Source of the DNA: Diplonema papillatum | Lineage: Eukaryota; Euglenozoa; Diplonemea; Diplonemida; Diplonemidae | DNA: 64,000 nucleotides | Direction: 5' to 3' | Assembly: GCA_030068145.1 (NCBI GenBank) | Contig: JAPJBO010000071.1 | Coordinates: 1-64,000, forward strand | Shown: positions 1 through 64,000 of the stretch, piece by piece | Numbering within the stretch: position 1 is the first letter of the stretch | How the letters are laid out: each line of letters opens with the position of its first letter | Translations under genes and position numbers: made by a program | Notes under the pieces: generated by a model | Told to the model about the DNA's origin: nothing | Database searches by the model: none | What the model saw: the letters and a program-made list of their open reading frames with translations, nothing else

Positions 1-370
1 TGCTGCTGCTGCTGCCTTGCTGCTGCTGCTGCCTTGCTGATGCCGCCTTGCCGTGCTGCCATCGCGATGCTGCCGCCTTGCCGCTGTGCCGCTGCTGCCT
101 TGCTTGCTGCTGCCTTGCTGCTCCTTGTTGCTGCTGCCTTGCTGCGGCTGCTGCCTGTGCTGCTGCTGCCTTGCTGCTGCTGCCTTGCCGGGCTGGCCTT
201 CCGGATGCCGCCTTGCCGCTGCTTGTCGTCGTGCTGCTGCTGCCTTGCCGCTGTTGCCTTGCCGCAGCTGCCTTGCTGCTCGTGTCTTCCCGCAGCTGTC
301 TTGCTTCTGCTGCTGCTGCCTTGCCGGGCAGCCTTGCTGCTGCTGCTGCTTTCTTGCCGACCTTTTTTAC
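1..370. repeat. Low-complexity GCC/TTG/TGC repeat block
   Basis: Irregular tandem array of short units built from TGC, GCC and CCTTGC. The window edge cuts it, so its true length is unknown. Several frames stay open only because the repeat lacks stop codons; they give poly-Leu, Ala, Cys or Pro strings with no domain, so I do not call a gene. Confidence 0.85.
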
Positions 371-379
371 GCCTGGGAA

Positions 380-1040
380 GGGTAGCTGCGCAGCTCGGAG
401 GCCAGATAAGAAGTTAGGGGCTTTCACCCACAGCAAAGGAACTGCTTGCCTTGGCCGCGTTTCGAAAAAACACGTTTCCAGGGGACACCGCGAGGAGGTG
501 GCAAGTCAGATTTTGTCCCCCAACCCCAAGACCACCCAGGGGCCTTTGATGGCCAGCTTCTTGGACTTCACGACCTCTCAGGACCACTTTGCTGAAGGAA
601 CACCGAAAACGTGATAGGCAACTGTTGCATGTCGAAATGGGGAGGGCACGTTCTCCCGAAGTTGCGACCGAAAGAACGTCGTTCGTAGGAGCTTCGAATT
701 CCTGTGACGGTTTCGTTGGATGCATCGGTCAAAATATCAACAAAATATGCACCCATAGCTCTGACAGAACTCGTAACTTCACATACCTTGACTGCTTCCA
801 CACGAACTCTCGAACACCAGATTTTTCAAGCACAACTCCGACCCGAACCATCTTGTGAATTTCTTTTCTTCTTCTAGTTCCTGTTTGCGTTGTGTGTGCT
901 GAATCCTGTTTTTCTTTCGAGTCGGCCTCTTCACACAAGAGGCCGAACCTGGACAAGAAGGCCCACATCAAAGCGCTGAGAATCCATCAAATGCACGAGG
1001 GGGCCCGCAGGGCCACCGAGTGCGGGTTTGCGGGTTTTGG
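380..1040 (+). repeat. Dispersed repeat R1, diverged copy a
   Basis: This stretch aligns by eye with 4480-5150 and 5410-6085. Shared landmarks are the block around 470-530 (cgtttcc, then cgaggaggtg), the block near 665-730 (gaacgtcgttcg, then gatgcatcggtcaaaa) and the 3' end (cgagggggcccgc, then gccaccgagtgcggg). It is the most diverged copy and lacks the first ~190 bp present in the other two. It ends exactly where the 166-bp satellite begins. No convincing coding frame is conserved among the three copies. Confidence 0.7.
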
Positions 1041-2182
1041 CTTCAAAACCCGTCCGTCCGTCACAGTAAGATTTTCCTTGTTTAAAATTCACCTTCGTCG
1101 AAAATTTTTATAAAACTCAAAAAAAAAATTCAATAGGGTCCCCTACAGAAATCCGTGAAATAGCCTATAACAGTCCAGGTGTCAGGATTACTATAAATAT
1201 TTGTGGCTTCAAAACCCGTCCGTCCGTCACAGTAAGATTTTCCTTGTTTAAAATTCACCTTCGTCGAAAATTTTTATAAAACTCAAAAAAAAAAATCAAT
1301 AGGGTCCCCCACAGAAATCCGTGAAATAGCCTATAACAGTCCAGGTGTCAGGATTACTATAAATATTTGTGGCTTCAAAACCCGTCCGTCCGTCACAGTA
1401 AGATTTTCCTTGTTTAAAATTCACCTTCGTCGAAAATTTTTATAAAACTCAAAAAAAAATTCAATAGGGTCCCCTACAGAAATCCGTGAAATAGCCTATA
1501 ACAGTCCAGGTGTCAGGATACTATAAATATTTGTGGCTTCAAAACCCGTCCGTCCGTCACAGTAAGATTTTCCTTGTTTAAAATTCACCTTCGTCGAAAA
1601 TTTTTATAAAACTCAAAAAAAAAAATTCAATAGGGTCCCCTACAGAAATCCGTGAAATAGCCTATAACAGTCCAGGTGTCAGGATACTATAAATATTTGT
1701 GGCTTCAAAACCCGTCCGTCCGTCACAGTAAGATTTTCCTTGTTTAAAATTCACCTTCGTCGAAAATTTTTATAAAACTCAAAAAAAAAATTCAATAGGG
1801 TCCCCTACAGAAATCCGTGAAATAGCCTATAACAGTCCAGGTGTCAGGATACTATAAATATTTGTGGCTTCAAAACCCGTCCGTCCGTCACAGTAAGATT
1901 TTCCTTGTTTAAAATTCACCTTCGTCGAAAATTTTTATAAAACTCAAAAAAAAAAATTCAATAGGGTCCCCTACAGAAATCCGTGAAATAGCCTATAACA
2001 GTCCAGGTGTCAGGATACTATAAATATTTGTGGCTTCAAAACCCGTCCGTCCGTCACAGTAAGATTTTCCTTGTTTAAAATTCACCTTCGTCGAAAAATT
2101 TTTATAAAACTCAAAAAAAAAATTCAATAGGGTCCCCTACAGAAATCCGTGAAATAGCCTATAACAGTCCAGGTGTCAGGAT
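1039..2182 (+). repeat. 166-bp tandem satellite, about seven copies
   Basis: Head-to-tail units start at about 1039, 1205, 1371, 1535, 1701, 1866 and 2032, giving periods of 164-166 bp. Each unit starts ggcttcaaaacccgtccgtc, contains an A tract of variable length and ends near caggattactataaatattt. Copies are nearly identical. They differ mainly in the length of the A tract and in GATTACT (first two copies) versus GATACT (later copies). The last unit is cut short at about 2182. Confidence 0.95.
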
Positions 2183-2384
2183 TGGTCGGGTTTGCAGCAC
2201 AGGTTTGTAACGTTTTTGTGCACAGCACCACCTCACTTACAGGTACTGCTTTGAAGAATCCAGGGGCAGTCCAAGTGCCCCCCGATTTGGGAATTAAAAA
2301 ATTAAAGGAAGAATTCGACATACTGTACTCACACTCTTGTGGCTTCCCCCTTTTGCGCATCGCTTCATCGATATATTGCTTCAT
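2124..2384 (-). other. Short ORF running into the satellite, possible gene end
   Basis: An 86-residue reading frame begins outside the satellite and ends inside its last unit. The C-terminal part (about 20 residues, ending in DFCRGPY) is therefore encoded by satellite sequence. It has no recognisable domain. It may be the last exon of a lost gene from which the satellite was amplified, or chance. I see no other evidence for expression. Confidence 0.15.
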
Positions 2385-2501
2385 CGATTCATTGCTTCAT
2401 CTATTGCTTTGTGTTTCTTTGTTGACTTCTTGTGCAGCAAGCTGGACCCTAAGTGCAATGCAAACAACACACCTTTCGTTCTGCCACTGTTTGTTGTAGG
2501 T

Positions 2502-2756
2502 GCTGTTGATGCTGTTGATGCTGTTGATGCTGTTGATGCTGTTGATGCTGTTGATGCTGTTGAGCTGTAGGTGCTGTAGGTGCTGTTGGTGCTGTTGGTG
2601 CTGTTGGTGCTGTTGGTGCTGTTGGTGCTGTTGGTGCTGTTGGTGCTGTTGATGCTGTTGATGCTGTTGATGCTGTTGATGCTGTTGATGCTGTTGATGC
2701 TGTTGATGCTGTTGATGCTGTTGATGCTGTTGATGCTGTTGCTGCTGTTGCTGCTG
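2502..2756 (+). repeat. 9-bp microsatellite (GCTGTTGAT / GCTGTTGGT)
   Basis: Two runs of a 9-bp unit separated by a short break around 2563-2580. The first run uses GCTGTTGAT. The second starts as GCTGTTGGT and changes back to GCTGTTGAT, which suggests separate local expansions. Open frames through it encode only Ala-Val-Asp or Leu-Leu-Met repeats. Confidence 0.9.
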
Positions 2757-4205
2757 TTTTATCCTAGCTGCTGCTCCTCTAGCTGCTACTCATCTCTAGC
2801 CCCCTTATCTTCTGCTTCTCTATCTGCTGCCCCTGCTGCTGCCAGCTGTTACCCTGGCTGCCCGCTGATGCTCATCTTGCTTATTCCCCTGTTGATGCAG
2901 CTGCTGCTGCTTCTCTATCTGCTGCCCCTCTAGCTGTTGCTCCTCCAGCTGCACTCATCTTGCTTTGTCCCTCTTTGCGGCTCCTCTAGCTGCTGCTCCT
3001 CTAGCTGCTCCTGTCTTGCCTCCAGTGGTTGCTCATCTTGCTTCCTTCTTGCTGCTGCTCCTCGAGCTGCTGCTCATCTTCCTTCTTCCCTCTTGCTGTA
3101 GCTCTTCCTCCTGCTTCTGCTCCTCTATCTGCCGCCCCTCTAGCTGTTCTATCCTCTAGCTGCTGCTCATCTTGCTTCTTTCTCTCTTGCTGCAGCTCTT
3201 CCTCCTGCTTCTGCTCCTCTTTCTGTTGCCCCTCTAGCTGTTTTATCCTAGCTGCTGCTCCTCGAGCTGCTGCTCATCTTGCTCCTGCTCATCTTCCTTC
3301 TTCCCTCTTGCTGTAGCTCTTCCTCCTGCTTCTGCTCCTCTATCTGCTGTCCCTCTAGCTGTTCTATCCTCTAGCTGCTGCTCATCTTACTTCTTTCTCT
3401 CTTTTTGCTGCAGCTCTTCCTCCTGCTTCTGCTCCTCTATCTGCCGCCCCTCTAGCTGTTCTATCCTCTAGCTGCTGCTCATCTTGCTTCTTTCTCTCTT
3501 GCTGCAGCTCTTCCTCCTGCTTCTGCTCCTCTTTCTGTTGCCCCTCTAGCTGTTTTATCCTAGCTGCTGCTCCTCGAGCTGCTGCTCATCTTGCTCCTGC
3601 TCATCTTCCTTCTTCCCTCTTGCTGTAGCTCTTCCTCCTGCTTCTGCTCCTCTATCTGCTGTCCCTCTAGCTGTTCTATCCTCTAGCTGCTGCTCGTCTT
3701 CCTTCTTCCCTCTTGCTGTAGCTCTTCCTCCTGCTTCTGCTCCTCTATCTGCTGCCCCTCTAGCTGTTCTATCCTCTAGCTGCTGCTCATCTTACTTCTT
3801 TCTCTCTTTTTGCTGCTCCTCGAGCTGCTGCTCATCTTGTTCCTGCTCATCTTCCTTCTTCCCTCTTGCTGTAGCTCTTCCTCCTGCTTCTGCTCCGCTA
3901 TCTGCCGCCCCTCTAGCTGTTCTATCCTCTAGCTGCTGCTCATCTTGCTTCTTTCTTTCTTGCTGCAGCTCTTCCTCCTGCTTCTGCTCCTCTTTCTGTT
4001 GCCCCTCTAGCTGTTTTATCCTAGCTGCTGCTCCTCTAGCTGCTACTCATCTTGCTTCTTCCCTCTTTGCTGCTCCTCGAGCTGCTGCTCTTCTTGCTCC
4101 TGCTCATCTTCCTTCTTCCCTCTTGCTGTAGCTCTTCCTCCTGCTTCTGCTCCTCTATCTGCTGCCCCTCTAGCTGTTCTATCCTCTAGCTGCTGCTCGA
4201 GCTGC
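2757..4205. repeat. Complex CTC/CTG minisatellite
   Basis: About 1.45 kb of long, imperfect units made of CTCTAGCTG, TTCTATCCTCTAG, CTGCTGCTCATC and CTTCCTCCTGCTTC modules. The CTCTAGCTGTTCTATCCTC module recurs near 3138, 3353, 3450, 3664, 3759, 3910 and 4166. On the minus strand long segments read as Glu/Gln/Lys-rich, coiled-coil-like peptide, for example QIEEQKQEEELQQ. In-frame stops and frame changes interrupt every frame. It is best called a minisatellite, possibly derived from a coiled-coil exon. Confidence 0.85.
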
Positions 4206-4209
4206 TAGA

Positions 4210-5150
4210 ATGACCAAAAATGCCCAAAGAGCCGCGCCTGAATGATGGCGAACCGCGCCAAAGAGCGGTACTAGAGCGACTGCAAATCTCCAAAGCACCT
4301 TTGTTTGAAGGACTGCAGAACGGTGCCAGGTTGACAGCCAATGGCCAAGGATTGGCACCAGAATTAACGAACAGCGTGACACGTGAATGGTGTTGTTTGG
4401 CTGAACAGGAAACTGTCCAAACCTGTCAAAGAATCCTGATCAATCATCAGGCAAAGACAGTTGGATAAACAACAAAGACTGCCTGCGTCTGCCGCGCTTG
4501 CAGCGCGTTTCCGAGGAACACCACCAGGAGGTGCAGGTCAGATTTTTGTCCCTCATGTCAAACAAGCAATGAGCCATCGTCTGGACTTAGAAGCGGAGGA
4601 TGATGAGGAATATCCTTTGTGTGACTCTTGATCCCTTTGAAGAGTTTTCTGCAGTTCACAGGGCCACCTTGCCAAAGGAGCTCTCAACAATGCGATGAGT
4701 ACCCGCTCTCCTGATGTCGAAATGGGGGGGAAGTTCCGATCTTCGAAAGAATGTCGTTCGTCTGAACTTCGAATTCCTGTGAGGGTTTCTTCAGATGCAT
4801 CGGTCAAAACCATCATCAAATTGAGCACACACACCGCTATCTGCACCTGTTCACTTAATCGCAAAAAAAAATGGCATACTTCATTGTTTCCGGTGGGCGC
4901 CAAAACAACTGTCATTGAACCTCGTCATCCCGCCATCTTTTATTTTGGTGTCATGTTCTTCCAGTTGTTTTTATTACCTTTTTTTTCGTTTCAATTTGAA
5001 TGGTTTCAACTTCTTCTTGCTCGAGTCGGGCCTCCCATAGATGAGAGGCCCCCTTTCCTGGACAAGACGGCCGCCTTCTTTCAAAGGTTCGGGATTCACG
5101 AGGGGGCCCGCTAGGGCCACCGAGTGCGGGTTTGCGGGCGGGGGTTTGCG
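4210..5150 (+). repeat. Dispersed repeat R1, copy b
   Basis: First unit of a direct duplication whose second unit is 5151-6085. The two match almost base for base from the block ccaaagcacctttgtttgaa to the end at gagtgcgggtttgcggg. The ORFs found inside (60-140 residues) differ between copies and show no domain. I do not recognise the family. Confidence 0.8.
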
Positions 5151-6085
5151 GGATGTCCAAAGCACCTTTGTTTGAAGGACAGCAAATGACTGCAGAACGG
5201 TGCCAGATTGACAGCCAATGGCCAAGGATTGGCACCAGAACGACTGCCAATCGCCAGAGATCGTCCCAAGAATGACAGCCAATGAATGACCAGCAAGCGG
5301 CACCAGAATTAACGAACAGCGTGACACGTGAATGGTATCGTTTGGCTGAACAGGAAACTGTCCAAACCTGTCAAAGAATCCTGATCAATCATCAGGCAAA
5401 GACAGTTGGATAAACAACAAAGACTGCCTGCGTCGGCCGTGCTTGCAGCGCGTTTCCGAGGAACACCACGAGGAGGTGCAGGTCAGATTTTTGTCCCTCA
5501 TGTCAAAAACAAGCAATGAGCCATCGTCTGGACTTCGAAGCGGAGGATGATGAGGAATATCCTTTGTGTGACTCTTGATCCCTTTGAAGAGTTTCCTGCA
5601 GTTCACAGGGCCACCTTGCCAAAGGAGCTCTCAACAATGCGATGAGCGCCCCTGATGTCGAAATGGGGAAGAAGTTCCGATCTTCGAAAGAACGTCGTTC
5701 GTCTGTACTTCGAATTCCTGTGAGGGTTTCTTCAGATGCATCGGTCAAAACCATCATCAATTTGAGCACGCACACCGCTCTCTGCACTTATTCACTTAAT
5801 CGCAAAAAAAATGGCATACTTCATTGTTTCCGGTGGGCGCCAAAACAACCGGCATTGAACCTTGTCACCCCGCCATCTTTTATTTTGGTGTCATGTTCTT
5901 CCGGTTGATATTATTACCTTTTTTGTAGTTTCAATTTGAATGGTTTCAACTTCTTCTTGCTCGAGTCGGGCCTCCCATAGATGAGAGGCCCCCTTTCCTG
6001 GACAAGACGGCCGCCTTCTTTCAAAGGTTCGGGATTCACGAGGGGGCCCGCTAGGGCCACCGAGTGCGGGTTTGCGGGCAGTTTT
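5151..6085 (+). repeat. Dispersed repeat R1, copy c
   Basis: Second unit of the tandem duplication. Relative to copy b it carries about 80 extra bases near 5240-5300, themselves built from repeats of the local motif gacagccaatg and tggcaccagaa. It otherwise follows copy b closely and ends at about 6085, where unrelated sequence begins. Confidence 0.8.
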
Positions 6086-7029
6086 TTGGTAGCACCCTGG
6101 GAACAGAGTTTTCAGGCATGCTCCGGATTAAAATCATCTTTGATTGGCCAAATTCGAGGCGGGGATGGTGGGTGTATGGGCTCCAACAGTTTCCCCTGTG
6201 TCACCGTACTATACCACTAGGGGCACCACGAGAGCCTAGTCCCTGTGGGCTTAGGCTCTTTATCCAGGGCACCTATTGCTCAGGAAGACGAGATTTTGTG
6301 TGTTGTAGTAAGCCTGGAGGGCCCAGAGAAGCAAGACGGGAGTTGCTCCATCTCCGATCGCACTATCTGCGCCGGCTATTTCTGATGCTGGCCTTGGACG
6401 AAGATGCTGCATTCCTCGTACGGCCGAGTTTTGATGGCTGTCAGGAGCCACCTAAAGAATTCTCTGCAACTGCATCCGGATTCTTGAATCGCAAAACGCT
6501 GCATTGATTTTCTGCTCATTGTATTCCATGGTACGAGCTTGCAAACCATGCCGAGAAAAACAGGTGGCATTGTCGGACATCTCGTTGAAGAATGCGTGTG
6601 AAATTGTCGTGGTCAGTCGACACTTTGCCCGAATTTGCCTTCCAGAGGGTATCGAGGGGCAGGTGGGGCTCTGCTACGCTGAAAGACACGCTTTGTAGCA
6701 TCCGAAGCAGAGACTTCTGGGGTGTGTGCAGAACCTGACGAGTCACCATCGCCACGGAAGAGTTGGTAGCCACTTGACGGGTTCTCTATGAATGTCCGTG
6801 GCAATTTGTATCCGTGGGTTGGGCTCGAGCAAGAGCATCGAAGCTGAGAAGCATTAGCGAAGCGAGCACCAGGATTCCACCTGAACCCGAACACTGGAAT
6901 GTGTGGTTGGAGGAGGGGAGGGGAGGAGAGGTGAGCAGGACCGAAGACAATGACCGGGGGAAATGTAGTCAGCTGTTTGGGTAACACGGGACGAGGCTAC
7001 ACACGGGGATCATTTTCCAGCACCTACTA
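6086..7029. other. Intergenic, nothing recognised
   Basis: There are several short open frames on both strands (up to about 147 codons), none with a domain or splice-supported continuation. A purine-rich patch lies at 6905-6935. I see no repeat copy here. Confidence 0.5.
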
Positions 7030-7629
7030 CTAAAACCCGCTCATTTTCCACCAAGCACGGACCTCCTGTGTCTCTGGTTGGTAGGTGAGGTCCATCTCGA
7101 CAGCGTCGTAGGTAGAGTAACGGTTGCCGCCGCGAATTTTTGAGACACCGAAAATGTTGCCGATGCTCGGTGTGCCCTTGATCTGGCAGAGGATCACAGG
7201 GGAGGTGCGGGTGTAGTTCGACGGCACAATTTTGTTTGCGTTGGGGACGATGAGCGATTCGAAGATGTGGTAGGGGCAGGACGAGACCATGCCGCAGCGG
7301 GCGGCTATGACGTAATTGCCCATCTCGATTTGCACGCGCACCGCGTTGCCGAGTTTCCGCCTGTGCTGCTCTATTTCCGACGCCGCCATTTTAGCTTCTC
7401 TCTCCGCGACCACTTCCGGGTCGTCTCTCTTCCGCTTACCCGCCAGCCTCATGTTGACCATCGCCTTGTGCCCCTTCTCCAGCATCACGCACAAGAGCTC
7501 GCGCATCTCCTTCACGCCCAATTTTTGCACTTTCGCTTTGTTCACCTTCCAGTCCAGCAGCTGCTGCTTCGCTGATGGCTTCGTCATTTGGGCCACCAGC
7601 TCAGGTGTCAGTGCGTTCAGTTCCGGCAT
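7030..7629 (-). CDS. Hypothetical protein, 199 residues
   Basis: A complete ATG-to-stop frame of 199 codons with balanced amino-acid composition. The N-terminal half is charged and helical, with a basic KRKR cluster near residue 65 that could act as a nuclear localisation signal. The C-terminal half is mixed (motifs RCGMVSSCPYHIF and RGGNRYSTYDAVEMDLTY) and looks globular. I do not recognise a family, so no function is given. No splice-linked neighbour exon was found. It sits between a repeat-rich stretch and a mobile-element mosaic, so it could be host or element derived. The intact length and non-repetitive sequence are the main support. Confidence 0.5.
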   Translation of the reverse strand: MPELNALTPELVAQMTKPSAKQQLLDWKVNKAKVQKLGVKEMRELLCVMLEKGHKAMVNMRLAGKRKRDDPEVVAEREAKMAASEIEQHRRKLGNAVRVQIEMGNYVIAARCGMVSSCPYHIFESLIVPNANKIVPSNYTRTSPVILCQIKGTPSIGNIFGVSKIRGGNRYSTYDAVEMDLTYQPETQEVRAWWKMSGF

Positions 7630-8139
7630 ATTCGCTATCCTTCCCTCCGTCCGGCGTTTCCCTTTTTGTTTTGTGATGCTGTATTAAACTGCATGGGGTA
7701 CATCAGTCATTCTTCTGAAAATGTTCAAAAAGGACCAGTCTGTTGCAGCGCATACAATCATGGAAGCTGGCATAAAATCGACGAATGTTTGAGGCTACGA
7801 GCTCAGATGGCGGATCTTTCGGTTCCCGGACGATAACACCCCTGGAACACCCGGTGTGTACAGCCTGTGGTGTTTTAGGGGTTGCAGCACGTATTTCCTT
7901 CGTCTCTATTTCCGACCGTCCCTCCGAGCATTTCCCCACTACAAAGCTGAAACAAAACATACATCGCGAGAGTAGGAGGAAGTAGTAGTAGTAGAACGAA
8001 CTTGAAATGCCGTGTGCCATAAAGGCAGCAGGCATTGTCATAAGTATTCGGGCTAGGCTACCACCCCATCCGAGGATGAGGACGGATCTGACAATAAAAG
8101 GAAGAAGGAGGAGGGGGGGGAAGATCCCCCTACCTCTGT
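7630..8139. other. Intergenic, one short shared motif
   Basis: No convincing gene. A minus-strand 154-codon frame (7703-8167) is Tyr/Leu/Phe-rich low-complexity sequence. The block around 7962-7985 (gcgagagtaggaggaagtag) recurs in similar form near 23170-23190, which suggests a small dispersed repeat. Confidence 0.4.
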
Positions 8140-8600
8140 AGCCATCTGGTACCCTGGTGGATCCCATCCGGAGGGTTGGATAATAGGATACATCCTCTCA
8201 GTAATAGGTACTGAGTACAGAGTCACTTCTCCTGGGCTTGTGGAGCTCCTGGATACGGTATCCTTGGTATCCTTTGGTGGTGGGTCCTGGAGGGGATATA
8301 CCCTCTGCTGGTACCCTATCTGGACCCTCTGGATTAGCTCCTAGGAGGACCCTGAGGCCCTAGAATGACCTCATTTGGACCCTCTGGAGAACCCTCTCGT
8401 GGACCATCTCACCACGCTGCTATCTGGTAATGGGTGGCCCTACAGCCTGGATATGGGCTCATAGCGGGTGCTGTGGTCCTGCTGGGTGGTATCCTGCAGG
8501 GGATATACCCTCTGCTGGGACCCTACTGGACCCTCTATTGGACCCTATCCATGGGGCACCTTGGATCCTAGGATCCTCCACATTTCTAGATATTCTGTTC
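8140..8600. repeat. Homopolymer-poor low-complexity island 1
   Basis: Sequence dominated by recurring short words such as ggaccct, ggatat and tcctgg. The 18-bp string ggatataccctctgctgg occurs twice, near 8293 and 8500. Runs of A or T are almost absent. It resembles islands at 9960-10890, 11813-12204 and 13746-14510. No gene is visible. Confidence 0.55.
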
Positions 8601-8732
8601 TCTTAACACGCGCGCGTGCGTAAGGCTCCTATGCGGACGTTTCTGTGAATCCACCTGCAATCCGAGATCTAGGGGGTTCAGAGGCCATCGGGACCCTTTT
8701 GGGACCCTCTTCTGACCTCCTAGGCATAGGTG

Positions 8733-9806
8733 GTGGGCGAGTTGCGACTTGCCAGACTCGCCCTAGGCATACATCCGATACGACTCGTATTCTCGCATAT
8801 TCTCGTATTGGGGGGTCGCGGCCCCGATTCTCGTAAAATTCTCGCATATTCTCGCAATTCTCGCATGATTCTCGCATATTCTCGCACGTGTGAGAATATG
8901 CGAGAATGAGGTTACTCACAGTACGGGATGCTTGAACACATGAGAAACCGGCAGGAATCAATGTTTTAGGTCGTCTCCGAGGCTTCTGCGGTGCATTTCT
9001 CGGCCACTGGGCCTCCGAACTTCTCCAGCTGCTGCTTCCTCTGTGTATTGAACTTTCCATTCCTCCTCTGCCTTCACTGCCACAGTTCGTTTCGTCTGTT
9101 CGTGGATGCAGGCTTTCAAAGCTGTTTGTGAACTCGGAAACCGGATTTGCTTGCGCTTTTAGCGTATTTGTGGAGTAGGTCTCCTTGACTCGCTGTCGCT
9201 GGGCTCGCTAGATTCCAAGGGCTCGCGGATGTACCTGCCATCCAGAGAGCCTGCAACCTAATAATGCACCTGAAAAGGCGGCCAACATTCAAAATGCCGG
9301 TGCCTCTTAAGTCAGAGGCAATTGAATGTTAGCCACCAGCTCCGCGAAACAAGCTGTGGCAGAGGAAATCGTAGAAGAAAACACAAGAAGTCGAAGCTGA
9401 AGAAGTTGCGGGCACAGTGGCGGACGGAGCACTTGTTGTGAAGCGTGTTTTCGACCATTATTCAAGCATTAAAAGCAATACCATGGAGCAACCAGAGTTG
9501 TTGTCGACAACATATTGTGTTGAGGTCTCCTTGTCTTGAAAGCAAGACACAATGCCAGCTGCAAGCTGCAGTTGGCGTAGCCTTATTTCGTTCTTTTGCT
9601 ATCTTCACTTGGTATTCCTGTCGGAGCCTTGAATACGGGTCAAATACATGGTTCTTGAGTGGTTTACACATTCTCGTATTTCACTCGTATCATTCTCGCA
9701 TGCGAGAATATGCGAGAATTTCATGCGAGAATGCGAGAATCATTCTCGCATACGAGTCGGATCGGATGTATGCCTAGGGCCCACTCGCCCCAGACTCGCC
9801 CCACAC
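8733..9806. mobile_element. Non-autonomous TIR element, copy 1
   Basis: The two ends are inverted copies of each other. The left end has cctaggcatacatccgatac followed by actcgtattctcgcat. The right end (about 9738-9783) has the reverse complement with few changes. Inside the ends lie clusters of attctcgcat in both orientations (8780-8890 and 9665-9745), a foldback-like subterminal structure. The right flank carries a run of actcgccc words. No transposase frame is visible inside. The interior recurs at 20026-20925 and the left end recurs, inverted, at 18985-19246. Exact ends and any target-site duplication could not be fixed. Confidence 0.7.
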
Positions 9807-9959
9807 TCGCCCAACTCGTCCTCCGACTCGCCCAACTCGCCCCAGAACTCGCCCTCCGTGGACTATGGTGACACACGTCGAAGTGCACTCCGCCTCGATT
9901 CCGACCTGGTTTGCCGCTGGCACCGTGCTCATGAGCCCGAAGAGCTGCCGATCCTGAGG

Positions 9960-10890
9960 CTAGGACCTCGTGGAGCCACTACGTGAGCACACTATGTACC
10001 AGGAACAGCGTGCTATAGCCTATCCTACCGCTATATGGCCTTGGATGTGTACACGTGCATGCACGTATCATGTCCTGATGCCAGCACGTCGTGTGGATGT
10101 GTACCTCTTTAGACCACCTCAGCAAGGACCTCAGACAGTCCTGGAGGACAAATCGTGGATTTGACCATCCTGCTGAGAGCACCTCACAAGCACGCATTCT
10201 ACAGCAGCAGATGAGTACTGACATGTTAGCACATGACGTACTGCTGCTACGTAGCATGCTATTGGGGAGCTTAGGCCTATATATGGGTGTCCTGCCCTAT
10301 ACCACCTAGCACCACATGCGCACGTGTGTGGAGAGTATCTCACACCTACTCACACGTAGGGTGGATACCTACCCACCCAAATGGGACCTAAATACCACGA
10401 TTTAGGTCCATTTTGGTCCACCGGGTTACAGCTCTCTGAGATGTCGACATCTGGATCTGGCTGTGGGACCCTGTGGAGCAGGTATCGAGTACCTACATGA
10501 GCACACGTAGGTGTCCTGTAGGACACCCATGCTCCACCTGTGGCCTGTATCCGGCCTTAGGGTGTGAACATGGTGTACACCTCTGGTACACTCTGCTTGC
10601 ACATGTACACCATCCTGCTGCAGGACCTGTGCAGTTGGTGCTGCTAGCATGCACATTCTCGTGCACATGGCATGCACATCCTGCCATCCGGACACCCTCT
10701 CAGGATGGTCATCCTGGCGTTGTGGACGGATTAGGACCTGCGAACCACCTCCTGTGCTACGTACCAGAGGTGGTACCATGGTATACGTACCCTCTACCTA
10801 GCCTATCCTAGTCCTGTATACGGGCCTACCATGGTATGCGCATGTGTAGTGGAGTGCTCACGTACACTCTTACTACTCACTAACATGACC
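9960..10890. repeat. Homopolymer-poor low-complexity island 2
   Basis: Rich in short words such as gtacg, tgcatgca, ggacct and tagcac, and in small palindromes, for example 7-bp arms at 10511-10526. A/T runs are rare. All open frames are short and disagree between strands. It is compositionally like the islands at 8140, 11813 and 13746. It may be the non-coding body of a mobile element. Confidence 0.5.
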
Positions 10891-10892
10891 AC

Positions 10893-11812
10893 AGGGGCAG
10901 CACGGTTGTGGCTATCCCACCGCTATCAAGTTACCCCAAACCCACAGTCATCTAGATCCTTCCGAATCCATCCAGCCTCCGCAAGGGTGCTGCACACTCC
11001 CTTCGTCAAAGCAGTTTCCTGCACTGCAAGAAATGGCGCCAGGTCACTTCCTGCAGCAGTTTCCCACAGTTCCTTGTGGGTAAATGCCTGCCTCAGCATG
11101 TGTCACCCCCACTCAACACATCTAGAACTTTCCGCAGTTCTTGACGGAACCGTTCTGCGAGCCAAACGGCTTTTGCTCCCAGAGCTCGTCCAGCAAGGTG
11201 GCCAGCACTCTCATTTTCTGGATGGTGTGAGGGTGGGGAGTTGTCGGGGAGGGGCCTGGATGGCTCTTGTGTGATTGCGTGAGGGTTTCTTGCCTGTTGT
11301 CGCTTGTTAGTTCTCTAACCTGCAGTTGTGGGAGGCTTGGGGCCTCCTCGGCAGCGTGGCGGGTCCTTCAGAGACCTGTCTAGGTTTCAGCATCCATTCC
11401 GTGCTTGCTTGCTCCACCTAACCCATTCTGAAGCAGAACTGACAGACCGTCACAAAATAGTTGGCGCTGCCAGTTGCCGGCCTGTCGTGACCCCTCCCTG
11501 GAAGAATGGAAGGACCGAGTCTCTGATCGAGGAGACTCACTGCAAGCAGGCAGTGGGCGCACCACGCAAGCAGAAGGAATGGAGTCCGCGGCCAGGCAGG
11601 CGGGCTTGCTGAGGGATCCGCTCGTCGGGAGGCGAGGATCCACAGCTGTGCCGCCAAGCACGCCTCCACATGGCTCTACAACGCCCCGGACGACCTGTGG
11701 ATGTCCCCAGCCGAGCTCACAGTGGCAGTGCGCTTGCAGCTGGGGATGCAGCTGCACCAGCTGGTCATATTCTGAAAAAGCCTAAATTATCAGGTAATAA
11801 AAAGACGCTCAC
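10893..11812 (+). repeat. Dispersed repeat R3, copy 1 (decayed element)
   Basis: This segment matches 40070-40900 on the opposite strand over nearly its full length. Landmarks are gggcagcac at the start, a block with tctagatccttccgaatcca, a block with cattttctggatggtgtgag, and the common end near ggtcatattctgaaaa followed by an A-rich tail. A reading frame near the 3' end reads AKHASTWLYNAPDDLW and ends QLVIF-stop. The other copy also ends QLVIF-stop. This fits a decayed element with a conserved protein C-terminus, possibly a retroelement. Confidence 0.6.
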
Positions 11813-12204
11813 ACATAGTTATATGTACGCGGACGGAGACAAGCAAGAGGATAGACAGCTACCGCATGTCAACCCACTACGGATCAGGTGCTTAGCTGTG
11901 TAGCACGAGAAGCAGCGCTGTCATATGACACTCAGCTTACTAGTAGCTACAGCAGCGCTGTCCTGCTGAGGACTGTCCTTAGAACAGCAGCAGTAGCCAG
12001 CAGAGGTCCTGCAGGCGTACAGTCATCCTGCCGCCTTAGTCCTCTTACGCGTGCACGTATACTACTATATAGTTATACGTGCGCGAGGAGCACGTCGAGA
12101 GCAGGTGGTAGCTAAGTATGCCTCTACAGTGGACCTGTGCTACTGCATTAGGGTGTGCCCTACATGGGGTACAGACAGCGTACTGCCTTCTGCCATGGGA
12201 CAGC
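11813..12204. repeat. Homopolymer-poor low-complexity island 3
   Basis: Short-word-rich sequence as in the other islands. The string acgcgtgcacgtata at about 12048 is repeated in close form at about 12217, where the inverted arm of the next element begins. No gene is visible. Confidence 0.45.
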
Positions 12205-12732
12205 GTAGCATCCTCTACGCGTGCACGTATATTACTATATGGTACGATGCCAAAACCCCCCCCCCCCTTTGCACTAATAAATTCTTTTTTGATGTCACCC
12301 TATACTGGCCCTGAAACCCCACCTGTGTGGCCCAAAACGGTTTCCAAACGGTTTTTGGCGGGCTGAGTCGAGGTAAAGGGGTCTCTGAAGGCCCACGAAT
12401 AGGCCCAGGTGGGCCCAGGTGGGCCCCGGAGCGGGCACTCAGTGCGAGGGGGGGTGCCCCCAAAATGGGGTCATTTTCAAAGCCTCGCCACTACTCAAGC
12501 TAGTCAAACACCTTCTGGCCTCCAGCGGGAAACCCAGACTTCAAAACGACAAGATCGGCTGTGTTCCGCTGTAGATAGCCACCAGCGGGTCCTCTTGAAG
12601 CCGAAGAATGTTCTCAGGGGTCACCGATAGCCCTACTTGGCCACCCCGCCTGCAGCGCCTGCGGTGGGCAGGCACACGTTGTAAATAGAGTGGGTGCAGC
12701 AGGTGCACCCTGCCTAGAATCCGGCTTTACCA
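12205..12732 (+). repeat. Left arm of the long-TIR element
   Basis: Inverted counterpart of 13252-13745. It carries a run of about 13 C near 12250 and the GC-rich block ggcccaggtgggcccaggtg near 12403. The outer limit grades into the low-complexity island, so the end is approximate. Confidence 0.75.
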
Positions 12733-12838
12733 GCAATACTAATTAAGAATTAAGGTTGACCCAGAAAAACGGAAACTAAGAGAGGAGAAAATGCCAAAGA
12801 TCACGGGTCTGGAGTTCGTGGAGTGATCGGTGAGAGCA

Positions 12839-13135
12839 ATGCAGAAGTTGTCGCCGTTTCATGAGGAAACGAGACGTGGTCAGTCCTTGCAGAGACGACT
12901 CGTAGCCAGCAGGACCTTTTGCGAAAAGGTCTCTGGTGAGGACCTGATCGGTTTCTTTCTCGCCCTAATGACAGAGGAGGAGAAGGTTGCCATCTGGATG
13001 CGCCTTTCTGGTAGGCTTTCAGAAGCCTTCAACAGCCTTGACGACGAGGCGAGCCGGCGACGCATCGTGAGCGGTTTGGACTGGGCACGTGCCCGGTACA
13101 GGGCTGTTGGAATGGTCGTGGGTGACAATCTCTGA
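12839..13135 (+). CDS. Small helical protein of the long-TIR element, 98 residues
   Basis: The only substantial frame in the unique core of the element, read from ATG at 12839 (an upstream GTG at 12830 is in frame but less likely). It has balanced composition and looks all-helical, with charged segments. Residues about 40-90 (motifs ALMTEEEKVAIWMRL, then SRRRIVSGLDWARARYRA) have the rhythm of a small helix-turn-helix protein. There is a loose resemblance to TrpR-type domains, where a T-x-x-E-x helix precedes an R-x-I-x-x-x-L recognition region. That is a by-eye impression only. If real it could bind the element's arms. No catalytic residues of a known transposase are visible. Confidence 0.5.
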   Translation: MQKLSPFHEETRRGQSLQRRLVASRTFCEKVSGEDLIGFFLALMTEEEKVAIWMRLSGRLSEAFNSLDDEASRRRIVSGLDWARARYRAVGMVVGDNL

Positions 13136-13251
13136 AAGAACCGGGGAAAGGCTGCCGAGATTAGCGTTGGCGGACAGTCGTCATCTTGGTTCTTTTGCAT
13201 TTTTCCACCTTATATTCTGCGTTTTCCTTGTAAGCACTGTGTCTCAAAAGC

Positions 13252-13745
13252 GGGTGAAGCCGGATTCTAGGCAGGGTGCACTTGCATACCACACATTCTA
13301 AGCGTGTGCCTGCCCACTGCTGGCGCTGCACACATGGGGCTAACTGTGACCCCCGAGAGCATTCTTCGGCTTCAAGAGGACCCGCTGGTGGCTATCTACG
13401 GCTGAACACAGCCGATCTTGTCGTTTTGAAGTCTGGGTTTCCCGCTGGAGGCCAGAAGGTGTTTGACTAGTTTGAGTAGTGGCGAGGCCCGAAAACGACC
13501 CCATTTTTGGGGGCTCTCCCCCTCGCGCTGAGTGCCCGCTCCGGGGCCCACCTGGGCCCATTCGTGGGCCTTCGGAGACCCCTTTACCTCGACTCAGCCC
13601 GTCAAAAACCGTTTGGGACTCGTTTTGGGCCACACAGATGGGGGTTCGGGGCCAGTATGGGGTGATGTTAAAAAGGTTTTTATTAGTGCAAAGGGGGGGG
13701 GGGGGGGGGTTGGCATCGTCTCATATAGATACGTATGCGTGTGAA
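13252..13745 (-). repeat. Right arm of the long-TIR element
   Basis: Reverse-complement partner of 12205-12732. It contains about 18 consecutive G near 13693 where the left arm has about 13 C. The outer end is approximate. Confidence 0.75.
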
Positions 13746-14510
13746 GCATACGTGCAGCCAGTGAGGTGCACACACTGTCCTAGACGTAGCATCACGTGGT
13801 CTGACGTTGTACGTGGGACCACAACCACTGAGTAGCACACCAGGCTGCAGTACTGTGGCACAGCTGCTACTGGAGCACTCTCTAGTGGAGAGTACCTACG
13901 TGTAAGAGGATATGTACGCCCTGTGTACTATCTCTTTCAGGTCTCTAGACCCACTACGGAGGGTAAGATGTTATCCTACTGGTGGTGAGTACCACAAACC
14001 ACCTGCTGTAAAGGAGTAATGCTACTCTCAACAGCTATCCTAACCTCCAGAAGGACTCTGTCTGGGTCCTGCGGGTTCCTGGAGTGGCTAGAGTATCCTA
14101 CAGATCCTCTTACAGCAGCTCCACGAGGTCCGGTAGATGCTGTGGAGCTCTGGGATGTGGTCATCCTGCTCTACAGCTTCTAAGGACACCCTCAGAAGGG
14201 TGGTCTGTACCACTGTATCCTGTAGGACCTGTAGGACTAGTGGATGAGACCTCTGTAGAGAGTGTCTCCACCCACGCAGAGCCTCTGTAGAGAGCTCAGC
14301 ACCTCCTAATGGGATCCTGTGGAGTACCTGTGGGATCTACTGTAGCTAGGCTGAGTACGTGCACTCACCCTGCTACCTACGGATACCCTCCAGGTCCTCG
14401 TAGGACCATTAGCACCCTATCTCAGGGCGCACATAGCTGCCAGCCAGGAGTACTCCTTGGGATGGTTAGCAGGGACGACGTCCCTGGGATGAGGACCTCC
14501 TGAGGGTGTA
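13746..14510. repeat. Homopolymer-poor low-complexity island 4
   Basis: Dense in gtagga, ctacc, ggacct and ctctgtagagag words; the last occurs twice near 14250 and 14285. A/T runs are nearly absent. No gene is supported. It ends abruptly where the sequence changes to ordinary composition beside the ferric reductase gene. Confidence 0.5.
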
Positions 14511-14630
14511 GACAGTGCAGGTTTTGCTTGTTGTTGTGGTGTGGCAGTTCTTGAAAAATAGCCAAGGAAAAGATAGAAACAGTGAAATCATGGTGTACTC
14601 TTTGGCAACTGTAAAGTTTGCCAGTGTGGA

Positions 14631-16676
14631 TCACCGAGCCCACTTCTCGATATGAAGTGGAATATGAGAGCACAATTTGCGAAAAGCACTGTGTGCAGCT
14701 TGAGAAAACGAAGTAGGACCACAGACAGCAGCAGCTGTTGGAAGCTTTGTGCAGTGTTGCTCTGCAATTTGGGGGAAGATCGGATGACCAAGACTCATCT
14801 CTATGCGATCCTGAGCAATGCCTCCAAGCAAATCCACAGAGGAACTGGTGTAGTGGACAACAACATGAAATTTCGGCAGCCTCTCCAAGAAAGGTGAAAT
14901 TTCTTTAAGCATCATGGACAAGGTTTCACTGTCCCGAACGCTCCATACAAGAACACAGTCTTGGTCAGGTCGCAAGAACTCTAGAACACTCAGGGCAAAA
15001 GTAACGCCAATGCCTCCTGCTAGTAGGACCACTTTGGTGTAGTCCTCAATTTCGAAGGTGAGGCCTCCATAAGGACCCTCGATTCGCATTTTCTGAGGCC
15101 AGGTTTTCTTATTTCTGCAGGCCTGCACTAAGCGATGAGACCAGCTGCCATGTTCATGAGCCAGCACAAAGACAAGCGAGCTTGTAGCTTTGGGACCCGT
15201 TATGATGGTGCATGGGTGGGCCTCCACAGTACTCAGACATGGAAGCACAAGCATGAGGTGGCTTCCTGGCCTAAAGTTGGTGCACTGCTTAGGCAATCTG
15301 AAAGTTAGATGAGCAATATTCATGTTACTGAAACATGTATCAATGTCTGTGAGGTGAATCTGGCTAAACCATCTCATACATGTATCAGCGATATACAGGA
15401 GCAGTGGAGGACAAAAGAGTATGAATGTCCTCAAGCCAAAACCACCATGTACAATTGTGCAGATAACTAGAGTCAGCGCCAGTGCAATGTGTGAGTTGTA
15501 GAAGAATTCCCAAATGTGTCTCCGAAGCACGGGGACTGCTAACACTGCAAGAAGTGTATGGCAAGTCCATGCCGCAATCCCAGCAGCCGGGTTGACAGAA
15601 AAGTGACCATCGGTTGTGCCAGCTGTTACAACGGAGCTGTTCAACAAAAGGTAGGTGTTGCCGCTTTCCATATAAGTCGCAAGCACACCAAGCATGTGTA
15701 GAGTGGCCGTTATCCAGGCTGCAGTCCCCACCAAACAATGAAAGGTGTGTGCTCGCTCACTTGAGGTGTTCAATAGGAGCAGGGGTGATGCTTTTTTCAA
15801 TTTCGAAAGAAACTGAAAAACAAGAAGCATTTGAGTCATTCCACCAAACGATATCCAGACAGCAATCTTCCGGTTTCGATAAGACAAAATGTCACCTGTT
15901 GCCACAATGAGCAAGATGATAACTAGAGTAATTCCAGAAGCTATAGATGCCATCTTGCCCTGATGCAAGTTGTGTGAGAAGGTGGGGTTACTTGTTTTGC
16001 AGACAGCGGCAATAATAAGGAGAACAAACAGGATGCCTTCGGCTATAAGAAGATGTGTAATAAACCCTGTAGACTGCTTGTGCACCTCGACATCACCAGT
16101 TCTCCAATTGATAAGTACAGATCCGTCCTGATAGTGATTAGCTGTAGGTAATGTGGCAGCTTGCGGAGAAGGACCTGTTGCAAACACAAGCCTTATCGCT
16201 GAGGTTGGAACTGCATAGTCATGTTCTTCCTCACCAGCCGAAATGAGGCGTGCGAATGTGGCATTCCATGTGTGATCAGCTACAGCATGGGTGAGAACTG
16301 TGATATCATCTTGATGGTCCCTAGGACAGCCCGAGTAGTCAGAACACCACGCATCAGAGCAGTGTACTGCATTATTTGTTGGATCATCCCAGCACATCCA
16401 AGCATCTGTTGCTGCCATGACAGCATGAGGACTGATTCCAAGAGCGCAATAATGCGCATTAGTACATTCTAAACTGAAGGTTGCATAGGTGTTGTTGCCT
16501 ATGCCCAGCAGCTGCCACGAAGCTTTGAATCCGACAGTGAGTGTCTGCTGCTCACTCGCAAAGTTATGCCCTACCACAGCTCCTTCAGAAAGCAGATTTA
16601 GTGGCACAGTGGATGCATCGGCTGCCAATAGGCAAAGAACCACCACACTTTGTACATGATGGTGCCTCCCCACCAT
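14631..16676 (-). CDS. DOMON-ferric reductase-like transmembrane oxidoreductase
   Basis: Predicted membrane flavocytochrome that moves electrons from NAD(P)H through FAD and two hemes to ferric iron or another acceptor across a membrane. The frame is intronless. I take the ATG at 16676 (681 residues) because it starts a clean signal peptide; an upstream in-frame ATG at 16715 would give 694. Counting from the longer form: DOMON-like ectodomain ~45-185 with paired Cys; membrane helices from ~220 on; heme ligands H326/H340 and H409/H423, both H-x13-H as in FRE-type reductases; FAD motif HPCTI at 500; nucleotide motif GGIGVT at 567; C-terminal CGP at 665. All core motifs are intact. A (GT)n tract lies just upstream. 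Substrate is inferred from family only; a superoxide-producing NOX role is less likely because of the second heme spacing. Confidence 0.9.
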   Translation of the reverse strand: MVGRHHHVQSVVVLCLLAADASTVPLNLLSEGAVVGHNFASEQQTLTVGFKASWQLLGIGNNTYATFSLECTNAHYCALGISPHAVMAATDAWMCWDDPTNNAVHCSDAWCSDYSGCPRDHQDDITVLTHAVADHTWNATFARLISAGEEEHDYAVPTSAIRLVFATGPSPQAATLPTANHYQDGSVLINWRTGDVEVHKQSTGFITHLLIAEGILFVLLIIAAVCKTSNPTFSHNLHQGKMASIASGITLVIILLIVATGDILSYRNRKIAVWISFGGMTQMLLVFQFLSKLKKASPLLLLNTSSERAHTFHCLVGTAAWITATLHMLGVLATYMESGNTYLLLNSSVVTAGTTDGHFSVNPAAGIAAWTCHTLLAVLAVPVLRRHIWEFFYNSHIALALTLVICTIVHGGFGLRTFILFCPPLLLYIADTCMRWFSQIHLTDIDTCFSNMNIAHLTFRLPKQCTNFRPGSHLMLVLPCLSTVEAHPCTIITGPKATSSLVFVLAHEHGSWSHRLVQACRNKKTWPQKMRIEGPYGGLTFEIEDYTKVVLLAGGIGVTFALSVLEFLRPDQDCVLVWSVRDSETLSMMLKEISPFLERLPKFHVVVHYTSSSVDLLGGIAQDRIEMSLGHPIFPQIAEQHCTKLPTAAAVCGPTSFSQAAHSAFRKLCSHIPLHIEKWAR

Positions 16677-16810
16677 GCGTGTGAGCTCAGCCCCTGGTGT
16701 TAATTTTTCCTGCATGTTTATTGTGTGTTCGAAGGGGGAGTACCAAAAGGGGGCAAACGGTGCGGCCTGCGTTTGTCAAATTTTCCTTACCCCTCCAACC
16801 TCAAGCTTGC

Positions 16811-18984
<2,174 letters not shown>

Positions 18985-19246
18985 AATGTGCGAACATTCC
19001 AAAGCTTCGTGGCGGCAAAATATGCCGCGGAAGCCTCGGAGACGATCTAAAACGTTGATTCCTGCCGGTTTCTCATATGTTCAAGCGTGCTGTACTGTGA
19101 GTTATCCCATTCTCGCATATTCTCGCACGTGCGAGAATATGCGAGAATCATGCGAGAATTGCGAGAATATGCGAGAATTTTGCGAATCGGCCCCCAATAC
19201 GAGAATATGCGAGAATACGAGTCGTATCGGATGTATGCCTAGGGCT
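18985..19246 (-). mobile_element. Inverted left-end fragment of the TIR element
   Basis: Reverse complement of about 8762-9002. It shares aagcctcggagacgatctaa and ttgattcctgccggtttctc, the attctcgcat clusters in both orientations, and the terminal cggatgtatgcctaggg at 19228-19244. The interior that should follow is not adjacent; it starts at 20026 in the other relative orientation. Confidence 0.7.
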
Positions 19247-20025
19247 AAGTTGGATGGAAACACCATTTCTACTAGTTTTTTCGAAATATGGAAACGGAAA
19301 CGGAAACGGAAACGTTTCCGTTTCTTTTAAAAGAAACGCCGGAAGGCTCCTCATGCTGAGGGGTCCTATAGGATACCACTTCGCGGGTCCTTCTGTGTCT
19401 GTCTGGTGTCCGTTTCCAGCCAAAATTTGGCTCTCCTTTCAGAGGGCGGGATCACCTTCTTCTTTTGATCGACCAGTGGGCACTTTCTCTTCCTCCGTCT
19501 TCTAGCGGGCTCTTTGACTCTTCAGGGACCTTCCTGGGCTGTTCTTCGACTTGGCTCGGCCCCTTCTTGTGTGTCGTCGCAGTCACGTTGTGCAGAGCAG
19601 TCGCTGAAGCTCGCCGCTTTCTTTCGTCGGCGATCTGACACGAGCAAATAGGTAACCACAAGCTACTGATGCAGAATGTCGTCACATGTGGATGCTGAGG
19701 TTCTCTGATACCAGATTCCGCTCTTCTGTGCCTACCACTTTTTCTTCTGCTGCTTCCAACCTACGTTTACTTGTATTGGCGGCCGTGCCGAGTGGGGCTT
19801 TTTGAATCTGTTGTCCTCGACTGCATTGTCGGTGGAGTTCTTCCTGCCGTCGCTGTCTATGCTCCGACAACACCGCCCGATGGTGCCCCTGCCGGTGACG
19901 GTTGTCCTACGACGGAGCAGGGCCGGCGGCATGCCGCGGAACTTGTCCACGCGACCCAGGCTACGCCAATGCAACATAAGGACAAACAGTAACTAAAGGT
20001 AACCTGAACCAATTTGGACGCGTTT
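19247..20025. other. Sequence separating two pieces of the TIR element
   Basis: No gene recognised. It contains tandem ggaaac units that run into a perfect 22-bp palindrome at 19303-19324. It may be an insertion into, or flanking DNA between, two element fragments. Confidence 0.4.
19303..19324. repeat. Perfect 22-bp palindrome in a GGAAAC array
   Basis: Tandem GGAAAC units from about 19290 meet their inverted form at 19313/19314. The result is a 22-bp perfect palindrome able to form a cruciform. A second short inverted pair (tttcttttaaaagaaa) follows at 19321-19336. Confidence 0.85.
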
Positions 20026-20925
20026 CGGCTGGGCCTCCGAACTTCTCAAGCTGCTGCTTTCTCTGTGTAGTGAACTTTCCTTTCCTCCTCTGCCTTCACT
20101 GCCACAGTTCGTTTCGTGTGTTTGTGGATGCAGGCTTTCAAGCTGTTTATGAACTCGGGAACCGAATTTGCTTTTGCTTTTTAGCGTTATTTGAGGATTA
20201 GGTCTCCTTGACTCGCTGTCGCTGGGCTCGCTAGATGCCAAGGGCTCGCTCGATGCCAAGGGCTCGCTAGATGCCAAGGGCTTGTAGATGCCAAGGGCTC
20301 GCTAGATGCCAAGGGCTTGTAGATGCCAAGGGCTTGCTAGATGCCAAGGGCTCGCTAGATGCCAAGGGCTTGTAGATGCCAAGGGCTCGCTAGATGCCAA
20401 GGGCTTGTAGATGCCAAGGGCTTGCTAGATGCCAAGGGCTCGCGGACGTACCTGCGGACCGCTGCCATCCAGAGAGCCTGCAACCTAATAATGCACCTGA
20501 AAACGGCCCCGAGGCCAATATTCAAAGAGCCGGTGCCTCCTAAGTCAGCAACTGAATGGTACCCGCCAGCTTCACGAAACGAGCTGTGGCAGAGGATATC
20601 GTAGAAGAAAACACAAGAAGCCGCAGCGGAGAAGTTGCAGGCACGGTGGCGGACGGAGCACTTGTTGTGAAGCCTGGTTTCGACCATTATTCAAGCATTG
20701 AAAGCAATACCATGGAGCAACCAGAGTTGTTGTTGACAACTCTGGTAGTTTAGTGTGTGGAGGTGTCCTTGTAAGCAGGACACAATGCCAGCTACAAAGC
20801 TGCAGTTGATCTTCACTTGGTATTCCTGTCGGAGCCTTGAATACGGGTCAAATACATGGTTCTTGAGCGGTTTACACATTCTCGTATTTCATTCGTATCA
20901 TTCTCGCATGCGAGAATATGCGAGA
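20026..20925 (+). mobile_element. Second copy of the TIR element, interior and truncated right end
   Basis: It matches 9003-9710 in the same orientation, from gggcctccgaacttctc to the subterminal cattctcgcatgcgagaat. The match stops at about 20925, where the terminal cctaggcat end is missing. A minus-strand segment is shared by both copies as peptide (CKPLKNHVFDPYSRLRQEY), but it is not clearly a gene. An internal minisatellite has expanded within this copy. Confidence 0.75.
20226..20440 (+). repeat. 16/18-bp minisatellite inside the TIR element
   Basis: Twelve copies of atgccaaggg, spaced by either ctcgctag or cttgtag, giving 16- to 18-bp units. The homologous place in copy 1 (about 9208-9228) has only one to two units (gattccaaggg), so this array expanded after the copies diverged. 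Confidence 0.9.
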
Positions 20926-21341
20926 GGGGGGGTTGGCATTTACCCATATGCATGTTGATCTCTTCCCTCGCCCTGCATTTCAATGAACAAACGAAAAACG
21001 CAAGAGAAATCACATGTCTTTCGCGAAAGATTTTCACAGCTACTTACACTTTGTAACAGAGGAACGAAGAGGCAGGAATGAAGGGCGGCCGCCAGGATGC
21101 AATGACTTGCCTTTTGGTGAAAAATATGCTTTGGATGCTTGGACATTGCTACAGTATGTCCAACACTTTTAACAACAGAGTCACAGACCTCATGTCGGTG
21201 GAGTCATTTGGCGGTGATAGTGGTGGTAGCGGTGGTGTGCCCTTTCCGCTTGTTGGCAACAGCACTTTTTGCAAGAGCTGTAGTTGGTACTGAGTGCCGA
21301 AACCTGGGCGAGTATTGTTCACTTATTCCCCAGCAGCACTT
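20926..21341. other. Intergenic, nothing recognised
   Basis: This is the 3' flank of the minus-strand EF-hand gene. Short frames only, without domains. A ggtggt-rich patch is at 21211-21240. Confidence 0.4.
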
Positions 21342-23605
21342 TCAATTGATGTGCACGCGCAGGATGTCTTTGACACCTTGTTTCCGGAGTTGTGTCTTGA
21401 TCTTGGCCACGTCATCGCCGAGGCCAATGTCGTCGATAAGACACTCGATAGTCTGAGTGCCGTCGATGTGTGTAACACACACGCGCCGATTTGCCGTGTT
21501 CTCCGCCCAGCCACTTCCCCCTGCAAGCTTCCACGCATTGCGGACCATCAGCTCGAAGTACCGATCATCGTCAATTCCAGCAGATAAATCTTTGTAGTAA
21601 TCCAAAAACTCGTCTTCGGTGATGACATCATCACCATTGCGGTCCCAGTCACTCGCAAAGTCACGCATTACTTCTTCGGGTGTTTTGACCCCCGTAAGCA
21701 CATCAGGGTGCTCGGTGACATTGTATATGCGAAGCAGGTCGTTGATGGTTGTCTTCCGGTCAGCGTCCTTGTCGAGGCGTGTGAAGGCCTTCCTGACAAT
21801 ATCCGCGCGTTGTTGCGGCATCTTACCTCGGATGCCAACAAGGAACTCAGTAATCGAAATGGTGCCAGTGTTGTTCGAGTCGAAGAAGTGGAAAACGGTG
21901 TCAAGCTCGTCTTTCGACAAGTCGACACCATAGTGCCGGAGGCCCTCATCAAGTTCAATCTTTTCGAGCTTCCTGTTCCCATTATCGTCCATCATTCGCA
22001 GGATGCGGGTCAGCGTCCGAATGCCATTCTTCCCTCCACGGGCGAGTACCTGGTCGGTGACCAGCTTCAGCGCATTTCGACACGCAGGGCTTGCCTTCGG
22101 TACCTTTTTCACTCCAAACAACCCATAGCAAAGCTCTTTGACATCAAGGACGCCTCGGTCGTGCTTGTCATATCGGTCGAATAGTGCCATCAATACGTGC
22201 TGTGCATGTTTTTTGACTTATTCTCTTCTCTCGCACATTTAGAAAGGCAAAATGGATAGCATGTCCCGGTGGGTGCTTGCTTGTTCTAGGTACTCGGCTC
22301 TACCCTCATGCACAATCGGTGTGCGTCCTCGCTTATCTTGGTATTTTGTCCTCCCTGCATCCCTTCAATGCAACTCCAGTGCTTTGACTCGCATCCTTCA
22401 GTCGCCTTCTCGTAGGCACGAGCTCTCATTCCAAAGTCAGTCAGAACAAAAACCTGCCCTTGAACAGCCTCGATTGCTGCAGACCACCATTGCGAGAACA
22501 CATTCTTCAGGTTGTCAAAAAAGCATGCTGACCGGTAGCAGGAACTGCGTTCATCAGATCGCCACTGTTGATGGATGAAGGATGGTTCCTGATTGGAAGG
22601 GCAACCTTAGCCAGGGTTGTGTAAGTGTTTGCCTGCTCCGACGATGGCCGTCCCGGCAACAAGTCGTAGCTCCGCTGGACCAGCACACAAAGCGGAACCT
22701 CTACCTTAGCAAACGAAGTGGAACCCACCTTTTATTAAGTACTCCCTTCGCTTCGTATGCTATCCCCCTAAACACACCCCCCGACTGAGGAGTCAGGGTT
22801 TCACGGGGGCTACGGGGGTGAACTCCGGTTTGCGGACAGTGTTGGGAACGTTTCCTCGTATGTATGTCTGAATTTTGACAACGAAGAAATTGAGCAGAAT
22901 GAAGCAGAAAGCGGGCACACCTCGTCAGTGCAGCAATTCAACTTTCGCATCGCGTTGAGGAAGGCAGATGCAGTGATAGTTCCATCATGCTGTGAAGTGT
23001 GCAGGGTTGTTGGTCTCAGCCATTCTGATGGTTTATGCATGAAACGCTGCTGGTGGCAGCTGCGAGTCTGGTTGTCAAGAATGCAACAAAGCGATTAATC
23101 AAAAGATTTGCTTTTTTTGAGGCGGTTATAGCGGAAGATTTGCTGCATGAAAGCCAGAAACCGTACACCGCGAGAGTAGGAGAAAGTAGAAAGGGAAACT
23201 AGAGTTTTCGTTGACCGCACTACCCTGAGCCCAAATCCTGGACGTGGGTTCAGGTGGCAAATTTGGCAAATGATCATGATCAGAAGGTCCTACTTGGGCG
23301 GTTCAGTTTCCTCACAGATTGCATGTGGCTAAAAATAAAAAGCAATCAGCAATACGCCTCGCTGACCATGGAACTACTGCTGCAGAACGTACCTGGACAA
23401 GGTCGAAACCTTTGAATGTCTGAACGAGAGCTGCAGCTTCTTGATGTGGCTCACCAAAGCCTGTCTTTAGGTCGAACTTTTTCCGTATTAGGTTCTCGAG
23501 CTCATCGATCTGTTGTGTTAAGTCATGTACCGCCAGACTCCTGAGAAGAGAGATGTAATCAACCAGCTGCCATTCTTCACAGGGAGGGCGGCTTTCTGCA
23601 TTCAT
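21342..23605 (-). CDS. Calcyphosin-like EF-hand calcium-binding protein, 3 exons
   Basis: My model joins three minus-strand exons, 23605-23393, 22989-22921 and 22199-21342, all in phase 0 with GT-AG introns, giving 379 residues. The middle exon (23 codons, HDGTITASAFLNAMRKLNC and on) was found because it completes an EF-hand split by introns. EF-type loops lie near residues 70, 105, 165, 200 and 275. The clearest are DSNNTGTISITE and DRNGDDVITEDE; another (DKDADRKTTIND) is degenerate. The C-terminal tail (THIDGTQTIECL, ending ILRVHIN) matches the conserved tail of calcyphosin-like proteins common in flagellated protists. The likely role is calcium sensing, perhaps ciliary. The ATG at 23605 is the first good start; an earlier exon cannot be excluded. 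Confidence 0.85.
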
Positions 23606-24849
23606 TTTCGCACTGTGTGTGATGGTCCACCTTGGCACTAGGGAACAGAGGCTAAGAGCTGTCCCTGCACCTGATTGCAACGTTTCTTCTGTGCCGACTT
23701 TGTGTGCCGACGAAACACAACACACCTGCTCATCAGAAATCGTCGGGGGTCTCTCGAGAAAGACCTGACGTGCCATGGAACAATTCGACTTCTTTCTTTT
23801 AACTCCACTTTTTCTTCGACAGGGTGACTTGTCGGCGAAGTATATACTGTATGAGCGATTCGCGCTTCCTCTTCTGAGAAGAGAACCAGGACAACAGGGA
23901 AGAGCCTGAGGTGAGTTTGCGCAAGTGCGCGGAACGGTTTCTGCTGTAAGTGTATAGGTTCACACAAAAACAATGCTTAACGCACAGGTCTGTGGACAGA
24001 AAATCGCGCGGCATTTCCTCACTTCTATGACAGAAATCAGCCACGTCCTCAGACTCGGTGCTCTGTGCCGACACTGCACCCCGTCGTTGTGTTGAATAGC
24101 TGTGCCAGGTCGTGAGAAGGCATCAACTTTCTTCTCGGTTGATAAGGCTGTGAGCTTGTGCTTGAATCTGAGGCAAGTTTCACGCATAAAATGAAAAGCA
24201 AAAAGAGGCAACAGGCTCTACAGCCCTCTGGTGGCAATCTAAAAACATGTTTTCTTTCGAACAAGAGACGGTTATCAATACATGCACACTCTAAGCGGCA
24301 ACAGAGGAGGTTAGGCTGTAGGGTTCGGTTTTGTCTGGTAGGACAGCGTCAATACTGCCACAAAGTCATGGCAAGAGGCTTCGGTTTTTTCCGAGCAGAT
24401 ACTGGGCAATCCACCGTAATGATTTGGCCCGACGATTACTCTGTCGGAAATGAATCGCTTTGTAGATCACTGTCTACTACGGACCAGCGCCGAGGGGCTC
24501 TTTAGCAGCATTTTTTGTAAAACCCGTTGGTTGGCACTAAGCAAATAGAGCCTCGAGGCAGTGCGCAATTGGCATAACGAGCATGAACAGCTGTGGCTTA
24601 GAACCTGCAAGATACGAGGATTCCAGTATTCGGTTTCGTTTTCTCTTCTTATACAATACTTCCACCGTCGCGCCCATTGTCCTTCGGTGCCACCTGCCAG
24701 GAAGGCGACGAGCGATAGTAGTCTTTCCGCTTATTTCGACGATACGATTGTGGCTTCTGAACCATGTTGCAACCGCATCCTCCTGTGCAAAATGCGATGA
24801 GGTGCTGCGGCACGATGGCCACTGCACAGCCGTAGAATTACGGTGGTTT
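23606..24849. other. Intergenic, nothing recognised
   Basis: Between the start of the EF-hand gene and the end of the next minus-strand gene. There are only short or shadow frames. No repeat copy was recognised. Confidence 0.4.
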
Positions 24850-26529
24850 CTACGATGAGAAACCACCGAATGCTTTTTGCTGCTGTTGTTGTTGTTGGGT
24901 GATGCCGAGTTTGCGCTCGAGCTCGAGAACCCGCAGAGAGTCAAGGTCGTGTGGCACTGAAGGTGAGCCACGCCGCTGTTCGTGTAACGATGATGGCGCG
25001 TAAGGTGATGAAGCACGCGAAGATGAGAGCATGTGCGACCTGTCATCAAGTCTTTTGAGGATGTGATCCAGCTCGTGTTGCCCTTGGACGGATCCCAATG
25101 GCTGTCTTTTCCCCGTTGCGGCAACCTGCTGTGGGTTCTGGATCGATGGGACTTCAATCAAAGCGTCTGCCGCTGTTATGACACCATTGTGGCCCATAAA
25201 AGTGGTGCGTTGTTTCACCAAGGCCTTCTCTGGAGATTGCACCGGGGCATCTGTCGGAAACCAGCTGTTTGCACGTCCTCGCGAAGCGGTCGCTGAATTG
25301 CTGTGGCTGCGAAAGTCGAAAGGGGGCTGGTGGTCCATGCCGTGGTCCTGGTAAATCTCGACCCCGGCGCTTTTGCTGGGTTTGGGTCGGGGTGGCGATA
25401 GTCTTCTCCTTTGGGAAAACGCGTCGTCACTGCCCCTTCGGCTGCAGGGGCCGTAAAACTCGGATCGTGACACCTTCTCGTTGTGGAGGACCTCCAAGTG
25501 CTTATCTACGGTGAGCATGCGGTCTACCATTGTGTTCAGCACGTTGTTTGTGTTTGACAAGGATGTGAGAGAAACGTCGACCTGCGAGCCCAAAAACTCG
25601 CACTTTTGCTCGACTGCGCCGAAGTTTGCTTTCACCCCAGCAACGGCTTCTTCGGCCCGTCTCGCCACCTCCACGACCCGCGCGACTACACCGTCCCGTT
25701 CTCGCTGGCTTCTTGCACGGATAGCGAGCACTTCCCACCGTCGGTACCATTTCCCCACGGTGCTCCTGTTGGTGGCCGTGTCCAACAGCCTCGACTTTTC
25801 AAGATTTCGCCTTCTCTTTGTCTTCCATTCGCCGATGGCACGAAGCCAACGCACCCACTTGTCGAAGTACCGCCCTGCTTGCCGTTTCACGCAATTCAAA
25901 AGCAACGCACGGGAGACCACTCGTGTGTGCCGGACGCCGGAGTGTCTGGCAGACGTCTGGGAGAATGCAAGTAATTGGCGGAAACGCAACCGTGCCAGTT
26001 TTGTCACGGTGCTGAGCATCAGGCTGCGTAGGTTTCTCCTGCGAAGTCTGCAGACAACCGCGTGTGTGCGCAGTTTTCCGAAGAACCCGGAAGCGAGGCG
26101 TTTCGCGCTGTGCCGCAGGAGCCACCACGTTTGCTTCCGGCGACTGAACCGTTTGGCCCACCGGAGCCACGTGCGGTAGTACCTCGCTCGGATGCAAGGG
26201 TACAGTGCAGCGAGGGCTGCGGAGGCAGCTTTTTCCCTGCCCTTGTTGACACGGACGACTTCGTCGCGGAGAGACGCGATCACCTTCCACAAATTGGGGC
26301 CTGTGGCCTCTTGCATGTCCGCCAAACTGCGCTGGACGCCCTCCATGTTCTCACGGGCTCCCACGACCTCTGTTCGGGTCTCCTCCATGCCTGCTTTTAC
26401 CGCCGTCATATCTCCCTTCATATCAGCGAGTGCATCCTGCACTGCCACGCAGAAGTGGTGGAGTGAGTCCAGATTAACCAGATGTCCCGCATCAAAGCCG
26501 AGAACGGTGTGCACGGCTGTTCCCTCCAT
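24850..26529 (-). CDS. Trp/Arg-rich repeat and coiled-coil protein (Sfi1-like)
   Basis: A 559-residue frame from the ATG at 26529; in-frame sequence further upstream is Phe/Ser-rich and probably not coding. Residues ~30-85 look like a coiled coil. Residues ~95-290 hold repeated Arg-rich helices ending in aromatic/Trp pairs (RARYYRTWLRWA, RYFDKWVRWL, GKWYRRWEVL) spaced roughly 30-40 residues or multiples. These resemble the Sfi1-type repeats that bind centrin in basal-body and centrosome proteins. A second helical part (~290-370) is followed by a Ser/Pro/Arg-rich disordered tail and a run of seven Gln before the stop. I infer a cytoskeletal scaffold, perhaps at the basal body. The similarity is by motif style, not alignment. 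Confidence 0.7.
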   Translation of the reverse strand: MEGTAVHTVLGFDAGHLVNLDSLHHFCVAVQDALADMKGDMTAVKAGMEETRTEVVGARENMEGVQRSLADMQEATGPNLWKVIASLRDEVVRVNKGREKAASAALAALYPCIRARYYRTWLRWAKRFSRRKQTWWLLRHSAKRLASGFFGKLRTHAVVCRLRRRNLRSLMLSTVTKLARLRFRQLLAFSQTSARHSGVRHTRVVSRALLLNCVKRQAGRYFDKWVRWLRAIGEWKTKRRRNLEKSRLLDTATNRSTVGKWYRRWEVLAIRARSQRERDGVVARVVEVARRAEEAVAGVKANFGAVEQKCEFLGSQVDVSLTSLSNTNNVLNTMVDRMLTVDKHLEVLHNEKVSRSEFYGPCSRRGSDDAFSQRRRLSPPRPKPSKSAGVEIYQDHGMDHQPPFDFRSHSNSATASRGRANSWFPTDAPVQSPEKALVKQRTTFMGHNGVITAADALIEVPSIQNPQQVAATGKRQPLGSVQGQHELDHILKRLDDRSHMLSSSRASSPYAPSSLHEQRRGSPSVPHDLDSLRVLELERKLGITQQQQQQQKAFGGFSS

Positions 26530-29500
26530 CTTTCCTAACCCCCACAAATGGGTGAGGAGACGGGTTTGCTTTAAAAAATTGCCGGTATTTCGACAAGAAG
26601 ATTTCAAACTGAGCAGGCAGAATGCTCTGCATCTTCTCCATGTGAGGGAACTCCACCAGCTAGTGACACAACTGAAGTTTTCTTTCAATGACAGGAAAAT
26701 ATCCAGGCTTACGATATGCCACTTCGTAGGCCGATACAAACTGCATTCGAAGGTGCAGTGGTTGGCGTGTACTTGACCTCCTCTCGTTCCAAGTACATTC
26801 ACACCAACAGGCCCCTCGGAAGGAACGTGCCAATGTGTACCCCACCCAGGCGCTCCGACAAAGCCAAAAAAAAAAAATGAAAACGACGGCAAGAGAAAGA
26901 GCTCACAAGCTGTGAACAACTCGTCTGTTGTAAGTTACGCGTGAAGGAAAAGATCGTGGAAAGAGAACGAAAGAGGCGAACCGGGAAAGTAAAAAAAATG
27001 GAAAGCGGAAGGGGGAACAAATGCACCTTTGAGCAAGAACTGGAAGAAGAGGTGCGCTGGTGGAGAAAAGGTACAGGAGAAGGGGTCGGGAGAGGAGAAA
27101 AGCCCGCGAGCCCGAAAAGGAAAAAAGAATCAGATCCGACCAAGCAAGAATAGCGATGGCTTCGCTTCGTCCTTTATTTAATCTTCCCTTTTCTGGAGCC
27201 AGTGCATTGGCGTGGGTAAAGCAGATCCTAGTACGTCGGTCAATCAATTGTGTTCCCGCCAATGCATCCACACCGTTTCCGAGCATCCCTGAAATGAAAC
27301 AGATTCTAGTTCTCACTGAAATGCGGACAGCGAAACTGTTGTACAACGAGAAGGAGAGATTTACTGTTCAAACGAGACGGGGCAATGGAGAAAGAAAATT
27401 GAGGAGCGTGAACTTCAAAGAGAGAAACCCTTGCACAACCCCCGTTCCTTCTGAGGGCGAAGGAACGGGGGTTGTGCAAGTTTTAAAGGGAATGGGAGGG
27501 GTACGAGGGTGGAAGCGTAGGTGTGAATGCTGGGCCATGGAGGGCTGTAGTGGTCGCTATTAGGTGTCGTTTCTTGGAGACATTCCGCCTTCTCTCACTT
27601 CAACCGAAGGCCGTTTCCTCCTGGCTTGTGGCCCTGAGGAAGTGCCCAGTGAAGCCTTAACTAATCACCTACAACCCACGAGAAAAGAGAGTGTGAGACA
27701 CCGTGGGGATGAAGCATTGATGAGTACCGAGAAAAACATTACCGCTTTCTCTAATACAATCCGAGGTTTCATGGGCCAAGAAGGGTTAGGTGTCACACGA
27801 TGAAAATAGCACCGAAGGTTCCACACGTCCCCCAGCAGCCCCAGCTGCGGGTTAGGTTTGAGGTATTCAAGCTGATTTGCTCTTTTCTTGGAGAGAGAGA
27901 AATGCAGAAGGGAAAACAAGAGGGGTTTCGACTCTGGAAGAAGTACAGGGGCTCGGGACAGCGGATGCTGAGGACCAATTACCCAAACAAACGCTCCGGT
28001 TTTCGAAGTGACAACCGGCTGTCAAGATAGAAGAGTCCCTGAGACCTCAAGAGTGTTTCCCCTCAATGTTGCACAGTTGCACTTCTAGTGTATGATTGTG
28101 GTAAGGAATCGTTCGGCCTGCTGGTAAGCTGGCTGTCTCACCACCAATAATACAGGAATTGGGGTCAACCCCAAATGAGCAATCACATCAAGAATAAAAG
28201 GCAAAAGAGAAACCAAAAAGGAAAACGAAAAGCAGTGCATAATAAAGGGGAGCAACTTCGTGTGTCGGGAGGCGAGCTCAGGAGGAAGAAGCGAAGTCCT
28301 ACCCCTCCGGTCCAGACACCTGCAAAACAAAAGGAACTCGGAATGGACGCTGGCCCCGGGCGGGACCCGGGTAAGATGACCGGGTAAGATGACGAACTGC
28401 GGATCCGCGTTGGAGTTGAGCGATTTTCAGTTGTCCGGAATCTGGCCTGGTCAAGTGCACAAACAAAGAAGTTTCTCAGAGTGACCGCCTCGAGGTAGCT
28501 GGGAGAACCTGAGCTCGCGCGAATTCAAGAGGCGAAAACACTTGCCATTCAGGATGGGTGGCAATCAGGAACATACTTTCCCTGTTCTCGTCCTTTTGTA
28601 GTCGAACTTGACTCATGTTTGCAGTGGCCGTATTTGTTGTTTCTCGGTATTGAGTCCAAGTGAAAGCAAGATAGCTACGATACAGATTATTCACTCAACA
28701 AAAAAAGAAAAGGGAGGTAACAGTAATGCTCAAGAAGCGGGTGCCTCACGAGGTGCCCCCCCCCGATTTAGGTTCTTCAGCCTCGTCAAGCACTCTTTTC
28801 GCCATCGAGCAGGTTGTTTCTGGCTGTTTCTCTCCCAGAGATCTTGCGGGATTGATTGTGGGGGAATCGGACGGAAAACGGAAAGTCAATTTGGAAAGAA
28901 CCCGTCAGCATCCCGGCAAACAGAAGCAGCGACACTTATGCTGCATGTCATGTCACCGAAGGCATCTTGTTCTGATAATGAGGATCCTCTTTTGTTTCGT
29001 ACTGATTTCCTCTCATGTTTTTCGGAAATGCAAAGAGCACGCATCATATAGCCGGTTCCAGACTTCTCTGAAGGTTTAGTGTTGTGGAATTACTGTTCGG
29101 CTCTTTGACTGAGACTTCGAAGTTCTCGCAACATTCTCGTTTTCAACGTTGATGTATTCCTTCGGTCTCAGATTGTCAAAGTGTTATTTTTGAGTAGCGG
29201 CATCCTTGGGCGGGCCGATTCGCTCCTGTTTCTCTGCCTTGAGCATGTGACCGCGGTCTGCTTCTATTTTTCCTTCTTGGATGCTTCTCACTATAATCAA
29301 GATCGGATCATATCAGTGAAGACCACGGCCACGACCGCCCTCCTCCTCTTTTTTTGAAATCCGGTCATCCGAAGAATGAGGCAAATTAACCGCCTTGGAG
29401 GCTGGGCCATGAAAAGACACAAGATCTGGGGGTTGTGGCCGCGATCTTGACTGATATGATTGTAGTATTGTATAAGCAACTTTTTGCGCAATTGCCGTGC

Positions 29501-29721
29501 ATTCTTGCTTGCAAGGAACCGAGTCCCGGTCCTCCACATTAAGTGAGATGAGAGCATGAAATGTGAGGAATGTAGTAGAAGTGCTCGTTCAGTTAGATTC
29601 ACCGTGAGAGTCAGATGACGTTGAGGGTGGGACAGAAAAGACATAACAAGCATAAACGCAACCTCGAGTCGAATAGTAACGAGATGGGAACAAGGAGAAA
29701 AAGACGTGTGAATCGGCGTCG
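26530..29721. other. Gene-poor stretch with one perfect hairpin
   Basis: About 3.2 kb without a supported gene. Purine-rich plus-strand sequence at 26940-27130 keeps frames open but gives Lys/Arg/Glu low complexity. A perfect inverted repeat lies at 27430-27480 (listed separately). Frames of up to 167 codons lack domains. Confidence 0.4.
27430..27480. repeat. Perfect 22-bp stem, 7-nt loop hairpin
   Basis: The left arm at 27430-27451 is the exact reverse complement of the right arm at 27459-27480, and the spacer is TGAGGGC. The arms are GC-rich with a run of five C. It does not match the short 6-bp-stem histone mRNA hairpin. A small hairpin RNA, a terminator-like element or a foldback remnant are all possible. 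Confidence 0.9.
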
Positions 29722-32438
29722 CTAGAAGACGCCCATTGATATTTGGATTTTCTCGATCCAAGTGTTCATCTCCTCCTGTGTGAGTAAATGTGGGTAAATT
29801 AACTTGCCGATTGAGCCCAATATGCTCACAACTAGGACAAAAAGTGAGTGAAACAAATTTGACTCACGAGGCCCGGTCGGTAAATACAACTTTGGCCGGG
29901 CCATGCAGACATTGCATCACGGAAGGTGGCCGAAAAAGAAATCAGCGCGAAAGCTCATACCTGAGTAGGCGCCTGCAGCCACGTCGCCTTGAGCCCGTTA
30001 ATATTAAGCCCGAAAACGTGCTCTTTTTGTGCGGACTGCGTGCTGATGGGGCAGACAGACTTGATCTGGTCGACCTTCAGCGGCTTGCCGGACTTGTGGT
30101 CTTCTTTTCGCTCGCAAATAATGAGCTCGCCGTTGCGGAGGTACAAGTACCGCTCCTGTGTTTTAGAGGATATTCATGTAATCTCGTGAGATACACAGGC
30201 CCGGTGTCATGGAATAAATCAGCAGAGATAGTATTCACAAGTGCGACATGAAGCTTGCACTGTACGAGATACGCATTTGAACCTCTGTCGCTGGTAGAGT
30301 GCGCTGCTGGATAGTACTTTGGTTAGAAGACGGGGCAAACAGACTCCAGCCACAAACAGACAGACAGGCTTACCTTCCAGCTTCGACCAAAGGGACCACC
30401 GAGCTTCTTGACGGGCCCCTCGTGGGTGGCGTCTTTCGAGTCGGGTTTCGGAGCAGAAATGGCGTTTAGGATCTCGTTGACGTGGCGCCCAATGTCCTTC
30501 TTTGTATCTTCGCTGATTTTCGGACTCTTCGCCACTGCGTCCAGGAACAGCTTGAGCCCCTCCCGAACGTACGGCAGCTCAAAGATTTCGCGCACGGTGG
30601 GTCTCTTCTCCGGATCGCGTTGCAGGATGAATGAAACCAGATCCCGCATATCTTGACTGTAGTGCGGAGGGGGTGGCGGGAACTTTCCTTCAAGCACCTT
30701 CTCCATGAGACCTGCGAATTTTGTCGGTGATGTTGCACACAGTACTCCAACTACATCGATTGGTCCAAAACTGAGCAATAGTTGTGCATGATGCCGTCAC
30801 TCACGTCTTCTTTCTTCATGAAGCCCTTCTAGCAGACACCACTCCAGTACTCCTCTGCGCTCCCTGCGCCACTCATGCGCGAGTATAAGTGTAGGACTCT
30901 CTCAAGTTGTCCCTGATGTTCGCTTTGGTGACTGCAACTATCAGCACAAAAGAAAAGCAAACCTCTCATGTTCTGCGCGGTGTAGGGCCGTTTCAGCGCG
31001 AGCATTTCGTAGAGGAGGACACCCAATGACCATACATCGGCCTTCTTACCGTACTTCTTGTTTTCCCAGAGCTGTGAATTTCGATCAGTTAACTTACTGA
31101 CTTAAGTAAAATTTCTTTTCGCTCTATTCCCAGGTTTCCCGATTCTCAGTTCACATGCCGTGTGCATGAGTGGCTTTGATCTTTGAAAACTTGCCTGCAC
31201 ACCTCTCGTTCCCCACCCATGGATGAACGGACATCATGGGCTACTTCCACTCCCAGAACTGCTTGCAGGCTTGGAAGGCCTGGAGTCCCGGGGGGGGGCA
31301 AGAACGCATTTGAATGGTAATGTGCTCGGCAATGCACTGTCCTATCTGCGCCCTTTGAGCCGCGGACGTGAGGCGGATAAGATTAAACAGCGCGAAACCT
31401 GTTTACTATGGGGGGTCGGCGACAAGCGAAACGAATACTCTTGATTCTGATTAGTTTATGAGCCGATGGTGAAAAGAAGAGCATGAGAGTGGCATACTTC
31501 TGGGGCGAGGTAGTAGGGGGTACCGCAGAAAGTGTTCGCCACTGCGTTCGAGACTGTTTCTTCGTATTCATGAGAGAAGCCGAAGTCGCCGAGTTTAATG
31601 ACACCCGTAGAGGTGAGGAAGATGTTGGCGCCTTTGATGTCTCGATGCAACATCTTCCGTCCGTGGATGTGGTCGATAGCCATGCAAAGCTGCAAGAACA
31701 TGAAAAGAATCTGTGTGGGCACGGTTGGAGAAAGTCAGTGGTGATGAATTCCAAAAAGAACCCCAACCTTGGGGGGTCCCCAGGGTTCATGGGTTCGGGG
31801 AAAGTTGCATAGTACAGCACTCCACGTGGACATGGCACGTGCTGTGCGGTGCGTTCTTCGATGATGCAGAGGGTGCAAATGCCTGAACGCCCACTAGTCC
31901 GGCTGTTACCCTCCTGCTCTGCGATGCGAAGCTTTACAGAAGCGTCACCAACCAACGTGGGCGGGCACCGTGCTTTTCAAAACAAAACGAAGAGGAGTAC
32001 CTCATGTTCTTGGAAGTATCTGCAGCCATTTGCAGCTCTCTGTTTGACCTGCCTGTCGAGGTCACCACCGTCGGCAAACTCCATGATGATGAGGAGGCTG
32101 TCTCCTTCCTCCTTGTCTTCGTAGTATTTGATCACGTTGGGGTGGCTCACTAATGAGAGGCACTTGATCTCCGAGTACGCGTACTGAATGTCTCGGTTCG
32201 TCATCTTGGGAAGGTCCATCACCTTCGCCACACAGACTGTCCCGTCAACGCTGCTCTCGACAAGCCATGCATCACCGTAAGAACCCTTTCCGATCTTCTT
32301 TTTTTTGAAATACTTGGCGGTGGTGCCCTTCTCACCGATGACACTCGAAAAGCTGGGTCCAGCTTCTTCCTTCCCAGCTTTGTCTTCCGTCGACTTCGCA
32401 GGGATCGCGGCGAGGATTCCTCCCCCTTTGGCTGCCAT
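29722..32438 (-). CDS. NEK-like serine/threonine kinase with C-terminal PH domain, 6 exons
   Basis: Predicted cytoplasmic kinase, probably acting in cell cycle or cilium control. Minus-strand exons are 32438-32001, 31710-31498, 31071-30963, 30711-30374, 30155-29961 and 29775-29722, joined by GT-AG introns with consistent phase (448 residues). Kinase motifs: GKGSYG loop at 50-55, Lys72 in CVAK, HRD at 168-170 within LHRDIKGANIFL, DFG at 188-190, GTPYYLAPE ending at 217. This is the NEK signature. The catalytic residues are intact. Exons 5-6 add a PH-type module, from WKERYLYLRNGELIICE near 365 to the final helix EEMNTWIEKIQ, so it may bind phosphoinositides. NEK-PH fusions are known in kinetoplastids and other protists. 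In-frame sequence upstream of the ATG may be a 5'UTR exon. Confidence 0.92.
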
Positions 32439-35400
32439 CTCGAACCCCCCGTCAACCTCTCTCGCGCGGGCTGTATTCTCGGCGCTGGAAAACAACAGAC
32501 GTGCAGGGGCCGCTTATTTCGTCCCTAATCCCTTTTTTGAGTTGTTTTTGGCTATCTTCGGTTGAGCAGCTACCTAATTCGATAAAGTTTTGATGGTGTG
32601 TTTACTGTTTCGAAATAATGCGAAGAAGATGTGGCGATGCTCTGCATCGCAGCCCATAATGCATTGTCCACTTCTTCAGGTCGGGCGTCCTGACGGGGTC
32701 CATCATTTTGTTAACTGAACGAGTATGCCTTGCTTCATACACAAAGACAAAACGTATGCCAACCATCGCAAAACACAGAACGGCCCGAAACTGTGAGAGA
32801 GACGAGTTAGAGTGCAGGGACCATCTCTCCGAGGAGTATCCGGTCGCCTCCTTTTGGCAATAGCCCGCCCTATGGCGGCGGCTAGCATCTTGACGGAGAA
32901 TCTCAACTCCCACTGAACAAAGGGTACGTCATGCGGATATTCAGGCACGGCATCGTTCCAGCTGTTACGGGCGCAAATTGTTTCCAGCTTGCCGAACATC
33001 CACTCGGTCTTCCGTCCAGCCGCAAAGCGTGGGCGGTGGGTACAACCCGGCATAGCCGGCGCACCAAAACAGCGGAGGGAACAGACCCCCTGCCGCCATT
33101 TCCCAGGGAAGGAGGTGACTCCTGAGTCGGTGCAGCACAGGTCGTTGATGGCTCGCATAAGGTACCCAATTTGCAGCCCCTTCTCGGCGAAAGTTCTCCC
33201 CGGGAGCTTCGAACGCGTAAATGCCTCAAAATCAAGCGCGAGTTCCACGCCTGTCGTCGGGAGAGGGTGCTGACCCACGATAGACTCCGCAGCCAGAAGA
33301 CCAACGTCGCTGCGAAGCGGGTTCCGATGTTGGTCGTAAGCAACTTTCGACTGTCCGTTGCTAAGTGAACGTCGTATTTCGTCGACGCACCTGAGGCTGT
33401 GATAGATGGGGGTTTCGCAGGTTGAAATGGCAAGTCGGTTTTTGCCCGATGCGGCAGAAGTCCGAGTTTCGTGCAATGCAAATAAACCTACGCGCAAACA
33501 AAAGAACGAAAGACGAAATCTTGCTCTGTGAAACTAAGACATATGGACTGACCTATCGGGGCAATCTTCTTTCTTTCTTTTTTCGTCCCAACCTCGCTCT
33601 TCTTTCTTTTTCTACTTGAAACGGAGGGGTTCGTAAATACGAGGATCTTGATTTGGAATCGAATCAGATCGTTGGCCAATTCATCATCAGCCGATGGGCA
33701 CGCATGAGCTGGCAGGGTAGACGCAGGTCTCGATGTCTTTATCCCACCTACATCCAGTATGGTGCACAGTGAAGGAAATCTGACTCGGAGATAGGCGCGG
33801 TCGTCCCCGGGAAGCCGCACCTCGTGCCCTCGTTTTCTTTACGCAGGCGAGACTTGAGCTCGTCTTCGGTTGACGAGCGGTTTGGCATTACGACTGCGCG
33901 ACACTGAACGGAGATGGGAGAGGTTGGCCGGGTATGGGTGACTGCCCAAAACGGTACACAGGTACGAGTCCAAAACTTGCAAAGCTTCCCAAAATGGTCT
34001 GGTTGCTAAGTTCGTGCCCAAGACCTCAACATCATGAGATATGCAAATGTATCAAAGAATATCGAAACCCCGATTGATGTAACCATGTGGAAAGGTCTCT
34101 AAAAAATGAAACATCAATGCTGGCAAGCGACTGTTGTCGATGAGCAGTGCTACTCATCCCAGTGTGTGCAACTACGCCCAAATTTCTTCACAACAACTAT
34201 CGACACGACAAGGAAGAGAAATAAACAGGACTAACGAACCCGAGACACGCAGAGAACGGAACTGAACGAAGTAAGGTTTCTGACTTTTGACAGGAACAGT
34301 ATATGCTGCAAGCTACAACTCTTCGAAGGTTCAATTATTTGTTTGCTATGTTGCATGCATCTGCCCACTTGTGGGTGGGTGCTGCTGATGCTTGACGTGG
34401 TTGAGAAAGACGTTCACTCCGGGACAGGAGTGTAACGGTAAGCTGCGCACGAAAAGCTTGCCGGAGCTAGCTCAGTGCCACAACCCCGTCCGCTCTGCCC
34501 TTTAGTTTACCATCTCTCTACGGGTTTGTGTTCAGCGCGAGCGATAAGCCCCAGGGTACGCCAGGCCGTGATTCTTAAAATTGGTAATTAAGAAGCACTT
34601 GGCCTGTAATGTGTCTGCGGTACCCCTGAACTCACGTGGAACTTGACTCTTTCCCGATGCATTTCAGCTGGGAAGGTGCTGTTGTTCCAGCCGGTGCTTG
34701 ACATGGTTGGGAAGAAAGAAATCCATTCTAGACTAGCCCCGGCTTTCGGTTTGTTTTGTGGAAATGCAGATTGGTGTGATTTGTTTCGTGTAGCCTGGGT
34801 CTTGCGGCTGATGAAGCCTGGCGGCTACAAAAGAACGCGCCCACCCAGTTGTTAGTCTTCGGTATTCTCCGAGACTTCTAATGCTAATTTTTCGAACAAT
34901 ATCGTTCTCTCTACGCATCTGGAGGACTTCGGAGGCTCACCTTCAAACCACTAAAGTGGATGTCAAATCTTAACATCTGGGTCAGTCAATTCCATTCGAG
35001 CAACTTGTTTTTCACCAGTCAATCTTTTTTAACCGTTGTGAGCCTCATGAAACTAAACGTCCCTCTCCTTCGGTAACCGTCGAGCATTTCCAACCTTTCG
35101 ATGCTGCGGTGACTGCCGTCGATGTATTTCGACATTTCCTGCAACACCTGCCTACAAGAAGAAGGAGATAGCAGCGCGCTTCAATATCTTTTTGAGGTGG
35201 CCTTGCATAGCCCAGATTTACACCTGTATGCGTGGTGCACGGCACGGTTTCTACCCAAATGGTACGGTTTTAATATGTGAAGTTCGCTTGACACCAGACG
35301 GTATGAAAACTGCGGACTCGAGCTCTAGAGGAAATAGCTCGGTCTTCTTCAAAGCTGCTTGGCTGCGCTTTCATGGTGGGTGTGCGTGTGTGAACAAAGC

Positions 35401-35553
35401 GACAGTGCAGATACCGTCTCGTGACGCCGCCTCGTGACATTCACGCCATTGGATGTCGAGCTCTGTGTGTGAACCGAGAGGCACCAGACAGTTCAACACG
35501 GTAGAAATTACTAAAATGTTGACGCGACTGTTCACTCAACCGGCAGACGAATG
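32439..35553. other. Gene-poor stretch with one doubtful ORF
   Basis: A minus-strand frame at 32703-33497 (264 codons) starts at a non-ATG codon, overlaps another long frame and has no domain, so I do not call it. A block at 32993-33028 resembles 36946-36981 (both contain agccgcaaagcgt), which points to a small dispersed repeat. The rest (33500-35553) shows nothing. Confidence 0.4.
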
Positions 35554-36351
35554 CTACGCTCGCCGAATGGCAGGAGAGAAGTCTAGCGGATTTTTAACTT
35601 GCGGTCGCTTGTTTACTGCTGCTTGGGGCACAGCGGCCGTCTTGCGCGATCGTTCTGCCGCGTCTGCGGCCAGGTGTTGTTGCAGCTGCTTTCGCCGATG
35701 GCTCTGATGCGCAGCTAAAGTTTCGACGTCGACCGCCACTCTCTGCTTTTTTTGAGATTTGCCGTTTTTATCTGTGGGCAAGTCTTCGTAGGAGATGCAC
35801 TCTTCCAGGGATTCCACGAAGGCCCAGACCCCCCAGACTACGAAACCGAGAGCCTGACACGAGCACGCATCAGCAACGGCCCAGCCAAAGTCTGCTGTGG
35901 CGATCATCCCGCCGCAGAAGCCGAGCAAGAAGAGGGGTGTCATTGCAAGGTCGACCACGCGCTGTGTGCGATTTTTGCCGAGCTTACCGGCTCGTTTGCG
36001 TACCCATTCCGTCCCCGTACAATAGTCACGCACCGTCGCGACCGCGGTAACCAGACATGACGTAATAATGCTGCCCAGCACGAACGCCAGTACCCACTTC
36101 GCCCCTGTCTGGGGGCTGTGCATGTGATAGAAACCATCGTTGCTCCGGTTGCTAAACCGAGCGGCGCTGCCTACAACGGCCCCGAGTCCTGTAAGGCGAA
36201 CCGCATAGTGAAACAGGTACACCGCGATTTCATTTGGCCGCGGGGGCCGGCCTGGTACCCCCGTGGGTCCGGTTGGGTCAGCCAGTGTCGTGGTGCTTTC
36301 GTGCTGTTCAATTTTCTTTTTGTCTCGGTTTCGGTTTCGTTCACACCCTGT
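35554..36351 (-). CDS. Multi-pass membrane protein, 5' end incomplete
   Basis: The frame runs from a probable splice acceptor (aacag at about 36352-36356) to the stop at 35554, about 265 codons, with no in-frame ATG near its start. At least one upstream exon is therefore missing from the model. The N-terminal part is basic then Pro/Gly-rich (PTGPTGVPGRPPRP). Three or four hydrophobic helices follow, around YLFHYAVRLTGLGAVVG, WVLAFVLGSIITSCLV, MTPLFLLGFCGG and GFVVWGVWAFVES. After them comes a charged, Lys/Arg/Gln-rich cytosolic tail. I do not recognise the family. It is the only frame of its kind here and looks real from its hydrophobicity pattern. Confidence 0.55.
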   Translation of the reverse strand, partial: TGCERNRNRDKKKIEQHESTTTLADPTGPTGVPGRPPRPNEIAVYLFHYAVRLTGLGAVVGSAARFSNRSNDGFYHMHSPQTGAKWVLAFVLGSIITSCLVTAVATVRDYCTGTEWVRKRAGKLGKNRTQRVVDLAMTPLFLLGFCGGMIATADFGWAVADACSCQALGFVVWGVWAFVESLEECISYEDLPTDKNGKSQKKQRVAVDVETLAAHQSHRRKQLQQHLAADAAERSRKTAAVPQAAVNKRPQVKNPLDFSPAIRRA

Positions 36352-38530
36352 TTTTTGTTTGCGAAATCAAACCAGCACTCCAGTGTCTATGGCAATTCTA
36401 GCAGATCATTATCATCGCGAGGTATTGGTGCCTGAGGTAGCTGGGTGCTCATTGCAAAGTGTTCAGTCTTGGCCCGTAACTGGGTGTAAACCTACCTGCA
36501 CCTGTGCCTACGTGTACATGTGCCCGCAGAACCACCGGTTGTACGTCCCTGTATCTACGTGTACCTGTACGGTATTAACCTGAACCCACTTCTGTATCTG
36601 GACCTGCAGAATGATTGAACAGCTACGTACATACATGCTTACAGGTCGCAACGACATGTCGTATACTCTTTCGTGCAGAAGTACGCGAGGTGTAGCGTTG
36701 TATAGGAACCAAGGGGGAAGAGTGTGTGGTTGCTCTCTAGTCGCCTCAGGCAGAGAAGAAACGTCATATGAATACAATAACCTTTCGTGAAACAAAGAAG
36801 GACCCCGGGAGAGGTGTGCTTGCATCAGGAATATGGTACACGAGGTTGCAATCCTTTTTCCGACTCTGCTGAATCTGGTGTATGTCTGAAGCGTGATAAG
36901 AGAACAGCACCCGTTTTACTAACCGGCGGGTGTCTGCGGGCAGTCCCCATCCATTCTGTCGTCTGCCCAGCCGCAAAGCGTCGGTGTATGGATAAGATGC
37001 GCAAGGTCGTCGGTAACTTTCTTCTACCCAGACTGAGCCTGGAATACGTTTCCCTCCTCTTTGCGGCTTGCAAGCGGTCTCCAAGACGGGGGTATAGGGC
37101 TGGTAGTAGTTCTAGGATGTTCGTTGTCGCAACAGCTGCTGGATACAGAAACTTGTCTTCGCTTTTTTTTGTCTTTCTGTGTTTTCTTGCCTCAATGCCT
37201 GGATAGGACCAGTGAAGCCGTGACCAACGAGATGTGCTCCTATTTTTCTTCGGTGGGTACTTCTCGGACATTCCTGATGCAGTTAGTGAGTATGACCGAG
37301 GTAAGAACTGTCATCGTCTGGTTGTATTAGGCAGGCGCTGACACAGCACTAGGCTGCAAGTGAAGTGCGTTGTTTTTTGCTGCCGCGGGAAGCAATGCTG
37401 CGGGAAAAGAAAAGAATAAGTGTTCGCGTGGGTCCTCTTTCTATGTTTCTAATTACAATGCAGGACCTGTGGCACAACGAAGAGCAAGCTTTTAGGCGGG
37501 ATTGTGTTTGGTTGTTTGCTTTCCAGATCTTCGGAATAGTAGCCAGTCATGTTTACGTACCGGCGTCTTCTTTACTCTTATAACAGGGATCACACTTCGC
37601 TCGCTACATACGGAAAAGTGTGGGTGGGTTTTAAAAGGACCGTCCATTGATCTGCACTTGTGCACAGTCTCTTGTATGATCATGTCCACGAAACCTGGAT
37701 GCATCCGTGCGCTGGTTTGCTTTGGAGAGTCCGCATCGAACGATTCAAGAGCAGCTGTACTGAATTGTCTCAGCCCGGAAAGTCTGATGCAACGGTGAGC
37801 GATGTAAAATGTAAGCAATGTCTTCCTCCCTTTGCAGAAGTGTTCGATCCAATCGTTGCGGCAAGAACCCACAAACTGAAGCTTGTATCCACAGGGCCCT
37901 GAGTAGAAACCTCTCAAAGGGCACTCCATGCGCCTGCAGGCAAAGGAAGCATGAGGCGCACGGGTGCACGCACGCATGCAAAAGTTGACGTAAATACGCG
38001 CAGGCAAAAATGGTGTGGGGCCCCCGGATCAAACTTGGCCCCGCGGGTGCAAACTACGCTATCTTGTAGCAACAACGAAATAAACCACCGAGCCGCATCA
38101 GTAACGCTGCACCATGATTTGAACAGGAGAATGCAGCTTCGGTTCTGGGATGCTGTTGAACCACGCAGCACCCAGCGGGGCTTGCTCGACGGAGAGGATC
38201 TGTTGGTAGTTTGTATCAAGCTGCTTCCCTCCCAGTCGGTGGACAATTTGCAGCTGCCCTTTACCAGTTTCTCTGGCTCGTTTTTCGGAATCGAGAACCA
38301 ATTCCGATTGCCTGGCAGTCGACTGCACGACCGTCAAGCTGACACGCTGCATGTGGTTGCGTCGTGGAGCTCAGGTGTGATACGAGCCAGATTAGAAATA
38401 GATAGGAACCGTAGAGGTGCGTAGGTGTTAATCAAAACTACTAGTTGGTGGGTTTTGCAGAATCGCTGAGCCTGGCTTCGGACAACACGCAGATTTTTCA
38501 AGTCAGACGATCATCCTGACAACACTTTTT
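36352..38530. other. Intergenic; may hold a missing upstream exon
   Basis: The first exon of the membrane protein gene at 35554-36351 should lie here, but I could not identify it. Frames of 100-170 codons on both strands lack domains. Near 36946-36981 is the short block shared with 32993-33028. Confidence 0.4.
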
Positions 38531-39679
38531 TTAATCCCACCCCCCAGTAGGAACCCCTGACTTTGATCCAAAAAAGAATACCTCAGGTGTCTGCCCCATT
38601 CCGCGTTGCACAGACTGTGTATTGGGGTTGGGGGTGAAATAGATGGGTGTGCCTTGCACAACCGGTGCGAAGGCAGACCTGTGGGGGTGGCCGGAGGGCA
38701 GCGGCTGGGGAGGTTGGGGAAGCCAAGAAACGTTGTTGCTGTTGTTGTTGTTCGTCGACCGCAACATGCGGATCTCCGACTTGAGCGCCCGCACCTCATC
38801 ATTTTTTTTGAGCACATCGATCGACGACTTCAGCCGCGCCAGCTGCGTGCTCAGCTCGAACAACTCGTCGTGGCCTGGCTGCCCATCGAAGTCGTGTGTA
38901 CCGCCCAGCACGCGATCCCTTCCATCTTCGGATCCCATCGGACCCGAATGTGAACGTCCTGAGCCTGCGTACATAGCCGGTCCTTCCTGCCAGTCCCCGG
39001 CACTCTGTCTCCGCTGCAAAGTTTCACGGTTCCTTACAGCATCGTGATCCCACACAGCAGCATCCACGGGCTCTCCTTGCCGAGGCATCGGTCTCCCGAG
39101 GATATTCAGCGCCGCAAAATTCCGTAAGCTCCTTGAATTCCCGTTGCCGTGGGAGTGAGAAGACGATGTGTTCGATCCATCAGAGATTCGTTTGCTGACG
39201 GGCCGCTTCAGCATCGGACGGTACTCTGCGGATTTGGACAGGGGTGTCGTGGCATGCCGCGCGGGCGATATGCGGCCATTGGCACCGCGGGAATATGTCG
39301 GTGCGGCTTCGTAGCTGGTGAGGTGGTACGGGGGGGTATCCGCGGGGAGAGGGGGGGTGCGAGGGACGACGCCTTTACGGGTCTGGGGTCGGTTTGACTC
39401 GCCTTCGAGCTCGAGAGGGGAAAAGGGGCGGGAGGGAGATCCGCGCGTGTGGGCGGGGCTGTGGGCTGCGTCTGGGAGGATTTCCGGCTTTTCAGCGATG
39501 CGGCGCGACGAAAGCGACGGCGGTGAAAACGAGTCGGTGCGCAGAACGGGCTTCGATGGGCTTCTGCCCCGCTGGAACAACGGGCGGTCGGACCGTGTGC
39601 TTCGCATACTGCTTCCAAGCATTTTGTCGCTGCCCTTCAAGGGAGCATGCCCCGCGGACTTTGCCACGGGACGCACCAT
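38531..39679 (-). CDS. Ser/Pro/Arg-rich low-complexity protein, 382 residues
   Basis: A single ATG-to-stop frame of 382 residues. Residues 1-260 are mostly disordered (Ser, Pro, Arg, Gly), with several S-P and T-P sites that could be phosphorylated (for example GRSPSKP and RTPPLPADTPP). A short coiled coil (FELSTQLARLKSSIDVL, then EVRALKSEIRMLRS) lies at about 275-315 and is followed by an Asn run. No domain is recognised. The last residues may be intron-derived, because a possible donor (GAG|gtattc) sits just before the end. A regulatory or scaffold protein is plausible, but this is inference. Confidence 0.6.
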   Translation of the reverse strand: MVRPVAKSAGHAPLKGSDKMLGSSMRSTRSDRPLFQRGRSPSKPVLRTDSFSPPSLSSRRIAEKPEILPDAAHSPAHTRGSPSRPFSPLELEGESNRPQTRKGVVPRTPPLPADTPPYHLTSYEAAPTYSRGANGRISPARHATTPLSKSAEYRPMLKRPVSKRISDGSNTSSSHSHGNGNSRSLRNFAALNILGRPMPRQGEPVDAAVWDHDAVRNRETLQRRQSAGDWQEGPAMYAGSGRSHSGPMGSEDGRDRVLGGTHDFDGQPGHDELFELSTQLARLKSSIDVLKKNDEVRALKSEIRMLRSTNNNNSNNVSWLPQPPQPLPSGHPHRSAFAPVVQGTPIYFTPNPNTQSVQRGMGQTPEVFFFGSKSGVPTGGWD

Positions 39680-40069
39680 CTTGTGTGCAGCTCAGCCCTT
39701 GCCCTCTTCCTCCCCAACTGTGTGAACGACACTTTTTCGAGTGCGCAGCGAAAAGTGATAAGTCAGACTTTTGTTGTGCAGGCAGAAGCACTCGCCCGAC
39801 CCAGCTCATGGTGCAGTAGGAAGGTCTGTCGACTTACTTCTCCTGTAGGAGTTGCAAGAACGATGGTTGTGTTCTCAACACTGCAGCGGTCCTCTTTGCC
39901 CGTGTGTTCCTCCCCTTTGTCTTACAAAACCTCATGATATCAAAACAATCACCTGTGGGACCTCGCACACGGTAGTTTTCTTATGGGGACTGCGCAGGTT
40001 AGCATTCGGAAGAGCAAGTGTGTAGAACTTTTGTGCATCACGTTAGGTGTGTGTTTGTCATAATATTGT

Positions 40070-40900
40070 GTTGCGTTTTTATTTCTTTGTTTTCAGAATA
40101 TGACTAGCTGGTCCAGACTGGGAACAGACCGGGGCCAAGGCACACCAGAAACTGTTTTGTGGGTTCGTATCTACAACAGTAGGCCCTGGGGTCTCCTCGA
40201 AGACACCCCGGCAGCTCATTTCTGACATTTTGAGGGTCCTTGCTACCTTTCCAGGGAGGGGTCACGACGGGGCCGACAACAAGCAGCGCCAACAATTTTG
40301 CCTCGGTCTGCCAGATCAGCTTCAGAATGGGTTTGGTGGGGCAGGCCCTAGAAAGGTCCAATCTGCACGGAATGAGTGCTAAAACGCAACCGGCAGGTCT
40401 CTGAAGGATCCGCAACGCTGCCGAGGAGGCCCAAGCCTCCACAACTGCAGTTTAGAGAACCTAACAGCTGGGAGTAAGACTAACAAGCGACGATAGGCAA
40501 GAAACCCTCACGCAATCACGCAATAACCATCCAGGCCCCTCCCCAACCACTCCCCACCCTCACCCTCACACCATCCAGAAAATGAGAGTGCTGCACCTTG
40601 TTGGACGAGCCGGGAGCAAAAGCCGTTTGGCTCGCGAAGCACACAGAACGGTGCCGTCAAGCTGATGATGAAGGAACTGCAGAAAGTTCTAGATGTGTAC
40701 ACACCTGAGATGATGGGCAGGCATTTACCCGCAAGGAACTGTATTTCTTGCAGCAGGAAACTGCTTTGAAGAAGGCAGTGTGCAGCACCCTTGCGGAGCT
40801 GGATGGATTCGGAAGGATCTAGATGACTGTGGGTGGGGGTAACTCGATGAAATGGGATAGCCGCAACAACGAGGTGAGTGCTGCCCCTGTAGGAGGCCAC
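40070..40900 (-). repeat. Dispersed repeat R3, copy 2 (inverted relative to copy 1)
   Basis: Homologous to 10893-11812 on the opposite strand, with indels. The shared 3' boundary (read on the minus strand) is ctagtcatattctgaaaa followed by an A-rich tail containing aataaaaa. The final codons again read QLVIF-stop. Internal frames are interrupted, so both copies look dead. Confidence 0.65.
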
Positions 40901-42864
40901 CAGTGTCTGAAGGGGTTGCTAGCTTTGGCAGGGGACGGTGGTATCTGCGAGCGATAACCCTGTCTGTCATTTGATGCGTCTGCATGCACACGAATGAGAA
41001 GAGTACGGTTCGGGATGCAAACGCTTGAGGTCTATTCTCTTTTGAATTTCTCTTGAGTGTGTTCAACCCGAACATCAGAACGAGCAAAGCTGGGGATCTG
41101 AAAAGAAGAAAAAGGTAAGAAAAGGGAGGGAGAGGGAGGTGAAGCCGTGAAAGTGAGAACTAAAGAAAATAGGTAAAGGGGTGCAAGAACGTGCTGGAAC
41201 GGTACGTGTTCAACACGTAAAGGGTGGGGGTATTGAAGATGGAAAAAAAGTAGGAACAAGATATCCGAACGATGGTGGTGAACACACATTTTCTCTCGCA
41301 AGAAAAAAAAACGACAATACACGCGAACCGGACGCATTGGCAAGACGTAACAGGTTTTGTTCAAGTTTCGTCTGAGCGATATTGTGTTTGGATGATCAGT
41401 GTTCCAGTCTCAAAAAATGCAAAGAAATGCAGGGTTGTCTTACACCGCGGTAAATAGAGCGTGCCTGACAGACAAGGGCCTTTTTCGCACGACGCTACTC
41501 AAATTGCTCCCTAGAAGAAAGGCTCGCAGCCACCTTTCCTTGATGCGCACGTTACTGCGCAGCAGAAGTCAACCCTGCCAGGCTGGAAGCTTGCTTTCTC
41601 ATCGGACACTTTTGCTTTGATGTTGTAGTTTTAGAAATGTTGCTACCTTTTTTTGTTTCTTTTTCTTTTGTCTGGTGCTTGTATCCTGCCCTTCGGCATT
41701 CGGTGGCAGCAGTTGTGTTTTACCGTTGGATCTGAATCGAAATGATCTTCCCAGATCAATGATCTTTTCAGGCAAAGAGCTTACCAAGAAGTGTTTTCCT
41801 GTCTTCCTGCCACTGACGCAACAAGATGACGTGTTTTCCTGAAATTATGTGTGTCCCTGGTTTCGTAAATCGAGCTTCGCCAGGGTAAAAACTTGAGAGT
41901 TTTGCCTTTGAAGAGCAGCGTGACAAATGTCGGGCCTTGAAGATCTTGCTTATCACAACGGAGCAAGGGGAATATTGAAAGAAAAAAAACGGGGGAAAAT
42001 GTTTCTTGGGTTTGAAGAGGGGAGGGTCGGGCAAAAAAAAAAAAAACAGAAGCTAACCCCATAGATAATTATATTGAGACCAGCCCGATGTTGGCGGGAG
42101 GTGCAAGGACGTGCTTGGAATCGTATGTGCTCAGCACAACGACCCTTGTTTTCAAAGTTCCCCGTTGTGATCCCTGCCGGGTGTGCGCTGTGCAGTGGCG
42201 CGTGATGGGAGAATGCCGCTGCGCATTCGCACACCCGCACAAAGAACGAGGGGGACAATTTGAAAGCAAGGGCTGAGAGCGCCGCAGCTCAAAGAATACG
42301 CAAACCGCAGCTGAACCAATAATGACAAAGATGATGACAACGATGATAAAACTCGTTTGTTGTACACAGTGCCTCGTCGTCTCTACGAAGAGATCGACAG
42401 AGCGCAAGTGGAACGCAATGCCACGTTTGCGATGGCGAACTGCTCGTATCTTCCACCAGTGCATGTTGATAAAAGAAAAAGCCCACGAGTTCTGCTAGAC
42501 TTTCCTTCAGAGTCTCTAGTTTGAGCAGTTTGCGGTTTTTTGTGTTTCCGACCATCCCGTGGGACGTACAGATTGGTGTTTTTTTTTTTTTTTTTCAAGG
42601 TCTTGAAGTCTGAACGGCGGGGAGATAGAAAGGTTGCAGACGGGGAGATGAGAGACCAGGGCCGGCGGTGCGCAAGCGCATAACGTGAGAGGTTGACGAC
42701 CAAGACAGAGTGAAAAAAACGGACAACAGAAAAAACAAATGAAAATAAGAAATCGGGATCGGAAAAAGAAGGGATGTCAAGGTCGTCTCTCTCACCTCGC
42801 TGACCGAGAGTCTCTCAATGGAAAAAAGAGGAACGAAAACAGGATCCGAACTTTCAAACAAAGA
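40901..42864. other. Intergenic with short dispersed motifs
   Basis: No gene. Two copies of a motif related to agaacgtgcttggaacgg lie at about 41186 and 42103. A block at 42537-42573 (tttccgaccatcccgtggga) recurs at about 48739-48775. Purine-rich plus-strand DNA at 42700-42800 abuts the transposon. Confidence 0.45.
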
Positions 42865-45800
42865 CAGGGTTTTTTCTGGGGTGGGCTGGAGTGGGGATTT
42901 TCCCCACTCCAGATTCTTGGCGAAAATCTGAGTGGGCTGGAGTGGGTTTTTTTTTCCTGTTCATTGCAGCATCGCCAGAAAAGCTGCGACCCCACATCGC
43001 AACGCAATCGCTCCAGAAGTGCGAAAAAAGGGGCAGGAAAAAGAAGAGAAAGGAAGAAAGAAAAAAAGACGAGACAGGCAGGAAATGCAGCACGTGTTGA
43101 CAACCAACGACGAGACCCACCTGAGAGAGTACAGAACGAGCCCCTGTGCGGCGCCGACGAAAACGAGATGACACTGGAGGAGGTTCTCAACGGCTTCGTA
43201 ATAGGTACCAGGAACCGGGATGACAAGGCGGCAGAACGGGCATCGTGGCAACCAACAAAGACCTGCAAATCGGTACCCGACGACTACGCAAAATCGCCAT
43301 CCCACCACACCTTGTCAAAAGGGTGGGCATCAGCCGAAACTACCAACATAAAGGAAAAGAAATGGTGCGGGTGTGAAGACAAACAATAACAACATAAAAA
43401 ACGACGGACTGACGTTCATCGTCGGAAACACAAACAATGTCGCGGCAGGGAACACTTGCAGGGTTTTTTACGCCACTCAAACGTAAGCGCGAGGACTCGA
43501 CAGGCGATGAGGCCACAGAGACACCACCAACCCAACAAGGTGATCCACCTTCTCAGCCGACACCTGAAGTACAGCCACCGACACAACCCCCTCCTGGACC
43601 ACTTCAAGCTCAGCCACCTGCCTCTGAACGCCAAGTCCCAGCAAACCAGCAGATCCTCCATAACTACATGGCTTGGTCGGCAGTGTTGTTGGAAGAGCAA
43701 GGAAAACTGCGGGGTTTGACGTGGAAGAGAACAGGGATCGGGTACCTCAAGAAAGCTGATTTCATGGCTCGAGTCCAGGAACACGACAAAGGACCGAAAC
43801 GTCAGCAGCAGGCCACGCAGCAAGCACCACTGCCCGACGCCGACAAAGCATCCGAGGGCTACGACTCCGCCGCCTCGCAGGCTTCGAGAACGTCGCAGAG
43901 CTCAAAGAAGTGGCACACGAAGGTGAGCAAAAAGCAGCTGCGGTGTCAGTTTCCAGGGGTCACTGACGACGTTCTTTGGGCGGGAAAAGCAGAAGGAGAG
44001 GAGGGTTTTGAGTGGAGTGCAGAACCGAAGACATTCATACCGGTGTCGGAACGAACTGTGCCTCCGCACGAAAGAGCGGCAGCAAGAAAGAAGAAAGAGA
44101 CGAAGGACCCTGTTCAACCTATCGCTTCGTATGAGCAGTGGGATCTTGAGGTCTCGCGGTTATTGGATCAGAGCGTTGTCGTTGAAGACCTCGAAAGCTG
44201 CGTCGATGAGAAGGATGAGGATTCCGATGCGAGCGATGACTGGGCCAACGACGAACGGTTTGCAAAAGTCAAAGCTCGCTATTCGTGGCTTGTCGCGGGG
44301 CGGCACGGCTACTACTGTGCGCTGTGCCGGCACCACCGGATGCTTCTCCGAGGAATGGGGGGAAAGAAGACCGGGAGTGCTGCAGAAAAGTGGATTGAAA
44401 CCCCGTTTGTGAACATGGACAAACTCGGGGAACGATCTACGTCCCATGGGAACACCGCCTCTCACAAGGCAGCTGCAGAGGCAGAAATGCACCGATTGAC
44501 CGGCGTGGGTTTGGGGGGTTTGCGAAAGGCCGCAGTGCAGGAAAACCGTCTCCAGCTCATGAAGCTGGTTTGCGTGCTCTATTTTCTCGTCAAGGAGGGG
44601 ATAGCCCACACAACCAACTACGAGCCCCTGATCCGTCTCATCACCCGAACCGACACAGATCTCCGGAGCTTTGTGTCTTCCACCCGTAATGCAACCTACA
44701 CGAGCACCAACATTGCCACTCAAATCCTGGAGGCAATCGACTGGGTCCTGAGGACCGAAATTGAAGAGCGAGTGAAGAAATCGCCGTATCTCGCAATTTT
44801 GGCTGATGAGACGGAGAATGTGAAGCACCAAGAGGAACTCTCCATCTTCCTTCGTGGAACATCGGAGCGCGGGGTGTGGGACGTCTTTTGGTGCATGCTT
44901 CCATTAGATGCTGGCAAGGATGCCGCAAGTGTCACTAAGCAGCTCATCAAGCGCCTGCGGTACCGTCTCCCACCAGAGGAACTCGCTCAGGACGCGGCGG
45001 TGCCGCCCTTGGGGGCCCCTGTTCCCGCAGAAAAGTTCGTGGCGATTGCACTTAATGGCACGAATACCATGAGCGGTGAGTTTGGAGGGGTTCAGGCAAG
45101 GCTGAAGTGGGAGTACAATGCCTTCGCTGTGTACGTGTGGTGCAGTTCTCACAAACTGCAACTGGCAGTTGTCTGGGCTGCCATGCTCACCTTTGACGTT
45201 CTCAGTTGTGTCAACAGCCTGAGGGACTTGTTCTTCTTCCTCAGGGCGAGTACACAAAGGATGGGACGGTACCGCGACACCATCCAGGAGGTGAGGGAAA
45301 AGGAAAGGTTCAGCCGAATGCCGAACAAAGTCTTGGTTAAAAGCGGTGATACAAGATGGTTGACTAACGAGAGATCGGCTGCTGTGACCCTTCGCACGTG
45401 GCCAGCCATTTACGAAACAATCGAAGACCTCCGGGCAGAGTCCGGAGACGCTCTTTCGACTGGGCTTGTCACACGGTTGCTGTCCCCGGCATTCATTGCG
45501 TCCCTCTTCCTCTTGCGTGAAATCTTTGGGATTGTCTGTCCTCTTTCCCTGCAGCTACAAAAGGGGGCCTCCGCTCTCATCGGTGTTTCCCGACAAGTTG
45601 AAGTTGTAATCAGTTCCATCACTGCCATCAAAGACCTCGCTCCCCCGACCCTGGACCCCCAGTCCATCCAGCCTGCCGACATTGGCTACCACACGTGGCC
45701 GCTGTACTACAATTGGTACATATCCGAGCACGCAAGCGGGAAGACAGTCGGCAAGCAATCGTGGTCCCTTTACCATGCTGCGACTGGAAAGGTTTACTGT

Positions 45801-46713
45801 GAGAAGCTAGTCGAGCAGCTCAAAACCCGGTTCAAGGATTACGGTATCGTGAGTGTGCTGGCTCTCTTTGACCCAAAGTACGCGTTCGGACACGACTGCG
45901 ATAGTGATGCAGCATTGATCGACACTTTCGTTGAACACTTCACAACGTGCAAAACGGTCCAAGTGACAGGAAAAGAGGACAGACATTTCCAGCCGATGTG
46001 GAGTGCTGCCCAGGGTCGGGGTGTGAAGCACGAGCTACCCCAATTGCTCAAGACCATTCAGATGACCAAGGAAAGGTGCACAGATCCCGAGGCTTTCAGC
46101 TTTCAGGATGCCTTGCTTTATGCCATGAAGCACGAGGCGCAAGCACTCCCACGTGCAGTCTCCGCCATGCGGTTGGTCGCCACTTATCCCTCAGGGACGA
46201 GTGCTGTTGAGCGATCATTCAGTGTTCTCAAAGACACCCTGGATCTTTTAAGGAACCGGCTCACGAGCGGACATTTGGATATGATCCTGCGCATCCGTAT
46301 CGAGGGTCCACCAGAGCTTTCGATGGTCTTTTTGGAGAAGGTTGTTGACCGTTTTGTCGAGATGGTCCCGAGCCGTCGCCTAAACTTTGTGCAGGCGAAG
46401 GCCAATTCTGCATAGTGGGATCTGTCCCAGGTTGTTCCACGACTATCATTCCTAAATGCAGCACCCGTTTTTTTGTGACACAACCCTCGTTCACTCCCTT
46501 CCTGCTGTGGCAACTGAACCCATGTGAAGACAACGAACAAACCGGCCTAATAGGCACCAGGAGAACGTCGAACTAAGCTGCTTTGGGGGAAAAGCCCGCA
46601 GCCAGCACCACAAAGCGCAATTTGCGTGGATTGCTTGGCAATTCGGCTCTGAAAACGCGTCGAAAAGTTTCCCCACTCCAGCTCGAAAATTTGAAATCCT
46701 AGAAAAACCCCTG
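42865..46713 (+). mobile_element. hAT-family DNA transposon, 3.85 kb
   Basis: The ends are short terminal inverted repeats, 42865-42881 starting cagggttttttct and 46697-46713 ending agaaaaacccctg (14 of 17 positions pair). CAGGG-type ends are typical of hAT elements. A subterminal motif ctggagtgggga occurs on both sides: twice direct and once inverted at 42884-42940, and once at about 46670-46685. It is probably a transposase-binding site. One intact transposase gene fills the interior. hAT elements normally leave an 8-bp target duplication, but the flanks share only aaaga next to each end, so the duplication is not clear. Confidence 0.85.
43437..46415 (+). CDS. hAT-family transposase, 992 residues
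   Basis: Intronless frame without stops. Residues 4-11 (QGTLAGFF) match the PCNA-interacting (PIP) box consensus and are followed by a basic KRKR. A Pro/Gln-rich region follows. A BED/TTF-like zinc finger is formed by C294, C297, H337 and H343. The RNase H-like core has D457 in ILADETEN. It then has a motif LNGTNTMSG at 539-547, where hAT enzymes usually have an Asp; here it is Asn540. CSSHKLQLA and TRWLTNERS follow. Glu925 lies in SAVERSFSVLK, followed by the dimerisation region LRNRLTSGHLDMILRI. All landmarks of a hAT transposase are present, but the second acidic residue seems lost. Length exceeds most hAT enzymes because of the extended N-terminus. It is the only long intact gene on the plus strand. 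Confidence 0.92.
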   Translation: MSRQGTLAGFFTPLKRKREDSTGDEATETPPTQQGDPPSQPTPEVQPPTQPPPGPLQAQPPASERQVPANQQILHNYMAWSAVLLEEQGKLRGLTWKRTGIGYLKKADFMARVQEHDKGPKRQQQATQQAPLPDADKASEGYDSAASQASRTSQSSKKWHTKVSKKQLRCQFPGVTDDVLWAGKAEGEEGFEWSAEPKTFIPVSERTVPPHERAAARKKKETKDPVQPIASYEQWDLEVSRLLDQSVVVEDLESCVDEKDEDSDASDDWANDERFAKVKARYSWLVAGRHGYYCALCRHHRMLLRGMGGKKTGSAAEKWIETPFVNMDKLGERSTSHGNTASHKAAAEAEMHRLTGVGLGGLRKAAVQENRLQLMKLVCVLYFLVKEGIAHTTNYEPLIRLITRTDTDLRSFVSSTRNATYTSTNIATQILEAIDWVLRTEIEERVKKSPYLAILADETENVKHQEELSIFLRGTSERGVWDVFWCMLPLDAGKDAASVTKQLIKRLRYRLPPEELAQDAAVPPLGAPVPAEKFVAIALNGTNTMSGEFGGVQARLKWEYNAFAVYVWCSSHKLQLAVVWAAMLTFDVLSCVNSLRDLFFFLRASTQRMGRYRDTIQEVREKERFSRMPNKVLVKSGDTRWLTNERSAAVTLRTWPAIYETIEDLRAESGDALSTGLVTRLLSPAFIASLFLLREIFGIVCPLSLQLQKGASALIGVSRQVEVVISSITAIKDLAPPTLDPQSIQPADIGYHTWPLYYNWYISEHASGKTVGKQSWSLYHAATGKVYCEKLVEQLKTRFKDYGIVSVLALFDPKYAFGHDCDSDAALIDTFVEHFTTCKTVQVTGKEDRHFQPMWSAAQGRGVKHELPQLLKTIQMTKERCTDPEAFSFQDALLYAMKHEAQALPRAVSAMRLVATYPSGTSAVERSFSVLKDTLDLLRNRLTSGHLDMILRIRIEGPPELSMVFLEKVVDRFVEMVPSRRLNFVQAKANSA

Positions 46714-49700
46714 AAAGAGCATCAAAGAAAAAAAGAGAGGGGGAAGTTTGTTTATTATAGAGCGGGGAATGCAAGAATGTGCTTAAAATAGAATCTGCGT
46801 GTCTGCAGACAGGACGGCAATGTGAATCTGGTTTGTCGGTTGGCTGTTTGTACCCATGTTGCGAGCACATGTGTGTGTCAATTCCATGGGCTTCGCGTAC
46901 TGGTGCTGTTCAAAGCGGCAGCCTCCTTCCGATGTAATCCTAGCACAAATCTGCAGATGGACTGGAAACTGTTCTCCAGCTGATCTTTGAGAGGACTCCT
47001 GAGTCCCCGCTGCCGAAACTGGCCGGCAAACCGGAACAGGTCGAGAAAGCCTCCTTTCCAGGCATAATGGTTGTTCTAGCGTAGTCCTGAACAACAAGAC
47101 AACGCCTGGAACAAGGGCTCTCTGGGAACCCTGTATACGTTCTTCGGAGAGGCAAGGAGCGTGTTCACAAGGTGTCTTCGTCACTGGCACGGTCTTCCCA
47201 CCCTTGCCGCACGCAACAAACGTGGAGCCGACTGGTTGACATTGCACGATACAAAAAACGGGAGATGTGCTGGGAGAGTGGAAACATCGTGATCGAAGGG
47301 GGCAACTTGGAGGCACTCCGCAGAGACTGTTCGCAAGTACTCGAAAGGCACTCGACAGAAGCACGTGTGGTTCTGGGGAGTGGTCGGTTTGTTCCCGATA
47401 ATAACTCCGAAAGGGAAGGCGCACTCGGCCTCTGTGGCAACAGTGATCGTGCTTTTTCTTCATTTCGGTGAGAATTTGTCGACACGACCCCCACCCCTCG
47501 AAGAAAGATCCTTCTCCCAATCTTCCGTCGTCATTGCTTTGCTTGCATTCTTCCTTTATTGATCCCGACGAGCATCGCGTGAGAGCATGCGGGTTGGTGT
47601 CTTCTTTTGTTCTGATTTCTGGGTGGAAGGAGCCCACTGGAAAAGCTGGTCCACATGAACATTTCGTAACGGAAGCTTTGCCGTAATTCGCCGGCTCCTT
47701 GCTGCCACTGTGCCATGAAGTGTCATCTCATCGGATCGTTGCACGCTTTCACTTCTGTCAACCCGTAGAAGACAGTAGCGAATTTTCGCGAGCCACGCAC
47801 ATAATGATTTTGCAACAAGCGGCGACGAAAAAAGAACTGCGAAGTGCATCGACTTTTCAAGGGAAAGGAGTTAGTCCATGGGCTTGCCATGCGAAAAGAA
47901 GGGAAAAAGAAAGACGTCGCACGCCGAACTGCGCATGCGCTGAGATCCGGCTGTCAGGTCTGTCTCCGGTCCAGCCTAACGATCGATTTCCATCAACAAA
48001 AGACGAAATGATAAAGCACCGGAGGCGGATGACTGTTTTGCTGTAAAGTGTCAGGCGTGAGCTGAGTAGCGCACATCATAAACATCTCTACCGACAGGCT
48101 CAGAGGCGGCTGTAACGCGGGCATGTTCATCCCACTCAAGCTTGCTGAAACTTCGCTTTACAATGAGCTTGCACAGGGTCAGACTGGTCTTTTACGCCTA
48201 ACAGTTGTTCATGAGTAGTCGCAAGACAGCAGTAGAAGCTGGCTCGGTGGCGCAAAGTCTCGATAAGAAAAACAGCTACAACAATGTTGCCAGTTTTCCC
48301 TAACCATAACCGATGGGAAGCTACGCTCTTGTGGACATTATTACTACACCTTTGCACACTGCATGCTATGCGAAACGTGAAAAGTTGCGTGCAAGACGGT
48401 GTCTCTAATTGATTCTGCTGCCACTCATGCGACTAGAGGAGAGGCCGAAAAGCTTCTTTATATGAGCAGGTGTCGGGTCGCAGAGATATAATGCGACGGG
48501 TTCCCGCATAGAACCCAAGAAACCGAAGAAAAAAAGGCGAAGTGCACCGCGTAATGAGTGCATGCACGCTCGCAATCGTATGCTGACGTCGGGAAAACCG
48601 TTCTAAAGTGCTTTTTGATGGTTTGTTTTTGCTAGGTTTACTTCTTTTATGTGTACCGTGCTCCTGCATGTGAAAGTTTTTATTCGTTCCTTTTCATTTT
48701 CTACTACTGGTTTCTGTTGGCAGAGCTTGTCCTTTTTTTTTGTGCTTTCCGACGATCCCGTGGGATGTGCAGTTTTTTTATATGTTGTTGTATTTTGGTC
48801 TGCCCGAAACGTTGTGTGGTTCAATTCCTTCTCTTTTAAACAAAAGAGACGACTAGGGGGGTTGCCCTTCTGTTTTCAGTATTCATTCGTATGCGGGACA
48901 CCAGTATGCGGTGCGTTCGGCGCATTTGAAGAGCCAGAACCGGCGAAGGGCGATGAGCTCCCTTCGTGGTCTTGCCTTCGGTACACGCACCTGGTTCCTG
49001 ACGGGTAGAAGTCACTATGAGAGCTATAAAAGTAACAGTACAGATAGAAAGAGAGAACGAGGCGGGGGGAGTGCAGATGTTTTTCTTTTTCCAGAAAGGA
49101 AGGGGGGGGGATCTTGAAGGGGGACCGAATTGTGATCATGAAGATAGATCGGGGTTCAAGTGTTTCCTGAGAAAAACGATTGACCGGGCGAACCTTCGGT
49201 ATCCACGTAATGCTTTGGCCTGAAGTTCTAAATTTGTTGTAGGCGATTGCCTGCTAATACCTTGAAGGATCATGTCCGCCTTCTGAAGCGACCGCGATGA
49301 TTGTAAAGCTGGGAACCAGGATCAAGTTCGCAAACACCGAAGTTCTAAGATTGGTCTGACCCAACGTTTTCCGCACAGGGCGTACAAAAAAAAGGGGGTG
49401 GGGTGTTCAGTTGGGCAAGGCGGACCAAACGGGAGGGGACTGGTGGAAAGGTTGTTCCCGACAACCTTTTTAGAGTCAAAGCTTAAGACAAGGTTTTTAG
49501 AGTGAGTGTTTTAATGAGCATAACCTTCATGACGGTTTCGAGTTTTAAGTAGTTTTGGCGCAGTTTGTCCTCATTATACCCGTGTGAGTCACGTTCGCGT
49601 TTTGGTTTCGCTTCGTGCCCTGCAGAAAGGCTGTAGAAATATAGGTCTTACTTCATCGTGCTAGGCTACAAAACCGCAACATTGCAAATCTAGTTTCGAG

Positions 49701-52226
49701 TAAGTAATAATACGATATGCGGATATGAGCAACCTTTTGACACGTTCTGACGCGCGCATCTGTCGTCTTGGTCTAGAGTACTCGTCAGTGCGCGTATTCG
49801 TCTTTGCTGTTATCTGCCATTATCAACTGGTGATTTCCTTTCTCAAACCCTTTGGATGCCTCGCGCGTCTTTTTCTTGTTGTCGTTTTTAGCGCGCTGGA
49901 TAGAGTGAAAGGGCCGGCTCATTTTTACTTCTCTTTAGGAAAGGTCGTTTGGCTGATTATTTTTAGAGTCAAAAATTATTTGTGGGGGAGGGGTTGGCTT
50001 GATTAGAAGATCTTTTTTTCTTTGGCCAGACCGTTTTTGATGGTTTCTCTCCTGTCGCGCCTGCGGTTCGGGGTGTCGGGGCGGCGAATGGTGGGTGAGG
50101 GATACTTCGCGGGATAGTGTCGCGAAAGAAAGTGGAGATGTGTACGGGATATGCAAGTCGAACAGGCGTTGTCTTGCAATACGTGCAAGAAAGAGAGAGT
50201 ATTAATCCGAAGCAGGGGGGTTAGTCAATACTATTCGCCAAAGCATATTCCGACGGTAAGGAAGAAAAAAGACGCGCGGCCGGTTAAGACATATCAGTAA
50301 CTGTTATGCCTGGCAAGCCGCCGGGTTGGCAAGCCGCCCGGCCGGGATTTTTCATTTTTCCAGAGATAAAGTTCACTAATTTTCAGCGTTTATTAATTTT
50401 CGTCTGTTATTTCACGGGCTGGTACTCAATCCGAGAAAGGAGGAGATGTGTAGCTAATTTATGTTGCAAGTTTCTCTTTGACGAAAAACTTCAGAATCTA
50501 TGAACAGAGAGCAGCTAGAGAGAGAGAGAGATCGTAGTTGTATTTTTACTGAAGCCAGATGAACGTGAATTTTTATTCCTACTGGAAGCCAGACAATGGT
50601 AAGCAGTTGGGTCCCCGATTGAAATGGGATGGCAAATTTTTGGAGGCTTCATTTGGGGTTCTTGTTACTTTCAGGATCGCTTTTTTCCCGTCTCAAGGTT
50701 AGCGAGACGGGTTTCCTTACGAGCATCTTTGCACAGCTTCGCACGTGTGCGGCCCTTGGAGCGCACGGTACAGAACACCAGCAAACTGTTTTTATGCGCG
50801 GACGTAACGAGCACACATGAGTAGTGGTACAGACCGTGTGAGCGGAGTGTATGGTTGTTGAACCACTACGAGGTTGTTGCTAGAGACACTTAAAGAGCTG
50901 CTGTATCCCAGAGAGGCGAGCAGTTCCCAAATTTAGACTTTCCCCCCCCTGACGACAGCAAGTCAGACTGGCCACGGTTTTATTTTTGTGGGTTTTTGGT
51001 GTGTGTTTTTTCCTTCTTGCCTTTCCGTCCGTTCCGAGTTTACGTGGGTGTTTCACCGCGCTGGGAAACGGAAACAGGCGACAGGCGAGAAAAACGGGTC
51101 ATGATGATATGTTTTTTTAGCGTTACTTTTCTAGTTTGATTTCTCTGTCACGGCCTTTATTTTTTTTTTTTTTTTTGGAGTATGAGTTCACTTGCTACTC
51201 CGGGGTTTTTAAAGTCTCCGGTTGACTCTCGGTAATTGGATTCTCTTTTTCGTTGGGTTTCGAGCGTTGTTCTATTTAGTGAAGTTGGCACTTTTTCTCC
51301 TGTGTGGTCCCTTGACGTGTGTAGATGTCGTTCGTTTTTGCTGCCGCTGCCACTGCTGCTGCGGGAGAGAACGTCACATTCACTTCAGAGGTCAACAGGA
51401 AGTGGTAACTAGAGTGCGGGAGAGGAAAGAACGTGCTTGGAACGGTATATATACGCGGGGAGAGGGGGAAGTTTTAGTTTAATGTTTGGGCAGCCTTATG
51501 GGGGGAGGGATGTGAGAAAGGCGCGGGAGCCACAAAGGGTGCGCCGATGGGTAGCATTTTCGACGCATTTCGTGACGGTCGCCTTTGGGTGAGGCAGTGC
51601 TAAGACTTAGTTTTAGTCTGCTTGTGCTGGCAGGGAAGAAGTATGCTGGAGACGCATCAAGCCTACTTTGCATCACAGATAGAGAGAGGCAATGAGGTTC
51701 AGACTCAACGGATGTCTCTCTATCGATTGAATGGTGAACTCGGTTGCAAGTGATTGAGTACTAATTGAGTACTATTTGAGTACCAAAAAAATGACCCCTG
51801 GGTTTTGCGATCACTTCATAAGAAAAAAGGGCGCGGGAGGATAGCAGGTCCCACGGAATGCGTAGTTTTGTTGAAAGCAGAACGCACGAGGGTGAAATCG
51901 TACTGAATCTTGTGGCAGATTGTTGCCTCTCAAGCATTGGCACTTTTTTGAGGCTTACAAACAGAAAGAGAAACAAAGGGACACGGGCAGGGATGCCAGA
52001 ACGTGCTTGCTCAACATAATTTTCCGTCGGCTTCGGGATTTGATTCGGCTTCCCTGAACACGATGAGTCTAACTTGTAGTCGTATGACTGTCGTTCGTCA
52101 GATCCTCTCGCATTCGAGTTTTTTGATGAGAAATAAAGGTCGGGTTTGGGATGTATACGGTGGGTGTTCCATTCCCTTCGAATGCCACCGCTCCCAGCAA
52201 GAAGAAAAAGTAGACACTTCTGCACT
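46714..52226. other. Large gene-poor stretch, 5.5 kb
   Basis: No supported gene. A minus-strand 284-codon frame at 46783-47637 starts at GTG and has no domain; I reject it. Short motifs related to agaacgtgcttggaacgg lie near 46772, 51429 and 51999. A GA dinucleotide run is at 50515-50531 and a T22 tract at 51154-51175. Many frames are T-rich low complexity. Confidence 0.4.
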
Positions 52227-53891
52227 TTAGGTGAAAGCGATGAGGGCGGAGGACAACGCGTCGATGTTGGAAGCAGGGGTCTCCTGGGTGAATGCATTGA
52301 AAGAACTGTCGACGTCAAAACCTTGCAGAGACCTGCCCTTGTTGAAACGGCAACGGTGCCTGCCTGAGACCACGGTGTACGGTGACGGTGGCTGAATGTA
52401 CGTCGTACCAGCGGTGTACGGTTGGTGCGTACTCGGAATGGTCACGGGTAGAACAGGCGTGTTGTTGGCCTCACGCTCGCTTTCCTCGGGGACTTCAGGC
52501 TCGCATGGGAAAAACGAAGCCAAACTTTCCCTATTGCGCTGTGCATCAACGGGCAGCGAAGGGCACGTTTGCGGACCATCGTACATGCCGAGCAGGGGTG
52601 TCTTGTCCAGTCTCGGGGCTTCCTCGGTGACAGCAGTCACGGCGGTGCTGACGGAACGGGCTGACGACAAAGAGGCAGACGAGCCGGAGGAGGCGTAATG
52701 CGGGTGTCTCATCATGTTGTGCAACTCGTCAACAGGGGGCGCCAACGGTGCCTCCGCCGACGCCAGGTGCATCTGCTGGCTGTACTCAACCGTGCTGCTG
52801 GCGAACTCGTTCGCATCGTATCTCGCTGTTGCATCAAAAAACATTGTGTGCAACGGAAGCGGGGGCACAACGTTGGTCACATCGCGATTCTGTAGGTATG
52901 TAAGCAATGTGTTCTGTACCTTGTAGTGTGATGTGGGTCAGTCGCGTTGAGCACAGAAAAAGGAGAGACTTGCACGGTATAAATGAAGGCAACACAGGGG
53001 CTCACAACTGCACTGCTCCTATCTAACCCTGTTTCGATTCTTTATTCACGAACCCATAAGGCGGTTCAACATCAACGCGTACCTGAGTGCAACCCCTGCA
53101 GTGCACAGTTCACATGTGCAGCCACCAACAAAGGGAAACAAGTGAGATATTCATGAGTGCCGCCAAAACACGGTTTGGCTCTTTGGACGAATACATTTGT
53201 ATTCACTGGTGGTCGTCGGATGGTCACTCTCAAAAAATGGGTGCATGCCGCCGGGCCTGCGGTTCGGGATGCAAGTGTGGAGCCTTGAAAAACATACCGT
53301 GTACAATTCCGCTGCCGGCAGGCAGGGCACTGAAAGTTCTTCAGTTCTGGTGGGCGGTTGCCAGTGCATCATGCTGTTGAACTCAGGGTACCATGGGTGC
53401 GGCTGCGCACTGACGTAGTTCGAGTGCTGCAACTGGTTGAGACCCGAGTCGCTGGACGGTGGGTATGCGAAGGAATCGTCGAGTTGTTGCTGTGGCGACG
53501 CTGAATTGGCAGTGTAAGTGTACTCGTGTTGCTCCGAGTCAGGGTAAGAAGTGTCGACTGCTTCGGGGTTCCAATCGGCCGCGTTGACGTCGTCGAAAGT
53601 GTGCAAGAACTGCCTCCAGTTGCGAAGGACAACTTCAAAAGCCCTCTTCGACAGAGTGCGGTTGCTCCTGGGAGACGTGCTCGGAGTGTCTAGGTGCATG
53701 CTTGAGATCCTCCTGTCCTTCGGGACCTGTTCCATATAGTTCTGATAGCCGAGGGTTAGTTTACCGATCTGCACCTGCTTTGCACGCTGCCTCATACGTG
53801 CCGATTCACACGGAGGCCCCGGCTGTTGTTCGTGAACAGTTACGATGTGCATTGCGGGCGTGACAGGAACGATCATGGCGCTGCTGGTCAT
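52227..53891 (-). CDS. SLBP: Histone RNA hairpin-binding protein (SLBP) paralog A, 2 exons
   Basis: Predicted to bind the stem-loop of replication-dependent histone mRNAs and guide their processing, export and translation. Minus-strand exons 53891-53298 and 52889-52227 are joined in phase 0 (donor gtatgt, acceptor cctacag), giving 418 residues. The SLBP RNA-binding domain spans ~32-101: RMRQRAKQVQIGK, TLGYQNYMEQVPKDRR, the DTP motif at 68-70, then LSKRAFEVVLRNWRQFLHTFDD. It is divergent: the canonical TPNK becomes TPST, and two tryptophans expected in SRRSWD and LHFWD are Phe here. The remainder is Ser/Pro/Gln-rich and disordered. A head-to-tail paralog lies 2 kb upstream in transcription sense. 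Family assignment is strong; function is inferred. Confidence 0.88.
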
Positions 53892-55957
53892 TTTCGGATT
53901 CCTACGAATCTGTTTTGCTGCTGTAAGCGAGCCGGACTAGTTTGAGCTCAGGAAAAGAGAGTCTGTGCGCAGGCCGCGCTTTTGTGGGGTCTTGTTTCCT
54001 ACTTTCTTCTCGTGTTCGTGTTCGTGTTCCCTTCTTTTGTCGCGCTTTGGCTTACTTCGTTCGTTTGCTGCTTTTCCACAGACTCTCGCTAGTCTTTTTT
54101 TTTCTAGGGTTGATTGGGGTGGCGGGGTGTGTTCCTGCGCGGTGGTTTTTATAGCGTGGTTCAACCTGCTCGTTCTCAGGAAAACACTTGCTCGATATGC
54201 GATCTGCAGTGCTTTGATCTGGCAGCATGCTTAACTCTCTACGGACGAGGGACACATATTTATGTCGAAAAAGTCTGAACCCGAGCTTGGGTTCGGACAC
54301 GTTGCCTCCAGAGCAACGACACGTCAAAAAGGATCAATATTTGCTGCTGTAAGAGATCTCCAAGGAGCACAGGTTTCCCATTTTGGAATTGTAAAACTCT
54401 TGAGTTTGACCCACAGATTCCCCAGAAGGCGTTCTGCGCGCTGGACAACCTCCCCATAAGGGGTTGGGGGACTCAGGAAACACTGGCTGGACTCAAAGGG
54501 TACACCTGCCAGAGCGTGGCTGCCAGAACTTGGCGCTGCATTTACTACGACCTGTTCCGTCGCATGTCAGACCATGGCATTGCAGGTCTGAAAGAAACTG
54601 TTTAGTACATGGTTTAGACGTGCTTACCTTTCATTGTGGCTGCTACCTTGCGGGAGAAATTAGTTCTGCAGCTGTAAAAGCGACAACTATCATTGTTGCG
54701 GCTCCTGCTGCAAAGTCGCTGCCTCTCTGTATGCGGTGCCTATAATGAAGAACGCATTGGAAAGGCGTAAACGGAAAGTTCTTTTACGGCTAACCCCTCT
54801 TGTTGCTCTTTATTTTTTGAATAAAACACGAAATTCCCCCGTTGAAAGCAACAGAGGCGCACTACTGTTTTTTGGCCGGTTTTGCGTTGGATGGTGTTTG
54901 AAGGCCTCTTACCCTTGGGGGCGGGATTGGAGACAGGGATAGGAGATGGGGTCAGCGCTTCGACGAAGGCATGAAACGAGGTTTTCTTTTTTTGGCGCTA
55001 GCAACACTGTCTGTGTCGTGGGATCAAGTAAAAGCGCTGCTCTGCTCCGAGCCCCCTGGCAACAGCCTGTTTGCCCTACTACCTAGTCTGCTCTTGTTTC
55101 GCGATATTCCCGTTGTTTCTTGGTCTTTTTTCAAATCGGTAAAAACTCGATCAGGTTGGAAGATACCCAGTACACGTGATACTACCCTCAATCACTTGTC
55201 TCAGCAAACCCAAGCAGCGCCACCCCACCCCTATACCGGCTCTGTATAGTCCACCACACGTCTTGCTGCAGTGGTACCCACAAATGACCGAAGGCATCTG
55301 CAGCGTTTCTATCTCCTTCGTCACAAGAATTGTGACCAGTGACAACTACTAGCAGGTCACACTTGGCCGAACCTACAAGTTCAGACCAGTAAAGTCCGGC
55401 CAACTGTTAGTGGCATCCATTCTTGAGTTCGGGGCGAGTATCGTTTTGAACACAACAAGGGTATACTTCTGGTGCGGCAAGCGCCAAGGTTCATCATCAG
55501 GTAAGTCAGATCTTGGAGCCAGGCGCGGAAACCTTTGGGCTAACATGGTCAATCCCGATCCTAACAACACTCAGTCCCGTGCCATCTGAGAAGCAAGGTA
55601 CACTCTTTTGCCTTGGACACGGATGAGGGCGGCAGGTGATTGCCATTTCCCCGTGAATGGCGTTTCTCGGAGCAGGACTAAAATCTGTAACCCAGATAGT
55701 GGGTGTTGACCGCAAGCTGAAACACCCCTCCTGACGAATGCCTGAGGAAGCTCGTGTGATCTGTTTTCCTCCATGCCGCTCCTAGTTTCTGCGAAATCGA
55801 TCGCATCGCTTCAAATAAACTGGGTCCACCTGTGGACAAGATGCCGACCTTGATGAATGCCGGAGTGCATGTTTCTCCATGCAACCACGCTGGGGAGGCC
55901 GTCGATCTCGTACGATGGCTCTGGGAAAATGCGGGGCGGTAAGGGGGCCTGCCTCTG
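53892..55957. other. Spacer between the two SLBP paralogs
   Basis: No supported gene. Plus-strand candidates are weak: 54262-54351 could be a first exon (MSKKSEPELGFG, with a gtaaga donor after FAA), and 54971-55249 is a 92-codon frame with a signal-peptide-like start (MKRGFLFLALATLSVSW). Neither has a domain or a clear partner exon. Confidence 0.35.
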
Positions 55958-56998
55958 TCACCACTGCGAACTTTTGAGGGTTCGTCCTGAGTCTAGTGTG
56001 GCAAGTTCCCTCGCCAGAATTTCAGCATCTCGCGATTTTCGGCTTACTGCTCTGACGTACGCATCACAGGGATCGTCCGGGCTCTGCTGTTGCTTCGAAT
56101 CCGAGAAGGCGTTGTCTGCATCACGCCACTTCCAGCACCCTGCGCTCGAAAACGCGAAGGAGCCGTCGACGTGTTGCTGTGTCGAGTATGAATTTTCGGA
56201 GAGAGAGAACTCATGATGCCCCGCGTCCGACCGCGCATTGCCAGAGTCTGGGAACTCGTGTTCTCTCAAATCCGGATGTGTGATGCCTTCTTGCTTCGAG
56301 TCCGGACGCAATAAAGAATACTCATTTTCCAAATCTGGACGTACATTGCAGGAGGAAAGGTGTTCGCGTTCCTTCGAAACCGGACACGCATTGCCAAAGT
56401 AAGAGTCCCCGTCTTGCATCGAGTCCGAACGTGATTTACCAGAAAAGGGGAAGTTGTAGTAATTCGAAGTTGAACGTGCTTCGCTGCAGTACGGGTACTC
56501 GCGTTCTTTTGATTCCGGACGCATATTGCCAGAGTAAGAGTGCCCGTCTTGTTTCGAGTCCGGACGGAATTTAATAGGGTAAGGATGCTCGTGTTCCTTC
56601 GAATCTGAACGCGCATTGCTGGAGTAAGGATAACCGTTTCGCTCCAAATCCGGATACGGGCTGCCGGCCAAGTTGGGATTTCGGTTGGCGCCTACATTGG
56701 CATCATCGTAAGTGTGCAAGAACTGCCGCCAGTTGCGAAGGACGACTTCAAAGGCCCTCTTCGAGAGAACGCGGTTGCTCCTGGGAGACGTACTCGGAGT
56801 GTCCTGGTGTCTGCCTGGGACCCTTCTGTCCTTCGGGACCTGTTCCAAGTAGTTCTGATACCCAAGGGTGAGTTTACCAATCTGCACCTGCTTCGAACGC
56901 TGCCTCATGCGAGCTGTATCGTTCTGGGCTCCTGGTTGCTGTTCATCTGCAGCATGCAAGGCCTGCATGACAGGAATAATAAGGGGGCTCCCGGCCAT
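55958..56998 (-). CDS. SLBP: Histone RNA hairpin-binding protein (SLBP) paralog B with internal repeats
   Basis: A 346-residue single-exon frame from the ATG at 56998. The N-terminal ~100 residues are closely similar to paralog A: ARMRQRSKQVQIGKLTLGY, EQVPKDRR, DTPSTSPRSNR, then LSKRAFEVVLRNWRQFL and HTYDD. It shows the same departures from the classic SLBP domain. Residues ~110-270 are about ten imperfect 15-residue repeats of type NARSDSKEHEYPYSG. Paralog A has only one comparable unit (YPDSEQHEYTYTA). The tail (QQHVDGSFAFSSA) again aligns with A (QQQLDDSFAYPPS). A further 3' exon is possible, because A has one. Role as for paralog A; whether the two divide labour between stages or histone classes cannot be read from sequence. 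Confidence 0.88.
   Translation of the reverse strand: MAGSPLIIPVMQALHAADEQQPGAQNDTARMRQRSKQVQIGKLTLGYQNYLEQVPKDRRVPGRHQDTPSTSPRSNRVLSKRAFEVVLRNWRQFLHTYDDANVGANRNPNLAGSPYPDLERNGYPYSSNARSDSKEHEHPYPIKFRPDSKQDGHSYSGNMRPESKEREYPYCSEARSTSNYYNFPFSGKSRSDSMQDGDSYFGNACPVSKEREHLSSCNVRPDLENEYSLLRPDSKQEGITHPDLREHEFPDSGNARSDAGHHEFSLSENSYSTQQHVDGSFAFSSAGCWKWRDADNAFSDSKQQQSPDDPCDAYVRAVSRKSRDAEILARELATLDSGRTLKSSQW
56190..56665 (-). repeat. 45-bp coding minisatellite in SLBP paralog B
   Basis: About ten in-frame 45-bp units, each coding 15 residues. Sub-types alternate (SKEHE/SKERE, SKQDG/SMQDG, SNYYN), which hints at a higher-order repeat of two to three units. Length changes remain multiples of three except for two shortened units. 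Confidence 0.8.
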
Positions 56999-59154
56999 CT
57001 GTACTCTGGCTGGAGAATCCTCGCACGCGTACGCCGTACGACTCTGCCCCGAACGCCCGTGACGCCTCAGGAAAATAGACCAACTTGAGGGTAGGACAGC
57101 GACGGCGTACTCGGGATAGTATGAGTCTTCTAAGATTTACAGTCTCCTAGGACGAAAAGAAAAACGGACTTGTGAAGGGTTTGTGCAAGGCTCCGCTACG
57201 CTTTTCCGCATGCGGACGCACGCGGGTGCCGCCAATAAAAAAACAGAGCCGTGCCCACGGCCCGCGGTGTTGACCGACAGAGATTGCAGTCTTCTTCTTT
57301 TGGGCGGTTTGTTTCTTTTCGTTAGGTCTCTCTACCCGTACGCCGTTGCTTTGGGTCCAGAATTGATGGACGTTTCTTATTCTTGCTTTCACTTGTTTAG
57401 CGTTGTGGGCTTGCTACCGTGCGCACTTGTTAGTTAGTTACTTTTCCTTTTTTATGGGTGGCGGGGGGTTTTTTTTAGTACTGTTGCGGGAGTGGAGGCG
57501 CGGTTGTTTCTGTAGGTGGCTGGATTCGTGTAAAGTTGCGATCAAAATGCAGGAACTGTCCGAAGCACTCGTCGGCATTCTCACCCCATTGACAACCTAT
57601 CCTGCATCTTCTGAGTCCACTTTCCGGTGGTGATCCTTCATAGATGGAAGTGCTTCACCCTCCAGCGCATCCCGCCTGACTGCCGGGGAGGTTAGAAAAA
57701 TCTTACGTGTGTTGCTGCTTCTTCCTCCCGATTGATGGCGTTGATAGAGTGGTGATAGACTATGATAGTTTGGGTTAGTTTGGTTAGAGTGCAAAGAATC
57801 TGTGGCGATAATCTGCATCGCCGGCGTCGCGGTTATCTCTTCGCATGTGATGTGTCATGCTTTCGCCTCTTCAGTACTGTGATCGACAGTGAGTGGCCTG
57901 TGATAGCCTGTGACAGCCTATGATAGTTTTGGGTTAGAATGCAAAGAATCTGTGGCGATAATCTGCATTAGTGGCCGATGATAGCCTCTGCGAGCCTGAT
58001 AGCCTACTGATAGACTGTGACAGCAGCAGGCAATTCGATACACTTCCCGGATAGATAGGGGTGGACTGGCTCACGTACGGCTATGGCACGCCGCCCTTCA
58101 AAACACTTGTTGCTAGATAGTACCCCAGCATTTGGCAAAAGATGTCAAGCGCAGTCGAACGCAGCCAAACCAGAACAGGGGCCTGCCTGTGCACTCAATG
58201 CAGTAGCATTTCGTAGACGAGCAAGATTGGCAGACCGGAGACACGAAAAGCAGTTGAAGAAAAAAAGCGTGTCGCGAGAATACGGAAAAAAGAAAAATGA
58301 AAACAACACGAAACAACACCGCAAAATGGGGAAGACAAAAAAAAAAGACGGCGAGAATAAGCGCGGCATGTCAACCATTGCCACGAGGGTCAACAACTGT
58401 CTACCAGAAAACAAAATGAACATGCGTCCATTTGGTAGTGAGAATCAATCAGCCGGTTGGTCTCATTCCTGGTTAGCGAACCCACAGAAGCACCCTCGCA
58501 CGCACACAAGATGCGATTGCGGTGTGCGGTATGACAACGTGACCTCACCTTGGACCGTGGAGAAAGCCCCAAAATCGGCACGCTGCCCGTAATTCTGAGC
58601 TTTCTGCCTCTTCTTCGAGCGCTGCGCTTATTCGAAAAAGAAAATAAATGAGAAGAACGAGAAGAGCAACTGATGGGGAAAAACAAAGCAGAAAGGCAAA
58701 ACGAAAAGCTCAACAATTCTATCAGATAAAGAAGAAGCAGAAGCCGGGCTGCAAGGATTCGCCCATGCTGCCTGCCGTTCCTGGTCCCGGGTAGCACTGG
58801 GTGCCCTGCGAAAACGGTGGCTGCATTCGTATTGCGTCAAGCGGTGAGAACGACGGCCTTACCATCTCGGCGGCATACAAGCAGCAAGGACACGTGCGGT
58901 GGGAATAGTGGGGAAGCAGCAACGTTACCTACCTCGAACAGTCCTCCAGGCAGGCTGATTGCGGTACTGGCGGTTCATGGCAAACCAATGCGCACCGCGA
59001 GAACCCCCCCTTGCCGCGAAGATAGAATGCGAAAGAAGAGCGTGCAACACGAGCAACGATCAGCTTCGCGCAGCAAAAAAAGAACAAGACTGAACATCCG
59101 AGGTCGTTCGTGAACCCAACTCCTGTGCCCACGCAAGCGGGAGCGATGCCGCTC
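56999..59154. other. Intergenic with a small direct duplication
   Basis: No supported gene. A block with gtgcaaagaatctgtggcga lies near 57790 and again near 57940 (about 50 bp repeated), within a stretch of gatag/cctgtga words. A plus-strand 169-codon frame at 58083-58592 starts with ATG but is Lys/Arg-rich without a domain; I leave it uncalled. Confidence 0.4.
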
Positions 59155-60173
59155 TTAACGAGCCTGAGGGTGGTTCGCGACGTACTCGGTCGCGTCGTCG
59201 ATGGTGAGGATCTTCTCGGCCTGAAAAGAGCGGTTTTTTGAGTGGCGGGAAGATACTATGAGAGAGATGTTCGGTAGCCAATATCAGCCACACGCTCCGG
59301 AGAATAAGGGAGTGATTGGGGGTTGAGGCTGTTTTGGGGTGTGCCACCGGAGAAGAAGGGCAAGCCAGCTGTTTCTGTTTGTTTTGCTGTTTTGGGGGAT
59401 CCTAGAAAGCGGAGGCACACCTCGTTGTCGGGAATGTCGATGAAGAACTCCTGCTCGAATGACATCACGACCTCAACCTGGTCGAGCGAGTCGAGTCCCA
59501 GGTCGTTGATGAAGTGTGCACCCGGCTTCACACGGTCCGCCGGCACCTTCTGGAAGTTTCTAACGCACTCCATCACTCTCTTCTCCGTGTCCGCACGGTC
59601 CAGGAAGTACGACCTGTGTAGGCGGTAATTCATTTTTGTAAACTTGTTTAACTTGAAAACATCGGGGTTTACGTCGGTACTACGAGCAGAGAGTCTCAGC
59701 TAGGTTCGTGCACGAGTATTCGTCGTAGTTAGTCAGGACCATCTATTCATGGCAGGCTATCTAGGTTGGGAAACTCATTGCTTCTTTTCAGAAGCTTCTT
59801 TTTAGAGTTAAAGTTTTCACAAGTGGGCTGTTTTGTCGTGCCTGGTAGTTGCTTTTCTTTTCCGGACAGCAAATGCCAAACTAGCCTAACCAGAGGATGT
59901 AAGACCGAACCCCGAACGATCACAAACAACACCGCCATTGATTACGACAAGCACCTGCTATGCTCGCTGCTACACAGTTTCAACAGCATAAATCTTCCAT
60001 AGCCGGCAGAGATCGTACTTCGAAGACGACTTTTAAACACAGGGGCTTTGCCGTCGTCATCTCACCGCCGGACAACCTCACCGCCGGACAACCAATCTGA
60101 AAATCCGAGAAACATACCGCATTCCCCATCTGTGAACGATGGGCGTGGCACGGCTCATGACGCTGCGGAACAT
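59155..60173 (-). CDS. NDUFAB1: Mitochondrial acyl carrier protein, 3 exons
   Basis: Carries acyl chains on 4'-phosphopantetheine in mitochondrial type II fatty acid and lipoate synthesis; in many eukaryotes it is also a complex I subunit. Minus-strand exons 60173-60118, 59613-59421 and 59220-59155 join to 104 residues. Exon 1 codes MFRSVMSRATPIVHRWGM, an Arg-rich amphipathic presequence, and ends in phase 2 at a gtatgt donor. Exon 2 resumes as SYFLDRADTEKRV and holds the DLGLDSLDQVEVVM motif, whose Ser receives the prosthetic group. Exon 3 ends the fold (AEKILTIDDATEYV). The core length and DSL motif are canonical. An apparent ATG at 59633 would give a form without presequence, but it lies in the intron of this model. 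Confidence 0.93.
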
Positions 60174-61443
60174 CTTGGCTTCTTTTCTTTTTGTGTTTTC
60201 TTGTGTTCGGCAACCCTCGCCTATGCCTTCAGGCTCGTTAACTTCGGGCTCGCAACCGATGGTCAGTACTGACTCGCGGTGTACTAGGGGGCACACGGTG
60301 GAAAGAGGAGCTGGGAAGACAATTCAGACAAGGCTGCACGTTCTTCCCTTAGAGTCCTGCTGCCCTTGCTAGGTACCAGTAATATTCCTTGACACAGGAT
60401 GGCAACGAAATCAAGCCAGGTGGAAACGTGCACACCTTCTCGCATGTGTTACGCTTTCACCGTGAATATTCGGGATGTGTCTCTTGGAACATCGACGGTG
60501 GTTTATCAGGCGTGACGAGGCTGAGTAAGTTCTTGACGAGCGGTGGGCTCGATCAAAGCACCTTTACAGCCCACAAATGCAAATATGCATACGCCATAAA
60601 CGTGCAAGAGGAAATATCTGTTTTGTACTCGTCTAACTCACATTCTTTCGTTTATTGACAAACGGGTATACAGTTGCGGCTCCGAACGCCGGAGCCGCTA
60701 AAAAAAGTAGGGTAGAGGGTAGGTAGTTCTAACGACAATGTGAAAGGAGCTGTCGGATGTGGCATATGGATGCGGTAACTGCGCCTCAAGATCGCCTACA
60801 CCCTCTGAATGCTTCAGATCCCTGCATTCGGGGGTTTGTAAGATCGGAAGTCTGTACTCACGCAGCATTGAAAGCGGCTAGTCTTGTTGGATAAGCCGGC
60901 GGCTTACTGGGCACGCATGGTGGTGGTGTGAAGGCTCTTCGAAAGAGCGACAAACTCGTTTTCCCTTCGCACCGCGCAGCATGCTCGTGGTAAAACGGTA
61001 TTATCTTAGCAGGCGTCACCGCAGTTTCGCAGGTGTAGTGCGTCGCGGATTCGGAGGCAGTTGATGTGGAGCACGTAGAGCTGCGGGGTGTGCCGACCGT
61101 GCGAAGTGCGAGCCTCTCCGGGGAAAAGGTCCATCGCATTGGCAAGACGTTTGGCGTGGGTCGTCTGCTCGTCGTAGTCACCCGGTCGTGTGTCCCGCCG
61201 GGTTGAATGCTTTGCGCTTTGTCCTTCTCTATCGTCTCTGCTCTCCGCTGTACGCGGTTCTCCCTTGTACTGCCTGTGACGCGGGCTCTGCTCCCGTGTC
61301 CGAAAGAGTTGCTCTGAACCGAAGTGCCGACCGTGCGTGTCGGCTAGTAGACCAGCGGCACAGACGGTGGGGGCGGGAAGATTGCGCTGCAGGCAGTGCA
61401 ATCAGTCGGAAGGGACGAAAGCTGCTGCGCGACGTGTCTCAGG
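60174..61443. other. Intergenic; possible 3' exon of the next gene
   Basis: The minus-strand frame 61006-61401 ends in a plausible peptide (KRLANAMDLFPGEARTSHG, with a C-terminus at NCGDAC). It could be a last exon spliced from 61444-63339, because a gtgagg donor-like site lies near 61473. This is not certain. Other frames show nothing. Confidence 0.35.
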
Positions 61444-63339
61444 TCACATGTGATGCGTGAGGACGGCCTCACGGACCCGATGCACCTGCAAGGCGCGGTC
61501 AGCTTCGTCGAGCGTCTGCTGCAGCAGCGCGGCACGCTCGCGGATGAAGAAGAGGACTTTTTCGTCCGACTGCCGAGCCGCCAGCGCGGCTTCCGACGCA
61601 ACGCGGGCGTCAGCCAACATCGCCCTCCGACGCTGCGTGTCGGCAGCCACCGCCTGCGCTGCAGCCTCCAGACGACAAGCCCGGTCTGCGGCGCTGGCTG
61701 CGTTCGGGAGCATGGCAGCCCGAACCCTTCTGCTCGCCGCCTCGTTGTGTGCGTGCCGGGCGGTTTCCTGCTTCACGTGTTCGGCTATTTTGGCCGCCTC
61801 CAGCTCCGCGATGCACAGCTCCCTCTTCACCCTCAGCTCTCCCAACTCGCCCCGCAGGTTCAACAACCTGCCCGCCGTTATTTGGTCTTGTGCCCTGGCC
61901 ATCGCCTCCCGGTCGCGTTCGACCGACGCTGCTTCGACAGCCATGCGAAGCCGGGCCACGTCGGCACTCGTCCTGGCGTGATGCCCCCTGTGCCTCGCCA
62001 CCATCTCCTCCTGCTCCCGCACGCGCAGCAGCAGCTGGCTCAGCACCGCTTCGGCCTCCGCCAGCCCCGCCTGCTGCCGCTCCGCCTGCGCTTCGGCGGC
62101 GTGCAGCTCCGCCTGCAACGGAGCCGCGTGGTGGTGCGGGGGAAACGGCGGGCGGCCGGACTGCGAGCGGGGCGAAGCCGAAGCCGACGACTGCAGCGCG
62201 GCGGCCGCTGTTTTCTCGGAGGCTTCGGCCGTGCGGATGGCGTCCTCCACCGACTGGAGCTCGTTGGCCAGGTCACGGACGGAGGCGCGCGCGGTTTGGA
62301 GGGCGCGCTGCTGCTGGGCGCCTTCGATTTGGAGGGCTTCGTTGTCGTCGGTGTCGCCGAGTTGGAACGGAATCCCGGCGTCCGCGACCGCTTTTGCCTG
62401 CTTCATCTCCTCGATGAGGCCGGACAGTGTCTCGTCGTGCTTCACGAGTGCGTCGAACGACTGCTTCACGTCCAACGCTGTCTGCTTCACCCTGTGGTCG
62501 TCCCGCACAGCGTTGGCCATCGCCTGCGCTTCCCTCTCCTTCAACTCGACCAGCTCCCTCGTCACCGACTGCACCAGCGACAGCACTGCGTCGGTCTCAC
62601 CTTTCACCGCTTCGAGCGCTTGCCCCGGATGCCTGCCGGCAAGCCCAGGCATGAACACAACCGGCGGCGGCACCGGGTTGATCGCAATGCCAGGCATCCC
62701 GACAGGCATCCCTGCAGGCATCCCTGCAGGGATCCCTGCAGGCATCCCTACGGGCATCCCTACGGGCATCCCTACGGGCATTCCGACAGGCATTTCCACG
62801 GGCATAGGGTCGTCCAAGAAGAGAGGACTCGGCTCGTAAGCGCGGTGGCTTGCCATCGCGTTTGCTTCTAGAAAAGACAGGTGCGGGTCGGCGGGCAGGA
62901 GCGACGCGCCGGTGACGATCGGTGGCGGCAACTGCAGCGGCGTGACGGTGGCCGGCAACGGGAGGTGCGGGGGAGGGGACGTGTTGTGCACGGCCACGGT
63001 GTGCGACCACGGCGACGCGCCGCGATGCTCCGGGCTGTGCGGTCCGTGCGGGTGGAACAGCGCGTCTGTCGAAAGCACGAAGCACTTGCTCGCGGGCGGC
63101 GGCGGTGCCGTCAGCCCTGCCGGCTGCGCCGCATCTGGTAAAGGAGACACAAGCTTGTCCGCCATGCGGCTCGCCCTGAGCCGGTGAGCCTCAGACGGGT
63201 CACTGCGAGGATGAGGGGACAGCTTCGACGCAGTCGATGATTCTCTGTTCACAGTCGACCGCCGTTTCTCCTGAACCCCCTGTACGGACGCCGGGACCGC
63301 CACCGGGAATGCCGAGACGTTCTTTCGCTGTTCGGACAT
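61444..63339 (-). CDS. Large coiled-coil protein with PVGM repeats, 631 residues
   Basis: Single frame from the ATG at 63339. Residues 1-175 are Pro/Ser/His-rich and disordered. Residues ~177-215 hold about nine copies of a tetrapeptide MPVG or variants (MPAG, IPAG). Residues ~235-620 are Ala/Glu/Gln/Arg-rich heptad sequence typical of a long coiled coil (ELVELKEREAQAMANAV, then RVREQEEMVARHRGHHAR), broken by a Pro/His linker near 385. No enzymatic motif is visible. It is probably a structural or cytoskeletal protein; this is inferred from the coiled coil alone. The GC-rich gene casts long false frames on the opposite strand. The last ~12 codons could be replaced by a downstream exon. Confidence 0.8.
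   Translation of the reverse strand: MSEQRKNVSAFPVAVPASVQGVQEKRRSTVNRESSTASKLSPHPRSDPSEAHRLRASRMADKLVSPLPDAAQPAGLTAPPPPASKCFVLSTDALFHPHGPHSPEHRGASPWSHTVAVHNTSPPPHLPLPATVTPLQLPPPIVTGASLLPADPHLSFLEANAMASHRAYEPSPLFLDDPMPVEMPVGMPVGMPVGMPVGMPAGIPAGMPAGMPVGMPGIAINPVPPPVVFMPGLAGRHPGQALEAVKGETDAVLSLVQSVTRELVELKEREAQAMANAVRDDHRVKQTALDVKQSFDALVKHDETLSGLIEEMKQAKAVADAGIPFQLGDTDDNEALQIEGAQQQRALQTARASVRDLANELQSVEDAIRTAEASEKTAAAALQSSASASPRSQSGRPPFPPHHHAAPLQAELHAAEAQAERQQAGLAEAEAVLSQLLLRVREQEEMVARHRGHHARTSADVARLRMAVEAASVERDREAMARAQDQITAGRLLNLRGELGELRVKRELCIAELEAAKIAEHVKQETARHAHNEAASRRVRAAMLPNAASAADRACRLEAAAQAVAADTQRRRAMLADARVASEAALAARQSDEKVLFFIRERAALLQQTLDEADRALQVHRVREAVLTHHM
62690..62806 (-). repeat. 12-bp in-frame repeat (PVGM tetrapeptides)
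   Basis: Tandem 12-bp units (plus-strand sense ggcatccctacg and variants with gca or gac) coding Met-Pro-Val-Gly type tetrapeptides. Two sub-types (PVG and PAG) are clustered, which suggests separate expansions. Confidence 0.9.
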
Positions 63340-64000
63340 TTACCGCCGTTGTGCGCCCTCCGCAGGGTCCGGAAAATCGAACTATTTCGGCTTCCGAATG
63401 ACGCGGACTTGCCGTTCCTCCGCAGTCGAAAAGGCGGCCTTCCCCCGCAGCCCCCCGCCCCAAAAGCGGGGGTGGTACGAGCCGGAGCGGGCTGCTTGAA
63501 ACGTTTGGAATGCAGAACGCAAAAAAGGGTGACGCGGGCTGGACAGTTGAACGGAGAGCGCTGATATGCAGGCCAGTGCCAATTCCCCTGTGCCTACACC
63601 CCCTCCCACCTCTCCGTCCTGCGAATTGGAGTGGATATTAAGTATTGCCGGGTGTATTGCTATTGCGCAAAATAAAAGTACTTCAAAAATGCAGGTTCGG
63701 TTTCATGTTGCAGGTAGCACCGCTGCCAACGAAAACTGTGTTGTTATTTCATCGTCGGACACGACAGCGCCCGCCATACGCCCGAATCTCTCGATATCGC
63801 TACCGCCGCAATACCGTAATAGCAAGGTAGTCTAGTCATGTTGCTTTGGGGTGTGCCGTGGGTGCCTCTGCACGGCATTGTCTACAACGGCAGACTGACG
63901 GTTTCAGCTCGCCTTGGTGCATGTCTGGACTATCAACAGAGTGCGAGGTACGCCATCATCTCACACAAGCGGCAATCTTCTGCCATGCTCAACTCCACTA
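63340..64000. other. Upstream flank of the coiled-coil gene
   Basis: It should contain the promoter of the gene ending at 61444. I recognise no motif or gene. Frames of up to 89 codons on the plus strand lack domains and the window ends here. Confidence 0.4.

Follow-up and report, generated by a model that had tools for sequence, protein, structure and literature searches.

Gene layout of the SLBP locus

The stretch of Diplonema papillatum DNA analyzed here (contig JAPJBO010000071.1, 64,000 nucleotides, referred to as the window) contains two adjacent genes, copies A and B, each of which harbors the RNA-binding domain of the histone-hairpin-binding protein SLBP. Both genes are located on the minus strand and are separated by 2.1 kb. 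Such a pair had been described in the first-pass annotation, and its place, its strand and the quoted peptides were all borne out. The following features were assigned:

52227..52889, minus strand: predicted exon 2 of copy A, frame open to the stop at 52227
52890..53297, minus strand: predicted GT-AG intron of copy A (408 nt), inferred from the join GTATGTTT...CCTACAG, which keeps the 418-aa frame
53298..53891, minus strand: exon 1 of SLBP copy A with the RNA-binding domain (ATG at 53891, ORF 53151-53891, PF15247 with E 6.5e-22)
53502..53546, minus strand: single 15-aa unit in the tail of copy A (YPDSEQHEYTYTANS)
53589..53804, minus strand: RNA-binding domain of copy A, aa 30-101 (PF15247 and PDB matches 4tux, 4tv0, 4tuw, 4l8r)
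55958..56998, minus strand: SLBP copy B, one ORF of 346 aa (PF15247 with E 7.3e-22; length compared to shuffles)
56189..56656, minus strand: repeat run in the copy B tail (aa 115-270), made up of about nine degenerate units of 15 aa (identity peaks, TRF array, unit list)
56702..56920, minus strand: RNA-binding domain of copy B, aa 27-99 (PF15247 and PDB matches 4tux, 4tv0, 4tuw, 4l8r)

The nearest in-frame stop codons upstream are situated 16 codons (copy A) and 47 codons (copy B) before the ATG. When the 7.5-kb region was shuffled base by base 300 times, the longest ATG-initiated ORF averaged 125 aa and reached 293 aa at most, less than the 346 aa of copy B. The 246-aa ORF of copy A does not exceed this maximum and its coding case therefore rests on the domain. 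A third SLBP copy was not detected in the window by tblastn with the three ORFs.

Copy A probably consists of two exons encoding 418 aa and ending at 52227. The ORF 52227-52907, which lies at the left edge of the region, is best read as its predicted second exon. Joining the donor at 53297 (GTATGT) to the acceptor at 52890 (CCTACAG) yielded a single open frame of 418 aa. As 11 further donor/acceptor pairs in the scanned range likewise stay open (12 listed in all), the two-exon model is a prediction only. The GC contents by codon position are similar in the predicted exon 2 (0.55/0.51/0.68) and in exon 1 (0.55/0.45/0.69). The ORF 52227-52907 gave no Pfam match up to an E value of 10, and neither tblastn nor blastn disclosed a counterpart of the predicted exon by copy B. 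Its local alignment with the tail of copy B reached a score of 45, a value with no shuffle comparison behind it. Copy B, which is readable without an intron, might be a retrocopy of copy A, an idea on which the predicted intron of copy A has no bearing as it lies beyond the part shared by the two genes.

The RNA-binding domains

The first-pass annotation had asked for a search with the PF15247 profile. Both genes matched this profile with 77.8 bits (copy A) and 77.6 bits (copy B) at a gathering score of 27, the matches covering profile positions 3-70 and 2-70 of 70, respectively. Outside the RNA-binding domain, no Pfam match was obtained for either copy, and NCBIfam, a prokaryotic library, gave no match. 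The top PDB matches of both copies are solved SLBPs, with best E values of 3.5e-10 (copy B) and 1.5e-9 (copy A). When the two domains were aligned with two PDB domains, 21 columns were invariant in the four rows.

According to an excerpt of PMC10388802, Arg181 of human SLBP is the only residue in base-specific contact with the hairpin, namely with G7; its numbering follows Thr171 of the human TPNK motif given in the same excerpt. At the position of Arg181, copy B has the R of its SKR, which pairs with the second arginine in the SRR of the human protein. Copy A shows the same letters as copy B at the TP and Arg181 positions, and the arginine is invariant across the four-row alignment. Within the TPNK motif, TP is kept in both copies while NK is replaced by ST (TPST), in a part of the alignment that is unsteady. 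In both copies, TPST is followed by four extra residues and the position of human Tyr144 is taken by Ile. We infer from these sequences that the two proteins bind RNA.

An AlphaFold2 model of the domain, which was based on a two-row alignment, comprised two long helices with low confidence (pLDDT 62.9, pTM 0.26), and a Foldseek search with this model matched no PDB chain. Human SLBP (4L8R, 4QOZ) and the SLBP of 4TUX, 4TUW and 4TV0, which we take to be that of Drosophila, resemble copies A and B in the RNA-binding domain, in the base-reading arginine and in the TP of TPNK. They also possess one small domain within a longer protein. Unlike these known SLBPs, the proteins described here have TPST in place of TPNK and extra residues before the last helix; moreover, their genes are arranged in tandem. 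From human SLBP they also differ by the Ile at the Tyr144 position.

Divergence of the two copies

The domains of copies A and B share 60 of 70 amino acids. At the nucleotide level, pS amounted to 0.342 and pN to 0.070, a ratio of 0.16. The depletion of replacements was significant (Fisher p about 1e-5, calculated with rounded counts), and when 27 substitutions were placed at random 2000 times, a number of replacements as low as 12 never occurred. Thus, purifying selection acts between the two domains, and since synonymous change far exceeds replacement, neither of them looks decayed.

Outside the domain the similarity is much lower. In the prefix preceding it, 14 of 30 aligned residues are identical, and with a pS of 0.76 this part is synonymously saturated. 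A tail segment behind the domain could still be aligned between the copies (score 67; the best of 300 shuffles reached 54). At the DNA level the copies match only in a 218-bp segment (86.7%) and in a 74-bp tail fragment, and the upstream and downstream flanking sequences gave nothing better than E 0.07. Given the lack of significant similarity between the flanks and the saturation of synonymous sites in the prefix, we concluded that the duplication is old. A local duplication of an SLBP gene, as had been suggested earlier, is supported by the adjacent position of the putative duplicates on the same strand and by a homology that extends beyond the conserved domain into the prefix and part of the tail.

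The tails are unequal. While the tail of copy A contains one 15-aa motif, about nine are present in copy B, whose tail showed self-identity peaks at 15, 30 and 45 aa and a TRF array with a period of 135 nt (56364-56626). Among the repeat units of copy B, pN/pS was 0.80 and thus near neutral. The divergence of the two proteins, which sits in the prefix and the tails, would be in keeping with differences in partners, stability or timing.

Possible roles of the tandem SLBP genes

We think it likely that an SLBP gene of this probably single-celled eukaryote underwent an ancient duplication in situ and that the two resulting genes still encode functional histone-hairpin-binding proteins. With its domain of about 70 residues, either protein would hold on to the hairpin at the 3′ end of histone mRNAs, the SKR arginine reading the guanine at the stem base, and by this grip the mRNAs would be protected, processed or translated in S phase. 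Partners, stability or timing might be set by the tails, which are probably disordered and unequal: copy A has one 15-aa unit and a predicted second exon, whereas the units of copy B number about nine and a second exon was not detected there. Expression of both copies and any division of labour between them are presumed in this proposal.

Whether one of the copies is a redundant, decaying duplicate has to be considered in view of the predicted exon 2 of copy A, for which no counterpart was found by copy B, and of the repeat-filled tail of the latter. We regard this as improbable, as both frames are open and replacements within the domain are strongly depleted. A copy unconstrained since the duplication should have led to a ratio of approximately 0.5 or more instead of 0.16, an argument that leaves room for a recent loss of function. 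It is hardly credible that the pair arose by misassembly, with two alleles or haplotypes joined one after the other. Alleles should be almost identical over their whole length, whereas the flanks gave no significant match and pS reached 0.34 in the domain and 0.76 in the prefix; an artefact was rejected in view of this divergence.

A process that is quite conceivable, and compatible with an old duplication followed by retention of both genes, is gene conversion, which would homogenize the domains so that the pair looks younger there. Among codons for identical amino acids (Met and Trp excluded), 14 of 59 differed synonymously in the domain versus 9 of 13 in the prefix (Fisher p 0.003), and the confinement of the DNA match to the 218 bp and the tail fragment points in the same direction. 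However, the numbers are small, and the same pattern would result if the domain were constrained at the level of codons or RNA. Rather doubtful is a specialization in which one copy acts in the processing/stability of the histone mRNAs of replication time and the other as a stage-specific translational regulator. The strong divergence outside the domain (prefix, tail length, repeats, predicted exon 2) and, according to excerpts of the literature, precedents in Xenopus oocytes (SLBP2) and Trypanosoma brucei (SLBP2) argue for it, but sequence change in tails of this kind need not alter function; among the copy B repeats, the ratio is near neutral. The near-identical domains, including the aligned Arg181, are a weak argument against different RNA targets. 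It also seems unlikely that this protist has split its histone-mRNA control between tandem SLBPs that regulate one set of mRNAs but differ in their partners or timing, with gene conversion holding the domains alike while the tails diverge, in one case through expansion of a 15-residue repeat that contains tyrosine.

SLBP is described in an excerpt of PMC6723414 as governing the hairpin-ended, non-poly(A) histone mRNAs of all animals and some protozoa. No histone motif above 55% identity was found in the six frames of the window using nine motifs, where a motif-splitting intron could hide one. The Rfam histone 3′ hairpin had no match in the window at the gathering threshold and was absent among 11 matches at E values up to 10; a hairpin-like pattern occurred three times versus 1.6 expected. 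Relatives were sought in a viral contig collection (118 and 47 pattern matches with two alignments) and in a collection of genome contigs (32 pattern matches). None was confirmed, which says little given the viral and prokaryotic scope of these collections.

Organisms with two SLBPs are already known, namely T. brucei, Xenopus and cow, as far as the excerpts report, and in trypanosomes and vertebrates the paralogues share out their tasks. Excerpts of a paper on dinoflagellate histones (PMC4751559) mention neither a stem-loop nor SLBP. In T. brucei, likewise a protist with two paralogues (SLBP1 and SLBP2), one protein binds a cap-binding protein via a segment of SLBP2 that is missing in other SLBPs, according to excerpts of PMC7139794, PMC8021392 and PMC6907760. 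Vertebrate SLBP and the oocyte protein SLBP2 are also two paralogues, one of them stage-specific in the available excerpts, but belong to the animal lineage and presumably go back to an independent duplication. Among the literature matches listed, all of them open-access, no title or opening part of an abstract deals with a tandem SLBP pair, which cannot mean that such a pair is unreported. One of these papers, on Zmat2 of fish (PMC7255616), contains both SLBP and the term tandem duplication. The tandem pair is a modest variation on a known theme and no new system. A second divergent protist copy would offer a natural experiment on which SLBP parts outside the domain carry regulation; if the copies are only redundant, the pair matters little.

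The window also encodes a mitochondrial-type acyl carrier protein and contains a weak hAT-like ORF; together with SLBP and the predicted intron, these features mark the DNA as eukaryotic. Three HDV-like ribozyme candidates are situated at 0.4-5.5 kb and may deserve more attention.

The pair of SLBP genes and its divergence

Two neighbouring genes on the minus strand, 2.1 kb apart, encode proteins with the RNA-binding domain of SLBP, the histone mRNA hairpin-binding protein.

53151-53891, minus strand: copy A, 246 aa as an ORF, SLBP RNA-binding domain
55958-56998, minus strand: copy B, 346 aa, SLBP RNA-binding domain

In Pfam-A searches, PF15247, the profile of this domain, covered residues 30-101 of copy A (profile positions 3-70 of 70) at 77.8 bits and E 6.5e-22, and residues 27-99 of copy B (profile positions 2-70) at 77.6 bits and E 7.3e-22. 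These matches bear out the two minus-strand SLBP genes of the first-pass annotation. PF15247 was the sole match for both copies at E up to 10, and a third ORF (52227-52907) had no Pfam-A match at this cut-off. By comparison with PDB sequences (E up to 1), all four distinct matches of copy B and four out of five matches of copy A were histone RNA hairpin-binding proteins by name; the remaining match of copy A was to an unrelated lectin chain (E 0.76).

The local duplication suggested by the same annotation is supported by the identity of 60 of 70 domain residues and by a common stretch after the domain (local score 67 vs a maximum of 54 in 300 shuffles). In tblastn searches the copies recovered each other, with no third SLBP copy within the window; the pair may belong to a wider SLBP family in the genome. 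Within the domain, pS was 0.342, pN 0.070, dS 0.456 and dN 0.073 (ratio 0.16). A Fisher test on the rounded domain substitution counts gave p about 1e-5, and none of 2000 random sets of 27 substitutions contained 12 or fewer replacements (mean 20.9). In the prefix, the residues preceding the domain, 14 of 30 aligned residues were identical and synonymous sites were saturated (pS 0.756). The flanks of the genes, compared over 1.5 and 1.4 kb upstream and 2.2 and 2.1 kb downstream, yielded no match better than E 0.07. That the copies are two alleles was rejected because of these unmatched flanks and the synonymous divergence. Thus, we concluded from the divergence of domain and prefix and from the flanks that copies A and B are an old local duplicate, and the substitution pattern indicates that selection has preserved both SLBP domains. 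Codons for the same residue differed synonymously at 14 of 59 positions in the domain (53584-53801 and 56697-56914) and at 9 of 13 in the prefix (p 0.003, small numbers). Either gene conversion or a constraint on codons in the domain is hinted at by this difference.

Gene models and repeats in the tails

The ORF of copy A appears to enter an intron. GT donors were scanned at offsets 450-760 from the ATG and AG acceptors as far as offset 1050; 12 of these pairs keep the reading frame of copy A open until the stop at 52227. The preferred join, picked by eye, is predicted to connect the donor GTATGTTT at 53297 with the acceptor ending CCTACAG at 52890, giving 418 aa. GC contents by codon position were alike in both halves of copy A (0.55/0.45/0.69 and 0.55/0.51/0.68). 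Copy B was treated as one exon. A counterpart of the predicted exon 2 of copy A (52227-52889) was not found beside copy B by tblastn or blastn; its local alignment with the copy B tail scored 45, a value without a shuffle baseline.

The tail of copy B, following the domain, showed identity peaks at 15, 30 and 45 residues and contains a TRF array (56364-56626) with a 135-nt period. Eleven stretches of copy B scored at least 12 against a 15-residue consensus, nine if two overlapping their neighbours are removed, while shuffles gave a mean of 3.3 and a maximum of 8 in 500 with overlapping hits counted. As this consensus was derived from copy B units, the count leans towards copy B; the three best unit matches of copy A comprised one strong (score 52) and two weak ones. 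Between units pN/pS was near neutral (0.80) and so gives no sign of a functional role of the repeats.

RNA contacts, histone substrates and precedents

In human SLBP, base-specific hydrogen bonds are described only for Arg181, which makes two to G7, and affinity is said to fall 7-11-fold when Thr171 of the TPNK motif lacks its phosphate (PMC10388802). In the PDB alignment, Thr171-Pro172 corresponds to TP and Arg181 to the R of SKR in copy B, and copy A has the same letters at these positions. In contrast to human TPNK, both copies have ST instead of NK, followed by four extra residues, and Ile at the position of Tyr144 (counted by hand from the PDB alignment). MAFFT placed the four-residue insert near TPST differently from the PDB-match alignment, so that the motif alignment is unsteady. 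AlphaFold2, supplied with the rows of both copies, predicted helices at 24-53 and 80-102 (pLDDT 62.9, pTM 0.26), and with this low-confidence domain model Foldseek matched no chain. The simplest reading is that both copies would bind histone hairpins; judged from sequence, the differences between them sit outside the domain. The specialisation of the copies proposed by the first-pass annotation is a possibility.

Within the window, none of nine histone motifs exceeded 55% identity in a six-frame search, no Rfam family reached its gathering score, and the histone hairpin was absent among the 11 Rfam matches at E up to 10. A loose hairpin pattern occurred at chance level in the window (3 found vs 1.6 expected; 22 of 100 shuffles reached 3). 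As expected, searches of viral and prokaryotic contigs gave no SLBP relatives.

One of the two T. brucei SLBPs is reported to bind a cap-binding protein through a segment other SLBPs lack (PMC7139794, PMC8021392), and both proteins become more phosphorylated in S phase, with the larger rise in SLBP2 (PMC6907760). In Xenopus, SLBP is described as taking over from oocyte SLBP2 at maturation (PMC7226043). Among alveolates, histone 3' stem-loops are said to be present in Perkinsus marinus, while no evidence of them is reported for dinoflagellates (PMC6723414). These cases are precedents, not evidence for copies A and B.

HDV-like ribozyme candidates and other features

Three HDV-like ribozyme candidates were detected with RF02682, each scoring below the gathering score of 44.

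444-521, minus strand: candidate 1, 32.3 bits
4481-4554, minus strand: candidate 2, 28.6 bits
5426-5499, minus strand: candidate 3, 29.0 bits

Their E-values in the whole-window scan (0.039 to 0.28) are each weak alone, and candidate 1 also matched drz-agam-1 with 29.2 bits, below its gathering score of 37. A seven-pair P1 is possible in all three (G-U counted), and the P2 arms covary (CUUGCC/GGCAAG in candidate 1, CCUGC/GCAGG in candidates 2 and 3), but since candidates 2 and 3 are near-identical, the P1/P2 covariation amounts to comparing just two sequences once. P4 pairs in candidates 1 and 2; candidate 3 has a mismatch there and was not listed at the threshold of at least five pairs. Candidate 2 carries one altered letter in the otherwise common P3 loop region. 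A model built from the three recovered these alone in the window, as expected by construction.

Each candidate lies in a copy of one repeat element (about 430-1034, 4332-5139 and 5273-6079); the latter two copies are in tandem and 94% alike, with a 45-bp end in common. The repeat resembles a mobile element or a satellite-like one, carries a candidate self-cleaving ribozyme and may be non-autonomous. For comparison, retrozymes are described as carrying hammerheads.

A satellite array (1035-2183, period about 166 bp, 98-99% between shifted copies) adjoins the end of the first element. Degenerate long repeats, TGCTGTTGA-like and then CTCCTCTAGCTGCTG-like, occupy 2474-4190 and are strongly biased between strands, the AT skew being -0.54 over 2001-4000. 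The repeats of a long (CA/TG)n microsatellite at 16776-17400 yield ORFs in each of the six frames. The 992-aa ORF at 43437-46415 (plus strand) matched the hAT dimerisation region with 16.7 bits, below the cut-off of 21.4, and may be a DNA transposon gene. On the minus strand, one 694-aa ORF (14631-16715) links a DOMON domain to a ferric reductase carrying domains for FAD and NAD binding. The ORF upstream of copy B (59256-59633, minus strand) matched acyl carrier protein over residues 7-72; its top PDB match was an 8e73 chain named NDUAB1-alpha, and most of the lower-ranking matches were acyl carrier proteins, of which many are named as mitochondrial.
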